48,161 nt of DNA from NCBI GenBank assembly GCA_017544265.1, contig JAFYEM010000003.1:1-48161 (forward strand), given 5' to 3'. A model generated the notes under the pieces. That model had not been told where the DNA came from, searched no databases, and worked only from the letters and a program-made list of their open reading frames with translations. Position numbers and translations under genes: made by a program. Shown here one piece after another: positions 1-48,161 of the stretch (its first letter is position 1; each line of letters begins with the position of its first letter). The DNA comes from Bacteroidales bacterium (lineage in GTDB: Bacteria > Bacteroidota > Bacteroidia > Bacteroidales > UBA932).

Positions 1-30
1 AACGCTGAAAAGGGTAAGAAGAAGAGGTGA
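1..30 (+). CDS. 3' end of an unidentified gene (partial)
   Basis: The first 30 bases read in frame 1 as nine residues, NAEKGKKKR, and then TGA. A lysine-rich C-terminus like this is common, but the piece is too short to identify. The stop codon overlaps the left arm of an inverted repeat that starts at 26. It could also be non-coding sequence that happens to be open. Confidence 0.3.
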   Translation, partial: NAEKGKKKR

Positions 31-117
31 CGCCGCCTCGCACAACCAGGCTCGGCGGCTACGGCTCGCCGCTGCGGTGGGCTACTAGAAACGGCCCTCC
101 TCGCGGCGGCCGTCACC
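26..117. repeat. GC-rich inverted repeat
   Basis: The left arm GGTGACGCCGCC (26-37) is matched by GGCGGCCGTCACC (105-117), complementary except for one extra base. The 67-base interior is very GC rich and contains a smaller imperfect palindrome around 52-72. No open frame or RNA family was recognised. It lies just after the partial gene and could be its 3' hairpin or a remnant of an inserted element. Its loop does not match the 16-nt loop of the hairpin family at 19.2 and 47.0 kb. Confidence 0.45.
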
Positions 118-123
118 AACTGT

Positions 124-165
124 TTTTTGCATCATTACCCTCATTACCCTTTTTGCATCATTACC
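124..165. repeat. Short direct repeats, TTTTTGCATCATTACC
   Basis: The 16-mer TTTTTGCATCATTACC occurs at 124-139 and 150-165, and part of it (CATTACCC) occurs again between them. The stretch is AT rich and lies downstream of the tRNA-Gly terminator. Two copies 26 bases apart are not a CRISPR array. No function can be assigned. Confidence 0.55.
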
Positions 166-170
166 GAAAT

Positions 171-205
171 AAAAAGAAAAGGGATGCACCGTAGTGCATC
201 CCTTT
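171..205 (-). terminator. Intrinsic terminator of tRNA-Gly
   Basis: On the minus strand AAAGGGATGCAC-TACG-GTGCATCCCTTT forms a perfect 12-bp stem with a UNCG-like tetraloop. It is followed by a T-rich stretch and begins two bases after the tRNA 3' end. The flanking A and T runs could let it work in both directions. Confidence 0.8.
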
Positions 206-206
206 G

Positions 207-279
<73 letters not shown>

Positions 280-290
280 GAACGGGAATG

Positions 291-320
291 CAAAGGTACT
301 ACATTTTTTTTAATCACCAA
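291..320 (-). promoter_or_regulatory. Promoter of tRNA-Gly
   Basis: On the minus strand TTG (318-320), a 19-base spacer and TACCTTTG (291-298) match the Bacteroidota housekeeping consensus TTG-N19-TAnnTTTG. The -7 box ends 11 bases before the mature tRNA 5' end. Confidence 0.8.
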
Positions 321-332
321 ATTTTTTGTGGT

Positions 333-377
333 TTTTTTGCGCCCTGCCTGAAAAAATTGCGGGCAGGGCGCAAAAAA
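333..377 (-). terminator. 3' hairpin after clpB
   Basis: A 16-bp perfect inverted repeat (TTTTTTGCGCCCTGCC with GGCAGGGCGCAAAAAA) starts right after the clpB stop codon. The A/T tails are part of the stem, so no U-tract follows the hairpin on either strand. It is best read as a 3' stabilising or terminator-like hairpin, with function inferred from position. Confidence 0.5.
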
Positions 378-2534
378 CTATCTGAAAACAACCTCGCCGG
401 AGCGGGCATCGACGGTGATGACGCTGTCACGCCGGACGGAACCGTCCAGGATGGCTTTCGCCAGGGCATTGACCACATCCCTCTGCATCAACCTCTTGAC
501 GGGGCGTGCGCCGTACGAGGGGTCATAGCCGTGATCGACCATATAGTCCCGGAACGCGTCGGTGAAGGAAATCGTGATACCGTTTGCGGAAAGCTTGGAG
601 ATGAGTTCTTTCTCCTGGATTCCGACTATTTCGCGTATGTCTTCCCTGGTGAGGGGCTCGAACATCACTATTTCGTCTATCCTGTTGAGAAATTCCGGCC
701 GTACGGTCATCTTCAGCACGTCAATGACCTTGCCGCGGCATTCGTCCAGCAGGCGGCGGCGTTCGGCATAGACCGAAGGATCTGCGCCGCGAGCTTCGGG
801 GAGCCTGTCCATATAGCTTTGGATAATGTCTGAACCGGCGTTGGAGGTCATTATCAGAATAGTATTCTTGAAATCCACAGTGCGGCCCTTGTTGTCCGTC
901 AGACGGCCGTCGTCCAGCACCTGCAGAAGCACATTGAACACGTCCGGATGTGCCTTTTCAATCTCGTCCAGAAGCACTACGGAGTATGGCTTGCGCCGTA
1001 CAGCCTCGGTCAGCTGGCCGCCTTCTTCATAGCCCACATATCCGGGAGGCGCACCCACCAGACGGGAGACCGTATGCCTCTCCTGGTACTCGGACATGTC
1101 GATCCTGGTCATCATGTTTTCGTCGTTGAAGAGGAATTCCGCAAGCGCCTTGGCGAGTTCGGTCTTGCCCACGCCTGTGGTACCCATGAAGAGGAAGGAG
1201 CCGATTGGCCTTTTCTCATTGGAAAGCCCGGCCCGGTTGCGCCGGACAGCGTCCGAAATGACTGAAATTGCCTCGTCCTGGCCCACCACCCTGCGGTGCA
1301 GCGCCTCCTCCATGCGGAGCAGTTTCTCCTTCTCGCTTTCCAGCATGCGTTTCACCGGAATTCCGGTCCATTTCGCCACGACCTCGGCGATGTCTTCGGG
1401 CGTGACAGCCTCCGTGACGATAGGATCGGCTATCGCTTCAGACTCGGCCGTGAGCGTGTCTATCCTTTTCTGGGCCTCGGCAATCTTGCCGTAGCGGAGT
1501 TCCGCGACGCGTCCGTAATCGCCGGAGCGTTCTGCCGCAGCCGCGTCTATTTTGTATTGCTCTATCTCGGCACGAGCCGTCTGCAGGCCGGAGAGAATGT
1601 CCTTTTCGTGGTTCCAGCGCTCCATAAGCGCATCCCGTTTTTCGCGGAGTTCCTTCAGGTCGGCTTCGATTTTGTCCATCTTGGCACCGGCACCTTCCCG
1701 CTTGATGGCCTCCCGTTCAATCTCCTTCTGGCGGATTGCGCTGTTCAGGTCGTCAATCGGTTCCGGCACTGAATTCATTTCGAGCCTCAGCTTGGATGCG
1801 GCCTCGTCCACGAGGTCTATTGCCTTGTCCGGCAGGAACCGGGATGTGATATAGCGGTGCGAAAGGTTCACCGCGGCAATCAGCGCGTCATCCTCGATGC
1901 GCACCTTGTGGTGGTTCTCGTAACGTTCCTTGAGGCCGCGGAGTATGGCCACCGACTCCTCAGGCGAGGGTTCATCGACCATCACCATCTGGAAACGGCG
2001 CTCCAGTGCCTTGTCTGCCTCGAAATACTTCTGGTACTCGTCCAGGGTGGTCGAGCCTATGGTGCGCAGTTCGCCCCTTGCGAGGGCAGGCTTAAGTATA
2101 TTGGATGCGTCCATCGCGCCGGAAGAACGGCCGGCGCCCACAAGGGTGTGGATTTCATCGATGAAAAGAATGATTTCCCCGTCCGAGTCCACTACTTCCT
2201 TGACTACGCCCTTGAGGCGTTCCTCGAATTCGCCCTGGTACTTGGCGCCGGCAATCAGCGCACCCATGTCGAGGGAATAGACTTTCTTGGATTTAAGATT
2301 TTCCGGCACGTTGCCGTTCACTATATTCTGGGCGATGCCCTCGGAAATGGCGGTCTTGCCGACTCCGGGTTCGCCCACCAGGATAGGATTGTTTTTGGTC
2401 CTGCGGGAGAGAATCTGGAGCACGCGCCGGATTTCATCATCACGGCCGATGACCGGATCCAGTTTCCCTCTGGAGGCCTGCTCGTTCAGATTGATTGCAA
2501 ATCTGGAGAGGAATGAATTGTTTTGCTCTGCCAT
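378..2534 (-). CDS. clpB: ClpB-type disaggregase lacking the N-terminal domain
   Basis: AAA+ unfoldase that, with DnaK, pulls proteins out of aggregates in the cytoplasm. The 718 residues contain NBD1 (Walker A GEPGVGKT near 55, [11 protein letters not shown] near 125), the coiled-coil M-domain typical of ClpB (about 255-385, including [16 protein letters not shown]), and NBD2 ([36 protein letters not shown] near the end). Usual ClpB is about 860 residues. The Clp_N repeat domain (about 140 residues) is missing and only about 20 residues precede NBD1. The ATG at 2534 was chosen because AGGAG lies 8-9 bases upstream and the sequence then runs directly into KLDPVIGRD. An upstream in-frame ATG would add 18 residues unlike the family. 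A palindrome overlaps its promoter. Confidence 0.92.
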
Positions 2535-2632
2535 AATATAATCTCCTTTTTGCCCCGCCCGGTACGGGCGCCCGGACACGCATGCCACATAACAGGAAAC
2601 CCGTCCGCCCCAGCGGGACGAACGGGTAGGTC

Positions 2633-2673
2633 CAAAATGTATTCCTCAGTCCGAAGACTGACAAAATGTCAGT
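2633..2673 (-). promoter_or_regulatory. clpB promoter with stress-operator-like palindrome
   Basis: On the minus strand TTG, 20 bases and TACATTTTG (633-641 of this kilobase) resemble the Bacteroidota promoter. The perfect palindrome ACTGACA-TTT-TGTCAGT (2657-2673) covers the TTG box and touches the secG stop codon. Overlap of an operator-like repeat with the -33 box of a chaperone gene suggests heat-shock control. That regulation is inferred from position, and the binding protein is unknown. A GC-rich hairpin lies in the leader at about 2598-2627. Confidence 0.55.
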
Positions 2674-3047
2674 TATTCAGCCTCGGGAGCAGCCTCGGGA
2701 GCGGCCTCGGGAAGTTCGGAAGCCTCGGGCAGAGTGGCCTCGGGCAGGGCTTCGGTTTCTTCACCCTGGCGGAGAATCTCGTCGGTAAGGGTGTCCGAAG
2801 GATTGCTGCCGCTGGTCTTGGGAATGGTGAAGGTCGAAACGATGGAAAGCACGAGGATGAAGGCCACGAGGCCCCAGGTCGCTTTCTCAAGGATGGTTGC
2901 TGTCTGGCGCACGCCGAGAGCCTGGTTTGCGGAAGTGAAGTTGGATGCAAGGCCACCGTCTTTGCCGTTCTGCAGAAGGACGACTGCTACCAGAAGGATG
3001 GCCGCAATCACGATCAAAACCACCAGAATTGTGAATAATGTGTTCAT
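2673..3047 (-). CDS. secG: Protein translocase subunit SecG
   Basis: Small inner-membrane partner of SecYE in protein export. The 124-residue protein has two hydrophobic helices (about 3-25 and 57-76) joined by a loop containing LLQNGKDGGLASNF, close to the family signature LLQ.GKG.GL. The C-terminal 45 residues are a Pro-Glu-Ala-rich acidic tail (PEATLPEA, PEAAPEAAPEAE), longer than in most SecG proteins and similar in composition to the tails of uS2 and bS16 here. It is the last gene of a run with the hypothetical gene and lptE (3-nt gap). Confidence 0.93.
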   Translation of the reverse strand: MNTLFTILVVLIVIAAILLVAVVLLQNGKDGGLASNFTSANQALGVRQTATILEKATWGLVAFILVLSIVSTFTIPKTSGSNPSDTLTDEILRQGEETEALPEATLPEASELPEAAPEAAPEAE

Positions 3048-3050
3048 ATC

Positions 3051-3617
3051 TTAATCTTTCAATTTTTCAATAAGGGATGCAAAGTAAGCACTTTTTTCCG
3101 GATTAGCCAAAAGAAGTTTAGAATAAATTCGCCTGGCCTGTTCAGGATAGCCCTGCTCAAGGTAAATTTCGGCGAGTGTCTCGGTGCAGAAGAAATCTCC
3201 GACAAAGACTCTTTCCTCTTTCGGAGTCTCGGTTCTCACTCCGGCCCCGAATTTCGGGAGGATCCCGTCGGAAGTGGTCGCGGCCTCATCATAATCCTTC
3301 TGTGAGAAGTAATCGGCGCCGGAAGCGACAACCCTCGGAGACGAAATCTCCGGCTCCATGAATGAGTGCAACAGCTTGTCCACGTCCTTGTCTGAATAGT
3401 CCTCGCTGTTTTCCCCGCGGGAAAGTGAGGCCAGTTTGCGCCTGTCGGCCATGTACAGCGCCGCAGTGGCGAGTTCCTTCGCCCCAAAGGCCCCTGAAGC
3501 TGCCATCCGGCGGCACAGTTCGGTCCTTGCGGCGGAGAACCACGGATACAGGGACACCACGCCGGAAAGTTCCTCCAGCGTCAGGTCTTTAAGGTCTATG
3601 GCTGCGCTCTCTACCAT
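3051..3617 (-). CDS. Conserved hypothetical protein between lptE and secG
   Basis: 188 residues if translation starts at the ATG at 3617, which overlaps the lptE stop by 7 bases. Earlier in-frame codons would run back into lptE. There is no signal peptide. The N-terminal half is helical with LYPWFSAARTELCRRM. The C-terminal 45 residues, ending ETLAEIYLEQGYPEQARRIYSKLLLANPEKSAYFASLIEKLK, look like a tetratricopeptide-type helix pair. Proteins like this sit between lptE and secG in many Bacteroidota, so a link to the envelope is possible, but no function is known to me. Confidence 0.8.
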   Translation of the reverse strand: MVESAAIDLKDLTLEELSGVVSLYPWFSAARTELCRRMAASGAFGAKELATAALYMADRRKLASLSRGENSEDYSDKDVDKLLHSFMEPEISSPRVVASGADYFSQKDYDEAATTSDGILPKFGAGVRTETPKEERVFVGDFFCTETLAEIYLEQGYPEQARRIYSKLLLANPEKSAYFASLIEKLKD

Positions 3618-4108
3618 TGTGCGACAGTTGCATTGAAAATATCCTCGCAGAGTTTTTCTATGATTTCTTCGCACAGGCCGCCCTCCACTGCGTCCAGCGA
3701 CTGTGAGGAATCGTAGTCCGCATAGGCCGAGAAAGACTTGTCGACATCTTCGTCAGGATATTTTTTATTTGTGAAAGTAATCTTCACTGTTACTGTGAGG
3801 CGGTTCTGGGCCGCGACTTCCTGCGCGGTGACGGCGGTAGCCTTGGAATCGTATCCGGTCACCTCGCACACGAGGTCCAGGTCGCCGTCCATGTCCACCT
3901 GCTCCAGGCTGGTGAGCTTGCGGAACTTGTCCTGGAGGGCCAGCGTCAGGTCATTCGCCAGGGAGGGATTCACCCTGAGGGCCTTGTACTCAACGAAGGG
4001 AATTGATATGGTCTTGACGTCCGGCTGGATGGAAGTTCCGGAGAACGAATAAATCCCGCAGGAGGCTGCGGCCAGGGCGGCCGCGAGTATGGACACGAAC
4101 TTTCTCAT
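3611..4108 (-). CDS. lptE: LptE-like LPS-assembly lipoprotein
   Basis: 165 residues. The start at 4108 gives a lipoprotein signal, MRKFVSILAAALAAASC, with Cys17 as the lipidated residue. The next residues, GIYSFSGTSIQPDVKTISIP, match the start of the LptE/LPS-assembly family (GxYxFSG...IPxxxKTIxIP). LptE plugs the LptD barrel and helps insert lipopolysaccharide in the outer membrane. The ATG overlaps the stop of the sigma-54 activator gene (ATGA), indicating translational coupling. The gene order activator-lptE-hypothetical-secG supports the call. Confidence 0.85.
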   Translation of the reverse strand: MRKFVSILAAALAAASCGIYSFSGTSIQPDVKTISIPFVEYKALRVNPSLANDLTLALQDKFRKLTSLEQVDMDGDLDLVCEVTGYDSKATAVTAQEVAAQNRLTVTVKITFTNKKYPDEDVDKSFSAYADYDSSQSLDAVEGGLCEEIIEKLCEDIFNATVAQW

Positions 4109-5277
4109 TTTTTCTTGAACTCTGGGGGGAGTTTCCGGTACAGGGTGCGCTCGGACATGCCGAGTTCCTCGGCCGCCAGTTTTCGGTTGCCCTTGTATTT
4201 CTCGAGGGCGCGTCGAATCAGTTCTTCCTCGCTGTGGCGTACAGAAAGGTCTTCGCTGCGGGTCGCCTCTCCCTCTTCGCTGTCCTGCCATTCGGCTTCC
4301 TCACGGGGCTGGACGGGCGCGTCGGGCAGTTTGGCGGCGCCCAGGCGCATTTTCAGTTCGTCCACATCTGCTTTCAGGTCGAGGATGGCCTTGTAGATGG
4401 CCTGCTTCTCTTCGCTGGAGATGGACTCGTCATTATGTGGCGCGCCTTCCAGCACCATGGGCACAAGGTCGTTCTCCTTGGGCATGTAAGGCTGCAGCTG
4501 GGCTCCGCTGAGTTCCACTTTCTGGACCATGGGAGTGATTTCTCGGGAAGCCATCGCGGTGACGGACTCTGCAAATCCCTTGAGCTGGCGGATGTTTCCG
4601 GGCCAGCGGTAGGAGCCCAGCAGGGCGATCGCATCATGTGTCAGGGAAATCTTGCACATCCCGTATTTGTCCGAAAAATCGGTCGTGAACTTGCGGAACA
4701 GAAGGTAAATATCGTCCTTGCGGTCGCGAAGCGGGGGAATCCTGACCTGCGCAGCGCTCAGGCGGAAATACAGGTCTTCGCGGAACTTCCCGCGGCGCAC
4801 GGCCTCGTAGAGGGGAGTGTTGGTCGCAGCGACTACCCTGACGTTGGTGTGTTCAATCTTGTTGCTTCCGACCTTGCGGTATTCTCCGCTCTGGAGCACT
4901 CTGAGCAGCAGGGCCTGCGACTCAAGGGGCAGTTCGGCGATTTCATCCAGGAAAAGGGTGCCCCCGTTGGCTTCCTCGAAATAGCCCTTGCGGGTTTCCG
5001 TGGAACCGGTGAAAGAGCCCTTCACATGGCCGAAAAGCTCGGAATTCACCAGGTCCTTGGCCAGGGCGCCGCAGTTCACGACGAAGAAATTGCCGCTCCT
5101 GCGCGGACTGAAACTGTGGATTATCCGGGCTATGCTTTCCTTGCCGGTGCCGCTTTCCCCGAGAATAAGCACGCTCAGGTCGGTGGATGCGAACTTCACG
5201 GCCGTCTCTATGGCGACAGCCAGAGCGTGGTCGTTGCCGATTATATCGAACTTGTTTTTTATATCCTGAAGGTCCAT
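4105..5277 (-). CDS. Sigma-54-dependent transcriptional activator without receiver domain
   Basis: 390 residues. The AAA+ domain (about 10-240) has Walker A GESGTGKES, the sigma-54 contact loop GSFTGS in place of the usual GAFTGA, Walker B GGTLFLDEIAE and the arginine-finger region FREDLYFRLS. A linker rich in Glu follows. The last 45 residues form a Fis-type helix-turn-helix (YKGNRKLAAEELGMSERTLYRKL). No phosphoacceptor or ligand domain precedes the ATPase, so activity must be controlled by other means. Such short activators next to lptE are common in Bacteroidota. The target genes are not evident from the window. Confidence 0.9.
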   Translation of the reverse strand: MDLQDIKNKFDIIGNDHALAVAIETAVKFASTDLSVLILGESGTGKESIARIIHSFSPRRSGNFFVVNCGALAKDLVNSELFGHVKGSFTGSTETRKGYFEEANGGTLFLDEIAELPLESQALLLRVLQSGEYRKVGSNKIEHTNVRVVAATNTPLYEAVRRGKFREDLYFRLSAAQVRIPPLRDRKDDIYLLFRKFTTDFSDKYGMCKISLTHDAIALLGSYRWPGNIRQLKGFAESVTAMASREITPMVQKVELSGAQLQPYMPKENDLVPMVLEGAPHNDESISSEEKQAIYKAILDLKADVDELKMRLGAAKLPDAPVQPREEAEWQDSEEGEATRSEDLSVRHSEEELIRRALEKYKGNRKLAAEELGMSERTLYRKLPPEFKKK

Positions 5278-5285
5278 AGCGAATG

Positions 5286-5313
5286 CAAAATTAAGAAAAA
5301 TAAATTATATTTG
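5286..5313. promoter_or_regulatory. Divergent promoter pair
   Basis: TATATTTG (5306-5313) on the plus strand serves the lipoprotein gene. TAATTTTG on the minus strand (5286-5293) serves the activator-lptE-secG operon, with its start about 5 bases before the ATG, so that transcript may be nearly leaderless. The -33 boxes are not clear. Confidence 0.6.
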
Positions 5314-5351
5314 TAATTCGTTAAGAAATGGATTATACATTTTATTGCTAT

Positions 5352-6986
5352 ATGAAAAAACTCTCTATCCTCTCTGCGGCAGCCCTTATCCTTGCGGCGG
5401 CCGCCTGCTCCTCTCCGGAGAAGATGGCTCAGATGGCCGATAATGTCCAGGTCAAGTGTGAACCGGCCGTGCTGGAAGTAATCGGCGGCAATATCGATGC
5501 GACCGTCACCGTAACCTATCCCGCGGATTATTTCAACCCGAAGGCCATACTTGAAGTGACCCCCGTGATTGTCTATAAGGGCGGCGAAGCTTCCGCTGAC
5601 GTGCTTATGTATCAGGGCGAGAGTGTGAAAGACAATTATAAAGTGGTATCTTCCAAAGGCCAGAGCGTGAAGGAAAAACTCCACTTCGACTATGTGGAGG
5701 GCATGGAGTCCTGCTATCTCGAACTTCGCGGAAACGTGCTCGCCAAGTCCAAGAAAATAGCCCTTCCGGTGAAGAAAGTCGCCGACGGCGCCAATACGAC
5801 CTATATGCTGGCGAAGGCTGACGGCATCGTACCGCTGAAGGAGGATGGCTTCAAAGATACATACACCGTTTCCGAGGAAGGCCAGATTATCTATCTGGTG
5901 AACAGCTCCGAGGTTCTCAGCAGCGAACTCAATTCTCAGTCCATCAAGGATTTCCAGGAGGCTCTCAAGGCTGTTTCCGAGAACGACAAGGCGAAGGTGA
6001 CCGGCACCCGGATAGTGTCCTACGCTTCTCCTGAAGGAGCAGAGGACCTGAACAACCGGCTCTCCGAGAACCGTTCCGGCAGCGCCTCAAAGGTTTGGAG
6101 CAAAGTTACCGGCGGAGCGGCATCACCCCAGCTGCAGAGCGTGGGCGAGGACTGGGAAGGCTTCCAGAAACTCGTTTCCGAGTCCAATCTCGAGGACAAG
6201 GACCTGATTCTCCGCGTGCTTTCCATGTACAGCGACCCTGCAGTCCGCGAAAGCGAAATCAAGAATATGTCGGAGGTCTATACCGCACTGAAGGGCGAGG
6301 TCCTGCCGGAACTTCGCCGCGCCCGGCTCATCGCCGACGTGCAGTATTCCAATTTCACCGAGGAAGAGCTCAAGGAACTGCTTGAGAACAATGAAGATGT
6401 GCTGGACGAGGCCGCCCTCCTGCACGCCGCCAGCCTCGTGGACAACAGTTCCAAGAAAGAATCCGTCTATAAGAAAGCCATAGACAAATATGACAGCGAC
6501 CGCGCCCGCTTCAACCTCGGCGTGGTCTATCTGAATGATGGCAATATCGATGCTGCCGAACAGGCCTTCAAGAGCGTCAAATCCGCCGATGCGGACCTTT
6601 CCAACGCATTTGCCGTGATTGCCCTTCGCCGCGGCGACTACGAGGCTGCTGAGCGTGGCTTCAAGTCTTCCGGCTCCGATGCGGCCAAGGCCAATCTCGG
6701 AGTCGTCTATATCCTCAACGGCAAGTATGACCAGGCCGTGGCAGCACTGGAGAAGGCTCCCGACTGCTTCAACAAGGCTCTTGCCTATGTGCTTACGGAT
6801 CAGCTTGACAGGGCTTCCGCATCCATCAAGTGCTCTTGCCCCAGGTCCAGCTACCTCAAGGCAATAATAGCCGCCCGTCAGGGGGATGCTTCTGCTGTGA
6901 AATCCCTCATCGAGGCGGCTTCAAAGGACAAGGATCTTGCGAAACGCGCCCTTACGGACGTGGAATTCGCAGGCTACCTGAATTAA
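5352..6986 (+). CDS. TPR and OmpA-like lipoprotein
   Basis: 544 residues from the ATG at 5352, chosen because it opens a good lipoprotein signal (MKKLSILSAAALILAAAACSS, Cys at about 19). An in-frame ATG 24 bases earlier would give an atypical start. Residues about 30-170 are beta-rich. Around 225-245, IVSYASPEGAEDLNNRLSENR resembles the OmpA/MotB peptidoglycan-binding motif (SPEG...N..LS..R). Residues about 360-500 contain TPR-like repeats (ARFNLGVVYLNDGNIDAAEQAF, AKANLGVVYILNGKYDQAVAAL). It is probably a periplasmic or outer-membrane-anchored envelope protein. Its exact role is unknown. Confidence 0.8.
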   Translation: MKKLSILSAAALILAAAACSSPEKMAQMADNVQVKCEPAVLEVIGGNIDATVTVTYPADYFNPKAILEVTPVIVYKGGEASADVLMYQGESVKDNYKVVSSKGQSVKEKLHFDYVEGMESCYLELRGNVLAKSKKIALPVKKVADGANTTYMLAKADGIVPLKEDGFKDTYTVSEEGQIIYLVNSSEVLSSELNSQSIKDFQEALKAVSENDKAKVTGTRIVSYASPEGAEDLNNRLSENRSGSASKVWSKVTGGAASPQLQSVGEDWEGFQKLVSESNLEDKDLILRVLSMYSDPAVRESEIKNMSEVYTALKGEVLPELRRARLIADVQYSNFTEEELKELLENNEDVLDEAALLHAASLVDNSSKKESVYKKAIDKYDSDRARFNLGVVYLNDGNIDAAEQAFKSVKSADADLSNAFAVIALRRGDYEAAERGFKSSGSDAAKANLGVVYILNGKYDQAVAALEKAPDCFNKALAYVLTDQLDRASASIKCSCPRSSYLKAIIAARQGDASAVKSLIEAASKDKDLAKRALTDVEFAGYLN

Positions 6987-8344
6987 TTCAGGGAATCGGC
7001 GGAGGCGATGAATTTGGCGAGATCTTCGTCCGAGACGTGGTAGTTCTGCATCTCGCCTCCGAAGTAGCTGTCATAGGCCCCCATGTCCACGAATCCGTGG
7101 CCTGAGAGGTTGAACAGAATGGTCTTCTTTTCGCCTGTTTCTTTGCAGCGCTGCGCTTCGCGTATCGTGGCTGCTATTGCGTGACAGGATTCCGGTGCGG
7201 GGATGATGCCTTCAGTGCGGGCGAAGAGGATGCCGGCGCGGAAGGAATCCAGTTGCTCGATATCCACAGCTTCCATAAATCCATCCTTCATAAGCTGGGA
7301 GAGGATGACTCCGGCACCGTGGTAGCGGAGACCTCCGGCGTGGATTGACGCGGGTTTGAAAGTGTGTCCGAGAGTGTACATCGGAAGCAGGGGAGTCATG
7401 CCGGCTTCGTCTCCGAAGTCATATTCGAATTTGCCCCGGGTGAGTTTCGGGCAGGAATAGGGTTCGGCTGCGATAAAGCGGGTCTTCGCGCCGTCCTTGA
7501 TGTTGTGGCGCATGAAGGGGAAAGCGATTCCGGAGAAGTTGGAACCGCCGCCGAAGCAGGCAATCACTATGTCCGGATACTCTCCGGCGAGCGCCATCTG
7601 CTTCTCGGCCTCCAGTCCTATGACAGTCTGGTGCATGCACACGTGGTTCAGCACTGAGCCGAGCGCATATTTGCAGTTCGGAGTGGAAACAGCCAGTTCT
7701 ATAGCTTCCGAAATGGCGCAGCCGAGGGAGCCGCGGTCATTGGGATTGACGGTGAGGATGTCTTTGCCGGCGCGTGTGGACATGGACGGGGACGGGGTGA
7801 TTGCGGCCCCGAAAGTCTGCATTATGGAGCGGCGGTAGGGCTTCTGCTCATAGCTGACCTTGACCATATAGACGGCGCAGTCAATGCCGAATTTCTTGGT
7901 GGCGTAGGAAAGGGCTCCGCCCCACTGTCCGGCACCGGTTTCAGTGGTCAGGTTGGTGATTCCCTGCTCTTTTGCATACCACGCCTGGGCGATTGCGGAA
8001 TTCAGTTTGTGAGAGCCTGCGGGGGATACGCTCTCATTCTTGAAATAGATGTGCGCAGGGGTACCGAGGGCCGCTTCGAGTTCATAGGCCCGGACAAGCG
8101 GAGTGCAGCGGTATGCCGCGTACTGCTCGCGTACAGCTTCCGGAATGGGAATCCACTCGTCTTTCTGATTCAGTTCCTGGTCGGCGCAAGCCTTACAGAA
8201 AATGGGGTAGAGGTCTTCCGGCGTGAGTGGCTGCCTGGTTGCAGGATGCAGGAAGGGAAGCGGCTTGTTGGGCATTACCGCCTGAATGTTGAAAAAGTGC
8301 GTGGGAATCTCCGATTCCGGAAGCATGAATTTTTTCTGTCTCAT
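6983..8344 (-). CDS. trpB: Tryptophan synthase beta subunit, TrpB2 type
   Basis: PLP enzyme that joins indole and serine to make tryptophan. The 453 residues have the PLP lysine in AGSHKLNSA (about 110), the glycine loop CFGGGSNFSG, and ETGAGQWG. The long N-terminus (Asn-Gln-Lys-Asp-Glu-Trp region) is characteristic of TrpB2 rather than the usual 400-residue TrpB1. No trpA or other trp gene is adjacent. TrpB2 enzymes often act on free indole, so indole salvage is a reasonable inference. The gene overlaps the convergent lipoprotein gene by 4 bases. Confidence 0.93.
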   Translation of the reverse strand: MRQKKFMLPESEIPTHFFNIQAVMPNKPLPFLHPATRQPLTPEDLYPIFCKACADQELNQKDEWIPIPEAVREQYAAYRCTPLVRAYELEAALGTPAHIYFKNESVSPAGSHKLNSAIAQAWYAKEQGITNLTTETGAGQWGGALSYATKKFGIDCAVYMVKVSYEQKPYRRSIMQTFGAAITPSPSMSTRAGKDILTVNPNDRGSLGCAISEAIELAVSTPNCKYALGSVLNHVCMHQTVIGLEAEKQMALAGEYPDIVIACFGGGSNFSGIAFPFMRHNIKDGAKTRFIAAEPYSCPKLTRGKFEYDFGDEAGMTPLLPMYTLGHTFKPASIHAGGLRYHGAGVILSQLMKDGFMEAVDIEQLDSFRAGILFARTEGIIPAPESCHAIAATIREAQRCKETGEKKTILFNLSGHGFVDMGAYDSYFGGEMQNYHVSDEDLAKFIASADSLN

Positions 8345-8354
8345 GATATTTGTT

Positions 8355-8393
8355 AAGAAAAAAGGCCGGCAACCTGTGCAGTTGCCGACCTTG
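8355..8393 (-). terminator. Intrinsic terminator between sdhC and trpB
   Basis: On the minus strand GGTCGGCAAC-TGCACAG-GTTGCCGGCC is a 10-bp stem with one G-T pair, followed by TTTTTTCTT. It separates the cytochrome b gene from trpB and ends only 11 bases before the trpB start. It could also work as an attenuator for trpB, since no separate trpB promoter is visible. Confidence 0.8.
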
Positions 8394-8411
8394 ATTAAAC
8401 TTCAAGATTGA

Positions 8412-9149
8412 CTACTGCAACAGCTCCGGGTGCCACCAGTTGGCCTCGGCGTAAGAATTGAGGGCTACTGCTACGAACAGCAGCACGATCAGGGAACTTA
8501 CCACTATGCTGATGACCTTCAGGCGGGGCAACCATTTCTTGTTGTTCCAGCCGATGGTCTGGAACATGGACCAGAAACCATGGTTGATATGCAGCCAGAG
8601 GGCGATGAACCATATTATATAGAGCACTACCACCCACCAGTGGCGGAAGGTTTCAAGCAGCAGCAGGTATGGATTGTTTTCGGCTTCGGCACCTATGAAT
8701 TCCTGAAGCTGCATCTTCGCCCAGAAATGATTGAGGTGGAAGCAAAGAAGGCCGAGGATGATGATGCCCAGGACAACCATGTTCCTTGCAGCCCAGGAGT
8801 CTGCAGCGGCCTTCGAGTGGACTGCATAGCGGACATTTCCGCGGGCCTTGAGGTTCCCTACGGTCAGATAGATGCCGTAGGCGATATGGATGACAAAGCC
8901 AAGGGCGAGAATCGGGACCATTATGGTGATAACCGGGGTGGACATGAAGTCGCAGCCGAGCTTGAACAGGCCGTCGCCTTTGCTGAAGAGTTCAGCATCC
9001 GCGGCGGCAATCCCGAATTTTCCGGTAATAGTGTCTATGACCGAGAAGAAGTTAATCGTACCGTGCAGCAGCAGGAAAATTATAAGGAAAGCACCGGTGA
9101 TGCTCTGGATGAATTTCTTGCCTATGGACGATGTCAGAAAATTTGCCAT
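8412..9149 (-). CDS. sdhC: Succinate dehydrogenase/fumarate reductase cytochrome b subunit
   Basis: Membrane anchor with two b-type hemes for the fumarate reductase/succinate dehydrogenase complex, the menaquinone-linked end of anaerobic respiration in Bacteroidota. The 245 residues hold five hydrophobic helices with histidines in the expected places (LLLHGTINF near 28, FVIHIAYG near 86, CFHLNHFW near 138, FRHWWVVV near 166, WLHINHGFW near 184). In most relatives sdhA and sdhB follow directly. Here a terminator and trpB follow, so the catalytic subunits must be encoded elsewhere. It has its own good promoter. Confidence 0.9.
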   Translation of the reverse strand: MANFLTSSIGKKFIQSITGAFLIIFLLLHGTINFFSVIDTITGKFGIAAADAELFSKGDGLFKLGCDFMSTPVITIMVPILALGFVIHIAYGIYLTVGNLKARGNVRYAVHSKAAADSWAARNMVVLGIIILGLLCFHLNHFWAKMQLQEFIGAEAENNPYLLLLETFRHWWVVVLYIIWFIALWLHINHGFWSMFQTIGWNNKKWLPRLKVISIVVSSLIVLLFVAVALNSYAEANWWHPELLQ

Positions 9150-9179
9150 ATATTTGTTTGTCTGTCACTGTTCAGAATG

Positions 9180-9208
9180 CAAATATACAAAATTCTTTGA
9201 AATATCAA
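9180..9208 (-). promoter_or_regulatory. Promoter of sdhC
   Basis: On the minus strand TTG (9206-9208), an 18-base spacer and TATATTTG (9180-9187) match the Bacteroidota consensus. It lies 30 bases upstream of the sdhC ATG. Confidence 0.7.
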
Positions 9209-9234
9209 CATTGTCTGCATCACTTTCTCCGCAG

Positions 9235-9249
9235 CCGCCCGGCGGGCGG
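9235..9249. repeat. GC palindrome after feoAB
   Basis: CCGCCC-GGC-GGGCGG forms a compact 6-bp GC hairpin 24 bases past the feoAB stop codon. It has no T-run on the minus strand, so it is not a clear intrinsic terminator. Confidence 0.4.
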
Positions 9250-9272
9250 TCGAATAATGCAATACGGCCTTT

Positions 9273-11687
9273 TCAGAGCAGCAGGAGGCCTATCCGGTAG
9301 GTGACAAAGGCGAACAGGTACGCGACCAGCATGGTATATACGGCGCACAGTATGACCCAGCGCCATTTTCCGGTTTCATTCTTTATTGCGACAAAGGTCG
9401 CGATGCAGGGGAAGTACAGGAGTACGAAGACCATGTAGGCGAGTGCCGCTGCGCGGGGTACGTTGCGTTTGAGCGCAGCCTGCAGGGCGGTGTTGTCCCC
9501 GTCACCCTTATCGGCCTCGTTCTCATCCGGAGCAGACATAGATGCATCCGCGTCGGATGCGTACATCACGCCGAGGGTGGAGACCACGAGCTCTTTCGCG
9601 CCGACCCCGGCGAGCAGTCCCACGTCCATCTTCCAGTTGAATCCGAGCGGCTCGAGTGCGGGTTCAACGGACTTCCCGAGGGTGCCAATCAGCGAATGCT
9701 CCTCGTGGTACTGTGCGCTCATCCCCTCATGTCTCGGGAAGTACCCCAGGAACCAGAGCACGATTGAGAAAAGCAGTATGGTGGTGGCCATTTTCTCCAG
9801 GTACTGGCGGCCTTTCTCCCAGGTATGGCGCCAAATAGCCTTCCCGGTCGGAACCCGGTAGGGAGGCAGTTCCATAACGAAGGGAAGGTCGTCGTCCTTT
9901 ACGAATTTCGAGAGCACAACGGCGCTCAGAAGAGCCAGCACTATTCCCAGAAGATATATTCCCAGCATAGCCAGAGCAGCATTTTCAGGGAAGAACGCCC
10001 CGGCGAAGAGTACGAAAATCGGCAGCCTTCCGGCGCAGGACATGAAGGGAATGATGGCAATCGTGATAAGGCGGCTCTTGCGGCTCTCTATGGAGCGGGT
10101 AGCCATAATCGCCGGGACATTGCAGCCGAAGCCCATGACCATGGGAATGAACGACTTTCCGTGAAGGCCGATGCGGTGCATCAGCTTGTCCACGATAAAA
10201 GCCGCCCTGGACATATATCCGCTGTCTTCCATCAGCGAGATGAAGAAGTAGAGTATCAGAATGTTGGGCAGGAACACCAGCACGCTTCCGACGCCCGCTA
10301 TCACACCATCTATGACAAGGTCCTTGAACCAGCCTTCCTTCATGAACATCCCCGTGGACTCGCCGAATTTGGCGACCGCAAGGTCTATCCAGTCCATGGG
10401 GTACTGCCCCAGCTTGAAAGTGGCCAGGAAAATCAGGTACAGCAGAATGACAAATATGGGAAAAGCCAGGAACCGGTTGGTCACTATCGAGTCTATCCGG
10501 TCTGTCAGCGAGCGTTTCGGGTGCGATTCGATATAGGCCTCGTAGGTCTCTGCGAGCGCGCCCTGGATGAAAGCGTATTTGGCATCGACAATCGCAGATT
10601 CGGCATTTGTTCCGAGCAGCTGGCGGATTCGCGCATTTTCCTCGTCGCGGGCGGCGGCGATTGCGGCACTCTCAGGGTGGGCGTCTATGATTTTTTCCAC
10701 CTCCCGGTCGCCCTCCAGATACTTTATCGCAAGGTAGCGCAGCGAGTATCGCGCCCTAAGGTCGCGGTCTTCCAGCAGCGTGCTGCGCAGCCGGTCTATG
10801 CTGCGTTCGAGTTCCGGTCCGTGGTTGATGTGGATGTGCCGCGCCACGGCGGGACCTGCGTTTTCATAGACATCGATAACCTTGTCGAAGAGGGCGGAAA
10901 CGCCTTCGCCGTCGCGGCTCACGGTCGGGCAAACCGGGCAGCCAAGCAGCCGTCCAAGCTGTTCCGTGTCTATCTTGTCGCCTTTGGAACGCAACTCGTC
11001 GAACATGTTCAGCGCGATGACCATCCTCAGATTCATGTCTATCAGCTGCGTGGTCAGATAGAGATTGCGCTCCAGGTTGGAGGCGTCCACTACGTTCAGC
11101 ACCACGTCCGGCAGAGTTTCGGTCAGATTCTTCCTCACATAGAGTTCCTCGGGGCTGTAGGCCGAGAGAGAATAGGTCCCGGGGAGGTCCACAAGTGTGA
11201 TTTTATAGCCCTTGTGTTCGAAATGGCCTTCTTTCGCGTCCACGGTGACTCCGCTGTAGTTTCCGACATGCTCCCTCGCGCCGGAGGCGATGTTGAACAG
11301 GGAAGTCTTGCCGCAGTTGGGGTTTCCGACTAGTGCGACGCGGATGTCGCGGCCCCGCTCCTGAGCCAGATGCTCCAGCGCCCGGCTCAGTCTTACGGCT
11401 TCCTCCAGGTCCTGGGGAAGGCCACGCAGATGCTCGTCCGAGTGAAGAGCCTCGATGGCCTCCTCCTCGCTGGCTACTTCGATCATCGACGCCTCCTCCC
11501 TGCGGAGGGACAGCTTGTAGCCCAGGATTTCATACTCGATAGGGTCCCTAAGAGGGGCGTTGAGCACCACCCTGACCTCTTTTCCGCGGATGAATCCCAT
11601 CTCCACCAGCCGTTTGCGGAAGCCTCCGTGGCCGTGGACACGCACGATTACACCCTTTTCGCCTGTGTGTAGTTCTGAAAGTTTCAT
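9273..11687 (-). CDS. feoB: Fused FeoA-FeoB ferrous iron transporter
   Basis: Inner-membrane Fe(II) importer energised by its cytoplasmic G domain. The 804-residue protein starts with a FeoA SH3-like domain (about 1-75, MKLSELHTGEKGVIVRV...GFIRGKEVRV). Then comes the G domain (G1 GNPNCGKTS near 122, G3 DLPGTYSL, G4 NMFD, SRDGEGVSAL) and the membrane domain with GFGCNVPAI and MSCAGRLPIFV gate motifs. The ATG at 11687 was preferred over an in-frame ATG 30 codons upstream because it lies 10 bases after a TAACTTTG promoter box and begins the FeoA fold. FeoA-FeoB fusion is usual in Bacteroidota. Confidence 0.95.
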   Translation of the reverse strand: MKLSELHTGEKGVIVRVHGHGGFRKRLVEMGFIRGKEVRVVLNAPLRDPIEYEILGYKLSLRREEASMIEVASEEEAIEALHSDEHLRGLPQDLEEAVRLSRALEHLAQERGRDIRVALVGNPNCGKTSLFNIASGAREHVGNYSGVTVDAKEGHFEHKGYKITLVDLPGTYSLSAYSPEELYVRKNLTETLPDVVLNVVDASNLERNLYLTTQLIDMNLRMVIALNMFDELRSKGDKIDTEQLGRLLGCPVCPTVSRDGEGVSALFDKVIDVYENAGPAVARHIHINHGPELERSIDRLRSTLLEDRDLRARYSLRYLAIKYLEGDREVEKIIDAHPESAAIAAARDEENARIRQLLGTNAESAIVDAKYAFIQGALAETYEAYIESHPKRSLTDRIDSIVTNRFLAFPIFVILLYLIFLATFKLGQYPMDWIDLAVAKFGESTGMFMKEGWFKDLVIDGVIAGVGSVLVFLPNILILYFFISLMEDSGYMSRAAFIVDKLMHRIGLHGKSFIPMVMGFGCNVPAIMATRSIESRKSRLITIAIIPFMSCAGRLPIFVLFAGAFFPENAALAMLGIYLLGIVLALLSAVVLSKFVKDDDLPFVMELPPYRVPTGKAIWRHTWEKGRQYLEKMATTILLFSIVLWFLGYFPRHEGMSAQYHEEHSLIGTLGKSVEPALEPLGFNWKMDVGLLAGVGAKELVVSTLGVMYASDADASMSAPDENEADKGDGDNTALQAALKRNVPRAAALAYMVFVLLYFPCIATFVAIKNETGKWRWVILCAVYTMLVAYLFAFVTYRIGLLLL

Positions 11688-11696
11688 TTCCGGATG

Positions 11697-11764
11697 CAAA
11701 GTTACACTATCTGGAATTTTCAGCCAATACCTATTTATGGCTATTGATAAAAATACTATCTTTG
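11697..11764. promoter_or_regulatory. Divergent promoters of feoAB and the LuxR-type gene
   Basis: Minus strand: TTG (11725-11727), 20 bases, TAACTTTG (11697-11704) for feoAB. Plus strand: TATCTTTG (11757-11764), five bases before the ATG of the regulator, with no clear TTG at the right distance. The short distance implies an almost leaderless regulator mRNA. No obvious Fur-type palindrome was seen. Confidence 0.65.
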
Positions 11765-11769
11765 CATTT

Positions 11770-12132
11770 ATGGACAAGAAAGTATTGATTTACACTCTTT
11801 CAATCCTTGTGGCGGTCCTTTCTGCGATGACGATAATGCTGTTGAGGAAAGTCAGGGTAAAAAACCGGGAAATACGCTTTCTGGAGGAATCGCTGGTGGA
11901 TGAAGGCTTCTTCATGGATGACTTCTGCGTCGGTGACGCTATTCTTACGAAGCGTGAAATGGAAGTTGTCCGCCTGTCCTGCGAAGGGCTTGTGTCCAAG
12001 GAAATCGCAGAAGAACTGGGCATCTCCAGCCGGACGGTGGATACGCATAAAATCAATATTTTCCGCAAGCTTGGAATCAACAATACTGTGGAGATGGTGA
12101 GATGGGCTCAAAAGAAGGGAATATTGCATTAG
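11770..12132 (+). CDS. Small membrane-anchored LuxR-family regulator
   Basis: 120 residues. Residues 5-25 (VLIYTLSILVAVLSAMTIML) form one transmembrane helix followed by a basic, charged linker. Residues about 58-118 are a GerE/LuxR DNA-binding domain (LTKREMEVVRLSCEGLVSKEIAEELGISSRTVDTHKINIFRKLGI). No sensor or receiver domain is present. The start was placed at the ATG five bases after a good -7 box. A DNA-binding domain held at the inner membrane suggests a membrane-linked regulator, but target and signal are unknown. The ribosomal protein operon follows with its own promoter. Confidence 0.85.
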   Translation: MDKKVLIYTLSILVAVLSAMTIMLLRKVRVKNREIRFLEESLVDEGFFMDDFCVGDAILTKREMEVVRLSCEGLVSKEIAEELGISSRTVDTHKINIFRKLGINNTVEMVRWAQKKGILH

Positions 12133-12139
12133 AATAGAT

Positions 12140-12170
12140 TTGGATTAATGACGAAAAATTGTTACCTTTG
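12140..12170 (+). promoter_or_regulatory. Promoter of the rplM operon
   Basis: TTG (12140-12142), 20 bases and TACCTTTG (12163-12170) match the Bacteroidota consensus closely and lie about 60 bases before the rplM start. Confidence 0.8.
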
Positions 12171-12197
12171 CGGTCCCCAAAAAGTGAAGGGGATCGC
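12170..12197 (+). promoter_or_regulatory. Candidate uL13 leader hairpin
   Basis: Right at the predicted transcript start, GCGGTCCCC (12170-12178) pairs with GGGGATCGC (12189-12197), nine base pairs with one G-U and a ten-base loop. A uL13 leader RNA has been described in Bacteroidia, and position and size fit a binding site for feedback control by uL13. I could not compare it with the published model. Confidence 0.5.
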
Positions 12198-12230
12198 AAT
12201 TTTTATGTTAAACCATTAAAGATCAACACA

Positions 12231-12686
12231 GTGGACACACTTAGCTACAAGACAGTCTCCCTGAATGCGGCGACTGTGAAGAAAGAGTGGTTGGTCATTG
12301 ATGCGACTGATCTCATCCTCGGACGCCTTGCATCCCGCGTCGCGCTTATCCTCCGCGGTAAGAACAAACCGGGATTCACTCCGCACGTGGACTGTGGTGA
12401 CAATGTCATCATCGTCAATGCTGAAAAGGTACGCCTTCTCGGCAAGAAGATGACTGACAGGGTCTATACCCGCTACACCGGCTATCCCGGCGGACAGCGT
12501 TTCACCACCCCCAAAGAGATTCTCGCAAAAAGGCCTGCCGAACTCGTGAGGAGAGCTATCAAAGGTATGCTCCCCAAGACCCGCCTCGGTGACAAGATCT
12601 ACACCCACAACCTGTTTGTGTATGCAGGTCCCGAGCACCCTCATCAGGCGCAGAATCCCAAACCTATTAAGTTTAACGAAATCTAA
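12231..12686 (+). CDS. rplM: Large subunit ribosomal protein uL13
   Basis: Binds 23S rRNA early in 50S assembly. 151 residues from the GTG at 12231, which gives VDTLSYKTVSLNAATVKKEW, the usual Bacteroidota N-terminus. An ATG 24 codons upstream lies before the leader hairpin and would add a non-homologous extension. Family motifs GRLASRVALILRGK, TPHVDCGD and YTGYPGG are present. It is followed by rpsI after 9 bases. Confidence 0.96.
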   Translation: MDTLSYKTVSLNAATVKKEWLVIDATDLILGRLASRVALILRGKNKPGFTPHVDCGDNVIIVNAEKVRLLGKKMTDRVYTRYTGYPGGQRFTTPKEILAKRPAELVRRAIKGMLPKTRLGDKIYTHNLFVYAGPEHPHQAQNPKPIKFNEI

Positions 12687-12695
12687 ACAGAGCCA

Positions 12696-13085
12696 ATGGA
12701 ACAGAAACACGCCCTTGGAAGACGTAAATCAGCTGTCGCCCGTGTTTATGCTGTGCCCGGAACCGGAGCTGTCGTGATCAATGGCCGCGAGCTCAAGGAG
12801 TACTTCTCCGACGCTTCCCTCCAGTACATCGTGAACCAGCCCTTCGAGGTCACCGGCACCGCTGGTCAGTTTGACATCAAGGTTACCCTCGCAGGAGGTG
12901 GCACCAAAGGTCAGGCTGAGGCCGTAAGACTCGGGATTGCCCGCGTTCTGTGCGAAATCGACGCAGAGTCTTACCGTTCAGCCCTCAAGGCTGCCGGATT
13001 CCTCACCCGCGATGCCCGCGAGGTCGAGCGCAAGAAACCTGGTCAGCCCGGTGCACGTCGCCGCTTCCAGTTCAGCAAACGTTAG
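12696..13085 (+). CDS. rpsI: Small subunit ribosomal protein uS9
   Basis: The 129-residue protein has GRRKSAVARVY near the start and the basic C-terminus ARRRFQFSKR that reaches the ribosomal P site. GGGTKGQAEAVRLGIARVL is the family core. It is co-transcribed with rplM. Confidence 0.97.
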   Translation: MEQKHALGRRKSAVARVYAVPGTGAVVINGRELKEYFSDASLQYIVNQPFEVTGTAGQFDIKVTLAGGGTKGQAEAVRLGIARVLCEIDAESYRSALKAAGFLTRDAREVERKKPGQPGARRRFQFSKR

Positions 13086-13255
13086 AAGCTGCACTTTACG
13101 TCAAGTCGCTTCCTGGTTCGTAAATCCGGAGGACCTTGGAGGAGATGTGAATCTCTTAAGCTTCCTTCCTGATTGCCGGGCGGCGGAAAATCCCGGAGAC
13201 CGAGTACGCTACTCCGAGATTGATGAAAAACCAAAACAAGTTAGAATTAAACAAA
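13086..13255 (+). promoter_or_regulatory. Structured spacer before rpsB, candidate uS2 leader
   Basis: The 170-base gap between rpsI and rpsB has no plausible gene. It contains small hairpins such as GAGAT-GTGA-ATCTC (about 13145-13158) and CCGGG...CCCGG (about 13177-13197), and a GC-rich block ending GTACGCTACTCC. No promoter box was seen, so it is probably transcribed as part of the operon. A translational control site for uS2 or Ts is an inference from position. Confidence 0.4.
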
Positions 13256-14134
13256 ATGTCACGTACAAATTTCCAAGAATTGCTTGACGCAGGCGCTCAC
13301 TTCGGACATCTCGCCCGCAAGTGGAATCCCCGTATGGCCCCCTACATCTTCGACCAGAAGAACGGGATCCATATCATCGACCTGCACAAGACAGTAGTCA
13401 AGATTGACGAGGCTGCAGAGATCCTCAAGGAAATGGCCCGCAGCGGCCGCAAGGTTCTCTTCGTAGCCACCAAGAAACAGGCTAAAGAGGTAGTAGCTGA
13501 AAAAGCTCTGTCTGTCAATATGCCTTCAGTGACGGAACGCTGGCCCGGTGGAATGCTCACAAACTTCCCCACCATCCGCAAAGCCGTCAAGAAGATGAAC
13601 ACCATCGACAAGATGAAAGAAGATGGTACCTTCGACAAGCTCGCCAAGAGGGAGCGCCTCCAGATTACCCGCCAGAGGGCCAAACTCGAGAAGAACCTCG
13701 GCTCCATCCGTGATATGAGCCGCCTTCCTTCAGCCCTTTTCGTCGTGGACGTCCAGAAAGAGGCCAACGCCGTCAAGGAAGCGAATCGTCTGAACATACC
13801 GGTTATCGCTATGGTTGACACTTGTTGCGATCCCACTCCTATTGATTATGTGATTCCGGCTAACGACGATGCAACGAAGTCCATCGAACTGATTATGGAT
13901 GTCCTCTGCAAAGCCATCGAAGAAGGTCTCCAGGAGCGCAAGCTCGAAAAGGAGAAAGCCGATGTCGAGGCACCCGCAGAAGGAGAATCCGCTCCCCAGG
14001 CTCCCCAGAAGAAGCTCCGCGCCCGCCGCGCCGTCAAGGTCGAGGCCGCCGAGGAGGCTCCCGCAGAGGAAGCCGCAGCCGCTGAAGCACCTGCTGAGGC
14101 CCCCGCTGCAGCAGAAGCACCTGCAGAAGAATAA
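13256..14134 (+). CDS. rpsB: Small subunit ribosomal protein uS2
   Basis: 292 residues. The ATG at 13256 gives MSRTNFQELLDAGAHFGH, the usual start. An upstream in-frame ATG would add 12 residues. Core motifs are GAHFGHLARKWNPRM, IHIIDLHKTV and IPVIAMVDTCCDPTPIDYVIPANDDA. After the globular part (to about 235) there is a tail of about 55 residues made almost only of Ala, Pro and Glu, with a short basic patch (KKLRARRAVK). Typical uS2 ends near 235-250. Confidence 0.96.
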   Translation: MSRTNFQELLDAGAHFGHLARKWNPRMAPYIFDQKNGIHIIDLHKTVVKIDEAAEILKEMARSGRKVLFVATKKQAKEVVAEKALSVNMPSVTERWPGGMLTNFPTIRKAVKKMNTIDKMKEDGTFDKLAKRERLQITRQRAKLEKNLGSIRDMSRLPSALFVVDVQKEANAVKEANRLNIPVIAMVDTCCDPTPIDYVIPANDDATKSIELIMDVLCKAIEEGLQERKLEKEKADVEAPAEGESAPQAPQKKLRARRAVKVEAAEEAPAEEAAAAEAPAEAPAAAEAPAEE

Positions 14135-14151
14135 TTTAAAAAAGTTGAATT

Positions 14152-15144
14152 ATGGCAGTATCATTAGCTGATATCAAGAAACTCCGCGAAATGACCAGCG
14201 CGGGAATGATGGATTGCAAAAACGCCCTTACCGAGGCCGAAGGCGACTTCAAGCGCGCCATCGAAATCCTCCGCGAAAAGGGTAAATCCACCCTCTCCAA
14301 ACGTGGTGACAATGAGACCACCCAGGGTTCCGTGCTGAGCCGTATCGATGGTGGAAAGGCAGTGCTCGTGTGCCTTGGCTGCGAAACTGACTTCGTGGCC
14401 GCGACGCCCGACTTCAAAGCGCTCGCTGCTTCCATCGCCGATGCCGCAATCGCTTCTTTCCCTGCCGACAAGGAGGCCCTCAAGGCCGTGAAACTCGCCG
14501 ATGGTTATTCCATCGACGAAGACATCACCAACCAGGCTGGCAAGACCGGTGAGAAGCATGTCCTTGCATACTACGGCGCCCTCGAGGCCCCGTTCGTGAG
14601 CGAGTATGTGCACTTCAACGGCAAGCTTGGCGCCATTGTCGCTTTCAACAAGGTCGTTCCCGGCGACATCGCCCGCGGAATCGCCATGCAGGTCGCTTCC
14701 ATGAACCCTGTCGCAGTTGACGCAGCATCTGTTCCCGCTGAAGTTCTCGAGTCCGAGAGGACAATCGCCCTCCAGAAGACCCGTGACGAGCAGGTCCAGA
14801 AGGCCGTCGATGCAGCCCTCAAGAAGGCTGACATCAACCCTGCACATGTGGACAGCGAGGATCATATCGAGTCCAACACCGCCAAGGGTTGGCTCACTCC
14901 CGCCCAGGCAGACCAGGCCCGCGAGATCATCAAGACCGTTTCCGCCGAGAAGGCCGCGAGCCTCCCCGAGCAGATGGTCCAGAACATCGCCAACGGCCGT
15001 ATCGCCAAATTCCTCAAGGAGAACACCCTCGAGGAGCAGGAGTATCAGCTCTCCGACGACAAGCAGACCGTTAAGGCTGCCCTTGCCGCCGCAGACAAAG
15101 AGGCGAAGGTCCTTGCCTTCCGCCGCTTCTCCCTGAGCGACTAA
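14152..15144 (+). CDS. tsf: Elongation factor Ts
   Basis: Nucleotide exchange factor for EF-Tu. The 330 residues begin MAVSLADIKKLREMTSAGMMDCKNALTEAEGDF, with the hallmark LR..TGAGMMDCK-like segment (here TSAGMMDCK). The CETDFVA motif lies near 78. The C-terminal core and coiled coil are retained. It follows rpsB after 17 bases and ends at a strong terminator. Confidence 0.96.
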   Translation: MAVSLADIKKLREMTSAGMMDCKNALTEAEGDFKRAIEILREKGKSTLSKRGDNETTQGSVLSRIDGGKAVLVCLGCETDFVAATPDFKALAASIADAAIASFPADKEALKAVKLADGYSIDEDITNQAGKTGEKHVLAYYGALEAPFVSEYVHFNGKLGAIVAFNKVVPGDIARGIAMQVASMNPVAVDAASVPAEVLESERTIALQKTRDEQVQKAVDAALKKADINPAHVDSEDHIESNTAKGWLTPAQADQAREIIKTVSAEKAASLPEQMVQNIANGRIAKFLKENTLEEQEYQLSDDKQTVKAALAAADKEAKVLAFRRFSLSD

Positions 15145-15163
15145 GCAGAGCGGAATATCGCAG

Positions 15164-15197
15164 AAAGGCCGGTCCCACGGGATCCGGCCTTTCTTTT
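15164..15197 (+). terminator. Intrinsic terminator of the rpsB-tsf operon
   Basis: AAAGGCCGG and CCGGCCTTT form a 9-bp stem with a partly paired loop, followed by CTTTTATT. It lies 20 bases after tsf and touches the stop of the convergent esterase gene, which it may also terminate weakly. Confidence 0.85.
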
Positions 15198-16071
15198 ATT
15201 CTGCAAATGAACTTCTGTACCAGCGTATGAAGCTCTCCTGCCACTGCGAGGTGAGAGAGTCCTGCTTTTCCCCGGCGGCCCCGAAGCCGTGTCCGCCGCT
15301 CGGATACAGGGTATAGACGTGGGGTACTCCGCTTGCGGTGAGGGCGGAGTCCAGAAGCATTGAATTGTGATAGTCTACAATCGGGTCGTCCACGCAGTTG
15401 AGAAGGAACACAGGGGGACAGTCCGCCCTGACATGGCGCTCCAGGGAAAGGGAATCCCGCATAGCGGAGGACCATTGCCCCCATCTTCCGAGAAGTCCGC
15501 GGCGGGAACGTCGGTGTACGTAGCGCTCGTCCGAAAGCGTGACCACCGGATAGACCGGAACCACGAAATCAGGCTTCAGGGAATGCCTTGACGGTGCTCC
15601 CGAAAGAGCAGGGAAATCGGTTCCGTATAACTCTCCGGCACTCATTACAAGATGTCCTCCGGCGGAAAAACCCATTGCTCCGACTCGCTTTATGCCGCTT
15701 TTCCCCCTGACAAGGTCTATTGAGCGCTGCAGGTCGCTAATCATATCCGGATGGCGATTTCCCCTAAGTATATAGCGGTATGCGGTAATGAAATCAGGCA
15801 CTCCGGCCGTGCGGTACTCCAGCACGAAGGCTGCAAGCCCTTCGGAGCACAGCCAGCGGGCCACCCGGTGCCCTTCATTCTCCCTGTCCAGCCAGTAATA
15901 GCTCCCTCCCGGGCACACTATGACTGCGTCAAACGGCCCGTCGCCGGAGGGAATATAGGAGCTGAGGGTGACTCCGTATGCCGGTACAGGAGTCCCTTCC
16001 CAGATATGCTCCACATTGGCAGGTTCCGGGAAAAGCAGCGCCAGCAGAAAACGTATAATCCAGAAAATCAT
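15196..16071 (-). CDS. Alpha/beta hydrolase (esterase/lipase-like)
   Basis: 291 residues with an N-terminal hydrophobic segment (FWIIRFLLALLF) that could be a signal or anchor. The hydrolase signature is clear: oxyanion loop CPGGSYYW near 53, nucleophile in GFSAGGH near 135, acid in NCVDDPIVDYHNS near 225 and catalytic His in GGHGFG near 258. The fold resembles acetyl-xylan and BD-FAE esterases. It is the last gene of the polyene operon and its start overlaps the exporter stop (ATGA), so release or trimming of an acyl or sugar ester in that pathway is plausible. This role is inferred from context. Confidence 0.82.
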   Translation of the reverse strand: MIFWIIRFLLALLFPEPANVEHIWEGTPVPAYGVTLSSYIPSGDGPFDAVIVCPGGSYYWLDRENEGHRVARWLCSEGLAAFVLEYRTAGVPDFITAYRYILRGNRHPDMISDLQRSIDLVRGKSGIKRVGAMGFSAGGHLVMSAGELYGTDFPALSGAPSRHSLKPDFVVPVYPVVTLSDERYVHRRSRRGLLGRWGQWSSAMRDSLSLERHVRADCPPVFLLNCVDDPIVDYHNSMLLDSALTASGVPHVYTLYPSGGHGFGAAGEKQDSLTSQWQESFIRWYRSSFAE

Positions 16072-19000
16072 TCTCCCAGGATGTAGCTCAGATTGGATGG
16101 AACGGCTTCGCAGCGGGAGGCTGTCAGGAACTGATGTTCATCGGCGATATATGCAGTCACCTTGACGTCGGGATGCGAAAGCGCAAGCAGCAGGGCATAG
16201 GCCCCGAAGCCGGCGTCGTGAATCTCGGCGGAATCTCCCTCGAAAGCGTCAATTTCGGCAATCTGCTCCCTGCTGAGCCGTGAGGCACGTTCCGCGTCCG
16301 CGCCTTTATAGATATACTGCGCTTTTACGAGCGGGAACAGGTACTCGGCGGTTTCTCTTTCGCGGCGGATGCGTGAATAGACATCGACATAATTGCGGCG
16401 GATATCCTTTGTGAAAGTTTTCAGGTCTTCGGGAATCGCGCTGCAGGGAATCCGCTCTCCGACTTCGAGATACATGTCGGCGCGCCGGAGGTTGTATTCC
16501 AGCTTCGGAAGGGCGTAACCGAAGCCGTGGATATAGCAGGGCAGGATGTCCAGCCCGAGGGCCTTCGCTATTGTGAACGGGCCCCGGTGGAAGCGGCCTA
16601 TGGTGCAGTCGGCGCTGCGGGTGCCTTCCGGGAAGATTGCTACCGAGTAGCCGCGTGCCACCAGCTCGCGCAGCGCTTCCAGATTCTTGTCGAAGCCATT
16701 GGAAACCGGATAGAATTCGGCTTTATGGATGATGTAACCGTAGAAGGGACTGTTCCAGACCCAGTCATTTGTCAGCAGTATAAGTTTCGGAGTGAGCCGC
16801 AGCAGGGCGAGCACATCCAGATGGGACTGGTGGTTGCAGATCAGGACGGCCGGCTTGGAAAAATCTTCCTCCTCGGGAATTTTCTGGTGGAGTTTCACCC
16901 CGGGAATAAGCTTTATGGCGACTCCTGAATACTTCTGAATTATATTGTGAAAACGGTCCTTGTCGCCATTGAAGAGGAAATAGAACAAGGTATAAAGCGA
17001 AAGAGCAGAAAGGTACAGAAGGTAAGACACGCTCATGAGCACCGTCCTCAGAAAACTTCCCAGAGTCACAGGAACCCGCCGGGGCTTTCCTTTTTTCTCA
17101 GTCAGGAAGCGGAAAACCAGGGGTGGAATGTAATAAGCCATCGCCACTACGGTGAACATACCGATGATCGTCAGTTCCGCCAGCGAACGCATTGCAGGGT
17201 GTTTCGCGACAATCAGCGAGCCTATGCCTATGAACATGATGAGCGCTGACAGCATCACGCAGTTCTTGTAGGAAGGCAGTATTTTCTTTCCAGTGGAGCG
17301 CTCGTACATCAGCCCCTCGGTGATGAATATGGTGTAGTCGTCGCCCTGGCCGAAGATGAAGGTCGCAAGGATAATGTTGATTATATTGAACTGAAGACCG
17401 CCCAGATGCATTATTCCGAGAATCCACCACCAGCTGACCGCAAGCGGCAGGAAAGACAGTATGCTCAGCTCCAGCCGGGCGAATGACAGCGTCAGGAAGA
17501 TAAAGACTATCAGGCTGCAAAGCAGGCCTATATGGTCGAAATCTTCTGAGAGAAGGTCAACCAGACGGATGGATACATCAGATTCGTTGAAGCAGAGAGC
17601 TCCTTCTGGAAGATGTTCCCGGATTGCCGCTTTAGCAGTTTCGGCGCTGCCCGAAGGCACATTTACATAATTGACAATCCCGGTACCCTCATACGAACGG
17701 AGCAGCATGGCCGATGCCGCCGGAGCCGTGACGGGCTCGAAATACCCCGCGCTCTCAGGCTCGAACTCACAGTTTAGAAGGTCTATGAAAGGCTGGAACG
17801 CTGAGTCGGAGAACCCCTCCCGCCTTGCCGCGGCGAGAAGTTCCGTCTGCAGCGCGGGATGTTCTTCCCGGAAGCGTGCCCACCTCCGGGAGCGTTCCTG
17901 CTGGGTGGAGAGCGAAGGCAGGAAGGCGGTTATGGAACTGCCGCTGCAGCCTTCCGGCAGTGTCGCGGCAAGTTTCTCTGCGAGAGCAATCGCCGCATCT
18001 TCAGACTCGTCTTCTGCGACTACGAATATGGTTTCAGTCCCTTCCCGGGAGCCGCCGAGGCCGGCAAGAGTCTCAAATGCATTGTCCTGTTCCCTGGTGA
18101 TGTAGTTGATATGATGCATATCCGCGTCGAAGGAGACTTTGCGGCTCTGAATTCCAAGGAATATGGTGACTGCTGCAAAGAGCAGGAATCCCAGTTTCCT
18201 CCAAAGCGGCGGGAGATTTATGTGCCGGTCGAAATCCAGGCGCAGGGTATTTCTCGGGGAAGCCGTTTCCGGAATGAATACAGGGAGGAAGAACAGCACG
18301 AACAGTATGGTTCCAACAAGCATCATTGCGGCGATGAAGCCGAAATCCTTCAGTGCTCCAGAGCGCAGAAGCATCATCGAAAGGAAGGCTCCCACCGTGG
18401 TGATGTTCCCAACAAGCAGGGGATTGATCTGTTCAGCAAGGGTTTCTCTGCGGTCTTTCCGGTATTTCAGATGGTCCACATAGTGCAGCGGATAATTCAC
18501 GGCGATGCCGATTATCATCGACCCTATGCCGAGGATTATTATGGAAATTTCCGTCTTGAAAAGCGCAATCAGTCCGAGTGCGAAAACAGCCCCTACGCCT
18601 ATTGAAATTGCTATCCAGAGTACGTCGGCGCCCCGTTTGAAGGAAAACCACAGCACCAGTGAAATCAGCAGCAGCGCTATTCCGATCGCAAGGAAACTGT
18701 CTTTCTTTATCTGCTGTGAGTTCTGCACGCTGATAAGCGGAACGCCTGTGGAGTAGATGTGCACTGACGGATTTGCGGCGGCGGTTTCGGCGGAGATGTC
18801 GGCGACAGCCTTCGCCAGGGGTGCGTTCAGCGCAGATTCGCTGGCGTCGTACGGCGAATCGAAGAGTATCACGCCGGTGCGTCCGTCCGCGGTGAAGATG
18901 TGCCCGTCGATTATCCGGCTTCCCGCAGTCGGATTCAGTTCCCGGAGTCTTTCAAGCACCTGAGGGAAGAGGCCCAGGGGGTCTCCGCGCAGGTATTTTG

Positions 19001-19667
19001 TCTGCATCGCAGTGACGGCGGTGTACATTTCCGCCTTGTCTTCGACAATCTTTCTGTCTATGTAGCCGGGCAGCGCGAGAAGCGAATCCATGCGGGCGTA
19101 GTCGCTTTCCGTAAGGAAGCGCGGGTAGTTCGCGCTGACGAACGCGAAGACTTCCGCCGCGTCAGCCATGGCACCGGAGGCACTTCGGGGGGCATCGACC
19201 CCCTGAAAAGCCCCACGAAGTGCCTCCGGTGCCGCAGAGCCTGCCGCAGAGGCATCCGTCGAACCTTTATAGGGTGTCGATGGTTCGCCAGACGCCTCTG
19301 CAGCATTGCCGGCGGAAGACAGGGGCCGGGGGGCATCGACCCCCTGAAAAGCCCCACGGTCCCTGTCTTCCGACACAACCGCAGAGGTATCCCATCGCCC
19401 GGTGAAGTCATCCATGGCGGCGATGGCAGCGTCGTTGTCTTCGCTTTCGAAGAACACCGCCACCTTCCGCTCGGACCCCATACGCTTATAGACACTCTCG
19501 TAGCGCGCAGTCTGACTGTCCATCGGCAGGAAGGCCGAAATGTCTTCACTGTAACGGAGCCTCAGCGCGGAAATGGCGCAGAGTGCAGTCACTGCGGCGA
19601 GAAGCATCCAGGCAAAGGCTTTGTGGCCGCGGAGATAATCGTGGATATGAAGAATCCAGCGCTTCAT
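16068..19667 (-). CDS. MMPL-family lipid exporter fused to a PlsC-type acyltransferase
   Basis: 1199 residues. Residue 1 was set at the ATG at 19667, which overlaps the glycosyltransferase stop. It has two RND/MMPL halves, each with one helix, a large periplasmic loop and a helix bundle (helices from about 325 and 690; GQGDDYTIFI in the second half). Then comes a 1-acyl-glycerophosphate acyltransferase domain (about 895-1110) with NHQSHLDVL (HX4D) and FPEGTRSADC. The last 75 residues are unassigned. MMPL exporters are standard in aryl-polyene and flexirubin clusters and are thought to move the finished lipid. The first periplasmic loop is enlarged by about 70 residues (99-166) encoded by three hairpin elements, giving RGAFQGVDAPR twice. 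The frame stays open across them. Confidence 0.87.
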   Translation of the reverse strand: MKRWILHIHDYLRGHKAFAWMLLAAVTALCAISALRLRYSEDISAFLPMDSQTARYESVYKRMGSERKVAVFFESEDNDAAIAAMDDFTGRWDTSAVVSEDRDRGAFQGVDAPRPLSSAGNAAEASGEPSTPYKGSTDASAAGSAAPEALRGAFQGVDAPRSASGAMADAAEVFAFVSANYPRFLTESDYARMDSLLALPGYIDRKIVEDKAEMYTAVTAMQTKYLRGDPLGLFPQVLERLRELNPTAGSRIIDGHIFTADGRTGVILFDSPYDASESALNAPLAKAVADISAETAAANPSVHIYSTGVPLISVQNSQQIKKDSFLAIGIALLLISLVLWFSFKRGADVLWIAISIGVGAVFALGLIALFKTEISIIILGIGSMIIGIAVNYPLHYVDHLKYRKDRRETLAEQINPLLVGNITTVGAFLSMMLLRSGALKDFGFIAAMMLVGTILFVLFFLPVFIPETASPRNTLRLDFDRHINLPPLWRKLGFLLFAAVTIFLGIQSRKVSFDADMHHINYITREQDNAFETLAGLGGSREGTETIFVVAEDESEDAAIALAEKLAATLPEGCSGSSITAFLPSLSTQQERSRRWARFREEHPALQTELLAAARREGFSDSAFQPFIDLLNCEFEPESAGYFEPVTAPAASAMLLRSYEGTGIVNYVNVPSGSAETAKAAIREHLPEGALCFNESDVSIRLVDLLSEDFDHIGLLCSLIVFIFLTLSFARLELSILSFLPLAVSWWWILGIMHLGGLQFNIINIILATFIFGQGDDYTIFITEGLMYERSTGKKILPSYKNCVMLSALIMFIGIGSLIVAKHPAMRSLAELTIIGMFTVVAMAYYIPPLVFRFLTEKKGKPRRVPVTLGSFLRTVLMSVSYLLYLSALSLYTLFYFLFNGDKDRFHNIIQKYSGVAIKLIPGVKLHQKIPEEEDFSKPAVLICNHQSHLDVLALLRLTPKLILLTNDWVWNSPFYGYIIHKAEFYPVSNGFDKNLEALRELVARGYSVAIFPEGTRSADCTIGRFHRGPFTIAKALGLDILPCYIHGFGYALPKLEYNLRRADMYLEVGERIPCSAIPEDLKTFTKDIRRNYVDVYSRIRRERETAEYLFPLVKAQYIYKGADAERASRLSREQIAEIDAFEGDSAEIHDAGFGAYALLLALSHPDVKVTAYIADEHQFLTASRCEAVPSNLSYILGE
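19170..19233 (-). repeat. Constant-loop hairpin element, copy A
   Basis: 64 bp. The arms at 19170-19193 and 19210-19233 pair at 23 of 24 positions. The 16-nt loop (19194-19209) reads TTTTCAGGGGGTCGAT on the minus strand. It lies inside the exporter gene and is read there as EALRGAFQGVDAPRSAS. The arm sequence is unrelated to those of the other copies, while the loop is identical to copy B. Confidence 0.85.
19242..19305 (+). repeat. Constant-loop hairpin element, copy C (reverse orientation)
   Basis: 64 bp between copies A and B. The arms at 19242-19265 and 19282-19305 pair at 20 of 24 positions. The loop at 19266-19281 reads TTTATAGGGTGTCGAT on the plus strand, 13 of 16 identical to copy A in the opposite orientation. 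The bases next to the loop differ from copy A on both sides in a compensating way (AACC/GGTT here, GGGC/GCCC there). The exporter gene reads it as EASGEPSTPYKGSTDA. Confidence 0.75.
19313..19372 (-). repeat. Constant-loop hairpin element, copy B
   Basis: 60 bp. The arms at 19313-19334 and 19351-19372 pair at 20 of 22 positions. The loop at 19335-19350 is TTTTCAGGGGGTCGAT on the minus strand. The exporter gene reads it as SEDRDRGAFQGVDAPRPLSS. The outer arm sequence (CGGAAGACAGGG) has no similarity to copy A. Confidence 0.85.
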
Positions 19668-20386
19668 TTGAAAAGGCGTTGAATCAGCATGCGGGGATAA
19701 CCGTACACAAAGGCGAGAATCAGCAGGCACACGTTCATGATGCTGATTCTGGCGAAATCGACGGTCGGGTCGAAAGAAGAAACCCGGTGCTCGGGATAGA
19801 AGACCCTGACGGCTACCGGAATTGTTTTAAGACCGCGCCAGGCGGAGAATACCAGCAGCGCCAGTTCGGCCTCGAAGCGGGCGGTGACAATACGGGGAAT
19901 TAGTTTCAGCGGGTAAATGCGGAAGCCGGTCTGGGTGTCTGGAATGCGTCTCCAGGTGTCCACGGTGAACCAGAAATTGGAGAACTTGTTGGCAAAAGTA
20001 TTGCCTCCGGGCATGTTCTCAGCGTTGAGGTCGCGGGAACCAATTATCAGTGCATCCGGATTCCCGCTGCTCTTTTCCAGCAGCAGTGGAATATCTTCAG
20101 GAAAATGCTGCCCGTCGGCATCCAGGGTGACGGCGTGTGTGAATCCCAGTTCCAGAGCTTTTGCAAAGCCTCTTTTAAGCGCGCAGCCCTTGCCTTCATT
20201 TTTCGGGGCGGTCACCACGGTTACAGGGAGGGATGCGAGGATTTCAGCAGTACCGTCGGTGCAGCCGTCATTCACCACGATCACATCCTTGATCTGGGCG
20301 AGAGTCCTGCGGACCACGTCCTCCACCGTCCCGGCATTGTTGTGTGTCGGAATAACAGCAACTGTCCTGACGGGAGAGTCACTCAT
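19664..20386 (-). CDS. Family 2 glycosyltransferase (polyprenyl-phosphate mannosyltransferase-like)
   Basis: 240 residues of GT-A fold: VAVIPTHNNAGTVEDVV at the start, VVNDGCTDGTAE near 38, LDADGQHFPED near 90 as the nucleotide-sugar/metal motif, and GSRDLN. A hydrophobic C-terminal segment (IMNVCLLILAFVYG) suggests membrane association. The GFRIYPL motif is typical of the dolichyl-phosphate mannosyltransferase-like group. It overlaps the upstream dehydratase by 8 bases and the exporter by 4, so it is part of the polyene operon, where it may glycosylate the lipid head. Confidence 0.9.
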   Translation of the reverse strand: MSDSPVRTVAVIPTHNNAGTVEDVVRRTLAQIKDVIVVNDGCTDGTAEILASLPVTVVTAPKNEGKGCALKRGFAKALELGFTHAVTLDADGQHFPEDIPLLLEKSSGNPDALIIGSRDLNAENMPGGNTFANKFSNFWFTVDTWRRIPDTQTGFRIYPLKLIPRIVTARFEAELALLVFSAWRGLKTIPVAVRVFYPEHRVSSFDPTVDFARISIMNVCLLILAFVYGYPRMLIQRLFK

Positions 20387-20726
20387 AGGAAAGGTTCATT
20401 TTTGAGAACACGGAATCTCCCAGGGCGGCAGATACAATCACGGAAATCTTCCCGGGGGAGGTTTCTTCCATGGTATAAAGCAGCTCGGTCACGTTTCCGG
20501 GCTCTATGGGCGCGAGGAAACGGATGTCTTTGGCGGCGGTGAGGCTGCCTTTTGCGGAGAGTTCGGACGCTATGGACAGGATGCACATGCCAGGTGTGAT
20601 GGGCATGCCTTCGAAATGGGCCTTGTAGATTACACTTTCAGGGCGCAGATGAATCCGGGCACGGGTTATGGCACCTTCGGACTCAACGGAAACTATGTCG
20701 TATAATTCACCGCGTAGCATTTTCAA
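20379..20726 (-). CDS. Hotdog-fold 3-hydroxyacyl dehydratase, ApeI-like
   Basis: 115 residues with the FabZ-type active-site region HFEGMPITPGMCI (His near 38), expected for 3-hydroxyacyl-carrier-protein dehydratases. It is shorter than FabZ. In the characterised E. coli aryl-polyene system a small hotdog protein (ApeI) pairs with a second one (ApeP). The protein at 25430-25870 would be the partner here. The start is the ATG at 20726 (overlap of 20 bases with lolA). The next ATG, two codons on, is equally possible. Confidence 0.75.
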   Translation of the reverse strand: MKMLRGELYDIVSVESEGAITRARIHLRPESVIYKAHFEGMPITPGMCILSIASELSAKGSLTAAKDIRFLAPIEPGNVTELLYTMEETSPGKISVIVSAALGDSVFSKMNLSYE

Positions 20727-21258
20727 AAATTTTAGGGTCTATGTCGCAGTCTCTCCGGATATTGGAGAACTGCAGCTGGGTAGTGTCGCCTTCAGTATCC
20801 ACCAGAATGACGCCGGTAACCTGTCCGCTGGATTTGAGGCAGGTGAGGATCAGGGCACGGAAGAGTTTAGCCATGTCCCTGCCGGTAGGGGAAAGACGCA
20901 CTTCATACTTCTCCCCGTCATCACTCACAGCCGAGATGAACTGCGAAAAATCAAAATTGAACAGCGCGAACCTGCGGTCGGAAGAATCGAAGACTGAAAC
21001 TTTCTGAACCGGGGAAAGAACTTCCCAGCGCACCTTTCCCGGAGCGGCAAAACTGAGCTGCCCCCTGGAAGTAAGGGGAGAGGAGAGCATCGAGGAATTC
21101 TTCACCTGGGTGAAGTCTGCCTGCAAAGTCTTCGCCGAGGCGTTATAGACAGAGATTTTTTCCATAACGGCATCTTTCTCCGAGCCGGAAAGCTCCCGCG
21201 GGGCGGCCCCGCAGAGTCCAGTCCAGAAAACAGCTGCTATGATGGCGAAAACTCTCAT
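20707..21258 (-). CDS. LolA-like outer-membrane lipoprotein carrier
   Basis: 183 residues with a signal peptide (MRVFAIIAAVFWTGLCGAAP). SAKTLQADFTQVK near 45 and GQLSFAAPGKVRWEVLSP near 68 match the LolA beta-fold. The ATG at 21258 overlaps the stop of the membrane protein gene (ATGA). LolA homologues in aryl-polyene and flexirubin clusters are thought to ferry the lipid across the periplasm, in line with the neighbouring MMPL exporter. Confidence 0.85.
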   Translation of the reverse strand: MRVFAIIAAVFWTGLCGAAPRELSGSEKDAVMEKISVYNASAKTLQADFTQVKNSSMLSSPLTSRGQLSFAAPGKVRWEVLSPVQKVSVFDSSDRRFALFNFDFSQFISAVSDDGEKYEVRLSPTGRDMAKLFRALILTCLKSSGQVTGVILVDTEGDTTQLQFSNIRRDCDIDPKIFENATR

Positions 21259-21608
21259 CGGACAATCAGGGCGCAGCCCGCCATAATCAGTATCACTCCG
21301 ATCCACTGTACGATGGACACGTTCTCGTGGAACACGAAAATTGCCGCGAGGGTGCCGAATATGTAGCAGATGCAAGTCAGCGGATAGGCGAGCGAAAAGG
21401 GGTATTTTTTCAAAATATACATCCACAGCACTGTGGCAATCACGAAGGAAATGCCGCACCACAGGAAGGGCCAGTTGGTCAGCTGGCTTCGGAAGAAGGA
21501 CCATTTCCACTGGAAGTCCCCGCTCTTTTCGAGTCCCATTTTCAGAAATACCTGTCCCCCTGCGAGGAAGAAGCTCTGAAGCAGTGAAAGTACAATCAGC
21601 CTGATCAT
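21255..21608 (-). CDS. Small four-helix membrane protein, SMR/EamA-like
   Basis: 117 residues with four predicted transmembrane helices and motifs of the small multidrug resistance/half-EamA family (GQVFLKMGLEKSG near 17, FSLAYPLTCICYIFGTLAAIFVFHENVS near 70). Relatives include subunits that flip undecaprenyl-phosphate sugars. Next to the glycosyltransferase it may flip a lipid-linked sugar or help export, which is inference. It overlaps both neighbours by 4 bases. Confidence 0.78.
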   Translation of the reverse strand: MIRLIVLSLLQSFFLAGGQVFLKMGLEKSGDFQWKWSFFRSQLTNWPFLWCGISFVIATVLWMYILKKYPFSLAYPLTCICYIFGTLAAIFVFHENVSIVQWIGVILIMAGCALIVR

Positions 21609-22399
21609 ATTCGTCTAATTACTGTCCTGGCGAACTGCTCGCCGCGGAAATCATTTTTAATTACAACCCTCCGCGCTCCGGCGGCAATCTTGTCTATGCC
21701 CATGGCGAGCCCGAGTGCGGATACAGAGTAGTTGTTCCCGAAGACGGCCGTATAATCCTCGCGGCGGAGAATCTCGGCCCCGTCGGGATCCATGTCGTCG
21801 TCCGCATCCAGAAGGTCTATGCCCTCGAGTTCGCACAGCGCTCCCTCCCGGGAGGATGAAAGCACCAGGGACACTGCGGTTTCAGAAAGTATTCCGTCTA
21901 TGCAGGTCCCTTCGAAGCCGGTTTTCGCCAGCATGCGGGAGAAGGTCGGAGTGAGCTCCTCGAAGGCGGAGACAAGGGCGTTGTCTATTTCTCCGAGACG
22001 TATCTGCATCCATCCGTCCAGCAGGGCTGATTCGAAGGAAGTCCCGATGTTGGCGTAGGTGGCGTTGTAGCCGTGGGCGCCGAGGCGGATTCCCAGCAGG
22101 GAACCGGCAGTGTTGTGGGTGGACTGCATGAAATTGGTCGGGCGTGGGGTATCGTCAGTGATTCCCCTGAGCGCCATAAGGAAGGCCTCGGTGTTTTCGA
22201 GGCTGCCCAGCCCGGTGCCGGTTATGATTGCGTCCGGGACGCTTATCCCGGCTTCGCGCAGGGCCGTCGTGGAAACCACGATCGCCTTTTTCATCATCCT
22301 GGACATGCGCCGGGCTTCAATCGGAGACAGGAATTCCCTGTAGGCGGGTTCGCCGTCCAGCCGCGAAAGTTTAGCTATGGATTTGATATAGACTTTCAT
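21605..22399 (-). CDS. Ketosynthase-like chain-length-factor homologue without catalytic Cys
   Basis: 264 residues, about two thirds of a normal ketosynthase. The thiolase-fold core is recognisable (DAIITGTGLGSLENTEAFL, NFMQSTHNTAGSLLG, FGNNYSVSALGLAMG). Where a ketosynthase has its nucleophile (TACSSS) this protein has NIGTSFES, so it cannot load an acyl group. In aryl-polyene systems such a protein (ApeC type) pairs with an active ketosynthase. The next gene upstream (22396-23547) overlaps it by 4 bases and is the likely partner. Confidence 0.8.
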   Translation of the reverse strand: MKVYIKSIAKLSRLDGEPAYREFLSPIEARRMSRMMKKAIVVSTTALREAGISVPDAIITGTGLGSLENTEAFLMALRGITDDTPRPTNFMQSTHNTAGSLLGIRLGAHGYNATYANIGTSFESALLDGWMQIRLGEIDNALVSAFEELTPTFSRMLAKTGFEGTCIDGILSETAVSLVLSSSREGALCELEGIDLLDADDDMDPDGAEILRREDYTAVFGNNYSVSALGLAMGIDKIAAGARRVVIKNDFRGEQFARTVIRRI

Positions 22400-23547
22400 A
22401 GGGCTGAAAAAACAAGGGATGTGTCATTGCCTCCGAAACCGAAGGAATTGCTCAAGACATGTCTCAGAGGGCGATTTTCTCCTCCGCTCGGGACTATGCA
22501 GGATGGATCCTCTTCGCTGAATCCAAGACTTGCCGGGATGAAGCCCTCCCTGAGAGATAGAAGACTTATCACCGCCTCGATTCCGCCGGCGGCACTGGTG
22601 GTGTGCCCGGTAAAGGCTTTGGTCGATGAGACCGGAGGCACAGAGTCGCCGAAAATGCGGCGCAGTGCAGCGCTTTCGGATGCGTCGTTGTTGGAAGTGC
22701 CGGTGCCGTGGGCATTGACATAGTCTATGTCGGAAGGCTTCAGTCCGGCCTTGCGTATAGCTTTTTCCATGGCGAGGAAGGCTCCTTCACCGTTTTCGGA
22801 GGTCGCCGTCTGGTGAAATGCGTCGCAGGCATTGCCCCAGCCGGAGAGGCAGAAGGGCGACGGCGCGTCTGCTTCCATTATTATATAGGCGGCACCTTCG
22901 CCGAGGTTAAGGCCGGCGCGATTGACATCGAAGGGGCGGCAGCGCTCCCTGTCCAGAATCATCAGGGATGCGAAACCGGCAAGATGGAAGTCCGAAAGGC
23001 ATTCGCTCCCTCCGGCTGCAACTCTTCTGGCTTTTCCGCTCAGAATCATGTTGGCTCCGGTAATAATTGCATTTGCTGCGGAAGAGCAAGCGGTGGAGAG
23101 GGTAGTGAAGGTCCTGACACCTCCGATGTACTTTGCGGCAAGCATGGTGGAGGAGCCGCAGTCATGGATGCGGATATAGTCCGTGTGGGCCATGGATTCG
23201 GAAATGAAATCCCTGTAAAAGGCTTCACTCTTCTCCATTCCGCCCACAGTGGTTCCGGAGATGATTGCGTCTATGGGTGGATTGCCGGCCCTGTCGAGGG
23301 CTTCCCTCAGGGCGAGCATGCTGAGCATCGCTGTCCTTGTGGTCGTCTCGGAAGGATTTATTCCAAGTTCACGGCGAAGCTCCTCTTCGTTCATTTTTAC
23401 TTCGGCTACGGGGAACTCGGGATGAGCGGTCTCGAGATAGCGAACTGCTCCGACTCCGCTGCGCAATTCACGCAGTGAACGGAGGGTATCCTCAAGACCA
23501 GTCCCGACAGCAGAAACTATTCCTGCCCCTGTAACCGATATTCTCAT
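22396..23547 (-). CDS. 3-oxoacyl-ACP synthase (FabF-like ketosynthase)
   Basis: Decarboxylative condensing enzyme, 383 residues. The full triad is seen: Cys in TLSTACSSAANAI (about 159), His in NAHGTGTSNNDASE (about 285) and His in TGHTTSAAGGIEAV (about 320). LGEGAAYIIME and SNSFGFGGND are also typical. It sits between a carrier protein (overlap 4 bases) and the Cys-less homologue, an arrangement like the KS-CLF pair of type II polyketide systems. Confidence 0.92.
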   Translation of the reverse strand: MRISVTGAGIVSAVGTGLEDTLRSLRELRSGVGAVRYLETAHPEFPVAEVKMNEEELRRELGINPSETTTRTAMLSMLALREALDRAGNPPIDAIISGTTVGGMEKSEAFYRDFISESMAHTDYIRIHDCGSSTMLAAKYIGGVRTFTTLSTACSSAANAIITGANMILSGKARRVAAGGSECLSDFHLAGFASLMILDRERCRPFDVNRAGLNLGEGAAYIIMEADAPSPFCLSGWGNACDAFHQTATSENGEGAFLAMEKAIRKAGLKPSDIDYVNAHGTGTSNNDASESAALRRIFGDSVPPVSSTKAFTGHTTSAAGGIEAVISLLSLREGFIPASLGFSEEDPSCIVPSGGENRPLRHVLSNSFGFGGNDTSLVFSAL

Positions 23548-23798
23548 TTACTCCGGTTTTTTTCGATGAATTCTGCCATGCTCTCCACATTGGAGAAAAT
23601 GCCTTTTCCATCCTTCGGAGAGGTGATGCGTATTCCGTATTCCTTTTCAAGCAGCACAATAAGTTCAAGTACGTCTATGGAGTCAAGGCCGAGACCCTGG
23701 TCTCCGAACAGAGGAGTTTTGTCGTCAATATCCTCCGCTGTCATTCCATCAAGGTTGAGGGCCTTGATCAGTTTTAGTTTCAGTTCTTCTTTAAGCAT
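23544..23798 (-). CDS. Acyl carrier protein (first)
   Basis: 84 residues from the ATG at 23798, which overlaps the upstream stop by 8 bases. The phosphopantetheine serine lies in LGLDSIDVLEL (about 39), with DSI instead of the common DSL. Acidic helices flank it. It carries the growing chain for the adjacent ketosynthase. An in-frame ATG ten codons earlier would overlap the neighbour more and adds no family sequence. Confidence 0.88.
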   Translation of the reverse strand: MLKEELKLKLIKALNLDGMTAEDIDDKTPLFGDQGLGLDSIDVLELIVLLEKEYGIRITSPKDGKGIFSNVESMAEFIEKNRSK

Positions 23799-24339
23799 TG
23801 TACAGTATGTTGGTAGTCTCTTTATCAAATCCTTCTCCCTCTCTTTCTATGAGCATTAGGAAGGCCTCGAAGTCATTTTCGCCGCCATAGTCCAACCAGC
23901 CTGCGACAGCGCGGCCAGTGACGGGGTCCATGAAAGCTTCTTTGACGGTCCGGACAAACTCGTCAGCGTCGAAGCCGTCCAGCACGAAGGCGGAAGACTC
24001 GCCGAGAAATTTGTTCCGTATGGCGATTTCGCCGGTAACGGTGTTCGGCAGCGTATAGACAAAAAGCGCGGGGGAGGGAAATTCTCCCGGCCGTATGGTC
24101 TTCTCGAAGTTGCGGTCATTGTCCAGGCTGCCGCGGCGGGTGAAGACAAGCACCGCCGTATCCTCTCGCGGGGTGAAACGGTCAGGCTCCTGTGCGAGCA
24201 GCATCTCTGAAGCCACATAGCCCAGCCGGCACTCTCCGTCCATCTTGAAAAACTTGGGATAAGGATTGCCGAGGCCGTCGTAGAGGTCCCGCAGCGAGCC
24301 ATTTCCGGAATTGAGCTTGATATGACGGATAATCTTCAT
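23791..24339 (-). CDS. Small ketosynthase-like protein without catalytic Cys
   Basis: 182 residues from the ATG at 24339 (overlaps the ketosynthase stop). The sequence resembles the N-terminal half of thiolase-fold synthases (AVLVFTRRGSLDNDRNFEKTI, then SPALFVYTLPNTVTGEIAIRNKF), but at the nucleophile position it has TLPNTVTG with no Cys, and the C-terminal half with both His motifs is missing. It is likely a non-catalytic partner or scaffold found in this kind of cluster. The assignment rests on weak similarity and position. Confidence 0.6.
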   Translation of the reverse strand: MKIIRHIKLNSGNGSLRDLYDGLGNPYPKFFKMDGECRLGYVASEMLLAQEPDRFTPREDTAVLVFTRRGSLDNDRNFEKTIRPGEFPSPALFVYTLPNTVTGEIAIRNKFLGESSAFVLDGFDADEFVRTVKEAFMDPVTGRAVAGWLDYGGENDFEAFLMLIEREGEGFDKETTNILYNA

Positions 24340-25433
24340 TTTCTGAACAGTGCGGCGGCGTTGCAGCCTCCGAATCCGGAGAGCAGTTTCACAAAACATT
24401 TTCCGCCGACGGGGCGGTTTTCCGCCGACAGATTGAGCGGATTGCTGACTCCGCATTCGCTGAAGCCCTTGATTCCGGGAAGGATACCTGCATCGGCCGC
24501 TTTCATCGCAAGTATGGTCTCAAGCACTCCGGCGGCGCCCATGGTGTGTCCATAATAGGACTTCAGCGCCATTACCGGGACGTCCTGCAGCCCGGCCCTC
24601 GAAAGGGCGACGGATTCCATCTCGTCATTGTAGGGCGTGGCGGTGCCATGAACCCCCACAAAGTCCGGGCGCCCGCTCCCAAGTACTGCCCTGAGAGCAT
24701 TGTAGCAGCCTTCCGCAGTGCGCGAAGGGCCGGAGATATGGTTCGCGTCGTTCCGTATCGCGCCTTCCGCAATCTCCCAGCCGGGAGCCTCCGAGGCTGT
24801 GAAGACCATGGTCGCGGCAGCCTCTCCGGGATTCAGCCCGCAGCGGTACTTGTCAAATGGACGGCACTGTTCGGGAGAGAGGGCCTTCAGCGAAGTGAAG
24901 CCGCTGATTATGAATTTGGACTGGACCTCTGCGCCTATCACCACGGCGTTGTCAAACTCGCCTGACTCCAGTCGCCGCCTGGCCTGTATGATTGCGGCAA
25001 GTCCGGAAATGCAGGCGTTGGAGACGACAAAAGGCTTTCCGGGGTTGCCGAAATGGCGGAGGACTCTGGCCGCGGACACCGCCAGCGGCACGTCCTTTTC
25101 CTTCGGCAGGCAGTCCACATTCCCCTTTATCGAGGAAAAAATAAAAGCTGTCCGCTCCGAAGAAGGGTCTATCCCCGCCTGTGCAATGGCCCGGGTAGCG
25201 GAAAGCACCATTATGATTTCGAAGAAGGTAAGCCCGAGGATATGCTCCTCCGAGGCGATAAGAACTATCTTCTCCCTGTCAAACAGAGACGCAGGGACAT
25301 TGCCCTGGAAACCGAACGGATTTTCATGAATCCGCACTCCGCTTTCGCCTGCAAGTACTTTCGAGAAGTTCTCGCTTGCCGTCATCCCCAGCGGAGAGAC
25401 AATGTTGTTCCCTATGCAGACGATTCTTTTCAA
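24336..25433 (-). CDS. 3-oxoacyl-ACP synthase-like ketosynthase
   Basis: 365 residues with an intact triad: Cys in VSNACISGLAA (about 141), His in GVHGTATPYNDEME (about 263) and His in YYGHTMGAAGVLE (about 296). CGLNPGEAAATMVF and SGFGGCNAA are the usual flanking motifs. It is shorter than FabF and divergent at the N-terminus. The start overlaps the upstream dehydratase stop by 4 bases. It probably performs one set of condensations in polyene chain building. Confidence 0.9.
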   Translation of the reverse strand: MKRIVCIGNNIVSPLGMTASENFSKVLAGESGVRIHENPFGFQGNVPASLFDREKIVLIASEEHILGLTFFEIIMVLSATRAIAQAGIDPSSERTAFIFSSIKGNVDCLPKEKDVPLAVSAARVLRHFGNPGKPFVVSNACISGLAAIIQARRRLESGEFDNAVVIGAEVQSKFIISGFTSLKALSPEQCRPFDKYRCGLNPGEAAATMVFTASEAPGWEIAEGAIRNDANHISGPSRTAEGCYNALRAVLGSGRPDFVGVHGTATPYNDEMESVALSRAGLQDVPVMALKSYYGHTMGAAGVLETILAMKAADAGILPGIKGFSECGVSNPLNLSAENRPVGGKCFVKLLSGFGGCNAAALFRK

Positions 25434-25870
25434 GCTTGATTCATTTCCCGGTCCGAAAGAGCTATTTTAAGCTGTCCGCTTGCAATGGTCTCTCCCCGTG
25501 ATTTTGTCTCGGCACCCACCAGGGTAATTCCGAAAACATCATGGATGACGGTAATCTCCGTGCGCAGCAGTTCTCCCGGCGAGGGGCGGCGCAGTACCTG
25601 GAAGTTCTTTACGGAGCCGATTACGCCGATTCTGACCGGGGTGTGGTCTATGTATATAGCCTTGTAGCCGAGGCGCGCAGCGGCAGTCTGGGCCATTATT
25701 TCCACGATTGCGTCGCTGCGCAGCAGGCCGTCCTCTATGAAAAGACCCCCCGCCGGCACGGTGTACTCCGTGGCGGCAGAGTCGTCTGTGAATTCCACGA
25801 TGTGGTCGCAGAAGAGAAACGGTTCCCTCTGCGGCAGTATTACATGTATGTCAACTTCCCGGATATCCAT
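25430..25870 (-). CDS. Hotdog-fold thioester dehydratase, ApeP/FabZ-like
   Basis: 146 residues. ILPQREPFLFCDHIVEF is the FabA/FabZ-type entry motif. Further on come GLLRSDAIVEIMAQTAAA and GSVKNFQVLRRPSPGELL, which match the central helix and strand of the hotdog dehydratases. The expected HxxxP active-site His is not evident in the usual place, so catalysis may depend on the second hotdog protein at 20379-20726, like the ApeI-ApeP heterodimer. The gene starts in a TAATG overlap with the acyltransferase gene. Confidence 0.78.
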   Translation of the reverse strand: MDIREVDIHVILPQREPFLFCDHIVEFTDDSAATEYTVPAGGLFIEDGLLRSDAIVEIMAQTAAARLGYKAIYIDHTPVRIGVIGSVKNFQVLRRPSPGELLRTEITVIHDVFGITLVGAETKSRGETIASGQLKIALSDREMNQA

Positions 25871-26733
25871 TATTCCCAGATGTTGAAGAAATTGAACCAG
25901 TGGTCCGGATGCTTCTTAACTATTGTTTCGGCCAGCCCGACAGCCTCTCTTGCCATTTCCACCGCCGGAGCGGGGGTGAGTTCCCTGGTCCACACGTTGT
26001 ACTTGTGCACTCCGCTCTTGAGGATGATTACCCCGATGACTGGAACTTTCATTTTCTCTGCGAAGATGAAAGGTCCGGCAGGGAAGCGGGCGTTGCCGCC
26101 GAGGAAGGGAATAAGGAAATACTTGCCGGATCCATAGACCCTGTCGGCGGGCATGCTGACAATTTCTCCATTGCCAAGCGCCTCCACCAGGGTGAACAGG
26201 TGCGACATGTCCTCACTTACCTCCACCATGCGGATATTGTTCTCGCGGAACAGCTTTTCCCGGCCTTCCATCACGGCTTTCGTTTCGCCTGAATAGACCA
26301 GGGCGTTTATCCTTTTGGTGTTGGTCTTGAAGGTGTAACCGCCCATTTCATAATTGCCGACGTGCGAACTCAGCATTATGAATCCGCCTTTGTCCGGCAA
26401 ATGCTCTTTTACCGCTTTGTCCTGGCTGTAGTCCATCTTGAATTTCCTGCCGGCGTACATCGCGAAGCGGTCCACCACTACCATTCCGAGGTTGAACTCG
26501 TTCAGATAGACATGGAAAAAACTTCTGACCGGAGCGTATCCGATGCGGCGGAAAAATCGGTAGGAGGCCCTGTAGCCCTTCCTGTCTATAAGCATGTAGA
26601 AGGGAATAACAAGGGAGACGATGCCGTAAATCAGCGGCAACGGGACCACCTTGCAGATAGCTATCAGAGCCTTCTGCATGAACGGAGTCCCGTCGGTGGT
26701 TCCCCTCCAGTGCTTATGGGAGTACTCAGGCAA
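25870..26733 (-). CDS. LpxL/HtrB-like lysophospholipid acyltransferase
   Basis: 287 residues. The catalytic HX5E motif appears in LSSHVGNYEMGG (about 124), followed by the hydrophobic core PADRVYGSGKYFLIPFLGG. The N-terminal HWRGTTDGT is the W-G-T-G motif typical of these proteins. The start seems to be a rare TTG at 26733, overlapping the carrier protein by 8 bases, since the first ATG (residue 19) would cut that motif off. The family transfers acyl chains to lipids or lipid A. In this cluster it probably transfers the polyene acyl group. Confidence 0.85.
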   Translation of the reverse strand: MPEYSHKHWRGTTDGTPFMQKALIAICKVVPLPLIYGIVSLVIPFYMLIDRKGYRASYRFFRRIGYAPVRSFFHVYLNEFNLGMVVVDRFAMYAGRKFKMDYSQDKAVKEHLPDKGGFIMLSSHVGNYEMGGYTFKTNTKRINALVYSGETKAVMEGREKLFRENNIRMVEVSEDMSHLFTLVEALGNGEIVSMPADRVYGSGKYFLIPFLGGNARFPAGPFIFAEKMKVPVIGVIILKSGVHKYNVWTRELTPAPAVEMAREAVGLAETIVKKHPDHWFNFFNIWE

Positions 26734-26968
26734 CTTTTTCGAGGATGAATCCGCAGAAGTCTCCGTAGGTCTTGATGACTTTGAAGTCTTCGGGTTTCAT
26801 CTTAAGACCGAACTCCTGCTCGACCAGCACCACTACGTCCACTACTTCCAGGGAGTCGATGCCGAGGTCTTCGCGAAGGGATGCTTCGGGAACGATTTTC
26901 TCTTCGTCAATTTCGAGTTCGTCAACAAGGAAAGCCTTGGTTTTTTCCTGAATTTCTGCAAGTGTCAT
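26726..26968 (-). CDS. Acyl carrier protein (second)
   Basis: 80 residues with the phosphopantetheine site LGIDSLEVVDVVVLVEQEFG (Ser about 39). Strongly acidic and helical, typical ACP length. It follows the methyltransferase after 12 bases. The cluster thus has two carrier proteins, as in E. coli aryl-polyene loci, one possibly for the starter and one for extension. That division is inference. Confidence 0.92.
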   Translation of the reverse strand: MTLAEIQEKTKAFLVDELEIDEEKIVPEASLREDLGIDSLEVVDVVVLVEQEFGLKMKPEDFKVIKTYGDFCGFILEKVA

Positions 26969-26980
26969 GTCAGTTCGATT

Positions 26981-28084
26981 TTAAATTGTTTTTTTACATA
27001 CTATTATGCTGTGACCGCCGTCTCCGAGGAAATCGTGGATGGCCTCGATTTCAATGCCGCAGTCACGGATTATTCTTACCATGTCGTCGGAATTGTACAT
27101 TTTGCTGTTTCCATTGGCAAGTGCTGTGAAATAGAGCGATGTCATGGTCAGGCAGAAGGCGGCCGGCTCGAACTTCTGGCGGTCCCAGAAAGTCTCCATG
27201 ATGCACAGGCGGGTACCCTTGTCCATGATTTTCGCCGCCCTGGAAAGTATGCTCGCGATTTCTTTTTCGCTGAAGCAGTCCAGAAACTGGCTCATCCAGA
27301 TGATGTCCGGATGCACGTCGGAGGGGAATTCATTTTTATCGTCCAGCAGGTTCATGCCCCTTCCGTCGATTCGTTCAGCCCCTTCCTTTCCCGCGGTCGC
27401 TGCTTTCATCATCTCTATCTGCTGGGGCAGGTCCACTATGGTCACCATGACCTCAGGGTCATGGGCGACGCATTTCTCGGCCCACCTTCCGGTGTTCCCG
27501 CCGACGTCCATAATCTTCTTCGGATGGTAGCTGAACACCACTTCCAGGGCTTTCCCGAAGGAATTGTCGGAGTAATAGTGATCGAAGCCGAACCAACTTT
27601 TCTGAACCTGGGGAGGAAGCGAGGACAGGCCTTCGTATATGGTCGGCCACGCTCCGAAATGCTCCAGGCCGGCAGGCCTGCCTTCCCTGACGGACTCTTC
27701 CAGGCGGAACATGCCGATGTAGTTGACATCATGGTTGAAGTCCATGTTGACCTTGATCATCGGATCGTTCAGCAGGAACCAGCCCGTCTTGCTGAGGGAG
27801 AACCTGTCAGTATCGGGGTCCACAGTCAGGGTGCCGATGGAAAGGGAGGCTTCCATAAGGACCTTGGCGCCGTAGAGAGGCAGCCCGGCGGCTTTCGCGG
27901 CTTCTTCGACAGTCAGCCCTGTATCTGAATTCCGGATGGCGTCCAGCAGCCCGGTCTTCACCGCGACTCGGCTCGCCTGGAAAACCATCGGCCCGAAGGC
28001 AATGAGTTCGGCGTAGCGCTGGGCGGATGCCGCGGGGACATCATCTTTGGTGTAACGAGCCTTTACATCCGGAGAAAGATTCAT
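26981..28084 (-). CDS. SAM-dependent methyltransferase (O-methyltransferase family 2-like)
   Basis: 367 residues. The N-terminal winged-helix dimerisation domain (AELIAFGPMVFQASRVAVKTGLLDAI, then VEEAAKAAGLPLYGAK) is followed by the SAM-binding domain with KIMDVGGNTGRWAEKC near 195 and VTIVDLPQQIEMM. The architecture is that of plant-type and polyketide O-methyltransferases. It is the first gene of the operon behind its own promoter. It may methylate the aromatic head of the polyene, but the substrate is not known. Confidence 0.85.
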   Translation of the reverse strand: MNLSPDVKARYTKDDVPAASAQRYAELIAFGPMVFQASRVAVKTGLLDAIRNSDTGLTVEEAAKAAGLPLYGAKVLMEASLSIGTLTVDPDTDRFSLSKTGWFLLNDPMIKVNMDFNHDVNYIGMFRLEESVREGRPAGLEHFGAWPTIYEGLSSLPPQVQKSWFGFDHYYSDNSFGKALEVVFSYHPKKIMDVGGNTGRWAEKCVAHDPEVMVTIVDLPQQIEMMKAATAGKEGAERIDGRGMNLLDDKNEFPSDVHPDIIWMSQFLDCFSEKEIASILSRAAKIMDKGTRLCIMETFWDRQKFEPAAFCLTMTSLYFTALANGNSKMYNSDDMVRIIRDCGIEIEAIHDFLGDGGHSIIVCKKTI

Positions 28085-28106
28085 AAATGTATAGTATTAA
28101 AACTTG

Positions 28107-28153
28107 CAAATTTACACTTTATTTCCTTAATACCGAAAAAAACTCTAATTTTG
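28107..28153. promoter_or_regulatory. Divergent promoters of the polyene cluster
   Basis: Minus strand TAAATTTG (28107-28114) precedes the methyltransferase operon by 22 bases. Plus strand TAATTTTG (28146-28153) precedes the ketosynthase operon by 24 bases. Clear TTG boxes at the normal spacing are lacking on both strands, so the promoters may be weak or activator dependent. No palindromic operator was evident in the 93-base gap. Confidence 0.6.
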
Positions 28154-28177
28154 CATCCTAAAACATAACAAGTTACT

Positions 28178-29395
28178 ATGGAAAGAGTTGTAATTACCGG
28201 AATGGGAATATATTCGTGCCTTGGAAAAACGCTTGACGAGGTGCGGGATTCGCTTTATTATGGCAAATCAGGAATTGTGCTGGACCCTGTCCGCAAGGAA
28301 ATGGGCTTCCGCTCGGGCCTGACCGGCTTCCTGGAAGTGCCGGACCTTAAAAAAGAACTTCCGCGTGCCCAGCGTGTCTATATGCCCGAGCAGGCAAAAT
28401 ACGCCTATTGCGCCACCCGCGACGCCCTTGCGGCCGCGAAGATAGACATGGACTATCTGCTGGCGCACGACGTGGGCATACTATATGGCAACGACAGCAC
28501 CGCAGAACCTGTCTATAACGCCGTGAAGACCATCGTGGACAAGAAAGACACGATGCTCTGCGGCGCCGGAGCCATTTTCCAGTCGATGAACTCTACGGTG
28601 ACCATGAACCTGGGCTGCATCTTCAAGCTCCGCGGCATCTCGCTGACCGTTTCCGGCGCATGCGCCAGCGGTTCGCACGCCATCGGCCTGGGTGCCCTAC
28701 TGATTCAGAACGGGCTTGAGGACATGATAGTCTGCGGCGGCGCGCAGGAGGTGAATCCCGCGGCCGTTGGCTCTTTCGACGGCATTTCTGCTTTCTCCAC
28801 CCGCGAGGACGCTCCTGAAAAGGCCTCCCGTCCCTTCGACAGGGACCGGGACGGACTGGTTCCGAGCGGCGGTGCGGCGACCGTGATACTGGAGAGTTAT
28901 TCTTCAGCAGTCAAAAGGGGAGCGCCCATTATCGCCGAAGTTCTCGGTTACGGTTTCTCCGGAAACGGCGACCATATCTCTTCGCCCAATGTGGCAGGAC
29001 CTGAAAAGTCCCTCGCCATGGCGCTTCGCCGTGCAGGACTGCGTCCCGGAGACATCGGCTATGTCAATGCGCACGCGACATCCACCCATGTGGGGGATGC
29101 GAACGAAGCCAAGGCTATCTACAGCGTCTTCGGCGAAAAGAGCGTCGAGGTCACATCCACCAAGTCCCAGACCGGCCACGAAATGTGGATGGCCGGCGCA
29201 TCGGAGGTGATTTATTCAATAATCATGATGAAGGAAGGATTCATCGCCGCCAATCTCAACTTTGAGAACGAGGATGAGGATTCCTGCCACCTGCTGATTC
29301 CCGCCGAGAGGGTTTCCAAGAAGTTCGACACCTTCCTCTCCAATTCCTTCGGCTTCGGCGGCACCAACTCCACCCTGATCATAAGGAATCTGTGA
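28178..29395 (+). CDS. 3-oxoacyl-ACP synthase (FabF-like ketosynthase), divergent operon
   Basis: 405 residues, the longest of the three active ketosynthases. The triad is complete: Cys in VSGACASGSHA (about 165), His in NAHATSTHVGD (about 299) and His in QTGHEMWMAGASE (about 335). GLVPSGGAATVILE and SNSFGFGGTN are present. It opens the plus-strand operon and is followed by the flavoprotein in a GTGA overlap. Confidence 0.93.
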   Translation: MERVVITGMGIYSCLGKTLDEVRDSLYYGKSGIVLDPVRKEMGFRSGLTGFLEVPDLKKELPRAQRVYMPEQAKYAYCATRDALAAAKIDMDYLLAHDVGILYGNDSTAEPVYNAVKTIVDKKDTMLCGAGAIFQSMNSTVTMNLGCIFKLRGISLTVSGACASGSHAIGLGALLIQNGLEDMIVCGGAQEVNPAAVGSFDGISAFSTREDAPEKASRPFDRDRDGLVPSGGAATVILESYSSAVKRGAPIIAEVLGYGFSGNGDHISSPNVAGPEKSLAMALRRAGLRPGDIGYVNAHATSTHVGDANEAKAIYSVFGEKSVEVTSTKSQTGHEMWMAGASEVIYSIIMMKEGFIAANLNFENEDEDSCHLLIPAERVSKKFDTFLSNSFGFGGTNSTLIIRNL

Positions 29396-30795
29396 GCAGC
29401 GCCGTCATAATCGGCGCCGGCCTCGGAGGTCTTCAGACGGGCTACATGCTCGCCAGGGAAGGTTTCGGGGTAACTGTGCTCGAGAAGAATCCCGTCGTCG
29501 GCGGCTGCCTGCAGTCGTTCCGCCGGCGGGGTGTCGTTTTCGACACAGGCATGCACTATGTCGGAGCCCTGGGCCCCGGCGAGACCATGCGGCCGGTTAT
29601 GGAGTACTACGGCCTGATGGACCTTCCGTGGGTCCAGATGGACCCGGAATGTGTCGATGAAGTCGTGATAGACGGTGAGTCTTTTGCCCTTCCTTCCGGC
29701 TACGGACGCTTTACCGAACTCGTCGGAGACCGTTTCCCCGCTTTCAGGAGCGAGGTGGCCGCCTATGTCCGCGGCATCCGCGAGGCGGTCGCCGACCCGG
29801 CCGGGGCGTTCCGCGTCAATGCCTTTGACTGGCTGAATTCAACGGTCAGCGACCCACTTCTTCGCAAGGTCCTTTCGGGTGCCTCGCTCAGGCTTGACCA
29901 GGATGCCGCCACGCTGCCGCTTTATGTCTATGCCAGAATTACCGATTCCTTCCTCCAGAGCGGCTGGAGGCTGCGGGGCGGAGGCCAGCAGCTCGTGGAT
30001 TCGCTCGCTCGCGGAATAGAGTCCATGGGAGGTCGGGTAATCACCGGCTGCGAGGTCGTTTCCATAGACGAAAACACTCCCGGAAAGGCATCTGTGAGCA
30101 CATTGAAACATGGCTCTTTCGAGGCTGACTGGGTGGTTTCGGACCTTTCCCCCTCGCTTACCATGAATCTCGCTTCGGCTTGTCCTTCAATCAAGAATAT
30201 CTACCGTCGCAGAGTCTCTTCGCTGCGCTCTTCCTGGGCCGCTTTTACGCTTCAACTGCATGTCCAGGGCATGCCCTATGTGAATCACAACATACATATC
30301 CACAACGGCGGCGCCGATCCCTGGAGCCCCGCGCCGTTCTCTTCATTCATGGTCAGTTACGGCGTACCGGAGGGGAATCAGTCGGAGACCATAGACATAA
30401 TTACTCCCATGGCGTGGGAGGATGTGGCTCAGTGGGAAGGCACTGCGCCGCTTCGCCGCGGAAAGGACTACGCAGAACTGAAGGAGAACGCTGCGCAGCG
30501 CTGCCTGGAGGCGGTATCCGGCCGGCTTCCGGGTCTTCGCGAGGCGATTAGGGAAAGTTACAGTTCCACGCCGCTTACGTGGCAGGACTATACCGGTTCT
30601 CCCTGCGGTTCGGCTTTCGGTATCCTTAAAGACAGCTCGAATCTGCTGCTTACGATGCTGAGCCCGCGCACACCTATTCAAAATCTCGTCCTCACCGGAC
30701 AGAATCTTCACATCCACGGCATTTTCGGAGTGTCCATGACAACCCTTGCTACATGCCGGGAAATAACAGCTAAAGAATTAAGTTACGATATATGA
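29392..30795 (+). CDS. FAD-dependent oxidoreductase, phytoene desaturase/retinol saturase-like
   Basis: 467 residues starting with a GTG that overlaps the ketosynthase stop. The dinucleotide-binding motif VIIGAGLGGLQTGYML (5-20) and VVGGCLQSF are followed by the CrtI-type FDTGMHYVG, and LRGGGQQLVDSLARGIESMGG near 198. Near the C-terminus LVLTGQNLHIHGIFGVSMTTLATC matches the family's second FAD contact. Such enzymes insert or remove double bonds in polyenes, and similar flavoproteins occur in several flexirubin-type clusters. The exact step here is not known. Confidence 0.87.
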   Translation: MSSAVIIGAGLGGLQTGYMLAREGFGVTVLEKNPVVGGCLQSFRRRGVVFDTGMHYVGALGPGETMRPVMEYYGLMDLPWVQMDPECVDEVVIDGESFALPSGYGRFTELVGDRFPAFRSEVAAYVRGIREAVADPAGAFRVNAFDWLNSTVSDPLLRKVLSGASLRLDQDAATLPLYVYARITDSFLQSGWRLRGGGQQLVDSLARGIESMGGRVITGCEVVSIDENTPGKASVSTLKHGSFEADWVVSDLSPSLTMNLASACPSIKNIYRRRVSSLRSSWAAFTLQLHVQGMPYVNHNIHIHNGGADPWSPAPFSSFMVSYGVPEGNQSETIDIITPMAWEDVAQWEGTAPLRRGKDYAELKENAAQRCLEAVSGRLPGLREAIRESYSSTPLTWQDYTGSPCGSAFGILKDSSNLLLTMLSPRTPIQNLVLTGQNLHIHGIFGVSMTTLATCREITAKELSYDI

Positions 30796-31520
30796 AAAAC
30801 GCACTTGTCACCGGAGGAAGCCGCGGTATCGGCCGTGCAGTCTCCATCGCCCTCGCCAGCGAAGGCTACAATGTAATAATTAATTACGTCAGCAATGAAA
30901 AAGCTGCCCAGGAGACCGCTGAGGCGGTCGTTGCGGCTGGAGGTACGGCTGAGCTGCTCCGCTTCGACGTGGGGGACGCGGCAGCCGTGGCAGAGGCGCT
31001 TTCTGCCTGGAGGGGCAAGCATCCGGACGAGTACATCGAGGTGCTCGTGAACAACGCCGGAATCCGCCGCGACAATCTGATGGTTTGGCAGAGCCCGGAC
31101 GAGTGGTCCGCGGTGCTGAAGACCAACCTGGACAGTTTCTTCTTCGTTACAAAAGAAGTGCTCCAGCCGATGCTTCTGAAAAAATTCGGCAGGATAGTCA
31201 ATATGGCTTCGCTTTCCGGCCTGAAGGGCCTTCCGGGCCAGGTCAATTACTCTGCGGCCAAGGGCGGACTCATCGCCGCGACCAAGGCGCTCGCCCAGGA
31301 AGTGGCCCGCAAGGGGGTTACCGTCAATGCCGTGGCGCCCGGATTTATCAAGACTGATATGGTGGACGGGCTTGACGAGGCTGCCCTCAAGAAGGATATT
31401 CCCATGAACCGTTTCGGCGCTCCGGAAGAGGTCGCCTCGCTGGTTGTTTTCCTCGCCAGCCGCGCCGCCTCCTATATCACCGGCGAAACCATCTCCGTCA
31501 ACGGCGGCCTGTACACCTAG
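30792..31520 (+). CDS. fabG: 3-oxoacyl-ACP reductase (FabG-like)
   Basis: Short-chain dehydrogenase, 242 residues: NADPH motif TGGSRGIGRAV near 7, VNNAGIRRD near 80, catalytic Ser in MASLSGLKG and YSAAKGG (Tyr about 154, Lys about 158), and the C-terminal TGETISVNGG. It supplies the ketoreduction step of each polyene cycle, coupled to the flavoprotein gene by an ATGA overlap. It is the only ketoreductase in the cluster. Confidence 0.93.
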   Translation: MKNALVTGGSRGIGRAVSIALASEGYNVIINYVSNEKAAQETAEAVVAAGGTAELLRFDVGDAAAVAEALSAWRGKHPDEYIEVLVNNAGIRRDNLMVWQSPDEWSAVLKTNLDSFFFVTKEVLQPMLLKKFGRIVNMASLSGLKGLPGQVNYSAAKGGLIAATKALAQEVARKGVTVNAVAPGFIKTDMVDGLDEAALKKDIPMNRFGAPEEVASLVVFLASRAASYITGETISVNGGLYT

Positions 31521-31554
31521 CAGTTGCTGAAGTCTCTGGCGGATGTGGCCGCAC

Positions 31555-33537
31555 CTACAGGCGGTATTCTACTGAGAGGAAGGCGTTGACTCCAGGCATG
31601 GGGTAGCCTTTGACTATTTCGTAGCGGCAGTTGAAAATATTGTTGCAGTTTGCGCTGACAGTTATTTCGGAGGGTGCTGAGCGCCCTCTGAATGGTTTCA
31701 GGCTGAAGGTTTTGGAAAGGGAAATGTCCGTGACGCTCCAGGGAGCGAGCAGGAACTCATCCAGATTGGCGCTGTTGGACCAGCGTTTTCCGTTTAGAAT
31801 TGTGTTCCATCCCAGCTGCCATTTCCTCCAGCCGAGAGTCAGGTCGGCGCTTCCGCTGTGCAGCGGAATGTACGGCAGCTGGTTTTTCCATGAAATGCTT
31901 TCCTGGTCGGAAAGGTTCAGGGCCTTCTGCAGTGTATAGCGGAGGGTGAGCTGTGCATTGAACTGCCCTGCCGTGAAGTTGTTTTCAATTTTGACATCCA
32001 GTCCGGTGATGTCAGCCTTTCCGATGTTGAGCATGCTCCAGCGGAACTGAGAGGCCGTGGGGATGGCCAGGATTTTATTTGTCACCCTGTTGTAGTAGGG
32101 CGAAAGCCGCAGAATTCCATTCCAGTGAGCTGTTTCCGCGCTCAGACTGACGTCCGCGCCGAACTGCGCGGCGTATTCGGGTTTCAGTGCAGAATTACCT
32201 ATCAAGGAGTAATAGAGGTCGTTGAAAGAGGGCAGGCGGCAGGTGTATTTTGCGAACAAATCGGCCTCCAGCCACTTTGCGGGTGCGGCATAGACACTTA
32301 TCGAAGGCATCCAGGCACCGCGGAAGGAATCTTTCATAGACCATCCGCCTGCATCAGGCGTTTTGAATCTGTCCCACGCTCCGATATAGGAAATGTTCGC
32401 CTCGGCACGGAAGTCCTCCAGGCTGAACCGGGCGGAGAGAGCCCCGTTTGCCGTGGTGCGCCGGGGGGTGACAAACTGTCCGGCATCGGAATCCAGTGAA
32501 TTTCTCTGGACGTCGGCGGCGAGGTCTATCGCGAAGGACTCGGCGATGAGCACTGACTGCGAAAGGGACAGGAAGGCCGACTGCTGACGGTAGTGCAGGT
32601 CGTAAGGAAGGGCCATCGGATTGTTCTCCGGATGGGTGTTGTAGTGGATGTAGTCGTTGGCGTATTTGAGCCTGAGAGCAGTGGAGTAGCGCTCTCCCCA
32701 GTCCTGGGTCCAGCTGCCCTGGACGAAGAAATTCTGGTCCGCCTGCCTTTCGGCACTGAGGGGGAAGCCCATGGCCCTGCGGATTACCGGCCCGGGAAAG
32801 CCCCTTTCTGAGCCATAGGCATAGATCCTGAGCCGTATGTCTCCGCCCCGGGGAGCGGCGAACAGCTGAGTTTCCAGGCGCAGGCTGCGTATGTCTCCGT
32901 TCTCCCTTACTAGCGTGGTGTCGAAGAAGGGATACTTGTATTTTCCGTTGTTGTAGAGGAACTCGGCGGATGCCCTCAGAGTCACCGGACCGAGTTCATG
33001 GTCCCACTGGAGAGAGGGATTGACGCTGGCGAAACTGCCGCCCCTGAGGCGGAAAACGCCGCCGCAGCCGTCCCTGTGCCGGGGCCTGTCGGTGTCCAGA
33101 TGGACAGATGCTCCGGCAGAATATTCGGCGGCTGTCTGCATGCGGCTGCTTTTCCGGGAATTGTACAGCGCGACAGAACTGATTCCCCGGGTGGAGAAGC
33201 GGCCCAGATCGACCTGCATGTTCTGGGCATTGTCTATTTTGATGCCGTCTATGAATATGCCCACGTGTTCGCTGCCGAGACTGCGCACGTTCACTGTCTT
33301 AAGGCCGCCGGCGCCGCCGTAGTCCTTGACCTGGACTCCGGTGAAACGCCTGATGACGTCCGCCACCATTTCCGGCGGTGCAGGGAAATCATCAAGCCGG
33401 ACTGTCTCGGCGGGCTTTACGACCGGATATGATTTCACGGAGACCACCCTGGACGAGCGGAGCGTATCTGCCTCATCCCCATAGGCTGACGCCAATGAAA
33501 ACAGTAATACAACGGTTGTTAAAATGGCCCGGAGCAC
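31555..33537 (-). CDS. btuB: TonB-dependent outer-membrane receptor, BtuB-like
   Basis: 660 residues. The start was placed at the GTG at 33537, which overlaps the lipoprotein stop by one base (TAGTG) and opens a signal peptide (VLRAILTTVVLLFSLASAYG). A longer frame would overlap the neighbour by 49 bases. The plug domain has VNVRSLGSEHVGIFIDGIKID (about 75-100) and the barrel ends in an aromatic-flanked VNAFLSVEYRL. The barrel has about 22 strands by length and resembles cobalamin/siderophore receptors. Coupling to a BtuG-like lipoprotein favours vitamin B12 as ligand. No carboxypeptidase-like or CNA-B N-terminal extension typical of SusC is present. Confidence 0.85.
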   Translation of the reverse strand: MLRAILTTVVLLFSLASAYGDEADTLRSSRVVSVKSYPVVKPAETVRLDDFPAPPEMVADVIRRFTGVQVKDYGGAGGLKTVNVRSLGSEHVGIFIDGIKIDNAQNMQVDLGRFSTRGISSVALYNSRKSSRMQTAAEYSAGASVHLDTDRPRHRDGCGGVFRLRGGSFASVNPSLQWDHELGPVTLRASAEFLYNNGKYKYPFFDTTLVRENGDIRSLRLETQLFAAPRGGDIRLRIYAYGSERGFPGPVIRRAMGFPLSAERQADQNFFVQGSWTQDWGERYSTALRLKYANDYIHYNTHPENNPMALPYDLHYRQQSAFLSLSQSVLIAESFAIDLAADVQRNSLDSDAGQFVTPRRTTANGALSARFSLEDFRAEANISYIGAWDRFKTPDAGGWSMKDSFRGAWMPSISVYAAPAKWLEADLFAKYTCRLPSFNDLYYSLIGNSALKPEYAAQFGADVSLSAETAHWNGILRLSPYYNRVTNKILAIPTASQFRWSMLNIGKADITGLDVKIENNFTAGQFNAQLTLRYTLQKALNLSDQESISWKNQLPYIPLHSGSADLTLGWRKWQLGWNTILNGKRWSNSANLDEFLLAPWSVTDISLSKTFSLKPFRGRSAPSEITVSANCNNIFNCRYEIVKGYPMPGVNAFLSVEYRL

Positions 33538-34694
33538 TACCAGGCTGCGTATGCGCCGGGGATTACCCCGGACGTTACGGACCACAGCTTGCTGCCTTTG
33601 CTGTAGCAGTACACCGTGCCTGGTTCTTCGTAATTGCCGGCATCTCCGATAAGGAACAGATCCTCACTGAGTGCCCCGATGCTATAGGGCGAGACCGACG
33701 AGTCGAATCCCGGGTTCCAGTCGGATTTCACTCCGCCGGAGCACTTCCAGCTGGTCCATTCCGGGTCCGCCGTCCAGTCCAGTTCCTTCTTGTTGCCTAT
33801 GCAATAGACGGTGCCGCCGTGCATCGCAGTGATGCTGGCGTATTCGCCCAATAGCACTGCTTCCTCCGGCTCTTTGCCGTCGATTGCATAGAGTGCCGAA
33901 TTTATGCTGGCGTAGTCGCAGTAGGTACTGACATAGATGCGTCCTTTGCCGTCGGAATAGACTTTCTGCAGGTTCGGCGCCACTTCGAGGGTGGAACTCA
34001 CGGTGAAAGTCCGAGTGTCTATTATTGAAAGGTCCTTGTCATAGGAGTAGTCTGGAGGAAGGGTCAATCCGCCGGAGTTGGCGACAAAAAGTTTCCCTCC
34101 ATAGGCCGCTAGCCCTTCCGGCTGGTGGCCGACCTCCACGCTGTCGATTACTTTCTTCGTCGCGATATCGATCCTGTAGACCCGTCCCTTCGGATTCGAG
34201 GAACCGCCGTAACTGGCGCCCGCCCATGATGTGACATAGGCATATTTTTCGTCGAAGGCGATGCATCTGGGGGTAGGGACGGTTATGGCGGCTATTTCCC
34301 TCTCGTTACGGGCTGAAATGACGTCCACGATTCCGGAATTGTTCACTACAATCCAGATTTCATCTCCGAGCACAGCGATGTCGTTGCCCACATCGCCGAG
34401 TCCTGCTCCCTCATCCGGATTCATCTTCTTGAAAATTCCGCAGACGTAGTTGCCGTCCTTTGTCCGGAGAATGTCAAGGCTGGCCCCGTTGGAGCCCATC
34501 TTGCCCTGGTTGAGGATGAAGACTTTCCGGATTGATTCCGGGAATGCGTCCACAGCCAGGACTGTTCCGCTTAAATGGTCATCTGTAATTACTTCATACC
34601 CTTTTCCGTCACTCTTGTCCTGATTCGAGTCATCCTTCTTGCAGGAAGCCATCAGCAATATGGCGCAGAGCAGAATAAAACCGTAGTTTTTCAT
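33537..34694 (-). CDS. btuG: BtuG-like surface lipoprotein (YncE-type beta-propeller)
   Basis: 385 residues with a lipoprotein signal (MKNYGFILLCAILLMASC, Cys 18). The residues after the Cys, KKDDSNQD, resemble the Bacteroidota surface-export signal. The rest is a seven-bladed propeller pattern (ADVGNDIAVLGDEIWIVVNN, TVPTPRCIAFDEKYAYVTSW, GHQPEGLAAYGGKLFVANSGG), as in the surface lipoprotein BtuG, which binds vitamin B12 and hands it to BtuB. The ATG at 34694 is only 29 bases past the tRNA-Pro gene. No cobalamin riboswitch was found. Without a binding assay the B12 ligand remains inferred. Confidence 0.72.
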   Translation of the reverse strand: MKNYGFILLCAILLMASCKKDDSNQDKSDGKGYEVITDDHLSGTVLAVDAFPESIRKVFILNQGKMGSNGASLDILRTKDGNYVCGIFKKMNPDEGAGLGDVGNDIAVLGDEIWIVVNNSGIVDVISARNEREIAAITVPTPRCIAFDEKYAYVTSWAGASYGGSSNPKGRVYRIDIATKKVIDSVEVGHQPEGLAAYGGKLFVANSGGLTLPPDYSYDKDLSIIDTRTFTVSSTLEVAPNLQKVYSDGKGRIYVSTYCDYASINSALYAIDGKEPEEAVLLGEYASITAMHGGTVYCIGNKKELDWTADPEWTSWKCSGGVKSDWNPGFDSSVSPYSIGALSEDLFLIGDAGNYEEPGTVYCYSKGSKLWSVTSGVIPGAYAAW

Positions 34695-34722
34695 ATTCGA
34701 TTGGGAATATATAATAAAAAAG

Positions 34723-34796
34723 TCGGGGTGATGTGACTCGAACACACGACCCTCTGCTCCCAAAGCAGATGCGCTAGCCAACTGCGCCACACCCCG
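34723..34796 (-). tRNA. tRNA-Pro (anticodon TGG)
   Basis: The minus strand folds as a 74-nt cloverleaf: acceptor CGGGGTG with CACCCCG, D-arm GGCGCAGTTGGCTAGCGC, anticodon stem TCTGC-TTTGGGA-GCAGA giving anticodon TGG, and T-loop TTCGAGT. The discriminator is A and no CCA is encoded. It has its own promoter. No terminator was seen between it and the BtuG-like gene. Confidence 0.95.
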
Positions 34797-34806
34797 AACG
34801 GGAAGG

Positions 34807-34836
34807 CAAAGTTAGAAAAAAAAATTCGTCCGGCAA
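34807..34836 (-). promoter_or_regulatory. Promoter of tRNA-Pro (and probably btuG-btuB)
   Basis: On the minus strand TTG (34834-34836), 19 bases and TAACTTTG (34807-34814) match the consensus, ending 11 bases before the tRNA. Since no second promoter is visible before the lipoprotein gene, the same transcript may continue into it. Confidence 0.75.
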
Positions 34837-34855
34837 AACCCTGGAAGGGCGATGT

Positions 34856-35302
34856 TTATTCTTCCTTCAGGAAATCCCTTGTCTGGCTGATGCCCAGCAG
34901 CGAACCCGTCATTATCATGTGGGTGTGATCCTTGAAACGGACTGACAGATTTGCCTTGATGCCCATTTTCGGGTGATATACCTTGGTGCCGCCCCAGCGC
35001 TGTTTCCCGCTGTCGTATTTCAGGCCCTTGAAAAGCACAATCTGGTCGCAGGGCACGTTCCTGAGCGACTTGTCCGGGTTGTTCGTATCCCGGAGCAGCT
35101 GTCCGTCCCTGCCGTATTTCTTCTCCACCCAGATAATCTGCCCTTTATATGTCCCGTCCTCCTCTTTCGTGACCCTCATCCGGAAATTGTCTCCCTCGTC
35201 CTGAGCATAATACACTCCGACTATATTATCTGCATTGTCATTCTGCGCCCACAGCGATCCGGCCGCCATAACCAGTGTAATAATTGCAATGTACTTTCTC
35301 AT
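34856..35302 (-). CDS. DUF2147 family exported protein
   Basis: 148 residues with a signal peptide (MRKYIAIITLVMAAGSLWAQ). The mature part has IVGVYYAQDEGDNFRMRV near 27 and KGQIIWVEKKYGRDGQ, and ends with MTGSLLGISQTRDFLK, the pattern of DUF2147 proteins (G.Y....G....V.I....G...G.I.W). Function is unknown; family members are periplasmic or outer-membrane-linked beta-sandwich proteins. A long hairpin lies just upstream of the start. Confidence 0.85.
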   Translation of the reverse strand: MRKYIAIITLVMAAGSLWAQNDNADNIVGVYYAQDEGDNFRMRVTKEEDGTYKGQIIWVEKKYGRDGQLLRDTNNPDKSLRNVPCDQIVLFKGLKYDSGKQRWGGTKVYHPKMGIKANLSVRFKDHTHMIMTGSLLGISQTRDFLKEE

Positions 35303-35320
35303 ATCAAAAATCGTTTTTTT

Positions 35321-35362
35321 TGAAATAGACTTTCACGTTCCAAAACGTGGCAGTCTATTTCA
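35321..35362. repeat. Long hairpin upstream of the DUF2147 gene
   Basis: TGAAATAGACT (35321-35331) pairs perfectly with AGTCTATTTCA (35352-35362). Inside it CACGTT (35334-35339) pairs with AACGTG (35344-35349), leaving small internal loops. It lies 19 bases before the DUF2147 ATG and about 25 bases from the rpsP -33 box. No U-tract follows on either strand, so a terminator is unlikely. It may be a 5' untranslated structure or operator. Confidence 0.6.
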
Positions 35363-35387
35363 GGCCGGTGCATTATTTTCAAAAAGT

Positions 35388-35451
35388 TTGCCAAAGATAA
35401 AAAGAAATTGCTAACTTTGCCGTCCGTTTCCTCGGGTAGGAAACAATACGG
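35388..35451 (+). promoter_or_regulatory. Promoter and leader hairpin of rpsP
   Basis: TTG (35388-35390), 21 bases and TAACTTTG (35412-35419) form the promoter. The transcript then folds: GTTTCCT (35426-35432) with AGGAAAC (35438-35444), enclosed by CCGT (35420-35423) with ACGG (35448-35451). bS16 leader RNAs are known in Flavobacteria and this could be the equivalent here. The resemblance was not tested. Confidence 0.55.
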
Positions 35452-35481
35452 TAATTTTTAAACATTTAAAACAGATTCACA

Positions 35482-36009
35482 ATGGCTGTTAAAATTCGTC
35501 TTCAGCGCCACGGAAAGAAGAATTTCGCATTCTTCCACATTGTTGTGGCTGACTCCCGCGCCCCGCGCGACGGTCGTTTCATCGAGCAGATCGGCTCCTA
35601 CAACCCCAACACCAATCCTGCGACCATAGTCCTCAATGCAGAGAGGGCTCTCGCATGGCTCAAAGTAGGTGCCCAGCCCACTCTTACTGCCCGCCGTATC
35701 CTCTCCTACGAGGGTGTGCTGCTTTGCCGCCACCTCCAGGAAGGTGTCGCCAAGGGCGCTCTCACCCAGGCCCAGGCCGATGCGAAATTCGCTGCCTGGA
35801 AGGCCCAGAAGGATGAGAAGGTAAGTGCAAAGATCTCCGGTCTCAAGAGCGAGGCAATTGCAAAGGCCAAGGAAGCAAAGGCTGCCGAGGCTAAAGTTAA
35901 TGCCGCCCGCGCAGAGGCTATCGCCGCCAAGAAGGCTGCCGCCGAGGCCGCTGAGGCTGCTGCCGAAGAAACTCCTGCAGAGGAAGAGGCTCCCGCAGCG
36001 GAGGCTTAA
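35482..36009 (+). CDS. rpsP: Small subunit ribosomal protein bS16
   Basis: The 175-residue protein starts [20 protein letters not shown] and contains [19 protein letters not shown], the bS16 signature. After the usual 80-90-residue domain there is a long helical Ala/Lys/Glu-rich extension ending in an acidic tail ([13 protein letters not shown]). Long bS16 proteins are normal in Bacteroidota. rimM follows after 13 bases, the classic rpsP-rimM order. Confidence 0.96.
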
Positions 36010-36022
36010 TCCCCAGGTCAGG

Positions 36023-36502
36023 ATGCTGAAAATAGGTAAAGTCCAGAGGGGAAGCGGCTCGGATGGTGAACTCCTGGTGAGTTTCTCCGCCGTCGCGCCC
36101 GGGGACATAGACCTTAAGGAACCGGTCTATATCTTCTTCGAAGGTACTCCGGTTCCTTTCTTTTTCGGCTCTTTCCACAAAAAAGGCAATTCCAAGGCTG
36201 TCGTTTCTCTCACCGGAGTACGAAATCTCCGGGATGCGGAGGAACTGCGCGGCTGCGACCTGTGGGCGGACTACTTCGAGGAGGAGGACGGCCCTGACTT
36301 CACCGGCTGGACTCTCGAGGACGGGACCGGCGCCAGAGTCGGAACTATTGCCGGCGTAGAGCCTATTCCTGGCAACCCCTGCCTGATTGTGGATACGAAA
36401 AACGGACAGACCCTTGTACCTCTTGCCGAGGAACTGGTCCTGGGCGTGGATGAAGAGTCAGAGACCCTCAGGATGTCTGTTCCCGAGGGGCTGCTGGATT
36501 AG
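36023..36502 (+). CDS. rimM: 16S rRNA processing protein RimM
   Basis: Assembly factor for the 30S head that binds uS19 and the 16S 3' domain. 159 residues from the ATG at 36023, which begins MLKIGKVQRGSGSDGELLVSF, the usual IGKV...G..GE motif. The PRC-barrel half has GARVGTIAGVEPIPGNPCLIV and LVPLAEELV. It overlaps the convergent membrane protein gene by 4 bases. Confidence 0.92.
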   Translation: MLKIGKVQRGSGSDGELLVSFSAVAPGDIDLKEPVYIFFEGTPVPFFFGSFHKKGNSKAVVSLTGVRNLRDAEELRGCDLWADYFEEEDGPDFTGWTLEDGTGARVGTIAGVEPIPGNPCLIVDTKNGQTLVPLAEELVLGVDEESETLRMSVPEGLLD

Positions 36503-37149
36503 TTCCATTCTTCCAGACGGTCCTCATAGAAGGACGCGACCGAACCCTGTACATAGGGGACGAGCCAGAGGAAGCCGATTCCACAGGAAAGAATGCAGAG
36601 CAGGAACCAGCCGATAAAACTCAGGTGCAGGTAAAAAAGGTCGAATTTATGGCCTTTCATCATGGCCCTGCTGCGGTCGATAGCCTCGTTGGCGGACAGA
36701 TCCGGATTGTCATTCAGGATGTACGGGGTCATGGCGTAGGAGTAGGCTTTAATCAATCCTGGAATAAAGAACAGAAGGGACCAGAGGAAGATGAAAACCA
36801 TCATCAGGATCATGCCCCAGGCTTTCTTCCAGTAGGGGCAGAATCCGAGTTTGAACATATTTGCCGTTATATTTCTTTCTCCGCTTCTGACAAGTGCGAG
36901 CATGGCATTGGAAAAGCCCAGCGCCAGGGGCAGTATGATGAAGATTTGCAGGAGGTCCAGCGCCATCCACGGGGAAAGTGCGGGAGTGCCTGCGGCGGTA
37001 AGCGCGCTCTGCTGCATGGACTGGTAGGCATTCGGTCCGCTGATAATTCCCTCGATTATGAAGAAAATTGCAGTGGCGAGAAGAGCCGGAGCCCAGTTCC
37101 CTTTCAGAGCGTCCAGGGCGTCGTTTTTGTAATCTTGGTTGGTTTTCAT
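36499..37149 (-). CDS. DUF975-like integral membrane protein
   Basis: 216 residues from the ATG at 37149. The N-terminus DYKNDALDALKGNWAPALLAT is the usual start of DUF975/glycerophosphodiester-membrane-domain-like proteins. Five or so hydrophobic segments follow, with SYAMTPYILNDNPDLSANEAIDRSRAMMKGHKFDLFYLHLSFIGW, the family's characteristic conserved stretch. Function unknown. Confidence 0.83.
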   Translation of the reverse strand: MKTNQDYKNDALDALKGNWAPALLATAIFFIIEGIISGPNAYQSMQQSALTAAGTPALSPWMALDLLQIFIILPLALGFSNAMLALVRSGERNITANMFKLGFCPYWKKAWGMILMMVFIFLWSLLFFIPGLIKAYSYAMTPYILNDNPDLSANEAIDRSRAMMKGHKFDLFYLHLSFIGWFLLCILSCGIGFLWLVPYVQGSVASFYEDRLEEWN

Positions 37150-37169
37150 AGACAATGGTTTAGATTGAT

Positions 37170-37210
37170 GCACAAAATTATAAATTTTTGTGCGAAAAAT
37201 ATTATATTTG
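37170..37210. promoter_or_regulatory. Divergent promoters of the DUF975-like gene and lemA with a palindrome
   Basis: TAATTTTG on the minus strand (37173-37180) serves the membrane protein gene. TATATTTG (37203-37210) on the plus strand serves lemA. The palindrome GCACAAAA-N8-TTTTGTGC (37170-37193) overlaps the minus-strand -7 box and could be an operator controlling both genes. The regulator is unknown. Confidence 0.5.
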
Positions 37211-37238
37211 CAAGGATATAAAACAATTTTTTTGTCTT

Positions 37239-37787
37239 ATGATAGCAACAATAATCATCATCGCAGTCGTAGCGATACTTGTACTTTGGGTGATTTCCGT
37301 GCAGAACAAGCTCGTCAAGATGGACGAATTCTGCAAAAATGCCCTGAAGCAGATCAATGTCCAGCAGATGAGCCGTTTCGATGCAATCAAGGCTCTCGTG
37401 AAACTGACCCGCGAATATGCTGACTTCGAGGGAGAAACCCTTCAGAAAGTCATTGCAGAGCGCAAGATCACTTCCAACCCTTCTCCTTCTGCGGCTGACA
37501 TCAACCGTAACGAGGCCGCCCTCAGCGCAATGCAGCACAGCCTCAACGTGGTCGTGGAGAAGTATCCTGAACTGAAGGCCAGCCAGAATTATCTTCAGAC
37601 CATGAATGATATCAAGGGCTACGAGGAGAACGTACGTCTTTCCCGTATGACCTTCAACGACACTGTGACCCGCTATAACAATCAGGTCCGTATGTTCCCC
37701 GGCAGCGTTGTCGCAGCCATGCTTTCGTTCCCTCAGAGAGAATACCTCGCCGACGAGCCTTCCAAGGCCGATTTCCCCGAGATTTAG
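37239..37787 (+). CDS. lemA: LemA family protein
   Basis: 182 residues from the ATG at 37239. An N-terminal transmembrane helix (MIATIIIIAVVAILVLWVISV) is followed by the LemA helical bundle (QNKLVKMDEFCKNALKQINVQ, RFDAIKALVKLTREYADFE, ENVRLSRMTFNDTVTRYNNQVRMFPGSVVA). LemA proteins face outward from the membrane. Their role is unclear, but they are nearly always paired with a DUF2207 or TPM-type gene, as here. Confidence 0.92.
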   Translation: MIATIIIIAVVAILVLWVISVQNKLVKMDEFCKNALKQINVQQMSRFDAIKALVKLTREYADFEGETLQKVIAERKITSNPSPSAADINRNEAALSAMQHSLNVVVEKYPELKASQNYLQTMNDIKGYEENVRLSRMTFNDTVTRYNNQVRMFPGSVVAAMLSFPQREYLADEPSKADFPEI

Positions 37788-37788
37788 T

Positions 37789-39486
37789 ATGAAAAGATTA
37801 TTTGCGGCAGTCCTTGCACTGGTCCTTGCGGCCGGGGCGGAGGCTCAGCGTATCAGAGATATAGACATCGCTGTCCTGGTAAGGGCGGACGGTTCCGCCG
37901 ATGTGCTTCAGGAATGGGATGTCAATGTGGTCCGCGGCACCGAATGGTACGTTCCGATAGAGAACCTCGGCGAAGTCCGGATTTCCGACCTCACTGTCAG
38001 TGAGAACGGCCAGGGCTTCGTCCGTGAAGGCGTGGGCTGGGATTCCGACAGGAGCGCATCAGCCAAGGCCGGCCGCTGCGGCATCATCGAAAAGCGCAAC
38101 GGCGTCGAATTATGCTGGGGCCAGGGTGACTATGGGGACCATAAATGGACGGTCACATACCACATTGACGGCCTCGTGCAAGGCTTTACCGACGGATACA
38201 GCGGTTTCAACTGGCAGTTCGTGAATCCCGGAATGATTGCCGGGCCGGAGCATGTCCGGGTAAGGATTCTCAATGCGACCGAGGGGCAGGCCTGGTCTTT
38301 CGACAACACCCGTATCTGGGGCTTCGGAACAAATGCCGGCATCACTATCAATGACAAAGGCGTCATTGTGGCTGAGACCAACGAGGGGATGTCCAGGAGC
38401 GGCTATATCAACATAATGGTACGCTTCGACGAGGGACTCTTCTCCGATCTCAGGATCCAGCGGAAGGACACTTTCCAGGACCTTCGGGACGTGGCCCAGA
38501 AAGGAGCGACCTACAGCGATGACGAAGACGAGGACCTCGGTTTCATCGGATGGGCGGTAGTAATCGGCCTGCTGCTGTGCGGGGTCGGCGTCATCGTGGC
38601 CATACTCTGGGTGGTGGTGTCCGTTCTTCTTGGAAACAAGTGGTCAAAGAGCCTTTTCGGCGAGCGCAAAATCAAGGGCTGGTTCCGCGAGGCTCCCCTC
38701 GAGGGTAATCTTCCGGCCGCATGGTTTGTTGTGAAAAACGGCCCCAGATTCGGTTACACCGGAGATTCCGGCCGTCTTGTCGGAGCATATTTCCTCCGCT
38801 GGATAATCAGCGGCGCAGTCACTGTCCAGCCTGATCCCAAGCGCCCCAAGCGCGTCAACCTGGCCCTCGCCGCGGATCCTGCGGACTTCGAGGGGAGCGA
38901 AGGGGAGAAAAAACTGTACCGCATGGTCTATGAGGCCGCTGGCAGCAACCATCTGCTGGAAAAGAATGAATTTCAAGTCTGGGCGAGAAAACATTACCAT
39001 ACTGCCGAGAACTGGCCGCAGACCGTGGCCGGGGAGGGACGCAGTTTCCTTATCGGCAAGAAATGGCTGCTTAAGGGCACTGATGCAACCGAGGAAGGCA
39101 AACCGAAGATGCGTCAGGTGGTAGAATTCAAGAATTTCCTTACCGACTTCACCCTTGCTGCGGAGCGCGGTGCTGTCGAATCCAAACTCTGGAAGGATTA
39201 TCTGGTCTATGCCCAGCTCTTCGGTGTCGCGGACAAGGTCGCAAGCGAGTTCAAGAAACTCTATCCGGCCGAGTTCGAACAGTTCTCGCAGAGTAACCTT
39301 TCCGGAGTGGATATAATCACCATCGTAGCCTGGAACAACATGATTTCCCATTCCTTTGCGAGCGCGGCGGCTTCTGCCGCTTCGGCATCCTCCAGCCGGG
39401 GCTCCCGGGGTGGCTTCGGCGGCGGCTTCTCCGTTGGCGGCGGTGGCGGTTTCTCCGGCGGCGGCTTTGGCGGCGGCAGCCGATAG
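37789..39486 (+). CDS. DUF2207 membrane protein
   Basis: 565 residues. Signal peptide MKRLFAAVLALVLAAGAEAQ, then a beta-rich external domain starting IRDIDIAVLVRADGSADVLQEWDV (DUF2207). A transmembrane segment (about 255-290, GWAVVIGLLLCGVGVIVAILWVVVSVLL) separates it from a C-terminal cytoplasmic or second external domain. The tail is Gly-rich (GGGFSVGGGGGFSGGGFGGGSR), as in many family members. It starts one base after the lemA stop. Function unknown. Confidence 0.88.
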   Translation: MKRLFAAVLALVLAAGAEAQRIRDIDIAVLVRADGSADVLQEWDVNVVRGTEWYVPIENLGEVRISDLTVSENGQGFVREGVGWDSDRSASAKAGRCGIIEKRNGVELCWGQGDYGDHKWTVTYHIDGLVQGFTDGYSGFNWQFVNPGMIAGPEHVRVRILNATEGQAWSFDNTRIWGFGTNAGITINDKGVIVAETNEGMSRSGYINIMVRFDEGLFSDLRIQRKDTFQDLRDVAQKGATYSDDEDEDLGFIGWAVVIGLLLCGVGVIVAILWVVVSVLLGNKWSKSLFGERKIKGWFREAPLEGNLPAAWFVVKNGPRFGYTGDSGRLVGAYFLRWIISGAVTVQPDPKRPKRVNLALAADPADFEGSEGEKKLYRMVYEAAGSNHLLEKNEFQVWARKHYHTAENWPQTVAGEGRSFLIGKKWLLKGTDATEEGKPKMRQVVEFKNFLTDFTLAAERGAVESKLWKDYLVYAQLFGVADKVASEFKKLYPAEFEQFSQSNLSGVDIITIVAWNNMISHSFASAAASAASASSSRGSRGGFGGGFSVGGGGGFSGGGFGGGSR

Positions 39487-39516
39487 ACATTATTACAATC
39501 AACTTAAATTAGTTAT

Positions 39517-40773
39517 ATGCAACAATTTATTGACAAGTATGACTTCAAGGGTAAACGTGCTATCGTTCGCGTGGACTTCAATGTTCCCCTTGATGAAAAT
39601 TTCAACATTACCGATGACACCCGTATCGTCCGTGCCATGCCTACCCTCAAAAAGGTTCTTGCCGGCGGCGGCTCACTCATCATCATGTCCCATTTGGGAC
39701 GTCCCAAGAAAGTGGACCGTTAGTTCTCCCTCTGACTCATCGCAGAGCTTGTCGCTGAGTGCCTCGGCTCTCCGGTGAAATTCGTCCCGGACTGCCAGAA
39801 AGCTGACGCTGAGGCTGCCGCGCTCAAACCCGGCGAGGTCCTCCTGCTCGAAAACCTCCGCTTCTACGCTGAGGAGGAAGGCAAGCCTCGCGGCCTCGCA
39901 GACGATGCTTCCGAAGAGGAAAAGAAAGCTGCAAAAGCTGCAGTGAAGTCCTCCCAGAAGGAGTTTGTCAAGAAGCTAGCTTCCTATGCGGACTGCTACA
40001 TCAACGATGCTTTCGGTACGGCCCACCGCGCCCACGGCTCCACTGCCCTCATCGCCGAATACTTCCCGAACGACAAGATGTTCGGCTATCTTATGGAAGG
40101 CGAAATCAAGGCCATCGACAATGTGCTGAAGAATGCCCAGAGGCCTCTTACCGCTATCATCGGCGGTTCCAAAGTATCCTCCAAGCTCGCTGTGCTCAAG
40201 AACCTCGTCGGAAAGGTGGACAATCTTATCATCGGCGGCGGCATGGGCTATACTTTCATCAAGGCCCAGGGCGGCAAGATCGGGGATTCCCTGCATGAGG
40301 ATGAACTTATACCCGACGCTCTCGAAATTCTCGCCACCGCAAAGGAAAAGGGCGTGAATGTGTCCCTTTCCGTGGCGACAGTTGCCGGACAGAGCTTCGA
40401 CAATGACACTCCCCGCCAGATATTCCCGACCAACAATATTCCTGACGGATGGGAGGGTATGGATGCGTCTGACGAGTCTCTTGCAAACTGGAAAGAGATT
40501 ATCCTTGCCTCCAAGACCGTCCTGTGGAACGGCCCCGTTGGAGTTTTTGAACTTCCCAACTTCGCAAAAGGCACTCTGCAGATTGCAAAGGACCTCGCCG
40601 AGGCCACTGAGAAGGGTGCCTATACCCTTGTCGGCGGCGGTGACTCCGTCGCAGCTGTGACCCGCATGGGTTATGCGGACAAGGTCTCCTATGTCTCCAC
40701 CGGCGGCGGCGCAATGCTGGAAGCCATCGAAGGCAAGATCCTTCCGGGAATCGCGGCCATCCGCGATGAGTAA
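39517..40773 (+). pseudogene. pgk: Phosphoglycerate kinase gene with two in-frame stop codons
   Basis: Glycolytic enzyme that makes ATP from 1,3-bisphosphoglycerate. Read through, the frame encodes 418 residues of normal [15 protein letters not shown] at the start, [64 protein letters not shown] and GGGDSVAAV at the end. TAG at 39721-39723 (codon 69) and TGA at 39733-39735 (codon 73) interrupt it. Both are in the same frame as the rest, so no frameshift is involved. Replacing them with Lys/Gln and Arg restores the family sequence. Either this copy is dead, the assembly is wrong, or the stops are read. Later codon usage and motifs look fully maintained, so any inactivation is recent. Confidence 0.85.
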
Positions 40774-40792
40774 TCCGCCCCTCGCAGGCAAA

Positions 40793-40839
40793 AGAAAAAT
40801 GAGCGGCCCTCTCGCTTTGAGTCCGCTGCTCATTTTTCT
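40793..40839 (+). terminator. Hairpin after pgk overlapping the start of nhaC
   Basis: AGAAAAATGAGC (40793-40804) pairs perfectly with GCTCATTTTTCT (40828-40839). The right arm runs into a T-rich stretch. It would serve as the pgk terminator, yet it lies over the first codons of the antiporter and encloses the ATG at 40799. It could thus attenuate the downstream gene. Confidence 0.55.
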
Positions 40840-42082
40840 TTCTGTATATCTGATATCGTCGCTTGTCGCGGGAGACTTCTACAAGGTCCCCGTGACGGCG
40901 GCTTTCCTGTTTGCTTCTGTCTATGCTCTCGCGATAACCCGCGGGGGCCGTCTGGCCGAACGGATAGACATTTTTTCACGCGGCGCCGGGGACAAGAATG
41001 TCCTCGTGATGATTTGGATTTTCGTCTTTGCAGGGGCTTTTGCGGCCACGGCCAAAGATATCGGCGCCATAGACGCAACCGTCAACCTGACCCTGAGCCT
41101 GCTTCCGGGGCGTTTCCTCTATGCCGGGCTCTTCATCGCGGCCTGTTTTATTTCCTTTGCAATCGGTACCAGCGTAGGCACCATCGTCGCCCTTGTCCCC
41201 ATTGCTTCGGCCATCGCCGGCGAGACCGGCCTTGGGGTTGCTGCAGTCACCGCGATAATCACCGGCGGGGCCTTCTTCGGCGACAACCTGTCCTTTATCT
41301 CGGACACGACCGTGGCCTCGACAAAGACCCAGGGCTGCTCAATGAAGGATAAGTTCAAGGCCAATGCCATAATTGCCGGCATCGCCGCAGTGATAGTCCT
41401 GCTGCTGTACCTGTATCTTGGCCGGGGCGTCCAGTACACCCATCCGGTCGGAAGCGTCCAGCCGGTCAAACTGCTGCCGTATGTGCTGGTAATCGGCCTT
41501 GCGCTTGCCGGAATCAATGTGATTGCGACTCTCGCCGCCGGAATCCTCGCCAACGGAATCCTCGGCTTTGCCTATGGTATTTTCGACTGGACCGGCTGGT
41601 TCGTGTCTGCCGGGAACGGCATCAGCGGCATGGGAGAACTCATAATCGTCACCCTTCTCGCCGGAGGGATGCTCGAAATCATCCGCCACAACGGCGGTAT
41701 GGACTATATTGTCGGGCAGATGACGCGGCGCCTGAGCGGCCGCCGTGGAGCGGAACTGTCCATTGCCGCCATGGTGTGCCTGGTGAATTTCTGCACAGCG
41801 AACAATACCATAGCCATTCTGACCGCCGGGCCCATAGCGAAGGATGTCTCCGGCCGCTTCGGCATCAGTCCGAGGCGCACTGCAAGCCTTCTGGACACAT
41901 TCTCCTGCTTTGTCCAGGGCATCATTCCCTACGGTGCCCAGATGCTGATGGCTTCCGGCCTCGCAGCCGTAGCGTCCACGGAAATCATCGCCCACCTGTA
42001 CTATCCTTTCGTACTGGGCGGGGTGGCTCTTCTGGCTATCCTGTTTCCGCTTAAATTCCGTAAACGCCTGTCTCTTCGCTGA
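40799..42082 (+). CDS. NhaC-like Na+/H+ antiporter
   Basis: 427 residues if it starts at 40799; an in-frame ATG at 40766 overlapping pgk would add 11. Eleven or so transmembrane segments, with GTSVGTIVALVPIASAI, TGGAFFGDNLSFISDTTVAST (the NhaC hallmark) and NFCTANNTIAILTAGPIAKD. It exchanges cytoplasmic Na+ for H+ at the inner membrane, or a similar exchange of organic ions. Its 3' end overlaps the convergent dus gene by 32 bases. Confidence 0.88.
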   Translation: MSGPLALSPLLIFLSVYLISSLVAGDFYKVPVTAAFLFASVYALAITRGGRLAERIDIFSRGAGDKNVLVMIWIFVFAGAFAATAKDIGAIDATVNLTLSLLPGRFLYAGLFIAACFISFAIGTSVGTIVALVPIASAIAGETGLGVAAVTAIITGGAFFGDNLSFISDTTVASTKTQGCSMKDKFKANAIIAGIAAVIVLLLYLYLGRGVQYTHPVGSVQPVKLLPYVLVIGLALAGINVIATLAAGILANGILGFAYGIFDWTGWFVSAGNGISGMGELIIVTLLAGGMLEIIRHNGGMDYIVGQMTRRLSGRRGAELSIAAMVCLVNFCTANNTIAILTAGPIAKDVSGRFGISPRRTASLLDTFSCFVQGIIPYGAQMLMASGLAAVASTEIIAHLYYPFVLGGVALLAILFPLKFRKRLSLR

Positions 42083-43085
42083 GAGGAGTGTCACCCCAGC
42101 GTTCAGCAATGTAGTCCAGGAGCCCGCAGAGAACTTCGGGGTCCTTTTCTGTTACCAGGCGTATTCTGGTGTCCTTGAAATTGGGCAGTCCCTTGAAATA
42201 GCAGCTCAGGTGCCGGCGCATCTCCAGGACGCCCGTAACCGGGCCCTTGAGACTGAGTGAAAGTTCCAGATGCCGCTTTGCCAGCTGCACTCGTTCAATC
42301 ACTCCGGGCGGCGGGAGCAGTTCGCCGGTCTTCAGATAATGCTTTATCTCCCGGAATATCCAGGGCCTCCCGAAACTGGCCCGGCCGACCATGATACCAT
42401 CCACTCCGTAGCGCTCGAAGGCCGATTTCGCTCCTTCGGCGCTGTTTATATCCCCGTTCCCGACTATCGGAATATGCATCCTGGGGTTGGCTTTAACATC
42501 CCCGATGAGTGTCCAGTCAGCCTCGCCCTTGTACATCTGGCAGCGGGTGCGGCCATGAATGGTGAGTGCCTGGATCCCGGCATCCTGCAGCCTCTCGGCA
42601 AGTTCCACTATGATTTTGGAACTGTCGTCCCAGCCCAGGCGGGTCTTCACTGTGACAGGTTTTTCGACAGCATCGACAATCGCGCGGGTGATGTCCACCA
42701 TTTTGTCCGGATATCTCATCATGCCGCTGCCGGCGCTGCGGCCGGCGATTTTCGACACCGGGCAGCCGAAATTTATGTCAATCACGTCGGCTCCGTGCCC
42801 GCCGGCAATCTCGGCCGCGCGGTCCGCCATCCTGGCCGCATCGACCATGGGCCCGAGCTCGTTTCCATAGATCTGAATGCCAATCGGGGCCTCCTGGGGG
42901 GACGTGACCATCTTCGCGATGGCCTTTTTCGCGTCCCTTATCAGAGCGTCCGAGGGAATGAATTCAGTATAGACCATATCGGCTCCCTGCTCTTTGCACA
43001 CGGCACGGAACGACGCATCAGTCACATCCTCCATCGGCGCCAGCAGCACCGGTCGCTCTCCAAGGTCTATGTTTGAGATTTTCAC
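42051..43085 (-). CDS. dusB: tRNA-dihydrouridine synthase (DusB-like)
   Basis: 344-residue FMN enzyme that reduces uridines in tRNA. LLAPMEDVTDASFRAVCKEQGADMVYTEFI at the N-terminus, catalytic Cys in DINFGCPVSKIAGRSAG (about 105), VTVKTRLGW, LTIHGRTRCQMYKGEADW and GVDGIMVGRASFGRPWIF are all Dus signatures. The proper Dus subtype cannot be fixed by eye. It has its own promoter (TATATTTG at 43090-43097). Confidence 0.93.
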   Translation of the reverse strand: MKISNIDLGERPVLLAPMEDVTDASFRAVCKEQGADMVYTEFIPSDALIRDAKKAIAKMVTSPQEAPIGIQIYGNELGPMVDAARMADRAAEIAGGHGADVIDINFGCPVSKIAGRSAGSGMMRYPDKMVDITRAIVDAVEKPVTVKTRLGWDDSSKIIVELAERLQDAGIQALTIHGRTRCQMYKGEADWTLIGDVKANPRMHIPIVGNGDINSAEGAKSAFERYGVDGIMVGRASFGRPWIFREIKHYLKTGELLPPPGVIERVQLAKRHLELSLSLKGPVTGVLEMRRHLSCYFKGLPNFKDTRIRLVTEKDPEVLCGLLDYIAERWGDTPLSEETGVYGI

Positions 43086-43089
43086 GGTG

Positions 43090-43126
43090 CAAATATAGAT
43101 TTTTTATGTAAATTTGCCTAAATTTG
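43090..43126. promoter_or_regulatory. Divergent promoters of dus and the mutL operon
   Basis: TATATTTG on the minus strand (43090-43097) is five bases before the dus ATG. On the plus strand TAAATTTG occurs twice (43109-43116 and 43119-43126), the second only six bases from the ATG at 43133. A nearly leaderless start is implied for both genes. Confidence 0.55.
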
Positions 43127-43132
43127 TGTGTT

Positions 43133-43438
43133 ATGGCATTTAATTTCGGATTATTCGGTGATCAGGAACACAGGGTGTTCCGCTACAGGCCCCGCTACTA
43201 TGACCCGGAGGCCGAGGAGCGCAAGGCTATGTTCGGCGCCGTGGACGGGACTTTCGACAAGGAGCGCAAGGAGGGAAAACCCGCTCCGGGAAGCAGCATT
43301 CGCGGGGCTTTCCGTGACGGAAACTACCAGCGTACCCGCTCGTCCGCTACCCGCACCCAGACCATAATCAGCATAATCACCCTGCTGCTCATCGTGGCCG
43401 TGCTGTATTTCATCGCCAAATTCTATACGCTTCTGTAA
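43133..43438 (+). CDS. Conserved small membrane protein upstream of mutL
   Basis: 101 residues. The N-terminal part is charged, with HRVFRYRPRYYDPEAEERKAMFG, a pattern seen in Bacteroidota proteins beside mutL. A single C-terminal transmembrane helix (IISIITLLLIVAVLYFIAKFY) anchors it. Its stop overlaps the mutL start (TAATG). Function unknown. Confidence 0.8.
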   Translation: MAFNFGLFGDQEHRVFRYRPRYYDPEAEERKAMFGAVDGTFDKERKEGKPAPGSSIRGAFRDGNYQRTRSSATRTQTIISIITLLLIVAVLYFIAKFYTLL

Positions 43439-45207
43439 TGGAACTGAGGATACTGCCCGGAAATATCGCCAATATGATAGCGGCCGGAGAGGTGGTCCAG
43501 CGGCCGGCCTCCGTCGTCAAGGAACTGATGGAGAATGCGCTGGACGCGGGGGCTGATTCGGTGGACGTGTCGGTCACCGACTCCGGGAGGACTCTTATCA
43601 AAGTCATAGACAATGGCTGCGGCATGTCGCCTGACGATGCGGTTCTGTGCTTCGAACGGCATGCAACATCAAAGATTGCCGATGCATCCGACCTGGAGCA
43701 TATTCTGACTTTCGGCTTCCGGGGGGAGGCTCTTGCCTCCATTGCCGCCGTCGCTGAGGTGACTCTTCGCACGCGCCGCCCTTCTGACGAAGTTGGTGTG
43801 GAAGTGGAATTTGCAGCATCGGACCATCTTGCCACCAGGGAGGTGGCCGCGCCCAGCGGGACTTCGGTGAGCGTGAGGAATTTGTTTTACAATGTTCCTG
43901 CCCGCCGGAAATTCCTCAAAAGCGATTCTGTAGAGCTCAGACATGTTGTTGATGAGTTCACCCGCGTTGCACTTACACGCCCGGATGTGGCTTTCTCGCT
44001 TCGCAGCGGGAACCGGGACGTGCATCTTCTTAAAAAAGCGAAATCTCTGAAATTCAGGATATTGGACCTTCTGGGGCAGGGCGTGACAGGGGAGCTTGTG
44101 GATATTTCCGCGGATACGTCAGTCGCCGCGATACGTGGCTTTGTGGGCAGGCCGGATACCGCCCGGAAAACTCTGGGAAACCAGTTCTTTTTCGTGAACG
44201 GCCGCTATTTCCGCAGTCCATATCTCCACAAGGCGGTGATGAAGGCCTATGAAAACCTGATTCCCGAAGGGGTCACTCCTTCCTATTTCATATATCTGGA
44301 CGTGGACCCTTCGACGATAGACGTGAATATCCATCCTACGAAGACGGAAATAAAGTTCTCTGACGACAATGTGATTTTCTCCACTGTCTATGCCGCCGTC
44401 CGCGAGGCCCTCGGCCGATCTTCCTTCAGCGCCACCCTGGATTTCGACAATCCGGAAGCCAGGGACCTGCCCATTGTGGGCAAGTCCTACGGGGATTACG
44501 CTCCGGCGCCGGAGGTCAGCATAGACAAGGATTATAATCCGTTCGACTACGGCTGCGATTCGTCGCCGCGCCAGTATGAACCTTCCCGGTATGTTGCAAA
44601 AACCGAGGATTACGGTGCACTCTTCGAAGAAAGTGTGGTGAACGGCAGGCAGATGCTCATCATCTCCGGCAGGTTTATTATTACCAGGGAGGCCGGGGGA
44701 GTGAAGGCCGTGCATGTCTCCCGTGCCCGCGAGAGAGTGCTCTACGACCGTTTTCTCAAGGCTCTGTCCGCTGGTTCTCCGGTGGGGCGGCTTACCCTGT
44801 TCCCGGTGAAAGTTTCGCTCGGCGCCTCTGCGGTGGGTCTCCTTGCCGAGAATTCCGACCTGCTCTCTTCCCTGGCGTTCGACATAGTCCCGTTCGGCGT
44901 CGACACGGTGGTCGTCAATGCCGTTCCTGAGGGATTTCCTTCGGATGAGGCTTCCGTGGATAAACTGGTGAGGGATGTGGCTTCGCTGATCTCGGAAGGA
45001 ACCGGCGCCCTGGATGAAAGTCTTCGCGCCGCCCTGGCCGGAAAATTCGCCCGCCTGGGTGCCTCCGGCGGCCCGTCCATGCTTTCACAGGCCGATGCTA
45101 CCGCCCTTCTGGACTCCCTCGCATCATCATCGGTCCCCGATTTCTCTCCGTCCGGAAAGAAGATAACGGCATTTATTTCCGTCAACGATATAGACAAATG
45201 GTTTTAA
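43438..45207 (+). CDS. mutL: DNA mismatch repair protein MutL
   Basis: 589 residues. The GHKL ATPase half is complete: IANMIAAGEVVQRPASVVKELMENALDAGAD, DNGCGM, RHATSKI, TFGFRGEALASI and GTSVSVRNLFYNVPARRKFL. The C-terminal dimerisation half is present, but I do not see DQHA(X)2E(X)4E or the CPHGRP motif of endonuclease-type MutL. At the corresponding places the sequence reads VHVSRARERVLYDRF and FSPSGKKITAF. It begins the mutL-rhomboid-tsaC-rsmE run. Confidence 0.95.
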   Translation: MELRILPGNIANMIAAGEVVQRPASVVKELMENALDAGADSVDVSVTDSGRTLIKVIDNGCGMSPDDAVLCFERHATSKIADASDLEHILTFGFRGEALASIAAVAEVTLRTRRPSDEVGVEVEFAASDHLATREVAAPSGTSVSVRNLFYNVPARRKFLKSDSVELRHVVDEFTRVALTRPDVAFSLRSGNRDVHLLKKAKSLKFRILDLLGQGVTGELVDISADTSVAAIRGFVGRPDTARKTLGNQFFFVNGRYFRSPYLHKAVMKAYENLIPEGVTPSYFIYLDVDPSTIDVNIHPTKTEIKFSDDNVIFSTVYAAVREALGRSSFSATLDFDNPEARDLPIVGKSYGDYAPAPEVSIDKDYNPFDYGCDSSPRQYEPSRYVAKTEDYGALFEESVVNGRQMLIISGRFIITREAGGVKAVHVSRARERVLYDRFLKALSAGSPVGRLTLFPVKVSLGASAVGLLAENSDLLSSLAFDIVPFGVDTVVVNAVPEGFPSDEASVDKLVRDVASLISEGTGALDESLRAALAGKFARLGASGGPSMLSQADATALLDSLASSSVPDFSPSGKKITAFISVNDIDKWF

Positions 45208-45213
45208 AGAAGG

Positions 45214-45873
45214 ATGTTTGAAAACAACAATATATTATCGCGCATACCGGTAGTTACGAAGAATCTTCTTCTTATCAACCTGGTGATGTTCATTGCGACC
45301 CTGATCAACGAGGACTTCATGGTCCGTACGTTCGCGATGTTCTACCCCTCTTCTCCCATGTTCCGCTGGTGGCAGCCCCTTACCCACATGTTCATGCATG
45401 GCGGTTTCTGGCACATATTCTTCAATATGTACACCCTCTTCATGTTCGGCATGGTGGTGGAAAGGGCTCTCGGGACGCGCAAGTTCCTGGTTTTCTATTT
45501 TGTGACCGGGCTCGGCGCCGTGGGGCTTCACACCTTCACGGAGTGGATACAGGTCCAGAGCCTTGTCGCGGACGCGTCCATATCGGCCCGGAGTGCCTAT
45601 GCCGACCTTCTCCGCACTCCCATGCTCGGTGCATCCGGCGCCATTTACGGCGTTCTGATTGCCTTCGCGATGCTGTATCCGGAAGCGACTATGACCTTGA
45701 TTTTTCCTCCGATTACCCTCAGGGCAAAGTGGTGGGTGGCCATTTTTGCGGTCATCGAACTGGTTACCGGAATTACCGGTTCCCGGCTCGGGATTGCCCA
45801 TTTCGCCCACCTTGGCGGTATGCTCTTCGGTTTTCTCCTTATATATTATTGGCGTAAAAGGAAATTGCTATGA
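45214..45873 (+). CDS. Rhomboid family intramembrane serine protease
   Basis: 219 residues with six transmembrane helices. The catalytic Ser is in LGASGAIYG (about 147), the catalytic His in HFAHLGGMLFG (about 197), and the conserved HMFMHGGFWHIFFNM lies in loop 1. Cuts membrane proteins within the bilayer; substrate unknown. Two rhomboid genes often follow mutL in Bacteroidota, only one here. It overlaps tsaC by 4 bases. Confidence 0.93.
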   Translation: MFENNNILSRIPVVTKNLLLINLVMFIATLINEDFMVRTFAMFYPSSPMFRWWQPLTHMFMHGGFWHIFFNMYTLFMFGMVVERALGTRKFLVFYFVTGLGAVGLHTFTEWIQVQSLVADASISARSAYADLLRTPMLGASGAIYGVLIAFAMLYPEATMTLIFPPITLRAKWWVAIFAVIELVTGITGSRLGIAHFAHLGGMLFGFLLIYYWRKRKLL

Positions 45874-46472
45874 CCCCTCAGGAAGCATTCTCGAAGGCCC
45901 TTGAGACACTTCGTGCCGGGGGAGTGATACTCTATCCGACTGACACGGTATGGGGGCTGGGCTGCGACGCGACCAATCCTGACGCCGTCCGCCGTATCTT
46001 CGGTATCAAGCGCCGCGACGACTCCAAGTCGCTGGTGCTGCTGGCCGCCGACCTGGACATGGTCGCCCGCTATGTCAAGGCTGTGCCGCCTATGGCCATA
46101 GACCTTGTCGAGGTCAATGACGCCCCTATGACCATTGTCTATCCGGACGCCATCGCCCAGACCGATCCGGATGCTTCGGACCGGTATCATCTTGCCGCCA
46201 ATGTGGTGGCTTCTGACGGTTCCGTGGGCATACGCATTCCACTTATGCAGTTCTGCCGCGATCTCGCATATAAGCTCGGACGGCCGCTGGTATCGACATC
46301 GGCCAATATTTCGGGCGAGCCTTCGCCGCGTAAACTGACAGATATACCTTCTGAGATTCAGGAGGCTGTGGATTTTGTGGTTCCGCCGTCCCTTGACAGG
46401 GAATCCACGGGGAAGGCCTCACAGATTATCCGCGTCGGAATGGACGGGGAAGTGGAAATAATCCGAATGTAA
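45870..46472 (+). CDS. tsaC: L-threonylcarbamoyladenylate synthase (TsaC/Sua5/YrdC)
   Basis: 200 residues. Makes threonylcarbamoyl-AMP, the first step of t6A in tRNAs that read ANN codons. GVILYPTDTVWGLGCDATN, KRRDDSKSLVLLAAD and VGIRIPLMQFCRDL...LVSTSANISGEP are the YrdC signatures. There is no Sua5 C-terminal domain. Its stop overlaps the rsmE start. Confidence 0.93.
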   Translation: MTPQEAFSKALETLRAGGVILYPTDTVWGLGCDATNPDAVRRIFGIKRRDDSKSLVLLAADLDMVARYVKAVPPMAIDLVEVNDAPMTIVYPDAIAQTDPDASDRYHLAANVVASDGSVGIRIPLMQFCRDLAYKLGRPLVSTSANISGEPSPRKLTDIPSEIQEAVDFVVPPSLDRESTGKASQIIRVGMDGEVEIIRM

Positions 46473-47299
46473 TGGAACTGTTCTATTCGTCTGATATTGA
46501 GGGAGATATTGTCTGTCTTGGGAGCGAAGAATCTTCGCATTGCACTCGTGTGCTCCGGCATCGTCCCGGGGATGAGGTCTATATCATAGACGGCCGCGGG
46601 ACACTTTTGCGCTGCCGTCTCGAGAGTGCTTCTTCCGCGCGGATTATCGAGCGGACTCCGTCATGGAATGCACATCCTTACGATCTTACCATTGCCTGCT
46701 GTCCCACTAAAAATAATGATCGCTACGAGTGGTTCGTGGAAAAGGCTGTGGAGATAGGTGTGGACCGGATAGTCCCTGTTATAGGCGAACACTCTGAAAG
46801 GAAGGTCTATAAGACTGACCGTGCCCGCCGTATCGCAGTATCGGCCGCGAAGCAGTCCCTTAAGGCCGCCGTGCCGCTTATTGACGAAGCGGTTTCTGTG
46901 CTGGAGTTCATTGAATCTTCCGCTATGCCGGCTGCTTTTAAGAGTGTCGATGCCGTCGGAACCCTGCCAGTTGCCTCCGCTCCTGCGTCGTCGCTGACGC
47001 CCCGGGGGGCTGTTCAGGGGGTCGATGCCCCCCGGAACGTCAGCGACGCCTACGCTCTGAAACTTATTGCATGCTGCTTCGAGGGGGAAGTGCCCCGCAC
47101 TTCGGTTGTCGATGCGCTTCGCGCCTATGACGGATGGGAGGTGGTGGTCCTGATAGGCCCTGAAGGGGATTTTTCGCCTGCTGAGGTCTCAGCTGCCGTG
47201 GCGGCTGGATTCGTCCCGATTCACCTGGGTCCTTCGCGGCTTCGTACGGAAACAGCTGCAATCACCGCAGCAGAAGCGGTTTACCTCCACTATTTGTAA
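46472..47299 (+). CDS. rsmE: 16S rRNA m3U1498 methyltransferase RsmE, with an internal insertion
   Basis: Methylates U1498 of 16S rRNA. 275 residues against about 235-245 usual. The PUA-like N-terminus (HCTRVLRHRPGDEVYIIDGRG), KNNDRYEWFVEKAVEIGVDRIVPV, KQSLKAAVPLI, VVLIGPEGDFSPAEV and LGPSRLRTETA are all present, so the fold and SAM knot are intact. About 35-40 residues between EFIESS and KLIACCFEG (about 151-197) come from two hairpin elements and give AAFKSVDAVG and PRGAVQGVDAPRN. This point is a loop region of the family, so activity may be retained. Confidence 0.92.
   Translation: MELFYSSDIEGDIVCLGSEESSHCTRVLRHRPGDEVYIIDGRGTLLRCRLESASSARIIERTPSWNAHPYDLTIACCPTKNNDRYEWFVEKAVEIGVDRIVPVIGEHSERKVYKTDRARRIAVSAAKQSLKAAVPLIDEAVSVLEFIESSAMPAAFKSVDAVGTLPVASAPASSLTPRGAVQGVDAPRNVSDAYALKLIACCFEGEVPRTSVVDALRAYDGWEVVVLIGPEGDFSPAEVSAAVAAGFVPIHLGPSRLRTETAAITAAEAVYLHYL
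46928..46959 (+). repeat. Decayed constant-loop hairpin element in rsmE (copy E)
   Basis: The 16 bases TTTTAAGAGTGTCGAT (46936-46951) match 13 of 16 positions of the loop in copies A and B. Flanking bases pair at about 6 of 8 positions (CCGGCTGC with GCCGTCGG, one more as G-T). It is read in frame as AAFKSVDAVG, the same pattern as GAFQGVDAPR. It lies 29 bases before copy D. It is probably an old copy, though chance similarity cannot be excluded. Confidence 0.5.
46989..47048 (+). repeat. Constant-loop hairpin element, copy D
   Basis: 60 bp inside rsmE. The arms at 46989-47010 and 47027-47048 pair at 20 of 22 positions. The loop (47011-47026) is TGTTCAGGGGGTCGAT, 15 of 16 identical to copies A and B, which lie 27 kb away on the other strand. 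The outer arm (CGTCGCTGACG) is unrelated to theirs. It is read in frame as LTPRGAVQGVDAPRNVSD. Confidence 0.85.
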
Positions 47300-47623
47300 A
47301 AAACTTTAAAATTTCCCAAAAAAGTTTTGCTGTTTCAAAAAAGATTTATACCTTTGCAGTCCCGTTTGAGAGAACGGGATTTTTTGCGGCCTTTTGGCCA
47401 CGTTCATTGACAAGTTTGAGAGAAAAGATAACGAGGTAAAGAAAAGCAGAAAGAGAGTCTGTGAGGCGCGTGCGTGAGCACGCTGCCAGAGTACAAATCG
47501 AAGTTTTTTCGAGAGATACTGAAGCGGACTGCAATTTCAAATAGGCAAAACCTATTAGAGCATCACAAAAATAAATGTGATTCACTAATATTCATTGGCC
47601 ATGCCATCGAGCATGGTTTACAG
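47300..47623 (+). promoter_or_regulatory. rRNA promoter and leader without a 16S gene
   Basis: TTG (47327-47329), 19 bases and TACCTTTG (47349-47356) form a near-consensus promoter. The next bases, TCCCGTT-TGAGAG-AACGGGA-TTTTTT (about 47360-47385), look like an intrinsic terminator or attenuator. A GTTCATTGACA element (about 47402-47412) resembles the box found in Bacteroidota pre-rRNA leaders. GCGTGC-GTGA-GCACGC (47468-47483) and CCATGC-CATCGA-GCATGG (about 47599-47616) are hairpins. No protein gene or tRNA was found in these 324 bases. Confidence 0.65.

Positions 47624-48161
<538 letters not shown>

Follow-up and report, generated by a model that had tools for sequence, protein, structure and literature searches.

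Rickettsia palindromic elements (RPEs) are dispersed palindromes that reside in frame within genes and that the host proteins tolerate; these repeats are reported to lose their identity over time (PMC6649704). REP stems mostly measure 6-9 bp and bear a terminal tag such as GTAG, and CGTC REPs, which have no dedicated transposase, are reported from Bacteroidetes (PMC3733652). In the mitochondrial coding palindromes of Nematomorpha, both arms encode conserved protein sequence (PMC6649704).

The hairpin family described here has features of all three. It resembles RPEs, by description, in consisting of dispersed palindromes in frame in genes. However, it occurs in Bacteroidales, its elements measure ~64-66 bp, and the loop and adjoining bases are constant while the mid-stem varies in pairs. 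With REPs, BIMEs and REPINs it shares short multi-copy palindromes, composites of alternating orientation, some presence in genes and a RAYT-like gene in the same genome; it differs in its 24-25 bp stem and in having no conserved base run outside that stem. No REP-type tetranucleotide tag was found beside the stem (information is low at positions 26-30 from the loop in both the source genome and its congeners), and in the source genome no copy of the family borders the RAYT-like gene. The Nematomorpha palindromes are likewise near-perfect coding hairpins whose arms change together (PMC6649704), whereas here the hairpin is a linker insert with a common loop. The family is RPE-like in habit and REP-like in its composites, and by the tests made it is a member of neither. 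A literature search, beyond whose reach lay most subscription papers, turned up no account of elements of this kind from Bacteroidales.

The window, the whole 48,161-nucleotide stretch of DNA that was analysed, is contig C52 of a 1.87-Mb genome in 65 contigs. Three hairpins lie within a gene for an MMPL-type exporter fused to an acyltransferase, at 16068-19667 on the reverse strand (the ORF spans 16068-19730; the start at 19667 comes from a home-made gene caller). Elements 1 (19170-19233) and 3 (19311-19374) are on the reverse strand, in sense to the host gene, and element 2 (19242-19305) is on the forward strand, antisense; all are in frame. Pairing amounts to 23/24 positions for 19170-19233, 20/24 for 19242-19305 and 20/22 for 19313-19372, and the loops are TTTTCAGGGGGTCGAT twice and TTTATAGGGTGTCGAT once. 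Coordinates, loops, pairing and the reversal of the middle copy are as given in a preliminary description made from the sequence. The 221-nt stretch with the three hairpins has a folding z of -9.43 against shuffles, which none of 200 shuffles reaches. That description had also claimed an open reading frame and about 70 added residues. The frame is indeed open across all three elements, which together account for 69 residues; compared with orthologues, the extra residues number 59 (103-161 of the host protein, 177 nt), and these are absent from all 11 MMPL orthologues (42-57% identity). Across 4227 Rfam families, matches to the window were limited to two tRNAs and one rRNA.

In the source genome the loop is found at 26 places with at most two mismatches, against 0 for a backwards control, and chance origin is thereby ruled out. 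Both the loop enrichment and the self-complementary flanks at other loop copies, proposed earlier as checks, were thus found. A covariance model built from 22 copies (R1) gives 72 matches at E<=1, with both strands counted; at E<=0.001 there are 59, and the family numbers ~60 copies in this genome. We list 65 places, including a 26-nt fragment: 31 within called genes, 2 across a gene end and 32 intergenic, by the gene calls of a home-made codon-usage script. In-gene copies in either orientation rule out terminators. An assembly artefact is ruled out by copies on many contigs and relatives in at least 18 other genomes. Copies other than 64 nt in length (10/65 in the source genome, 11/49 in congeners) are left out of the column, phase and wobble counts below.

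At 75% arm identity, 55 copies of the source genome fall into clusters of 22, 16 and 3, with 14 singletons; stem sequence is thus conserved within subfamilies, and across the genus it is not conserved at mid-stem. Element 3 belongs to the 22-member cluster, and its arms at 9-24 from the loop are 94% identical to those of a copy in a manA-like gene. Element 1 joins no subfamily at this threshold (subfamily D is nearest, at 66%), and element 2 is also nearest to subfamily D (72%). The window holds a fourth copy, of subfamily A, at 46987-47050 (forward strand), in frame in a gene for an RsmE-family 16S rRNA methyltransferase (46472-47299, forward strand). Directly before it, at 46936-46953 on the forward strand, is a loop-like match with 3 mismatches, found by pattern only and missed by R1, which is probably a decayed element.

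Copies also form composite arrays: B+A in intergenic tandem, C+A- in the AtpB and manA-like genes, and D+B-A- in LptB and DnaX. The last two genes are neighbours (L063:2148-5141), each with its array and with similar flanking coding sequence, giving the impression that one gene received a segment copied from the other. Two hybrids, A-left/B-right and B-left/A-right (L062:2253-2316 and L079:2247-2310), have 13 and 12 of 24 positions paired, the two lowest values among the 55 copies, and probably arose by recombination at the loops.

R1 had no match in 40 relatives, so a broader model, R2, was required. Of 400 genomes from the genus, at least 19 match it at E<=0.001, an undercount given that 13 candidates were scored per genome. 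Among 119 genomes drawn from the order it has one match, in the source genome itself. The pattern GGCTKWWYAGGGKGTCKATGCC was found in 0 stretches of viral contigs and in 9 of genome contigs, of which 8 score like chance. The remaining one, in MAG RGIG4404 (Bacteroidales, roe deer omasum), is a family member on the same contig as G310:C22, in the same genus. A looser pattern with 3 mismatches hits 232/400 congeners and is uninformative. Some copies are old: the same site is occupied across genomes (G381, G351 and G085 at one site, G155 and G156 at another). Recent orthologue pairs (L145/L146, L152/L153) differ by unpaired single changes, which means that pairing is not quickly restored.

Each element has a stem of 24-25 bp that closes a conserved 16-nt loop; the ~8 bp next to the loop are conserved as well, and the middle of the stem varies freely but pairwise. 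Covariation is 0.560 versus 0.157 for shuffled partners with 22 sequences and 0.775 versus 0.190 with 31 (3.6 to 4 times the shuffled value), and 0/500 shuffles reach it in either set. Both-sided changes are found at all 24 stem positions but one or two, and shifting the partner by 1-3 columns lowers pairing from 81-86% to 36-51%. In 33 congener copies, from which orthologous repeats had been removed, pairing at positions 12-15 from the loop reaches 97%, compared with 31% for shuffled partners and a maximum of 47% in 1000 shuffles; mid-stem information in congeners is 0.06-0.32 bits per column. In 38 congener copies, the bases next to the loop carry much information; it drops to near zero at 12, 13 and 15 and is again moderate over 16-24, where a GG/CC pair occupies 23-24. 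Pairing stops at ~25 in the source genome. In congeners it is 76, 61, 58, 50 and 37% at positions 25-29, and some of their stems fray outward into host sequence.

Mismatches on the loop strand are more often A.C than G.T (37 versus 13 in congeners, p 0.0009; 107 versus 20 in the source genome), and the excess is equal in kind for sense, antisense and intergenic copies. This hints that the strand that folds is the complement of the loop strand, and not the host mRNA; the excess is concentrated in few columns, outside which the counts are 17 versus 9 (p 0.17) and 29 versus 17 (p 0.10).

As in RPEs, the palindromes sit in frame in coding genes, with the frame open in 23 copies of the source genome and 29 of congeners. 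One codon phase is used in 50 of these 52, against 29.0 expected over stop-free phases (P 4e-12): 23/23 in the source genome, where the counts cover 23 of 31 in-gene copies, and 27/29 in congeners, the exceptions being the antisense L176 and L186. Counts throughout are not independent, given paralogous genes, three copies in one gene, and orthologues. In the used phase, sense copies encode GVDA/GDYA or KKADA, and antisense copies STPYK or ASA. Hosts above the NCBIfam cut-off are AtpG, AtpB, CysS, LptB, DnaX, MiaA, UvrA and the RsmE family in the source genome, and LpxK and prephenate dehydrogenase in congeners; AtpB, AtpG, CysS, DnaX, MiaA and UvrA are core genes. Below the cut-off are the manA-like gene and a biotin carrier protein in the former, and NrnA-like DHH, FMT and IleRS in the latter (FMT and IleRS as fragments); further host names, e.g., MurE and aspartokinase, are by-eye readings.

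On balance, we favor the interpretation that these sequences are a non-autonomous, RPE-like mobile hairpin of ~64-66 bp whose loop and shape are maintained. New copies would arise from old ones via a single-stranded hairpin, of DNA or RNA, recognised by its loop and shape; such recognition would leave the stem letters free provided that they pair. In-gene insertions would survive when the peptide they bring to a linker is hydrophilic, frame-neutral and free of stops. We saw no autonomous relative, transposition event or target duplication, and found no close empty site. The pairing of congener copies past 25 bp is not predicted by a fixed element. The sole Y1-type gene found in the source genome, considered as a candidate mover, is a RAYT-like (HUH transposase) ORF of 294 aa at C4:103499-104380, below the Pfam cut-off. 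No family copy lies at this gene, the only R1 matches on C4 being at 41473, 99197 and 165628, and none of the inverted repeats by three RAYT-like genes is a family member, as judged by eye. RAYT homologues occur in 19/19 genomes with the element but also in 337/400 congeners overall, which is not telling; no observation links the gene to the elements.

It is also conceivable, though rather unlikely, that template switching in replication (quasi-palindrome correction of one arm onto the other) maintains the complementarity of the arms and that the hairpin itself is not under selection, the loop being conserved for some other reason and the stems creeping into the flanks. Such a process would account for a mid-stem that is near-perfect without sequence conservation and for the tail of pairing in relatives to ~28 bp and more, including single stems of 31 bp with 3 mismatches (L164, L148). 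Concerted arm evolution is also what has been argued for the Nematomorpha palindromes (PMC6649704). However, copies in the source genome have conserved mismatches at fixed positions (6 and 9-11 from the loop), which ought to have been corrected, as ought the A/B hybrids, which are still at about half of their pairs. The bias toward A.C over G.T would likewise be unexpected.

The preliminary description had proposed the insertion of a short core, with every new stem copied backwards from neighbouring host DNA, given that the arms of its three copies seemed unrelated. They are unrelated among these three, because the window copies are drawn from different stem lineages. Genome-wide, the claim fails: 42/55 copies have arms (11-24 from the loop) at least 75% identical to those of a copy elsewhere, and 0/55 have such flanks. 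For congeners, 13/38 copies have a non-orthologous neighbour at this level in the arms and 0/38 in the flanks, and mean pairwise identity is 0.385 in arms versus 0.263 in flanks. Since arms are common to different sites and flanks are not, the arms descend from common stems and diverge pairwise, and no new arms are made at each site.

Insert lengths also bear on this proposal, as a loop plus one copied arm would add ~40 nt, and the inserts are mostly ~57-66 nt. The distance between anchors is 46 residues in FMT of G093 versus 27 in 5/13 other rows (+57 nt; one locus is counted double in this comparison, L243 = L263), 53 in TyrA of G233 versus 32 in the single parsed orthologue (+63 nt; eight others unparsed), and 49 in IleRS of G330 versus 27-29 in 15/20 others (+60-66 nt). 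LpxK of G330 has 47 versus 27-31 in 9/15 others (+48-60 nt; the other six have 41-48), and MiaA of G148 and G233 has 50 and 54 versus 30-36 in 13/28 others (42-72 nt). The inserts in FMT, TyrA, IleRS and MMPL fit a whole element; those in LpxK and MiaA are compatible with a partly native arm, as backward copying would have it. Also in its favor are mid-stems unrelated among many congener copies, pairing above chance to 28 bp and beyond in relatives, similar arms around different cores in FMT of G093 and G044, and two MiaA loci (L211, L223) with what looks like a single arm of the hairpin found in L210 and L222 (family K2, below). However, L211 and L223 can be read from their sequence as deletions between short direct repeats (CCCTC; CCTCCG), the stems of the source genome end at 24-25 bp, and the hybrids stay unpaired. 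We therefore find backward copying improbable overall and unlikely for the bulk of the stem, although stem ends in relatives are less clear-cut. What stands of the earlier interpretation is a dispersed family with a conserved loop and compensating stems, in frame.

A cellular role as a structured RNA or mRNA element, in processing, bypass or translation control, would fit the strong covariation and the fact that some orthologous sites have long been occupied (e.g., L144/L145/L146 and L161/L162/L163), but it is very doubtful given that copies occupy genes in either orientation (13 sense and 10 antisense of those scored in the source genome), about half are intergenic, presence in the genus is patchy, Rfam gave no match for the elements, and the used phase is stop-free, which would be needless for a spliced or bypassed insert.

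The linkers that hold hairpins of this family also hold other cores. Across 31 parsed loci the MiaA linker measures from 30 to 94 residues, anchor to anchor, and in 7/31 it contains a hairpin above all codon-shuffled controls, by a threshold that misses a known element, L180. A core of ~90 nt, K2, is found at this linker in four genomes, in opposite orientations and with different arms. The K2 loci L210, L213, L221 and L222 have near-perfect arms, with orientation opposed in two species pairs; L211 and L223 have a single arm-like stretch only. Another core, K3 (TCGCTTCGCGACCCTGT.CGGGCAAATG), occupies FMT in G044 and G005; G019 has it in its NrnA-like and TyrA loci and, interrupted, in IleRS. 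In these loci of three congeners (L225, L232, L274, L287 and L226) K3 is in frame, and the linkers are ones where other species carry the window's family. More short repeats lie in frame at the same linkers (L229, L243, L254, L285 and L286: CHSERSEESL, VIPGSDRESP and GDTLGPLGLGMT), and in the NrnA-like gene of G412 (L168:1501-1563) a long EKET tandem repeat is beside a family hairpin at one linker. We tentatively raise the possibility that in this genus a system reading loop and shape spreads hairpins with free stem letters, that several unrelated cores share linkers (MiaA, FMT, NrnA-like DHH, IleRS), and that core enzymes serve as docking sites at which in-frame hairpins are replaced, flipped and re-armed between species.

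The family is a bacterial mobile repeat that visibly conserves its structure but not its stem sequence, and selection on the hairpin versus copying from arm to arm thereby becomes testable. If the interpretation favored here holds, selfish DNA would repeatedly add peptides to core enzymes at the same linkers, which may be a route for the growth of protein loops.
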